This document shows, in pieces, positions 1-22,135 of a stretch of 22,135 nucleotides of DNA. Under the pieces are notes generated by a model that saw nothing but the letters and a program-made list of their open reading frames with translations, was not told where the DNA came from and searched no databases. Positions within the stretch are counted from its first letter, which is position 1, and each line of letters opens with the position of its first letter. The stretch comes from a virus. Position numbers and translations under genes: made by a program. The stretch is from IMG/VR virus record IMGVR_UViG_3300022687_000019, positions 1 through 22,135 of that record; one strand, given 5' to 3'.

Positions 1-261
1 ATGTATTACAGCATCCACCCCATTTTTCTATTTTTTGGCGGCATCATCCTACTGCTGGTGCTACTGAACGTCGCCACATTCTGGCTGATTGCGAAATTCT
101 TGAAACGGCAAGGAGGCGCACGTCATGCAGCCCGCTGCTTCCTCATTTATTTCATTGTTTCGGGTGTCCTTTCGCTGGTAGCCGTCTATGCCGGCCGACA
201 ACTAGCCCCAACCGATTTCCAAAAGCAGTTCGATTTAATGTCGGGGCGGCATTCGAAATAA
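1..261 (+). CDS. Small two-helix membrane protein, possibly truncated
   Basis: I do not recognise this 86-residue protein. It has two hydrophobic segments, at about residues 8-32 and 46-64, separated by a short basic stretch (KFLKRQGGARHAAR), and a polar C-terminal tail. This predicts a two-pass inner-membrane protein with a short cytoplasmic loop. The ATG is at the first base of the window, so no ribosome binding site can be seen and the true start may lie upstream. It lies left of the repressor and is separated from the next gene by about 360 bases, so it is more likely host or accessory DNA than core phage. Function unknown. Confidence 0.5.
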   Translation: MYYSIHPIFLFFGGIILLLVLLNVATFWLIAKFLKRQGGARHAARCFLIYFIVSGVLSLVAVYAGRQLAPTDFQKQFDLMSGRHSK

Positions 262-624
262 GATAGCTGTCGAAAACTCGGGAATTTTGCGACAGCGATG
301 GAGTTCCAAAAAGTTGATGCAACCGACATTGGGAAGCGCCGTAGCGAAAGACCGCTTCCCGCCCGAACTCGCCAGGTCATAATTGGCGCTTGCGGCCCAA
401 TGCAGACATTGACCAGGCATCTTGCCGCCCAATCGCAGCTTTCGCTTTCCTGCCATTCGTTGACGGCGTAGCATTTTCCTATACCGGCGATTGCGGTACG
501 GACAAAGTGGCGGTTCGTGGTAAACGACATGGCAGCTTTCGGCTTCTCTTAAAACGGCGCGGGTGCTACTCCTTCAGAAACAACCAAATGCAAGCACTCA
601 AGCGTAAACTACAGGTCAGGTTCT
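262..624. other. Non-coding stretch between two accessory genes
   Basis: This stretch of about 360 bases has no convincing gene. Short open frames on both strands lack a recognisable product or a good ribosome binding site. A 21-base motif at 345-365 (CGAAAGACCGCTTCCCGCCCG) recurs with three mismatches at 1483-1503. This suggests degraded intergenic repeat material typical of alphaproteobacterial chromosomes. Confidence 0.4.
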
Positions 625-1062
625 ATGGCAGGAAATGACGACGACACTGAAGAACCGCAAGCGGTTGAGCCTGATGCCGACGTCGGAAATCATGCCGAAC
701 CAAAGGGCCGTCGCCGTTCATTCGGAAAAGTGCGGCGAGAATTGAACGAAGATGAATTGGGTTCGTCAGGTGTTCAAAAGATGATGCTTGATGACCTCGA
801 AAGAATGGATGAAGCAGAAGCCGAATTGAAAATTGTGACCGGAAAATATAACGAAACCAACACCGAGCTGGCCGTTACGAAAGAGAAGCTAAAAACCCAT
901 AATGCTTTTGACGTAATTTCTACCGGAACCATTGCATTTGGGTCGCTGATTATCGGAATTGCATTCAATATTGACGGTAACGATACGATAAAAATAGCAT
1001 TCTATGTGTTTGGTGGTGCATTAATCGTTTTGGGGATCATTGCGAAAGTTATGCGGGCATGA
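625..1062 (+). CDS. Coiled-coil protein with two C-terminal membrane helices
   Basis: The protein has 145 residues in three parts. Residues 1-30 are a very acidic N-terminus, followed by a short basic patch (KGRRRSFGKVRR). Residues 50-92 are a charged heptad-like stretch (LDDLERMDEAEAELKIV... LAVTKEKLK), a probable coiled coil. Two hydrophobic segments follow at about 98-115 and 122-142, forming a membrane hairpin. The next gene starts inside its stop codon (ATGA, 1059-1062), so the two are probably translated together. The DNA is clearly more AT-rich than the phage genes to the right. The architecture recalls small membrane effectors of accessory cassettes, but no family is recognised. The ribosome binding site is weak (AGG near 615), so the start is not certain. 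Confidence 0.6.
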   Translation: MAGNDDDTEEPQAVEPDADVGNHAEPKGRRRSFGKVRRELNEDELGSSGVQKMMLDDLERMDEAEAELKIVTGKYNETNTELAVTKEKLKTHNAFDVISTGTIAFGSLIIGIAFNIDGNDTIKIAFYVFGGALIVLGIIAKVMRA

Positions 1063-1427
1063 AACTAGAACTTCGATCCATCGTTGCTTCCGGCGACCTC
1101 AAAAATGAGAGGCTGACGCTTCGAGCACTCGCAGATTTGGATGTTGGTGACTATTTAGTCGCACAGTCGGGCTATACCGACGACAGCCCGACAACTGTTT
1201 TCTACCATACAATTTGGTTTCCCTTTAAGCCAATACAAAAGGGCGATCTAGTTGTTGTATATACAAAAGTTGGATCGAACAAAGAGCGGGTGTTATCCTC
1301 AGGAAATAAGGCGCATTTCTTCTATTTTGACCTGAAAAGTACGATTTGGGATGATAGATATAGGGGCGCTGTAGTCCTCCATGCTCCAAATTGGCTAAGC
1401 AAATCAGTTAATGAGCTACGTAAGTAG
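1059..1427 (+). CDS. Small beta-rich protein, LTD-like, partner of the 2TM protein
   Basis: This 122-residue soluble protein overlaps the preceding gene by four bases. The pattern DVGDYLVAQSGY, then IWFPFKPIQKGDLVVVYTK, then AHFFYFDLKSTIWDDRYRGAVVLH is seen in a widespread group of hypothetical bacterial proteins. In that group the consensus is roughly an aromatic-WFP motif, a GD-hydrophobic-V-YT strand, and a late H-x-F-Y...IW motif. From memory these look like a lamin-tail-type beta sandwich, but this is a fold guess, not an assignment. No catalytic residues are evident. The AT-rich composition matches the preceding gene, so the pair probably arrived together. No function is assigned. Confidence 0.6.
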   Translation: MKLELRSIVASGDLKNERLTLRALADLDVGDYLVAQSGYTDDSPTTVFYHTIWFPFKPIQKGDLVVVYTKVGSNKERVLSSGNKAHFFYFDLKSTIWDDRYRGAVVLHAPNWLSKSVNELRK

Positions 1428-1680
1428 GATTGTATTGTATGACCGCTTTTGTTCACTTTGGCGTATAAGCTAGCGGCTGCCGCGAACGTCCACTTCCCGC
1501 CCGTAGCTGTCATGGTGTCATTCCGATGGCGAACGACCGCAAACCTTTCAGCCAAAGAAAACTAGCCAGCCAGCAACAGCGTTCAAGCAAGCAGCCGCGA
1601 AGTATGCGGGGATCGATGGCCTCATAACGGCCACAACAGCCGATGCGATCGCTATGATGGAGATTCCGACCGTCATGACT
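1428..1680. other. Gene-poor junction that probably contains the phage left end
   Basis: No gene is convincing here. Composition shifts from AT-rich on the left to GC-rich on the right. In Mu-type phages the repressor is the leftmost gene and the left end, starting 5'-TG, lies a few hundred bases beyond its stop. TG dinucleotides near 1431 (TGTATTGTATGAC) and further right are candidates. The right end and the target duplication are outside the window, so the exact boundary cannot be set. A partial open frame over about 1555-1680 has plausible codon use but no visible start. Confidence 0.35.
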
Positions 1681-2430
1681 TCAACGCCTGGCCATCACGC
1701 CGCATATACGACCGATGATGTGCACGCGATCCAGTTCGACCTCATCTTTCTCAAGCGCGGGGTTGTCAGAAATTATCCGCACCCTGGCCGGCTGCGAAAA
1801 TGGCACGCGCTGCAGCCGCTTGATCTGGGGTTCGGAGTAGCCATCGGAAATAGCATAGACGGTGTCGGCGACAAGCTTCTTTTGCGCCAGGTCAACGATC
1901 ACCCGGTCGCCGGGTTGATAGGTCGGCTGCATCGAGTCGCCGACGACTTCCATCACAATAGTCCGAGCCGCATTGGCTTCCATTACGCCCACCAAGAAGG
2001 CTTCAGGCAGGACCCACTCGGCTACCACACGGTGACCGCTCGTTCCGCCGTTTGAGCCAATCGTGAGCATCTGACCAACAGAGCCTTCGCCTGCCCCGAG
2101 GCGGACATCAATCTCTGGACGGGCACCCGTAATCCGCGGTTTCCAGGTCTCGTGCGAATAGCCTTCATCATTCTCGTCAGCGTCCGGGTCGTAGGATGAA
2201 ACTAGCTGCCGCGAACTGCTCTCTGCGGCGACCTCTTCATGTCCGAATATGAGCCAAGAAAGGCTTACGCCAGACGCCTCAGCGATTTGCTCGAGCGTCT
2301 TGATCTGCGGAGAGCTTTTCCCGGCAATGTAGTCACTGATCGCCCTGGGCGAAACGCCTGTTCGAACGCCAAGTTCCTTCTGTCCGCCGAGCTTCGAAGC
2401 AGCGACTTTGATCCTATCTCCAATAGCCAT
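1681..2430 (-). CDS. Prophage repressor, XRE helix-turn-helix plus S24 peptidase
   Basis: This is the lysogeny repressor, transcribed leftward away from the early genes as c is in Mu. Counting from the ATG at 2430 it has 249 residues. An XRE-type helix-turn-helix covers about 5-55 (KLGGQKELGVRTGVSPRAISDYIAGKSSP). A linker contains a possible Ala-Gly cleavage site at about 113-114 (RLGAGEG). An S24/LexA-type domain follows with Ser166 in VGDSMQPTYQPGD and Lys204 in PQIKRLQR, the expected Ser-Lys dyad. This differs from Mu c and suggests induction by RecA-stimulated self-cleavage, like LexA or lambda CI. Earlier in-frame starts exist (ATG 2439, TTG 2451). None has a clear ribosome binding site. 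All lie within the leftmost operator dyad, which suggests autoregulation. Confidence 0.9.
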   Translation of the reverse strand: MAIGDRIKVAASKLGGQKELGVRTGVSPRAISDYIAGKSSPQIKTLEQIAEASGVSLSWLIFGHEEVAAESSSRQLVSSYDPDADENDEGYSHETWKPRITGARPEIDVRLGAGEGSVGQMLTIGSNGGTSGHRVVAEWVLPEAFLVGVMEANAARTIVMEVVGDSMQPTYQPGDRVIVDLAQKKLVADTVYAISDGYSEPQIKRLQRVPFSQPARVRIISDNPALEKDEVELDRVHIIGRICGVMARR

Positions 2431-2431
2431 T

Positions 2432-2513
2432 AATCGCATATTTATGCGCAATCGCAGATTTCTGCTTTACAGAATCGCAGATATACGCTTAAATCCCCTC
2501 GTTCGCAGAATTT
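2432..2513. promoter_or_regulatory. Operator cluster between repressor and early operon
   Basis: The decamer AATCGCAGAT occurs at 2450-2459 and 2473-2482, with a variant AATCGCATAT at 2432-2441. Each is part of a dyad: CGCATA-TT-TATGCG (2435-2448), GCAGA-TT-TCTGC (2454-2465) and an imperfect one at 2477-2488. A weaker copy lies near 2505-2515. The dyad centres are 18 and 23 bases apart. The third dyad fills the spacer of the early promoter and the first covers the repressor start codons. This is what an operator set for the S24 repressor, Ner or both would look like. Confidence 0.7.
2466..2494 (+). promoter_or_regulatory. Candidate early promoter (Pe)
   Basis: A -35 box TTTACA at 2466-2471 (5 of 6 consensus matches) is followed after exactly 17 bases by TTAAAT at 2489-2494 (4 of 6). 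It faces the ner gene and would start the early operon. The spacer carries an operator-like dyad, so a bound repressor would block RNA polymerase. Confidence 0.55.
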
Positions 2514-2526
2514 CACCACCAAGAAA

Positions 2527-2545
2527 AGGAGGTCTAGCCACCTCC
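2527..2545 (+). promoter_or_regulatory. Hairpin enclosing a perfect Shine-Dalgarno-like sequence in the ner leader
   Basis: AGGAGGT (2527-2533) is the strongest ribosome-binding-like sequence nearby, but no start codon follows at a usable distance. Its GGAGGT (2528-2533) pairs with ACCTCC (2540-2545) across a six-base loop. The ner start uses a separate GGAG at 2559-2562. The element may influence leader folding or ribosome loading. Confidence 0.35.
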
Positions 2546-2568
2546 ATTTCAAGAATCCGGAGCACACT

Positions 2569-2874
2569 ATGCCCGCGACCGAGGACAGAGTCGATCCGCT
2601 CGTCAAAGAGCAATCCCGTATCAAAGCCAAGCTGCTCATGGCCGGCATTACTCTCGCTGATATCGACCGCACCTATGGCCTTTCCAATGGCACCGCCCGC
2701 AACACCATGCGCGAGCCCAATGCCAAGGGCGAACGTGCGATCGCCGCTGCTCTCGGCACAAGACCACATCATCTGTGGCCGACCCGTTACAGGCCCTCCG
2801 GTCAGCGACGATCACCCCAGAATTGGACACGGGTTCCCACGCTTGAGCAACGCCGAAACGAACAGGCGGCATAG
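2569..2874 (+). CDS. ner: Ner-like early regulator
   Basis: This 101-residue DNA-binding protein belongs to the Ner/Nlp family. In Mu, Ner is the first rightward gene and shuts down early and repressor transcription during lytic growth. Residues 17-70 carry the family pattern: IKAKLLMAGITLADIDRTYG, then a recognition helix (LSNGTARNTMREP), then KGERAIAAALGTRPHHLWPTRY. The last part closely parallels the KGEQIIANALETKPEVIWPSRY segment of Mu Ner as I remember it. The extra basic C-terminal tail of about 25 residues is longer than in Mu Ner (75 residues). The start is supported by GGAG at 2559 with a six-base spacing. It lies just downstream of the operator and promoter cluster, as expected. Confidence 0.88.
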   Translation: MPATEDRVDPLVKEQSRIKAKLLMAGITLADIDRTYGLSNGTARNTMREPNAKGERAIAAALGTRPHHLWPTRYRPSGQRRSPQNWTRVPTLEQRRNEQAA

Positions 2875-2876
2875 AC

Positions 2877-3002
2877 ATGAATCGCAACCCGTTTTTCCCC
2901 TGCCTGGATGCCAGCAAGCCAATTTCGGTGCCGGTTGTTCTGATCCTTGGATCGTTGGTGACCGGACTGGCGCTCGCGGGCTTTGCCCTTTTGTTTCTGT
3001 AG
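2877..3002 (+). CDS. 41-residue single-pass membrane microprotein
   Basis: This short gene starts three bases after the ner stop codon. Its stop overlaps the AGGAG ribosome binding site of the next gene, so it fits exactly into the early operon. The product has a short polar N-terminus with one Cys (Cys9), then one uninterrupted hydrophobic helix from about residue 17 to the end (ISVPVVLILGSLVTGLALAG...). It ends directly after the helix, predicting a tiny inner-membrane protein. There is no strong ribosome binding site, so translation may be coupled to ner. No family is recognised. Small membrane proteins in phage early regions often act on the host envelope, but that is only analogy. Confidence 0.6.
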   Translation: MNRNPFFPCLDASKPISVPVVLILGSLVTGLALAGFALLFL

Positions 3003-3012
3003 GAGCGACATC

Positions 3013-3360
3013 ATGAACCGTTTCAGCGAATGCGAACTCTATGACCTCACCTTCCGGGTATGTCTGGCATCGGTAAAGCTGGCCTTCCCGCATATACCCC
3101 TCGCTGTCATCATTGATCCCCCGCACGGACATTTCGAGGCGTCCTTTGCACGACAGATTGCCGTCCACCTGATCATTGCACGGTTCGGCATTCCGAAGCG
3201 CCGCGCAGGCGAAGTCGTTGACCGAAAACGATGGTCGATTGGCCGCGCAATGGAGGTGGTCGATAGGCGTCTTGATGAGGTCGAGTTCGAACAGCAGTAC
3301 CGGATCATTGCGGAGCGCGCCGAGAGTATGTTCCAGGACAAGCTTAGGGAGGCTGCATGA
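3013..3360 (+). CDS. DnaA domain-IV-like early protein
   Basis: The protein has 115 residues from the ATG at 3013, which has AGGAG at 3001-3005. An upstream in-frame ATG at 2983 lies inside the microprotein gene and is less likely. Residues 45-80 (SFARQIAVHLIIARFGIPKRRAGEVVDRKRWSIGRAMEVVDRRLD) follow the layout of the DNA-binding domain IV of DnaA: ARQIA...YL, a turn, an acidic/basic loop replacing the GGRDHTTV signature, and a final helix. The C-terminus is a charged helix. It has no AAA+ domain, so it cannot be an initiator on its own. It may bind DNA near the phage ends or at DnaA-box-like sites. The next gene starts inside its stop codon (ATGA). Confidence 0.6.
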   Translation: MNRFSECELYDLTFRVCLASVKLAFPHIPLAVIIDPPHGHFEASFARQIAVHLIIARFGIPKRRAGEVVDRKRWSIGRAMEVVDRRLDEVEFEQQYRIIAERAESMFQDKLREAA

Positions 3361-4198
3361 TGGCGATCTCCAAGTCTATTTCGCTCAGGAAAATAGTCAT
3401 CCCCGAACGGTTGCGCACGGTTGATGAAGATCATGCTCTCGCCATCCAGGCGTCAATTGTCGAACACGGGTTGCTGAACCCTGTCACGGTGCGCCAGACG
3501 CCAAACGGCGAGCGTGGCTACACGCTTGTGGCCGGAGACACCGCTACCGCGCAATCGAGCTTCTGGACCAGGAAGAAATCGACGCGATCGTGGTCAAAGC
3601 CGATGCCGACGAGGCTGTCCTGATCGAGATCGAGGAGAACCTGTTTCGCAACGATCTCTCCGTCATGGATCGCGCTGTTTTCGTGCAGACCTACCGCGAT
3701 GTCTGGGAGAAGACCCGAGGCGAGATCAATCCAAAAGGCGGACGCCCGAGAAACAGGGACAACTTGTCCCAGTTTTCTGGTTCGCCGGTGGATACCATCG
3801 CTCTGGAGGCCACAAACGGATTTTCGGTTGCGTGTGCGGACAGACTGGGCGTGTCACCGAAGGCAATTATGCGTCTGAACCGCATAGCCCAAAACCTTCC
3901 ACGCGAAGTCCGCTCAGCGATCAGCGGAACGCCGATCGCTGACAATCAGAGCCAGCTTCTCAAATTGGCCAAACTGGACCCGGCAAAACGCGCCAAGGCC
4001 CATATTGCCATCCGCGAAAGCAATGGCGACTTCAAGGCGGCGATCCACCTGCTTGAGCCACCAGCAAAGAAGCCAGATCCGGAACTTCAGATCCTGTCGC
4101 GCCTGATCGACAGTTGGGAGCGCGCCAAGCCCGCAACCCGCAAGAAATTTCTCTCCCATGCCGAACTCGTGGCTGCCTCGAAAGGCGGTGCGTCATGA
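3357..4198 (+). pseudogene. ParB-like DNA-binding gene interrupted by a one-base frameshift
   Basis: Two overlapping frames make one ParB/Spo0J-type protein. The first frame (3357-3623) gives the N-terminal ParB domain: ISLRKIVIPERLRTVDEDHALAIQ, GLLNPVTVR, YTLVAGD. It then loses sense after base 3539. The second frame resumes at 3542 with RYRAIELLDQEEIDAIVVKADADEAVLIEIEENLFRNDLSVMDRAVF, the rest of the conserved ParB core, and continues to 4198 with a helical DNA-binding region and a C-terminal tail. Adding one C after 3539 restores AGDHRYRA, the family's nucleotide-binding box. The full product would have about 280 residues. As written it is a frameshifted gene, either a real mutation or a sequencing error. 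ParB-like proteins are common in the early region of alphaproteobacterial Mu-like phages. AGGGAGG lies just before the start. Confidence 0.85.
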
Positions 4199-4662
4199 GC
4201 AAGATCCATCCAGATCAGCTGGGACTGTTCGAGACGCGTGTTTATGCTGAACGGATCGAAGTCGGCTCGGTCGACCTCGACCGCTTCCGCTCCGAGATCA
4301 AACGCGCCATGTCCCGCGCCATCCGCGAGAGCGGCTATGACCGGCAAACCATCGCGCTTCGCATGGCGCAGTATCTCGGTCTGCCGAACCTTTCAAAGAC
4401 AACGCTTGATGCCTACACGGCCGAGAGCAAGGACAGCCACGACATCAGCCTGCTGCGGTTCTCCGCTTTCGTCCACGCGACCGGTGCCAAATGGCTGTTT
4501 GATCTGGTCGTCTCCAAGGCCGGGATGACGGTCCTTGAGGGCTCTGAAGCCAAGCTTGCGGAAATCGCCCGGCTTGACCAGGAGAAGCGCTCCATCAATG
4601 CGGAACTGAGAAAACTGCGCGCGCGACCAGTCGAGCCGAAAGGCTGGAGGCGGCAATCGTGA
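4195..4662 (+). CDS. Small early protein, DNA-binding-like, unknown family
   Basis: The start at 4195 overlaps the ParB-like stop codon (ATGA), and the next gene starts inside its own stop (GTGA). It is therefore tightly coupled just before the transposase. The 155-residue product has an N-terminal segment KIHPDQLGLF. A helical region at about 35-100 follows (YDRQTIALRMAQYLGLPNLSKTTLDAYTAES...), which looks like a helix-turn-helix with recognition helix SKTTLDAYTAE. A C-terminal coiled coil (residues 120-145, LAEIARLDQEKRSINAELRKLRA) and a basic end complete it. I recognise no named family. Its position suggests a role in regulation or in assisting transposition. Confidence 0.75.
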   Translation: MSKIHPDQLGLFETRVYAERIEVGSVDLDRFRSEIKRAMSRAIRESGYDRQTIALRMAQYLGLPNLSKTTLDAYTAESKDSHDISLLRFSAFVHATGAKWLFDLVVSKAGMTVLEGSEAKLAEIARLDQEKRSINAELRKLRARPVEPKGWRRQS

Positions 4663-6596
4663 GGCAGTTCTTCAGCCCGAAAGAGATCGCTGATGCCGCC
4701 GGCGTTTCGGAGCGGGCAGTCAACCAGATGGCTGCCAAAGCCCATTGGCGGCATCAGGACGCCAAGGCCCGCAAGCGGGACGGACGCGGTGGCGGCTGGG
4801 AATACCATGTTTCGCTTCTGCCACAGGTCGCACAAGCCAGGCTGATGGTGATCCACAGCGCACCAGCCAATGCCAACAAGAACATGGCCGCCGATGCCCG
4901 GTCAAAACTCTGGGCTAAGTATGAGGGCCTTTCAAAGGAGCGCAAAGCCGCCTGCGAACTGCGTTTGAATGTGGTGGCGGAAGTCGCCTTGCTGATGACC
5001 GGTGGGCTTTCAGAAACCGCGGCAATTGCCGTGGCCGCGCGAAACCATGAGGTCAGCCCACGCGCATTGCGTAACTGGCGTGGACGCGTTGCAGGTGTTG
5101 AAAGGCAGGACTGGCTCGCCGCACTCGCTGATCAGTACCAATCAGCCTCAACCTTTGCCGAGTGCGACCCGAAAGCCTGGGCGGCGCTCAAGAGCGATTT
5201 TCTGCGTCCCGAGCGTCCAGCATTCTCAGCTTGCTATCGCCGTATGAACGAGGCAGCTTCCGAGCAAGGCTGGTCGCCCATTCCGGCAGAGCGCGCGCTT
5301 CGACGCCGCCTTGAAGCGGAAGTGCCAAAAGCAGTCCAGACTGCTGCCCGCCAAAAGCGTGAGCAGGTCAAGAACCTGTATCCGGCCCAGCGCCGTGACC
5401 GGTCCATGCTTCACGCCATGGAAGCCGTCAACATGGACGGGCATAAATTCGATGTGTTCGTGCAACTGCCCGGCTCGAGTACGCCGACGCGCGTCATGCT
5501 TTTGGCGCTGCAAGATCTCTACTCGGGCAAGATGGTCGCCTGGCGCCTGTCACCTTCAGAGAACAAGGACACTGTTCGCCTCGTCATCGGCGATATGGTC
5601 AGCCGCCATGGCATCCCGGACAAGATCCTGCTCGACAATGGGCGGGCCTTTGCTTCCAAATGGATTACAGGTGGCGCACCGAACCGCTACCGTTTCAAGA
5701 TCCGCGACGAGGATCCGCAAGGCCTACTGACCACGCTTGGCGTCGAGATCATCTGGGCTACACCCTATTCGGGGCAATCCAAGCCGATCGAACGCGCTTT
5801 CCGCGATCTGGCTGAGAACATTGCCAAGCACCCGTTTTGTGCGGGCGCGTATACAGGCAATACGCCGGACGCCAAGCCCGAAAACTACGCCTCGCGCGCT
5901 ATCCCTTTCGCCGAATTCTCAACCCATGTCGACCGGATGATTGCCGAGCACAACGCGCGCCCAGGCCGCAAGGCAGGCAATGCCAAAGGCCGGTCATTTG
6001 ACGAGACCTTCTCCACATCGCTTGAAGACCCGGCAACGCTTGTCCGGTGGCCCACAGAAAACCAACGCGCGCTCTGGCTTCTGGCTGGCGAGCGCATCCG
6101 GGCCAAGAAGGGTTCTGGCGAGATCCATATCTTCGGCAATCGATACTGGAACGCTGCGCTCAATGCCCATGCTGGCAGCAATGTTACGGTTCGTTTTGAT
6201 CCTGACCACCTTACCAGAGCTATCCGCGTTTATGACGCCAACGACAATCTGATCTGTGTGGCCGATTGCATCGCAGACACCGGCTTCTTTGACACCACAG
6301 CGGCCCGCGACCATGCGGCCAAGCGCAATCAGCTGACCAAGGCTATCCGTGAGAGCGCGCGGCTTCACACCGAGCTGTCGCCTGACGCGCTGGCCGAGAT
6401 CTATGGCGCAGGCAAAGCCGCTCCGGAACCGACACCAGAACCTCCAAAATTCAAGCGCATGGCGAATGGCGGTGTGCGCCCAGAACCTCAAGCCGAATGG
6501 GATGACCGGTCGGAGGAGGCATTCTCGCGCGCCATGAGGCAGCTGGAGGAGAACGTCATCGAATTCCCCGTCAAAGGGGAAAAACCGGACCGCTAA
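4659..6596 (+). CDS. A: Mu-type DDE transposase (MuA)
   Basis: This transposase cuts and joins the phage ends during integration and replicative transposition. It has 645 residues (MuA has 663). Residues 1-65 form a MuA-type winged helix-turn-helix (FSPKEIADAAGVSERAVNQMAAKAHW). Residues 80-200 carry the end-binding helical region. The retroviral-integrase-fold core follows, with the triad Asp260 (NMDGHKFD), Asp326 (LLDNGRAF) and Glu378 (SKPIERAF). The spacings of 66 and 52 residues are close to those of MuA. A beta-barrel domain (about 480-540) and a charged C-terminal tail, where MuB contacts are expected, complete it. The GTG start overlaps the previous stop and has GGAGG at 4646-4650. All catalytic residues are present, so it should be active. 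Confidence 0.97.
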   Translation: MRQFFSPKEIADAAGVSERAVNQMAAKAHWRHQDAKARKRDGRGGGWEYHVSLLPQVAQARLMVIHSAPANANKNMAADARSKLWAKYEGLSKERKAACELRLNVVAEVALLMTGGLSETAAIAVAARNHEVSPRALRNWRGRVAGVERQDWLAALADQYQSASTFAECDPKAWAALKSDFLRPERPAFSACYRRMNEAASEQGWSPIPAERALRRRLEAEVPKAVQTAARQKREQVKNLYPAQRRDRSMLHAMEAVNMDGHKFDVFVQLPGSSTPTRVMLLALQDLYSGKMVAWRLSPSENKDTVRLVIGDMVSRHGIPDKILLDNGRAFASKWITGGAPNRYRFKIRDEDPQGLLTTLGVEIIWATPYSGQSKPIERAFRDLAENIAKHPFCAGAYTGNTPDAKPENYASRAIPFAEFSTHVDRMIAEHNARPGRKAGNAKGRSFDETFSTSLEDPATLVRWPTENQRALWLLAGERIRAKKGSGEIHIFGNRYWNAALNAHAGSNVTVRFDPDHLTRAIRVYDANDNLICVADCIADTGFFDTTAARDHAAKRNQLTKAIRESARLHTELSPDALAEIYGAGKAAPEPTPEPPKFKRMANGGVRPEPQAEWDDRSEEAFSRAMRQLEENVIEFPVKGEKPDR

Positions 6597-6620
6597 GTGC
6601 TGTGTGCGGCCCAAAAAAAT

Positions 6621-6640
6621 GGGCGGGGAAACCCCCGCCC
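6621..6640 (-). terminator. GC-rich hairpin between A and B, terminator-like on the minus strand
   Basis: GGGCGGGG (6621-6628) and CCCCGCCC (6633-6640) form a perfect 8-bp stem with a four-base loop. On the plus strand it is followed by GCCAAATC without a T run, so it is not a standard rightward terminator. On the minus strand it is followed by A and seven Ts (plus-strand A run 6613-6619), which is the form of an intrinsic terminator. It may stop leftward transcripts or tune the A:B ratio. Confidence 0.5.
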
Positions 6641-6667
6641 GCCAAATCTAAGCAAGGACAGAACTAG

Positions 6668-7711
6668 ATGAATGACACGGCAAGCACAAGCCCGACATTG
6701 AACGGACAAGGCGGATGGGCGCTCCCGACCCTCCAACCCGATATTTCTCAAAACCGGCCAGGCCGCTCCGAAGCTGATCTCAAGCTCTGGAACATTCTTG
6801 TCACGCGCGTAGCCAAGATCGGCGAATTGCACGGATGGAGCAAATCCGATGTGGCTGCCCGCATCGACATGCCAAGCGGCACTTTCAGCCAATGGTTTTC
6901 GGGCAAGTATGACGGACGTCTCGAAACCCAAAACGAAAAGGTCGAACGCTGGATCGCTTCGGTTGACGAGATGGCCGGGATGGCTGCGACCGTACCTGTC
7001 AGCCCCGGCTTCATAAGCACCCGAACGGCAGGCGATATCACCAGCACCCTCATCTTTGCACAGATGATGCCTGACTTTGTAACAATCACGGCAGCAGCAG
7101 GAACCGGCAAGACAATGGCCTGCAAGCAATTCTCGATCACGCGGCCAAACGTCTTCATGGTCACCATGAGCCCGCACACCAAGACCGTGCACGGCATGCT
7201 TGTTGAGCTGGCCACAGCACTCGATATCACCCAGCACAATCCGGCCAAGCTGGTTCGCGCAGTCGGGCGCCGGCTTCTCAACACTGGCGGCGGATCGTTG
7301 CTGATTGTCGATGAGGCTCAGAACCTGATCGACAGTGCAGTCGATCAGCTCCGGCACTTTGTCGATATATACTCCTGCGGGGTCGCCCTGGTCGGCAATG
7401 AGGAAATTTACTCCCGGTTCGCTCGCAACACCGACGGGCCGTCTTATGCCCAGATCAAACGACGGATTGGCAAGCGGGTCCGATTGGCCAAGCCCCGCGC
7501 CGAGGACATCAACGCACTTCTTGATGCCTGGGCAGTTACTGATCCTGAAACCCGCAAAGTCCTGACCGGCATCGGCATGAAGGACGGAGCATTGGGTCAG
7601 ATCGACAAGACGCTCAAGCTTGCCTCAATGACAGCCGCTGCCAGCGGACAAAAGGTGAATGCCGCCTTGATCCGCGCTGCCTGGTCCAACCGCGATGTGG
7701 AGGGCATGTGA
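6668..7711 (+). CDS. B: Mu-type transposition ATPase (MuB)
   Basis: This AAA+ ATPase selects target DNA and activates the transposase. It has 347 residues (MuB has 312). The N-terminal part (about 38-82) is a helix-turn-helix: ILVTRVAKIGELHGWSKSDVAARIDMPSGTFSQWFSGKYDG. The ATPase core has a Walker A motif AAAGTGKT at 142-149 (Lys148, Thr149) and Walker B LLIVDEAQ at 211-218 (Asp215, Glu216). Next comes a sensor region (GVALVGNEEIYSR) and a helical C-terminal domain. The start has AAGGA about 10 bases upstream. It follows A after 71 bases that contain a strong hairpin. Confidence 0.94.
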   Translation: MNDTASTSPTLNGQGGWALPTLQPDISQNRPGRSEADLKLWNILVTRVAKIGELHGWSKSDVAARIDMPSGTFSQWFSGKYDGRLETQNEKVERWIASVDEMAGMAATVPVSPGFISTRTAGDITSTLIFAQMMPDFVTITAAAGTGKTMACKQFSITRPNVFMVTMSPHTKTVHGMLVELATALDITQHNPAKLVRAVGRRLLNTGGGSLLIVDEAQNLIDSAVDQLRHFVDIYSCGVALVGNEEIYSRFARNTDGPSYAQIKRRIGKRVRLAKPRAEDINALLDAWAVTDPETRKVLTGIGMKDGALGQIDKTLKLASMTAAASGQKVNAALIRAAWSNRDVEGM

Positions 7712-7712
7712 C

Positions 7713-8036
7713 ATGAGCCTCGCTCTCTCAAGAACATCGCCTGTCAGCCGTGAAGTCGGGCTCATCGCCGAACTGGTTTCGCAAAACCTCACCGAGGATG
7801 GCCTCTATCTGGCGAGCGACAGGGTCGCGCTTCTTCTCAAACGGCTTGATCTCATCAAGCGCCAGATCGCCAGTCTTGAACATGAAGTTGGCGCGTTTCG
7901 CGCAGCGGAGGCGGACTTTGCGGCGGCCGGTGTGCTGGATGATCTCTGCATGGAAGTCCTGCAAGGCGGTGTTCTCGATGCCGCCCAGGGCGAACCGGTT
8001 GTCTATCCGGATTTCATGAAAGGAAAACGGAAATGA
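7713..8036 (+). CDS. Small early protein, unknown
   Basis: The 107-residue product starts at 7713, two bases after the MuB stop. An ATG further upstream lies inside MuB and is rejected. It is mainly helical: residues 38-65 (DRVALLLKRLDLIKRQIASLEHEVGAFRAA) look like a short coiled coil. The C-terminus is PVVYPDFMKGKRK. It is acidic in the middle and basic at the end. No family is recognised. Its last codons overlap the next start (ATGA at 8033), so it is part of the early operon. Confidence 0.7.
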   Translation: MSLALSRTSPVSREVGLIAELVSQNLTEDGLYLASDRVALLLKRLDLIKRQIASLEHEVGAFRAAEADFAAAGVLDDLCMEVLQGGVLDAAQGEPVVYPDFMKGKRK

Positions 8037-8311
8037 GCGATTTTCTCTCCGATCGTCTGAAGACCACCAGGGATGCGTTCAAGCGCCATGCGCATGGCGG
8101 CAAGAGGTTTTCGTCCGACGAGATCATCGGTTTGGTTGACCGCTTTGACGAGATGGTCGCCGCAGCCATTTATCTGGAAGACGATCTTTTACGTCGCCAG
8201 TCGCCCGAAACCAGGCGCATCGACCAGCTGATAGCTCGGTCCACAAACGTCGTCGCCTTGCAGCCGAGACCAGTGCGCACATCGCCTCCAGGCGGAGGTG
8301 ATGCGGCATGA
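8033..8311 (+). CDS. Small early protein, unknown
   Basis: The 92-residue product is linked to both neighbours by ATGA overlaps, at 8033 and at 8308. The N-terminal two thirds are helical and highly charged (LSDRLKTTRDAFKRHAHGGKRFSSDEIIGLVDRFDEMVAAAIYLEDDLLRR). The C-terminus is proline-rich and probably unstructured. No membrane helix or metal motif is visible. I do not recognise a family. Small helical proteins of this kind are usual in the semi-essential early region of Mu-like phages. Confidence 0.65.
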   Translation: MSDFLSDRLKTTRDAFKRHAHGGKRFSSDEIIGLVDRFDEMVAAAIYLEDDLLRRQSPETRRIDQLIARSTNVVALQPRPVRTSPPGGGDAA

Positions 8312-8370
8312 GCTACACAATCGCGGCAATCGCTACGACCGTTTTCTCCACTCCCACACAAAGGAAATGA
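8308..8370 (+). CDS. Possible 20-residue leader peptide
   Basis: An ATG at 8308 overlaps the previous stop and opens a 20-codon frame ending at 8368-8370. The frame's last bases overlap the ribosome binding site and start codons of the DUF3164 gene. The encoded peptide is hydrophobic in the middle (YTIAAIATTVF) and ends TQRK. It may only carry ribosomes from one gene to the next by translational coupling. There is no evidence for a function of the peptide itself. Confidence 0.3.
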   Translation: MSYTIAAIATTVFSTPTQRK

Positions 8371-8372
8371 TG

Positions 8373-9029
8373 ATGAACCAGGCTGTCATTTTTGAAGAAC
8401 GCCCCGATGAGGGCATCACCAATGTCAACGGCAAGCCCTACATGGCCGATGCAAAGGGCGCACTCGTGCCCTTGGAAATGGTCAAGCCGGCAGACAAGCT
8501 CGAAGACGAGACCGTGCGCAAGATCATAAGCTTCGCCACCGATCTGTCAGACCAGATCGCACGGTTTCGTGGGCATACCATGACGGATCTTGGTGAGTTC
8601 GACGCGCTGCTGGAGCAGGAGTACGACACCAAAAAGGGTGGCAAGAAGGGCAACCGCACCTACCAGACCTTTGACGGTCTCAAGAAGGTTGTCGTGTCAG
8701 TCGCTGACTTTGTCGATTTCGGCCCGCAGTTACAGGTCGCAAAGACGCTGATCGACGAGTGTCTGAATGAATGGTCGGCAGACAGCCGGCCCGAGATCCG
8801 CGCCATCGTCACCCGCGCGTTTAACACCGACAAGGAAGGTCAGATCAACCGCTCTGAGATCTTCATGCTGTTGCGCATGCAGATCGAAGATGAACGTTGG
8901 CTCCGGGCTATGGAAGCAATTCGCGATGCGATGCGAGTGACCGGTTCGAAGCAATATGTTCGGTTTTATCAGCGCGACCGCATCACGGACCCGTGGTCAG
9001 CTGTCACAATCGATCTAGCGAAGGTCTGA
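8373..9029 (+). CDS. DUF3164 family Mu-like phage protein
   Basis: The product has 218 residues. The opening NGKPYMADAKGALVPLEMVKPADKLEDETVRKI is the characteristic start of the DUF3164 family, which sits after gene B in many Mu-like phages. A helical middle region follows. The family's C-terminal part (DRITDPWSAVTIDLAKV, preceded by residues on recurring DR/YVRFYQR) is also present. The exact biochemical role is unknown. Three consecutive ATGs (8367, 8370, 8373) compete. The third has AAGGA at 8361-8365 with a seven-base gap and was chosen. A 20-codon leader frame ends within this start region. Confidence 0.88.
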   Translation: MNQAVIFEERPDEGITNVNGKPYMADAKGALVPLEMVKPADKLEDETVRKIISFATDLSDQIARFRGHTMTDLGEFDALLEQEYDTKKGGKKGNRTYQTFDGLKKVVVSVADFVDFGPQLQVAKTLIDECLNEWSADSRPEIRAIVTRAFNTDKEGQINRSEIFMLLRMQIEDERWLRAMEAIRDAMRVTGSKQYVRFYQRDRITDPWSAVTIDLAKV

Positions 9030-9033
9030 TCCA

Positions 9034-9225
9034 GTGCTCAAACCCGCACCCGCCGAGATCATTGATCTCTTCAGGTGGCGCGCGGCTTGCGACATCGAAG
9101 TGCGACGCCGGGAACTTGCCCGGCGCATTCAAGCCCTCAAACCCAATGCCTGGCGTCGGATCGAATTGCAGGCCGAATTGAGGCGGCTGACCATCAAGGC
9201 TTTAGAACTGGAGACGAGACTTTGA
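9034..9225 (+). CDS. Small basic helical protein, unknown
   Basis: This 63-residue protein starts at a GTG five bases after the previous stop. It ends inside the start of the next gene (TTGA). The sequence alternates Arg/Glu/Ala in a single long helix (VRRRELARRIQALKP...RRIELQAELRRLTIKALELETRL), basic overall. It could bind nucleic acid or form a coiled coil. No family is recognised. The codon pattern and tight overlap with neighbours support a real gene. Confidence 0.6.
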   Translation: MLKPAPAEIIDLFRWRAACDIEVRRRELARRIQALKPNAWRRIELQAELRRLTIKALELETRL

Positions 9226-9866
9226 CCGCCCTTGCCACCATCCACATCGGCCTCAAGCAGCTGGGCATCGTCGAGGATGATGCGCGCGATCTGTACGAAC
9301 GATTGACTGGCGAGCGGAGCTTGCGCGCTATGCGACCAAATCAGCACCAGACGCTGATAGACGAATTGGTCCGCCTGGGCTTCAAGCCGACCTCAAAAGG
9401 ATCTCGAAAGCGGCTGACAGGCAAGTATGCGCCCAAACTCCAGGCGCTCTGGATTGCCGGTTACAATCTCGGTCTGATCAGAAACAGGGATGATGCGGCG
9501 CTGCTCGCCTTCGTCAAGCGCCAGACCGGGATCGATCACACCAGGTTCCTCAGATACCAAGATGACGCCTCAAAGGCGATAGAGGCGCTCAAGGCATGGC
9601 TGGCGCGTGACGGCGGCGTGGACTGGAGCAATGACCGGTTCTTGCCCGACTGGACACAATCCAACGGCTACCGGATTGCACATGCACAGCATCGCAAACT
9701 CGAAGCGATGGGCCTGGTCATCGGCGCCGACCTTGAAGTCTGGCTCCATGATAATGGTTTTGCTAGCGCCTCCGCGCTGTCCGACCAGTCATGGATCACA
9801 GTCATGAACAACATGGGGTCCCTGATCAGGGACCGTGGCGTGGCGAAGAAGCAGGGCCAGATGTAA
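9222..9866 (+). CDS. gemA: GemA/Gp16 family early regulator (DUF1018)
   Basis: The product has 214 residues from a TTG at 9222 that overlaps the previous stop. GGAGACGAG lies just upstream. An in-frame ATG at 9075 would run through the whole preceding gene and is rejected. The sequence LATIHIGLKQLGIVEDDARDLYERLTGERSLRAMRPNQHQTLIDELVRLGFKP is the signature of the Mu GemA/Gp16 family. It is followed by KLQALWIAGYNLGLI and FVKRQTGIDHTRFLRY, also typical. In Mu, GemA modulates host gene expression and affects DNA gyrase; whether this homologue does so is unknown. It precedes the Mor-like gene, as in Mu. Confidence 0.9.
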   Translation: MTALATIHIGLKQLGIVEDDARDLYERLTGERSLRAMRPNQHQTLIDELVRLGFKPTSKGSRKRLTGKYAPKLQALWIAGYNLGLIRNRDDAALLAFVKRQTGIDHTRFLRYQDDASKAIEALKAWLARDGGVDWSNDRFLPDWTQSNGYRIAHAQHRKLEAMGLVIGADLEVWLHDNGFASASALSDQSWITVMNNMGSLIRDRGVAKKQGQM

Positions 9867-10279
9867 TGGTCCAATCGTCGCTACCAGGATTGCTAGGGCA
9901 AATAGCCGACATTGCCGGCCCTGAAGCGGCGCTCCTGATCGCGGACGCACGCGGAGGAACCCGCGTGGACATTCCAGCCGAAGCCAAGCAGGTGCATTGG
10001 CTAACCGAGTGTGTGGGCTTCGAGGTGGCAGACCAGATCTGCAAAGGCCTGGCGATCGTCGATGCTGATGACCGCAAGAAGGGTGTGACCCATGAAGTCC
10101 TGCCGCTGGGGGCCTCATCTGTTCTCAAGAAAGCCAAACGACGCTTGCGGCAGGCGCTGGAAAACGGCCACAGCGCCCGTGAAGCCGCACGAATTGCGGG
10201 ACTGCACGAACGCACGGCTTGGCGCGAAAAGGCCCGGTTGAACGGTCCGAATGACGACGACCAGCAAAGTCTGTTCTGA
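9866..10279 (+). CDS. mor: Mor-type middle/late transcription activator
   Basis: This 137-residue protein belongs to the Mor/C activator family, which turns on the next transcription phase in Mu. Mor landmarks are present in order. An N-terminal dimerisation part (LPGLLGQIADIAGPEAALLIADARGGTRVDIP) matches the GGGQVYIP region of Mu Mor. A short linker follows, then a C-terminal helix-turn-helix at about 95-125 (ALENGHSAREAARIAGLHERTAWREKARL). The segment VHWLTECVGFEVADQICKGLAIVDADDRKKGV is a little longer than in Mu Mor. The ATG at 9866 overlaps the GemA stop (TAATG). It is the last early gene, with a 138-base regulatory region following. Confidence 0.85.
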   Translation: MVQSSLPGLLGQIADIAGPEAALLIADARGGTRVDIPAEAKQVHWLTECVGFEVADQICKGLAIVDADDRKKGVTHEVLPLGASSVLKKAKRRLRQALENGHSAREAARIAGLHERTAWREKARLNGPNDDDQQSLF

Positions 10280-10417
10280 ACGGCTTGCTTTTTCCCTTAA
10301 AACTTGGTCTCAATTGGTTGCAGGTAAGGCGCTACTGACGCCTGTCAGCCCCTAGATTGAAGGTTTCTGCCCCAGGTTCGTGAGCACGTTGTTCCCGAAC
10401 TTGCTGAAGGCAGACCG
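10280..10417 (+). promoter_or_regulatory. Middle/late promoter region with CTGACGCCTGTCAG dyad
   Basis: This 138-base gap separates the early operon from the endolysin operon. At 10335-10348 it has CTGACGCCTGTCAG, an imperfect palindrome with five-base arms. The same form, as a perfect palindrome and also followed by CCC, recurs at 18650-18663 before the protease/capsid operon. A second small dyad AGGCG/CGCCT (10327-10331, 10339-10343) overlaps it. A TAGATT at 10353-10358 could be a -10 box. Mor-type activators bind short dyads upstream of weak promoters, so this is the natural Mor target. Confidence 0.55.
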
Positions 10418-11383
10418 ATGTCGAACCTCCCTTATGACCCACGCCTCATACCGTTCACCGGCCATAATGAAGGCAAGGTGCTAAAAGCCTATCGTTGCCC
10501 GGCCGGCGTCATCACGATCGGATTTGGTTTCACATGGGGGTCGAAGATTTTCCGGGAGTGGTGGCTTGAACGCCATGGTCGAAAGCTGCGCCTGGGCGAC
10601 ATGATCTCGGAAGCGGACGCTTTCTACCTGCTCAAGGCTATCATTGACCGTGAGTATTCCAAACCGGTGATGAGCCGGGCACCGAAAGCCACGCCGCACG
10701 CTAAAGCAGCGGCGATTGATATGCTTATCAATTGCGGCCTGGGGGCGGCGAAATGGACATGGTTCGCTGCCCTTGTCCGTAATGATGTGCGCGATTCCGC
10801 CCGCCGTCTAAAGGTGACCGCACTGACCGCCAACGGCCGGCGACTGCCAGGCCTCGTGCGCCGCCGTGCCGAGGCGGCGACCATCATGGAATTCAACAAG
10901 TGGCCTGCCTGGGTCAAGGAACCCCGCACGCCGGCACCCAAAGAGATCAAGGCCGTCATGCCGTCGTGGCATCTCGGTGAGGATGACCGCAAACAAGCCA
11001 TAAAATGGCTGATCAAGCTTGGTTATCTGGCCCAATCTCCGAAACCGAACAACGACCTGATCGTGTCGGCAACCCGACGCTTTCAGGGAGTCCATCCGCA
11101 GCTTGATGTTGATGGCATACTTGGCAGGGCCACACTCGATCAGCTCCAACGAGTGATCGATCTGAAGGCCAAGTCAGCCAAGGGTGCGGCAGGCTCCACT
11201 GCTGGTGCCGCAGCCGGCGCATCCGATCATGTGGCCGGTGCGACCGGCTACGGCGACTGGATCCTGTATGGCAGCCTTGCCGTTCTGGTCGTCGGTGGCG
11301 CCTGGCTCGCTTGGCGTTATCGCGACGAACTGGCACTGGCGCTGAAGGGATCGGCGACGCTTCGAAAGAGAGGCCGGGCATGA
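10418..11383 (+). CDS. GH24 endolysin with PG-binding domain and C-terminal membrane anchor
   Basis: This phage lysozyme hydrolyses the glycan strands of peptidoglycan. The catalytic region at residues 1-165 has Glu18, Cys27 and Thr33 in HNEGKVLKAYRCPAGVITIG, the E-8-C/D-5-T spacing of T4/P22-like muramidases. Residues 178-248 resemble a peptidoglycan-binding domain (AIKWLIKLGYL...ATRRFQGVHPQLDVDGILGRATLDQLQ). A Gly/Ala-rich linker follows, then one hydrophobic helix at about 282-299 (WILYGSLAVLVVGGAWLAW) and a basic tail. It has no N-terminal signal. It starts the lysis operon; the holin gene overlaps its end. The C-terminal anchor is unusual, since many endolysins carry N-terminal signal-arrest segments. 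Confidence 0.9.
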   Translation: MSNLPYDPRLIPFTGHNEGKVLKAYRCPAGVITIGFGFTWGSKIFREWWLERHGRKLRLGDMISEADAFYLLKAIIDREYSKPVMSRAPKATPHAKAAAIDMLINCGLGAAKWTWFAALVRNDVRDSARRLKVTALTANGRRLPGLVRRRAEAATIMEFNKWPAWVKEPRTPAPKEIKAVMPSWHLGEDDRKQAIKWLIKLGYLAQSPKPNNDLIVSATRRFQGVHPQLDVDGILGRATLDQLQRVIDLKAKSAKGAAGSTAGAAAGASDHVAGATGYGDWILYGSLAVLVVGGAWLAWRYRDELALALKGSATLRKRGRA

Positions 11384-11922
11384 GTGTGCTGGCAGGCATC
11401 CTTGCAGGCATTGCTGCCGAAATCGGTGCTCCGTTGGTCAGGAAGATCCTGGAACCCAAGATAGGAGCGACCGGCGGCGCGCTTGCTGAGACTGTCATCA
11501 AGACCATTGCGGGTAAGGCTGGTGTTGAACCTTCTGAATTGCCTGATCTCGAACCAGCCATTCTTGAAGAAGCTGTCCGGACAACCGAAGCAGAAGCGCC
11601 TGAATTGATCGCGCTCTATGCGGCCGGGCTCGAAGGTCAGTTCGCCCTGCTTCAGACCGAAACCAAGGAAGGCTTCTGGCAGTCTTTCTGGCGTTACGGC
11701 TGGATGTATCTCCTCGCTGTTTTCTGGGTCTGGCGGATCATCGCAGCTCCGATCGTCAATCAGCGGCTGGGTTCAGGCGGCGGAATGATGATCGAGATGA
11801 TTGATGTCGCCACCCTGATGACACTCACCTCCTGGTTCATGGCGCTCTACATGGGTGGCCACACCGTCAAGGATCTCGGCAAGAATGTGATCGAGGCGGT
11901 GCTCAAGCGGGGCAAGACGTGA
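11380..11922 (+). CDS. 3TM holin-like protein
   Basis: The start at 11380 overlaps the endolysin stop codon (ATGA). The longer frame beginning inside the endolysin gene is rejected. The 180-residue protein has an amphipathic N-terminus with an Ile/Ala-rich helix (VLAGILAGIAAEIGAPLVRKILEP). An acidic middle follows. The C-terminal half carries hydrophobic segments around 112-128 (WRYGWMYLLAVFWVWRIIAAP) and 148-165 (ATLMTLTSWFMALYMGG). This matches the 'holin of 3TMs' family found beside lysozymes in alphaproteobacterial phages and gene transfer agents. It would form the membrane hole or lesion that releases or triggers the endolysin. Confidence 0.8.
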   Translation: MSVLAGILAGIAAEIGAPLVRKILEPKIGATGGALAETVIKTIAGKAGVEPSELPDLEPAILEEAVRTTEAEAPELIALYAAGLEGQFALLQTETKEGFWQSFWRYGWMYLLAVFWVWRIIAAPIVNQRLGSGGGMMIEMIDVATLMTLTSWFMALYMGGHTVKDLGKNVIEAVLKRGKT

Positions 11923-12131
11923 GCGCCGCCGACTTCATGATCGAGCAGGCCGAGGAGCGGGTCGCGCGTGAGCGCGATCTGAAGCTTGAACAGGCCACCA
12001 GGCTGGTGGCCAGATCCGGGCGGAAAGATTGCCGGGATTGTGGAAGCGCGATCCCGGAAGAACGCCGCAACGCCGCCCCCTTCGCGCAGCGTTGCATTGA
12101 GTGCCAGCAAGCCTTCGAACGGAACCGGTGA
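11919..12131 (+). CDS. DksA/TraR-family C4 zinc finger protein
   Basis: This 70-residue protein starts with a GTG that overlaps the holin stop. Its C-terminal half has the four-cysteine zinc finger of the DksA/TraR family: CRDCGSAIPEERRNAAPFAQRCIECQ. This has Cys-x2-Cys, the IPxxR motif, and a second Cys-x2-Cys. The N-terminal half is a charged helix (MIEQAEERVARERDLKLEQA). Family members bind in the RNA polymerase secondary channel and change promoter choice without needing ppGpp. Such small versions are common in the lysis region of Mu-like phages. Confidence 0.9.
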   Translation: MSAADFMIEQAEERVARERDLKLEQATRLVARSGRKDCRDCGSAIPEERRNAAPFAQRCIECQQAFERNR

Positions 12132-12533
12132 ATGGATGAATTGGGTAACAAGCTGATCGAGCAGGCCGGACCCGTCGGCGCGGCGCTTGGCGTGGCGATC
12201 CTTGCTGCCGGCGCGGTTGTCGCCAGGGCGAAGGGTTGGCTGGGTTTCTCGGCACAGGTGAAGAGTGATGTGCCGAAGGCGGACACCAATGACGACGTCA
12301 TGTCTGAACTACGCGCGATCAACGGACGGCTGGGCAAGTTCGACGAGCGCATCACTGAACTCGAACATGACCTGGCATCACGCCCGACCAGAGAGGACAT
12401 TCACAGGATCGAGATGTCCATGGTTCGGCTTGATGAACGCATGACCGCTTTGACAGGAAACGTAAAGGCCACCGGAGCGGGTGTTTCCCGGATCGAGAAT
12501 TTTTTGCTTGAGCTATCGAGAAAGGCAAAGTGA
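12132..12533 (+). CDS. DUF2730 family membrane coiled-coil protein
   Basis: The 133-residue protein has one hydrophobic segment near the N-terminus, about 14-31 (PVGAALGVAILAAGAVVAR). It is followed by a long charged coiled coil. The region RPTREDIHRIEMSMVRLDERMTALTGNVKATGAGVSRIENFLLE matches the DUF2730 pattern of Mu-like phages (PT+D+H...L...+L...V..VEN-FLL). The start ATG directly follows the previous stop. It may help with lysis as an inner-membrane, periplasm-spanning component, because no other spanin-like gene is visible here. That is inference from position and architecture. Confidence 0.8.
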   Translation: MDELGNKLIEQAGPVGAALGVAILAAGAVVARAKGWLGFSAQVKSDVPKADTNDDVMSELRAINGRLGKFDERITELEHDLASRPTREDIHRIEMSMVRLDERMTALTGNVKATGAGVSRIENFLLELSRKAK

Positions 12534-12835
12534 TGTTTGAAGGCTATGCCGAATACTATGAACAGGACGCCCGTCTTACAATCCTGAAGGCGCTGCATGC
12601 AGAGAGCGATGGTCGGCTCAACGAAGTCCTGATCACAAAAAACCTCGACGCCTTCGGCTATCGGCGTTCACGCAATTGGGTGAGAACCCAATTGCGTGCG
12701 CTGGAAGAAGTGGGCGTGATCAAAATCGCGGAGGCCGGTACCGTGATGCTGGCTACCTTGCTGCAGTCGGGCGTTGATCATGTCGAGCGCCGGACGATTG
12801 TTGAAGGCATTGCTCGTCCTTCTGCGGGCAACTGA
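12533..12835 (+). CDS. Winged-helix phage protein, VpaChn25_0724-like
   Basis: The 100-residue protein has the sequence pattern of the Mu-like family placed directly after DUF2730. The pattern is RLTILKALHAESDGRLNEVLITKNLDAFGYRRSRNWVRTQLRALEEVGVIKI, then a beta wing (GTVMLATLLQSGVDHVERR), ending GIARPSAGN. This is a winged helix-turn-helix with recognition helix at about 44-58. The start could also be GTG 12530; ATG 12533 has AAAGG at the better distance. The coding sequence contains a perfect 13-bp hairpin (12669-12698) over the recognition helix. It probably binds DNA, but the target is unknown. Confidence 0.8.
   Translation: MFEGYAEYYEQDARLTILKALHAESDGRLNEVLITKNLDAFGYRRSRNWVRTQLRALEEVGVIKIAEAGTVMLATLLQSGVDHVERRTIVEGIARPSAGN
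12669..12698 (+). repeat. Perfect 13-bp inverted repeat with GAGA tetraloop inside a coding region
   Basis: CACGCAATTGGGT (12669-12681) and its exact complement (12686-12698) flank a four-base GAGA loop. GAGA is a GNRA tetraloop, so the RNA hairpin would be very stable. It lies entirely within the winged-helix gene and is not followed by a T run, so it is not a classical terminator. It could slow ribosomes, be a processing site, or be a protein-binding dyad. Confidence 0.7.
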
Positions 12836-12837
12836 TC

Positions 12838-13434
12838 ATGGCCAAGGACAAGGAAGGCCGTGGCTGGCTTAGCAAGATGGATCGCCTGCCTGATGAGGCA
12901 GGCCACGTCGTGGCCTGGGCCGCGCTGGAGCTGGGTGCCATGGAGCGCCCGCAGACAGAGATCTATGCAGAGTTCCGCGACAAACTCATCGCCCTTCAAG
13001 GGGAACTCGGTCTCGGGTTCGATATCCCGTCATTCTCTGCTTTCAACCGGTTTTCAACCAAGAAAGCCATGATGACGCGGGTGTTGGAGCAGCGGAACAA
13101 GATCACCGAGGCGCTGGCCGACAAGCTCACCCCGAAATCATCCGACGACCTGACAAAGTACCTGACCGAAACTTTGAAGACGCTGATTGGAGACATGATC
13201 GAGGCAGCGATGATGGGCCGTGCGAATGTGTCGACAAAGAATGTCATGGAGCTGTCGTCAGCGCTTCGCCAGGTAATCACGGCGCAGGCGACATCCTCCA
13301 AGCATCGTCGCACCCTCGATGCCGAGGTCGACATCAAAATCGAGGAGACAATCGAAACGGTCAGCAAACAAGTTGGCCTCTCAACTGAGCAGGTTGCGCA
13401 AATCCGCCGCGACGTTCTGGGGGTGCGTGAATGA
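12838..13434 (+). CDS. Small terminase subunit, Mu gp27-like (DUF3486)
   Basis: The 198-residue protein belongs to the DUF3486 family of Mu-like phages, the DNA-recognition partner of the large terminase. Evidence is the opening KMDRLPDEAGHVVAWAALELGAMERPQTEIYAEFRDKLIAL, typical of the family's RLP...W....L. start, and a helical DNA-binding part. The central region SFSAFNRFSTKK follows, then long helices and a charged end. It starts two bases after the previous stop, and the large terminase start overlaps its stop (ATGA at 13431). It would direct packaging of host-flanked Mu-like genomes. Confidence 0.88.
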   Translation: MAKDKEGRGWLSKMDRLPDEAGHVVAWAALELGAMERPQTEIYAEFRDKLIALQGELGLGFDIPSFSAFNRFSTKKAMMTRVLEQRNKITEALADKLTPKSSDDLTKYLTETLKTLIGDMIEAAMMGRANVSTKNVMELSSALRQVITAQATSSKHRRTLDAEVDIKIEETIETVSKQVGLSTEQVAQIRRDVLGVRE

Positions 13435-15065
13435 CCGGTTCACCTGACCTGTTTGCCTCGCCGCCCGTAATATCGCGAGCGCCCGACCAATTGCCGGAAG
13501 AGTTCACACGCGGTTCCGAGATCCCGGAAGCGCTCGATCCGTTGGGCGACGGCATCCTGATGAAACATCAAGCAGAATGGCTTGCCGACAAGAGCGACCT
13601 CAAGCTTGGTGAGAAAGGGCGGCGAACAGGCATCACTTTTGCCGAGGCTCTTGATGACACGCTGATCGCCGCCTCACGCCGGGAAGCCGGTGGCGACAAC
13701 ATCTTCTATATCGGCGATACCAAAGACAAGGGCCGCGAGTTCATCGGCTATGTCGCGCACTTCGCCAGGATCGTCGCCAAGGAATTGCTGGCGATCGAGG
13801 AGTTCATGTTCGAGGACATCAAGGAAGATGGCTCTTCGCAGACGATCTCGGCGTTCCGTATACGGTTCGGCAGCGGCTTTCGGGTCGAAGCCCTCTCATC
13901 TCGCCCGGAAAACATCCGTGGCCTGCAAGGAATCGTGGTGATCGACGAAGCGGCCTTCCACAAGGACGTGCGCGGTGTCCTCGATGCGGTCAACGCACTT
14001 CTGATCTGGGGCGGCAAGATCCGGGTGATCTCCACCCACAACGGTGTTCTAAGCCCCTTCAATGAACTGATCCGGGAAGCGCGTGCAGGAAAGAACCCGT
14101 TTTCGGTTCACTTCATCCCCTTTGACGATGCGATCCGCAACGGGCTGTTCAAGCGGGTTTGCTTGATCAAGGGCACGGAATGGTCGCCCGAGGCTGAAGC
14201 CGAATGGGAAGCCAGGATCCGGTCATCCTATGGGCCGCGCACCGCCCAGATGAAACAGGAGCTCGATGCCATCCCGGCCGAGGCCGAAGGCGCGGCACTG
14301 ACCCGGATGCAAATCGAAAGCTGCATGGCGCCCAACATTCCGCTGGTTCGCTGGTCCTGCACCGATGAGTTCAAGGATTACCCGGAGCATATTCGCAAGA
14401 TCGAGGCTCTGGCGTTTTGCGAGCGCGAGCTCAAGCCGCTGCTCGAACGCCTCAACACCCGGCTTGCCCATGTCTTCGGCGAGGACTTTGCTCGCTCAGG
14501 CGATGTCACCGACATCATCCCGTTGGAGATCGGAACCGACCTGGTCCGCCGCTGCCCGTTCATCGTCGAACTCAGGAACGTGCCTTTCGATCAGCAGCGC
14601 GACATCCTCTATTATCTCGTTGACCGGTTGCCGCGCATGTCCGGCGGCGCGCTCGACGCCACCGGCAATGGTGCTTACCTGGCTGAGAAAGCAGCCCAGC
14701 GCTATGGAGCGACAATCGTCGAGGTGAAGCTGTCGCAGTCCTGGTATCAATCCGAGATGCCCGCCTATATCGAGGCGTTCTCCGATAGCACGATCGTGCT
14801 GCCGCGCCATGACGACATCCTGCAGGATCACCAGGCGCTTGCGTTCGTCAACGGTATAATCAAGGTGCCTGACAATCACCGGTTCAAGGGCAGCGATGGA
14901 TTTGACCGGCACGGCGACAGCGCGGTCGCAGGCGCGCTGGGCTACTTCGCCAGCCGGCAGAACCTTCCCGAATTCGGCTACATCCCGGCAAGCGAACTCG
15001 ACAATACAAACGGCACGTTCGAAACCGCCCACGAATTCGAGACGGATGGCAGATCGCTATGGTGA
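13431..15065 (+). CDS. Large terminase (TerL), Mu gp28-like
   Basis: This packaging motor and nuclease has 544 residues. The ATPase domain has a Walker A-like motif GEKGRRTGIT (60-69), the terminase SSRPENIRGL motif (156-165), Walker B IVVIDEAAF with Asp172 and Glu173, and the coupling motif VISTHN (199-204). The C-terminal RNase H-like nuclease has acidic residues Asp352 in GEDFARSGD, Asp409 in GGALDATGNGAYLAE and Asp496 in RHGDSAVAGALGY. This arrangement matches Mu gp28-type terminases. All key residues are present. The start overlaps the small terminase stop, and the portal gene overlaps its end. Confidence 0.95.
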   Translation: MTGSPDLFASPPVISRAPDQLPEEFTRGSEIPEALDPLGDGILMKHQAEWLADKSDLKLGEKGRRTGITFAEALDDTLIAASRREAGGDNIFYIGDTKDKGREFIGYVAHFARIVAKELLAIEEFMFEDIKEDGSSQTISAFRIRFGSGFRVEALSSRPENIRGLQGIVVIDEAAFHKDVRGVLDAVNALLIWGGKIRVISTHNGVLSPFNELIREARAGKNPFSVHFIPFDDAIRNGLFKRVCLIKGTEWSPEAEAEWEARIRSSYGPRTAQMKQELDAIPAEAEGAALTRMQIESCMAPNIPLVRWSCTDEFKDYPEHIRKIEALAFCERELKPLLERLNTRLAHVFGEDFARSGDVTDIIPLEIGTDLVRRCPFIVELRNVPFDQQRDILYYLVDRLPRMSGGALDATGNGAYLAEKAAQRYGATIVEVKLSQSWYQSEMPAYIEAFSDSTIVLPRHDDILQDHQALAFVNGIIKVPDNHRFKGSDGFDRHGDSAVAGALGYFASRQNLPEFGYIPASELDNTNGTFETAHEFETDGRSLW

Positions 15066-16681
15066 CACGCAAAAGCACAATCCTCGGGCCGGATGGCGGG
15101 CCTATCGAGGTTTCGGGCCTGTCCGAAGAGATCGCACAGCCGGCGCTGACCGGAAACCGGCAGACCCATTCCGATCGGGAAGCGACAGGTCTGACACCGG
15201 AGAAGCTCGCCTCCATTTTGCAACGTGCAGCGACGGGCGACATTCGATCCTATCTGACGCTGGCAGAAGAGATGGAGGAGCGATATCTCCATTATGCGAG
15301 CCAGCTCCAAACCCGACGCCTGGCAATCGAAAGCCTGACCGTATCGGTCGAGGCTGACAAGACGATACCGACCAGGATCGTCGACGCGGTCAAGACGCTG
15401 ATCGAGAGTGACGGCTTCGACGACGCGATCGGTTCGCTCACTGACGGGATAGCCAAGGGTTTTGCGACGGTCGAGATGATCTGGGAGTATGAGCAGAAGC
15501 TCCTGCAGCCGGTTCGCTATGTTGCCCGAGACCAGCGCTTCTTCCAGTTCGACCGCGTCGGCCTGTCTGAACTTCGCCTCGTGGTCGATGGCAATGCCGA
15601 TGGCGAGATGCTGCCCGAGGCCAAGTTCCTGCGCCATATGCCACGCGCAAAGATGGGTATTCCGATCCGGCGCGGTGTCGCCCGGCCTGCCGCCTGGGCC
15701 TACATTATTCAGGCGTTCGGCCTTCAGGACTGGGCGGCGTTCGCCGAGATCTATGGCATACCATTCCGGGTCGGCCGCTATCATTCAGCGGCATCTGAGA
15801 AAGACAAGCGAACCCTTCTTCGCGCCGTCTCGATGATTGCCAATGATGGTGCTGCGATCATTCCCCAAGGCATGGACGTCGAGTTCCATGAGGTCAATGG
15901 ATCGCGCGGTGAAGCGGTCTTTGGCGGGCTTCTCGATTATGTCGACAAGCAGATCTCAAAGCTGGTTGTCGGGCAAACGATGACATCCGATGACGGCTCG
16001 TCACTTGGACAGGCCAAGATCCATAACGAAGTGCGCCTCGACATCTTGCGTGCTGATGGCAAGCAACTCGCATCAACCATCAATCGCGATCTGATCCGGC
16101 CGTTCATCGATCTCAATTTCGGGCCACAAAACGACTATCCGCAAATCGAATTGCCGGTTCCAGATCCCGAAGACGTGGAAGCCCTGTCTTCCAGCTTGGA
16201 GAAGCTCGTGCCTTTGGGTTTGAAGGTGGGACAGCGCGAGGTTCGTGACAAGCTCGGCCTGTCCGACCCCGGAGAGGAAGATGATCTGCTGCAGGCCCCT
16301 TCGCCTCACGCCGCAGCCACCGCTCCGCAAAGTGAACAGGGCAACAAAGGCAAGGAAGAAAACCCGAAGTTCGTCAAACTGTCAGCGGGTGCGGATCACC
16401 ATTCCGGCTGCGCATGCCCGTCGTGCCAGAGCTTCGCGGCCGCCGCTGATAGTGAGCACGCTGGCGTGAATGAACTTGAAGCGCTGTTCGGCTCGATCTC
16501 CGGTTTTGAGCCGTTGTCAGCGCCGTTGTTGCAACCGTTTATCGACATCCTGGCAAAGGCCAAGAGCTACGACGAAGCAATCTCGATGCTCAACGCGGCC
16601 CGCCCGGATGCCGGCCCTTTCATTGAGAAGCTCTCCGAGCTCACCGCAATCGCCCGTGGTATTGGCAACGTGAAGGACTAG
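15059..16681 (+). CDS. Portal protein, Mu gp29-like (DUF935)
   Basis: The portal forms the ring at the head vertex through which DNA is packaged. The 540-residue protein has the DUF935 pattern: GDIRSYLTLAEEMEERYLHYASQLQTRRLAIESL, a helical core, then AWAYIIQAFGLQDWAAFAEIYGIPFRVGRY. Further on come PQGMDVEFHEV and DKQISKLVVGQTMTSDDGSSLGQAKIHNEVR. It overlaps the terminase gene by seven bases. The C-terminal third has an unusual cysteine/histidine cluster at about residue 440 (DHHSGCACPSCQSF), which may bind a metal, followed by a small helical region. This tail may contact the F protein. A downstream GTG at 15062 is an alternative start. Confidence 0.93.
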   Translation: MVTRKSTILGPDGGPIEVSGLSEEIAQPALTGNRQTHSDREATGLTPEKLASILQRAATGDIRSYLTLAEEMEERYLHYASQLQTRRLAIESLTVSVEADKTIPTRIVDAVKTLIESDGFDDAIGSLTDGIAKGFATVEMIWEYEQKLLQPVRYVARDQRFFQFDRVGLSELRLVVDGNADGEMLPEAKFLRHMPRAKMGIPIRRGVARPAAWAYIIQAFGLQDWAAFAEIYGIPFRVGRYHSAASEKDKRTLLRAVSMIANDGAAIIPQGMDVEFHEVNGSRGEAVFGGLLDYVDKQISKLVVGQTMTSDDGSSLGQAKIHNEVRLDILRADGKQLASTINRDLIRPFIDLNFGPQNDYPQIELPVPDPEDVEALSSSLEKLVPLGLKVGQREVRDKLGLSDPGEEDDLLQAPSPHAAATAPQSEQGNKGKEENPKFVKLSAGADHHSGCACPSCQSFAAAADSEHAGVNELEALFGSISGFEPLSAPLLQPFIDILAKAKSYDEAISMLNAARPDAGPFIEKLSELTAIARGIGNVKD

Positions 16682-16690
16682 GCCGGATAC

Positions 16691-17971
16691 ATGGCCGAGA
16701 TCAGCAAGCCTTTTCCGGTACCAGAAGCGGTTACCGGATATTTCGACCGCAAGATCCTCAAGCCGTCCTTCTCCTGGCTCGATGTTTATGGCGAGGAACA
16801 TGCCAACGCCATGACCGTGGCGGGTGCGGTTGAGCTCGAAGTCCTTTCCGCCTTCCGGTCGACGATGTCAGACAGCCTCGCCAATGGCGAAGGATTTGAG
16901 ACCTGGAAGGGCAAGATCACCGGCGAGCTCTCACGGCTTGGCTGGTTCGGGCCGCGCCTGGTCAAGGATCCGCGCGGCATAGATCCAGACAAGCTGGTCA
17001 ATTATACTTCGGACCGGCGGCTCAAGCTGATTTTCTGGTCGAACATGAATTCGGCGCGCGCCGCCGGTCAATGGCATCGGGCGCAGGAATCGAAGCGGTT
17101 CTTGCCATATCTCCTCTACGTGCGCACAACATCCGTCGAACCACGGCCCGAGCATTTGGCCTTCGCTGGCACGATCCTGCCGGTCGATCACGCGTTCTGG
17201 CGCACACATTTCCCGCCCAATGGCTGGCTATGTAAATGCACAGTGCGTCAAATTACCGAACGCGAAGCGAAGTCCCTGATCGGCACCAGCCGCGTCCTGG
17301 GCAAAAATCCGGACGGAACGGATATCGAGATTTCGTACTCAGACCAACCACCCGCAACAGGGCCGGAGCGGCCGCACGTCAACCGGCGCACAGGTCAGGT
17401 TGAGATGATCCCCGAAGGCATCGATCCGGGCTGGCATACCAATCCCGGCTATACGCGCACCAAAACGTTGATCCGATCCGTGTCAGACCGGCTGGAAGGA
17501 ACATCGGGTCAGCATGCCACGCGCGTGCTCACCGATCTTTGGTCGGACCCGTTCCTGCGGATCGCTCAGAAACAGTCTAGCCAGATATTCCTGCCTGCCG
17601 GTCGGTCCGAGCGTTTGGCGGATGAACTTGGCGCAGTTGTCGGACGCAAAGACATCTCGCCGGTTGTTGCGGTTGGCACCCAGGATATCATCACGCGAAA
17701 AACCAAACACGGATTGACCCTGGATGACTTCGCGCTTCTGCCATTGATCCTTGAGGGCGCCATCGTGTTGCCCGATCCGAACGGCGACGACCAGACACGA
17801 TCGCTGATAGCCCGGATAGGCAAGACCTGGTGGCGCGTGTTCATCAGGATTTCGAAGAACGGCTTTTTGCGGGTCAACTCCATGCATCAACGCCGCCGCT
17901 CGGCCGTCGAAAAGGAACTTCGGGCCAGCGGTCGCTCGATCAAAGACATCAGGGATCTGGGAGAGAAATGA
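16691..17971 (+). CDS. F: MuF-like head morphogenesis protein with C-terminal nuclease-like domain
   Basis: The 426-residue minor head protein corresponds to Mu gpF/SPP1 gp7, carried inside the capsid and acting in head assembly. The MuF core covers about 35-190, including SNMNSARAAGQWHRAQES and the signature RPEHLAFAGTILPVDHAFWRTHFPPNGWLCKCTV (152-185) with its two cysteines. Residues 195-290 are a linker typical of Mu F proteins. The last part, about 300-410, resembles the PBECR toxin-nuclease group (phage barnase/EndoU/ColicinE5/RelE-like domains) that is often fused to MuF: TRKTKHGLTLDDFALLPLILEGAIVLPD, then a beta strand TWWRVFIRISKNGFLRVNSMH. Which residues are catalytic is not certain. 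Confidence 0.9.
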   Translation: MAEISKPFPVPEAVTGYFDRKILKPSFSWLDVYGEEHANAMTVAGAVELEVLSAFRSTMSDSLANGEGFETWKGKITGELSRLGWFGPRLVKDPRGIDPDKLVNYTSDRRLKLIFWSNMNSARAAGQWHRAQESKRFLPYLLYVRTTSVEPRPEHLAFAGTILPVDHAFWRTHFPPNGWLCKCTVRQITEREAKSLIGTSRVLGKNPDGTDIEISYSDQPPATGPERPHVNRRTGQVEMIPEGIDPGWHTNPGYTRTKTLIRSVSDRLEGTSGQHATRVLTDLWSDPFLRIAQKQSSQIFLPAGRSERLADELGAVVGRKDISPVVAVGTQDIITRKTKHGLTLDDFALLPLILEGAIVLPDPNGDDQTRSLIARIGKTWWRVFIRISKNGFLRVNSMHQRRRSAVEKELRASGRSIKDIRDLGEK

Positions 17972-18150
17972 AACGTGGCAGGGAGGGACGGCGTTCCCCT
18001 CCATGGTCAGCTAGGACAACCGTAAATTCACTGCCACCAAAACAAAATAACACCGAAGGGGGGGAAGCTCAATGTCCACATCGCAAAGCCACCAAATCAG
18101 TCGCGGATCTGGCCATCGCTAATTCCGGACCCTCGCAATCCATAATCGCG
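17972..18150. other. Short gap after F, no convincing gene
   Basis: A GGAGGG/CCCTCC stem just after the F stop (about 17980-18002) could weaken transcription beyond F. A run of seven Gs followed by AAG (18058-18066) forms a strong Shine-Dalgarno-like sequence before an ATG at 18072. The ATG opens only 16 codons, so I do not call a gene. The longer plus-strand frame through this area lacks protein-like composition. Confidence 0.3.
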
Positions 18151-18375
18151 CTATTTAGAGTGAAAGCGCTCCTCTTTCTGTGGATTCCTGCAGAACTTCA
18201 GTTTCAGTTCCTCAAGGTTGGTGACGCCACTTTGGAAATACCAAAGGATGTCCGTCGCCAACTCGGTTTTCGCCGGCTCATCATCTGCGGCGATATTGAG
18301 CTCGATGCACAGATCAGCGAAAGCTGCGCGGAGTATGGCGAGTTCTTGTGGGTCAGCAACAGTTCGAAAAGGCAT
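18151..18375 (-). CDS. Small leftward helical protein, possible moron
   Basis: This 74-residue protein lies on the strand opposite to all surrounding late genes. The sequence (RTVADPQELAILRAAFADLCIELNI, then TELATDILWYFQSGVTNLEELKLKF) closely follows the style of short rhizobial chromosomal proteins of unknown function, with a DP-x-EL-A start and a final EEL motif. That resemblance is from memory. It is small, helical and without membrane segments. An AGG lies about nine bases before the ATG, and a weak promoter-like pair TTGACG-17-TATTGA (plus-strand 18447 to 18419) is upstream. Its orientation allows expression in the lysogen independent of phage late control. It occupies the position of gene G in Mu. 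Confidence 0.6.
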   Translation of the reverse strand: MPFRTVADPQELAILRAAFADLCIELNIAADDEPAKTELATDILWYFQSGVTNLEELKLKFCRNPQKEERFHSK

Positions 18376-18700
18376 AAGCGCGACCTATCCAAAATGCTCG
18401 AAAGATTTCCAGACCAAATCAATACTATGGCTGGTTCATCCCGTCAAAACACAAACCGTCAGATTTGGCCACTGACGCGCACCGCGTCTCAACTGGTATC
18501 GATGGGCGACTTACATTGAAATGCGCGCCCACGGACTTTGAAGCGGCTTCAAAAATCGATCTGATTTGGTGAGGTGGGATCGACATGACGACTGCAAGTC
18601 GATTTCGGTGGTTAAGCTTACATAAGCCGCTTACCGGTCCAATTCCGATCTGACAGCTGTCAGCCCGCCAGATGCGGTTTCGTGATGCAAGTGTGCAGTC
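18376..18700. promoter_or_regulatory. Intergenic region with perfect CTGACAGCTGTCAG palindrome before the head operon
   Basis: No gene is convincing in this region of about 325 bases. At 18650-18663 is CTGACAGCTGTCAG, a perfect 14-bp palindrome 37 bases before the protease start. It shares the CTGAC-N4-GTCAG form and the following CCC with the site at 10335-10348. A weak promoter-like pair for the leftward gene lies at 18419-18447. The region probably separates late transcription from the leftward gene and gives the head operon its own activator-dependent promoter. Confidence 0.5.
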
Positions 18701-19747
18701 ATGAACACGCGATTGCAAACATTTTCTACCGGCCAGACGGCGGACGCCCATAGCGCCACCGGCGTCATCCTCTTTGACGTCTATGCCGCTGGCAAGCCGG
18801 ACGACGCTTCGCGCGGTCCGGAATGGGTCAAGCTCGCACCCCGCGGCCGCTTCACCGCCCGTGACGGACGCCAGCTCGAAGTCGATCCCGAACTCCTGGT
18901 CCGCCGTTTCGACGCCGACGCGGTTGATCTGCCAATCGATCTCGATCACGCGACGGCCAAGGGCGGCCTGTTCGGTGATGCAGCTCCGGCGATCGGGTGG
19001 ATCAACAAGCTCGAAGCCCGGCCGGATGGTCTGTACGGCAAGACCGATTGGCTCGACGAGGGAATGAAGATCCTCAAGGCCCGCTCGCACCGCTACATTT
19101 CGCCATCACTCAAGCCAGACCAATTCGGCAAGGCGTTGTGGCTGCACTCGGCTGGCCTGGTCGCTGCACCCGGCATTTCCATGCCCGCGCTTGCCGGCGC
19201 GGAATTTTCATCACAAACCAAGGAACCTCAAATGTCCAAGGCAATTGCCCTTGCACTCGGTCTTACCGAGGACGCAAGCGAGACCTCATGTCTGAGCGCC
19301 ATTCAGACCTTGTCCGCCGGCCGGATCGAGAAGACCGTCCATGAAGAAGCGCTGGCATCGCTTCAGGCGACAACGACCGAGCTCGAAACGCTCAAGGCCG
19401 AGACGCGAAAAGGCAAGGTCGACGAGCTGATCGAGGGCGCGCTCAAGGCCAAGAAGATCACGCCCGCCCAGCGTCAGCATTACGAAACACTGTGCGCCAC
19501 CGATGACGGCCTCACCTCTGTCACGGCCCTGTTTGAGGCAATGACCGCCAAGCTCGGCGATACCGGTCTCGACGGCAAACCTGCGCCCGGCCAGACCACC
19601 ACTGAAAACCTTGATGCCGGCGATGTCGACATCATGGCGCTGTCCGCCAACATTCGAACACGGGTCGCCGAGGCCGCCGCGCGTGGCGTGGTGCTGAACT
19701 ATGACGCCGAGTTCGATCTCGCACTCACGGAGATCACCAAGCCATGA
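18701..19747 (+). CDS. I: Mu I-like capsid maturation protease with scaffold
   Basis: The 348-residue protein belongs to the Mu gene I family, a head maturation protease fused to a scaffold. The protease part covers about 20-165: EWVKLAPRGRFTARDGR, DLPIDLDHATAKGG with conserved His83, APAIGWINKLEARPDGLYGKTDWLDEG, RSHRYISPSL (Ser134) and LVAAPGISMPAL. The C-terminal part (178-348) is helical and charged, as expected for a scaffold, with its own start at 19232. An in-frame stop at 18683-18685 limits the gene to this ATG, which has no clear ribosome binding site. The transcript may have a very short leader. The next gene overlaps its stop (ATGA). Confidence 0.9.
   Translation: MNTRLQTFSTGQTADAHSATGVILFDVYAAGKPDDASRGPEWVKLAPRGRFTARDGRQLEVDPELLVRRFDADAVDLPIDLDHATAKGGLFGDAAPAIGWINKLEARPDGLYGKTDWLDEGMKILKARSHRYISPSLKPDQFGKALWLHSAGLVAAPGISMPALAGAEFSSQTKEPQMSKAIALALGLTEDASETSCLSAIQTLSAGRIEKTVHEEALASLQATTTELETLKAETRKGKVDELIEGALKAKKITPAQRQHYETLCATDDGLTSVTALFEAMTAKLGDTGLDGKPAPGQTTTENLDAGDVDIMALSANIRTRVAEAAARGVVLNYDAEFDLALTEITKP
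19232..19747 (+). CDS. Z: Internal in-frame start for a Z-like scaffold protein
   Basis: Codon 178 of the I gene is an ATG preceded by AAGGA (19220-19224) at the ideal distance, so the last 171 residues can be made separately. In Mu, gene Z is produced exactly this way from within I and serves as the scaffold. The sequence (MSKAIALALGLTEDASETSCLSA...) is a self-contained beginning. Its body is a charged helix around TTELETLKAETRKGKVDELIEGALKAKKI. This supports the same dual-start design here. Confidence 0.65.
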   Translation: MSKAIALALGLTEDASETSCLSAIQTLSAGRIEKTVHEEALASLQATTTELETLKAETRKGKVDELIEGALKAKKITPAQRQHYETLCATDDGLTSVTALFEAMTAKLGDTGLDGKPAPGQTTTENLDAGDVDIMALSANIRTRVAEAAARGVVLNYDAEFDLALTEITKP

Positions 19748-20127
19748 GCAATCCCATTCTCATCAAGTCCTTTCCAATTGTTGCAGCACTTGCAGGCAAC
19801 CTGATCGCCGCACTTTCGGGTACTGACAACATCGCTGAGGGGGCTATCGCCGACACCGACTCGATCTTCGGCGTTTCCGAGTGCATGGGCGCGGAGGCCG
19901 GTGGTCAGCTCGATGTGGTCCTGTCGGGTACCTACGATGTGGTTGCCGGCGGCACCGTCACCGCAGGCGATTTCATCACAGCCGATGCCAACTCCAAGGG
20001 CATCACCGCCGCTCCATCCGCTGGCAATGTGGTTCGCTATGCGGGCATCGCCCTTCTTGATGCGGTCGCAGGCGATCTGTTCCCGATGCTGATCTTGCCC
20101 GGAGCCATCAATACGCCGGCAGCCTGA
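19744..20127 (+). CDS. Capsid cement/decoration protein (DUF2190-like)
   Basis: The 127-residue protein has the all-beta, Gly/Ala/Thr-rich pattern of capsid cement proteins: GDNIAEG-like beginning (SGTDNIAEGAIADTDSIFGVSE), then QLDVVLSGTYDVVAGGTVTAGDFITADANSKGI, then YAGIALLDAVAGDLFPMLILPG. This matches the DUF2190-type head-stabilising family, a beta-tulip-like fold that binds the outside of the capsid. It lies between the protease and the capsid genes, as in many phages that use a separate cement protein. The start overlaps the I stop. Confidence 0.82.
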   Translation: MSNPILIKSFPIVAALAGNLIAALSGTDNIAEGAIADTDSIFGVSECMGAEAGGQLDVVLSGTYDVVAGGTVTAGDFITADANSKGITAAPSAGNVVRYAGIALLDAVAGDLFPMLILPGAINTPAA

Positions 20128-20189
20128 CCGCCCGCGTTTCCACCCTTGAACTGAAGCGGCCCGGAGGGGCTTGAAAAGGATACATCACC

Positions 20190-21155
20190 ATGGCGCCCAA
20201 TCGCCCCTTTGCAGTCCACGCCATTCTGACGGCCTATGCTATCGGCTATCAGAACCCGGATGCCGTCTACATCGCCGATCAGGTCCTGCCGCGTGTACCG
20301 GTTGGCGGCGAGAAATTCTCCTGGACCGAGTATTCGCTCGAAGAAGGTTTTGCCGTTCCCGACAACGCGGTCGGGCGCACCGGCCGGGTCAACCGGATCG
20401 AGCTAAGCGGCGAAGAGAAGGAGAGCGCGGTCAAGGATTACGGCCTCGAAATCCCGATCCCGAATTCGGATATCGATGCAGCCAGGAACGCACGCGAAAA
20501 GAAGCTCTCGACCATCGATCCCGAACGCCAGGCCGCGCGCCGGATCAAGAGCTACAACATGAACAACCGCGAAATCCGTGTGGCGTCCGTGATCCAGGAT
20601 CCCAACACCTATGCCGCCAGCCGCCGGCTGGCGCTGACGGGAACGGACAAGTGGTCGGACTATGACAATTCGTCGCCGATCGCAGACATCAAGGAAGCCA
20701 TCCGCTCGACACTTGTGCATAAGCCCAACACCGCCGTTATGGGCGAGCTGGTCTGGCACTATCTTTCCTCGCATCCCGAGATCGTCAACGCCATTCGCGG
20801 CAACCTGACCAACAAGGGCATCGTGACCAGGGAAGAATTCGCCCGGCTGTTCGGTTTGCGCCGGGTGCTGGTTGGCGAAAGTCAGATCAATGCGGCGCGT
20901 CCTGGTCAGGTGGCGAACCTGCAGATGGTCTGGGGCACTTCGCTGCAGCTTCTCTACATCAATTCCGATGCCGGTCCTGATGGTGATGTCACCTTCGGCT
21001 TTACCGCCGAATACGGCTCGTTGGTGGTCATGCGCCGCGAAGACGGCGATGTCGGCCTTCAGGGCGGCGTCATCATCCGCGAGGGCGAGCGGGTCAAGGA
21101 ACTCGTCGTTGCCAAGGATACCGGCTTCCAGATCTCCGGCGCGGTCGCCGCGTAA
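20190..21155 (+). CDS. Major capsid protein, not Mu gpT-like
   Basis: The 321-residue product is the main head subunit, judged by its position after protease and cement protein and its HK97-like layout. The N-terminal part is helical and polar (SWTEYSLEEGFAVPDNAVGRTGRVNRIELSGEEKESAVKDYGLEIPIP). A helical and beta middle follows (PNTAVMGELVWHYLSSHPEIVNAIRG). The end is beta-rich (GLRRVLVGESQINAARPGQVANLQMVWG...GFTAEYGSLVVMRREDGDVGLQGGVIIREGERVKELVV). It lacks the features of Mu gpT and looks more like the E-type capsids of lambdoid phages. AAAGGA lies about 12 bases before the ATG. A 10-bp hairpin follows the gene. Confidence 0.85.
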   Translation: MAPNRPFAVHAILTAYAIGYQNPDAVYIADQVLPRVPVGGEKFSWTEYSLEEGFAVPDNAVGRTGRVNRIELSGEEKESAVKDYGLEIPIPNSDIDAARNAREKKLSTIDPERQAARRIKSYNMNNREIRVASVIQDPNTYAASRRLALTGTDKWSDYDNSSPIADIKEAIRSTLVHKPNTAVMGELVWHYLSSHPEIVNAIRGNLTNKGIVTREEFARLFGLRRVLVGESQINAARPGQVANLQMVWGTSLQLLYINSDAGPDGDVTFGFTAEYGSLVVMRREDGDVGLQGGVIIREGERVKELVVAKDTGFQISGAVAA

Positions 21156-21185
21156 CCAATACCCCCGAGCGAAGACCGCCGTGAA

Positions 21186-21211
21186 GGGGGAGAGCCACAG
21201 CGCTCTCCCCC
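21186..21211 (+). repeat. 10-bp GC-rich hairpin after the major capsid gene
   Basis: GGGGGAGAGC (21186-21195) and GCTCTCCCCC (21202-21211) form a perfect stem with a six-base loop. No T run follows, so full termination is unlikely. Such hairpins after capsid genes often protect or process the mRNA and help to keep capsid expression high relative to downstream genes. That role is inferred here. Confidence 0.6.
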
Positions 21212-21249
21212 CGTGAGTTGAGCAAGAGTTGAAACCTATGGAGACGAGC

Positions 21250-21765
21250 ATGACCAGAAAGAAGCAGACCCAAACCGCCGAGGTGGCAAAAAAGCCTACT
21301 GACAACCAGACCCTGATTGGCTCCAACATTCTTCCGGCTGATATCGAAATCACTGAGGGGCAAACAGTTCAGCTCGGCGAGATCGTCATGGGCGCACATT
21401 CGCGCTCCGGTCTGTCGGGCGAAGCCTGGAACGCCCTGCCTGAAGACGAGCGTGACTCGCTCCTCGCCAGGGAAATTGAGCTCGCAAAATCTGCGCCGGC
21501 TGTTGCACCACCCGCTTCCGAAACCACCAAGGAGACAGCTTCGAAGCGCTCTCAAACCCCGCTTGAAGCATCCTCGAAACGCCCGGCCAAAGCTGAAGGC
21601 GAGACTGAGGAGCGTGTCTTCAAGGTTCAGTCTCGCGTCAAGCGCAATGGCAGCGGGCACAAGGAAGGCGATCCGATCACACTCGACCGCACGGGCTTTG
21701 AAGAGCTCAAGGGCTTCCGCGCCGTCACCGGTGAATTCGAGGACGGCACGCTCGTCAAAGACTGA
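21250..21765 (+). CDS. Mu gp35-like (FluMu-type) small head protein
   Basis: The product has 171 residues from the ATG at 21250, which has GGAG about seven bases upstream. Earlier in-frame starts at 21229 (TTG) and 21238 are weaker. The protein has a Lys-rich N-terminus, a FluMu-like region (AEITEGQTVQLGEIVMGAHSRSGLSGEAWNALPEDERDSLLARE-style), a Pro/Thr/Lys-rich linker (about 95-125), and a C-terminal module: VFKVQSRVKRNGSGHKEGDPITLDRTGFEELKGFRAVTG. The last motif is similar to those in Mu gp35 relatives. It precedes the gp36-like gene, as in Mu. Probably a head or connector component; the role is unknown. Confidence 0.65.
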   Translation: MTRKKQTQTAEVAKKPTDNQTLIGSNILPADIEITEGQTVQLGEIVMGAHSRSGLSGEAWNALPEDERDSLLAREIELAKSAPAVAPPASETTKETASKRSQTPLEASSKRPAKAEGETEERVFKVQSRVKRNGSGHKEGDPITLDRTGFEELKGFRAVTGEFEDGTLVKD

Positions 21766-21799
21766 GACCCGTCACATCTTGAAAGGATGAATTGCCATA

Positions 21800-22135
21800 A
21801 TGGTCGCGCCCTTTGCAGCCCTTGCAGATCTCGAAGCCCGCTACCCGTCCGAGCTGACGCTTCTGGCGGCCGACGAGAACACCGGCCTGCGCGACGATGC
21901 CCGGATCAATCTGGCAATTGATGACGCGACCACCGAGATCATCGCCATCCTCCAGGCGCGGTATTCGACCGCGGACCTTTCCAATCTTGATGAAACCTCG
22001 CTGACCATCGTCAAAGTCTATTGCATGGACATCGCGCTCTACCGGGTGGCGCTCGCCTTCTCGCGCTCATCGGAGACCATCAAGGAACGCTACGAGGCAA
22101 CAATCAAGCGGCTCGAAGCCTGGCCTGCCCCCTGA
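21800..22135 (+). CDS. Mu gp36-like protein (DUF1320)
   Basis: The 111-residue protein matches the DUF1320/gp36 family of Mu-like phages: FAALADLEARYPSELTLLAADENTGLRDDARINLAIDDATTEIIAILQARY, then VKVYCMDIALYRVALAF and a final helix ERYEATIKRLEAW. The helical, gp6-like adaptor fold suggests a head-tail connector at the portal exit. The gene ends at the last base of the window. AAAGGA is 12 bases upstream, a slightly long spacing. The tail genes would follow outside the window. Confidence 0.88.
   Translation: MVAPFAALADLEARYPSELTLLAADENTGLRDDARINLAIDDATTEIIAILQARYSTADLSNLDETSLTIVKVYCMDIALYRVALAFSRSSETIKERYEATIKRLEAWPAP

Follow-up and report, generated by a model that had tools for sequence, protein, structure and literature searches.

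A shared CTGAC-N4-GTCAG dyad ahead of the late operons of a Mu-like phage of alphaproteobacteria as candidate operator of a single Mor-family activator

Two exact copies of the dyad CTGAC-N4-GTCAG, each located upstream of a late operon of a Mu-like phage, are in all likelihood operators of a single Mor-family activator that would open every late operon of this phage, as judged from comparisons of sequences. The trans-acting factor is very probably the predicted Mor-family protein encoded at positions 9866 to 10279 of the window, which is the whole stretch of DNA analyzed here with a length of 22,135 nucleotides. The window is a 22-kb viral contig fragment of a Mu-like phage and carries genes for a MuA-type transposase, MuB, a DUF3164 protein, GemA, the activator, a lysozyme, a DksA-like zinc finger protein, gp27, an I-type protease, and a capsid protein. 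The phage is a Mu-like phage of alphaproteobacteria, and its activator and promoter class is the already known Mor/C class of Mu.

Phage Mu uses two activators in sequence, Mor and then C. In the phage studied here, the activator would be produced last in the early operon, and an activator dimer would bind CTGAC-N4-GTCAG centered at −43.5, replace the missing −35 element, and bring the sigma-70 RNA polymerase of the host to a weak −10 site. The operons opened in this way would be those for endolysin/packaging and protease/capsid plus, in relatives and past the end of the window, the operon for tail sheath/tape measure. The second step of Mu would be absent, and a staggering of the late operons, if there is any, could come from the strength of the sites or of the −10 motifs. 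We infer binding, dimerization, activation, and timing by the activator. Since the endolysin, protease, and sheath operons all have this operator in front of them, the whole late region may be opened by one protein.

Dyads of the window and the genes behind them

Exactly two exact matches to CTGAC-N4-GTCAG were found when all 22,135 bases were searched, compared to a mean of 0.01 per window in dinucleotide shuffles, which never contained two. This agrees with the initial annotation, which had described an identical palindrome ahead of both late operons, the second one being perfectly symmetric and both being followed by CCC. Dyad 1 (CTGAC-GCCT-GTCAG, CTGACGCCTGTCAG, positions 10335 to 10348) is located between the activator gene with its stop at 10279 and the lysozyme open reading frame with its ATG at 10418. 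Dyad 2 (CTGACAGCTGTCAG, positions 18650 to 18663) is indeed fully self-complementary and immediately precedes the ATG at 18701 of the Mu I-type protease gene. Neither dyad is assigned to a strand, both have counterparts at the same place in relatives, and they are the predicted operators of the endolysin/packaging and the protease/capsid operon, respectively. When two mismatches were allowed, 14 matches occurred in the window compared to 9.2 expected, which was not significant, so that the two-mismatch pattern was regarded as noise and only near-exact sites were counted.

The CCC was seen directly 3′ of both dyads of the window. In an alignment of 52 sites from the window phage and its relatives, in which the outer arms were fixed by the selection of the sites, the first three bases 3′ of the dyad were C in 49/52, 46/52, and 36/52 cases, a G was directly 5′ of the dyad in 40/52, and several relatives had GGG and CCC flanking the dyad on its two sides. 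The CCC therefore mostly prolongs the palindrome outward. The last base of the 4-base spacer was T in all 52 aligned sites and the first base was A in 40 of them, which together with the flanking bases indicates an element nearer to CTGACA-NN-TGTCAG with a G before and CC(C) after it. Host genomes with related prophages contained 6 to 25 exact copies of the motif per 4 to 7 Mb, prophage sites included, so that the motif is rare in the hosts; a high frequency there had been named beforehand as an objection to an operator function.

The operon behind dyad 1 is led by the gene for an endolysin composed of a phage lysozyme and a peptidoglycan-binding domain (10418 to 11383, + strand; PF00959, 5.4e-15; PF01471, 5.9e-5) and that behind dyad 2 by the gene for the Mu I-type head maturation protease (18701 to 19747, + strand; PF10123, 9.9e-41; PHROG 328, 1e-56). 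The first late operon also contains a gene for a small DksA/TraR-type zinc-finger protein (11919 to 12131; PF01258, 4.8e-11), and phage POA1180 has such a gene at the corresponding place. In the early part of the window, a ParB-like gene at 3357 to 4198 is present as two overlapping frames, 3357 to 3623 and 3590 to 4198, the latter with a match restricted to the later part of PHROG 3264. This appears to be a frameshift, either real or a sequencing error.

Activator gene and predicted promoters

The activator gene (9866 to 10279, + strand) encodes a protein of 137 amino acids with a C-terminal helix-turn-helix at about residues 97 to 126. It is the last gene of the early region, preceded by gemA at 9075 to 9866 and followed by the lysis genes. 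A gene that closes the early operon beside gemA is characteristic of the Mor/C family, and so is a C-terminal helix-turn-helix in the protein. The protein matched PHROG 836, the profile of late transcriptional activators, with an E value of 1.5e-18, and this profile is also matched by Mu Mor and Mu C (1e-10 to 1e-11). A profile-profile comparison by hhalign against Mor and C of Mu and the activator of D3112 gave 92.8% over the C-terminal half. In the Pfam search, the window activator had no match to PF08765 (Mor) and only weak matches to helix-turn-helix families, among them HTH_23 at residues 97 to 126 with an E value of 0.003. Of 30 relatives of the activator, 25 matched PF08765 (best value, 1.5e-7), with the matches of relatives from the genome search being below the curated cutoff, and all 30 matched HTH_23 (best value, 4.6e-7). 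A structure model of middling confidence (pLDDT 78, pTM 0.55) placed helices at residues 83 to 99, 104 to 111, and 115 to 126, and a fold search with this model matched general helix-turn-helix proteins only and no Mor.

The initial annotation had noted Mor but no C, and this picture held in the long relatives. Each of these records of 39 to 43 kb contained a single PHROG 836 activator, and PF08765 gave no match above the cutoff in them, so that there was no sign of a separate C in the long relatives. The two paralogous activators Mor and C, which define the two-tier control of Mu, were accordingly not found in these records; the window itself is a 22-kb fragment.

Downstream of each dyad, at a distance of 24 nt, the window contains a −10-like hexamer on the + strand, CAGGTT at 10373 to 10378 with a predicted start at about 10385 behind dyad 1, and the weak CAAGTG at 18688 to 18693 with a predicted start at about 18700 behind dyad 2, both assigned by geometry. 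A sigma-70 promoter with two hexamers was not called around dyad 1. Among the aligned relatives, the endolysin and the sheath class, each taken separately, had their peak of similarity to TATAAT at 24 nt 3′ of the dyad, and the protease class alone gave no sharp peak at this offset. With the offset preset, 52 of 20,000 column permutations equaled the TATAAT signal; with the offset left free, the peak was not significant, since 552 of 5,000 permutations were as good. If the hexamer is taken as positions −12 to −7, the center of the dyad is at −43.5, which is the position published for Mor on the Mu promoter Pm (PMC4390567, PMC4287176). A dyad near −43.5, a −10 motif, and no −35 motif were thus found upstream of a predicted start, as in Mor/C-dependent promoters.

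In the window (18664 to 18703) and in 15 relatives, the ATG of the protease gene was 36 to 38 nt 3′ of the dyad in 16/16 cases and coincided with the predicted transcription start, and a Shine-Dalgarno-like sequence was almost always absent at these 16 protease sites. The protease mRNA is therefore predicted to be leaderless.

Sites in relatives and their divergence with the activator

In relatives fetched either by the protease or by the activator, this dyad again separated the activator gene from the lysozyme gene and occurred a second time before the protease gene, and the CTGAC-N4 dyad was kept at both places down to about 50% identity of the activator. Most long records had a third copy about 60 to 75 nt 5′ of the gene for the tail sheath, as had been predicted for the tail operon. 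The relative G003 had two dyads in tandem before the tail sheath gene, G022 had sites with one mismatch before the protease and tail genes, the exact sheath site was absent from G014, and in L061 the second site was ahead of the sheath gene and the protease was not located there. Of the earlier proposal that one activator opens both operons, the single activator and the shared dyad stood in the long relatives; the number of operons should be three and not two.

In some phages, cargo genes were inserted between the activator and the lysozyme gene, among them L052, a Hoeflea metagenome-assembled genome, and, downstream of the activator, L004 and L005. One small cargo gene of L052 had its own copy of the dyad (10865 to 10878) along with the promoter sequence around it, so that a late promoter appears to have been duplicated there.

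IMG/VR was also scanned with CTGACANNTGTCAGCC, a consensus from these relatives, using no protein information. The scan yielded at least 120 stretches, some on contigs already seen. Among the matches listed, at least 80 stretches contained Mu-like late genes or the activator, and 70 of 72 protease, sheath, or endolysin genes (40, 22, and 10; 71 to 72 recognized) had the motif on their own strand no more than 150 nt upstream of their start.

More distant phages had other dyads. The activator of POA1180 was 38.7% identical, and this phage had a CTGAC-N3 dyad at all three places; its relatives L099 to L104 kept the 3-base spacer wherever a site was found. CGGAC-N4 occurred twice in L105 and twice in RcapMu, there ahead of the endolysin and the protease gene, CGGAC-N3 twice in L078, and GGAAC-N-GTTCC at both places in L079, among four copies in 20 kb. 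Phage B3 (L107) contained TTTTCG-N6-CGAAAA exactly three times (11566, 19835, and 26818; expected, 0.0005), ahead of the genes for holin, protease, and tape measure. These are probable sites of the B3 activator, and a contig scan located this dyad before the protease and tape measure genes of additional contigs as well. Two copies of CGCCA-N3-TGGCG in D3112 were rejected, since a GC-rich genome may contain that many by chance. When mapped onto the activator tree, the types of dyad required the minimum possible number of changes.

The arms of the dyad were related to one residue of the recognition helix, the one preceding its last Arg (Trp119 in the window activator). An aromatic residue or His occurred with CTGAC arms in 34/34 cases and Arg with CGGAC arms in 6/6, a tally of 34:0 versus 0:6 (Fisher test, 2.6e-7, uncorrected for phylogeny) or of 25:0 versus 0:6 without the loci fetched by the motif. 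This rule had been noted from L105, L078, and RcapMu, and homologues of the RcapMu activator were fetched afterwards; they included three more activators with an Arg helix, each accompanied by a CGGAC dyad, and L307 with a different helix and a different dyad. Homologues of the L078 activator were not found in viral contigs. On the activator tree, L105 was beside the CTGAC-N3 clade and L078 far off, indicating that the Arg/CGGAC pairing probably arose more than once. The correlation of residue and arms is the strongest indirect support for the activator itself reading the dyad.

Relation to known systems and alternative readings

Similar to Mor at the Mu promoter Pm (PMC4390567, PMC4287176), the activator, very probably a member of the Mor family, is encoded by the last early gene, and the predicted promoters have 5-bp inverted repeats centered at −43.5, a weak −10, and no −35 site. 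Unlike Pm, the spacer is 4 (or 3) bp instead of the 6 bp in Mu, the arms are different, and this type of site occurs at several late operons instead of at one middle promoter. C is likewise a single activator with related dyads at several late promoters of Mu, namely Plys, PI, PP, and Pmom, and the operons for lysis and the protease I are among its targets (PMC4287176). Here, however, no C gene was found in the long relatives, the activator is in the Mor position, a middle step would be missing, and the third site, seen in relatives, precedes the tail sheath gene. B3, RcapMu, and POA1180 likewise have one Mor/C-type gene and one repeated dyad before late operons, but sequence and spacer of the dyad differ along with the activator, B3 having a 6-bp spacer as in Mu. 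By gene content, B3, D3112, and RcapMu (annotations) and KS10 (PMC2628397) are single-activator phages. In the open literature, no description was found of an operator shared by all late operons, of its spread or matched divergence, of a single-tier regulon, or of the correlation with the helix residue, and no published binding sites were found for the activators of B3, RcapMu, and POA1180.

Single-tier control by one Mor-family activator may be the common state of transposable phages, with the Mor-then-C cascade of Mu as a derived duplication and with a readable code of the family, aromatic or His for CTGAC, Arg for CGGAC, and spacers of 3 or 4 bp; we regard the chances for and against this wider proposal as evenly balanced. 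If it is true, operators and operons would be predictable from the activator protein. The dyads described here assign probable binding sites, promoters, and limits of operons to a large group of transposable phages of alphaproteobacteria that has received little study, and they offer a natural family of activator-operator pairs, the specificity of which appears to hinge on one residue. Whether Mu is exceptional among these phages in its two-step late program becomes testable.

Evaluation of this reading needs to consider that the circuit may still be two-step, with a second, unrecognized late activator at some promoters and the shared dyad serving one step only. The three late clusters of the B3-like phage Fc02 did not all rise together in RNA-seq (PMC9936078), a regulator unrelated to Mor would be missed by profile searches, and the window encodes a small winged-helix protein at 12530 to 12835. 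Nevertheless, no second Mor/C homologue was found in the long records, one shared dyad was present ahead of all three late operons in relatives, and differences in the strength of the sites or of the −10 motifs could stagger the operons, which makes a second activator rather unlikely. Palindromes between operons may also be intrinsic transcription terminators. Long hairpins with a T run behind them were indeed present at a few sites, such as the sheath site of POA1180 and both sites of RcapMu. A longer perfect hairpin was capped by the dyad at the sheath sites of L086, L092, L093, and POA1180 (L064:19464) and at the RcapMu sites (L108:13950 and 22371), in some with T runs 3′ of it, and the operator may have merged there with the terminator of the operon ahead. 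An extended stem plus a run of at least four T, however, occurred at only 4 of 52 CTGAC-N4 sites, the two of the window not among them, and no terminator was called around dyad 1; the terminator reading of the window dyads was rejected for want of an extended stem and T run at either site. Moreover, the sequence of the arms itself was kept beyond complementarity, a −10-like element was present at a fixed spacing 3′ of the dyad, and the arms tracked the activator helix, leaving terminators as a very improbable general explanation.

Operators of another DNA-binding protein of the phage, such as the lysogeny repressor or a Ner-like protein silencing the late operons, should be considered as well, because palindromic operators are typical of repressors and sequence tools do not reveal which protein binds the dyad. 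In the CTGAC-N4 phages, however, the exact motif was before the late operons and not in the early control region, the −43.5 position without a −35 site is typical of activation, and the arms followed the residue of the activator helix. Silencing by such a protein is thus extremely unlikely, and the preferred reading remains that of operators of the single Mor-family activator.

In two phages with a CGGAC-type activator, a further CGGAC-N4-GTCCG was located before the early ParB-like gene (L306:463 and L305:900), followed by TAGAAT after about 23 nt, possibly a feedback on the early genes.
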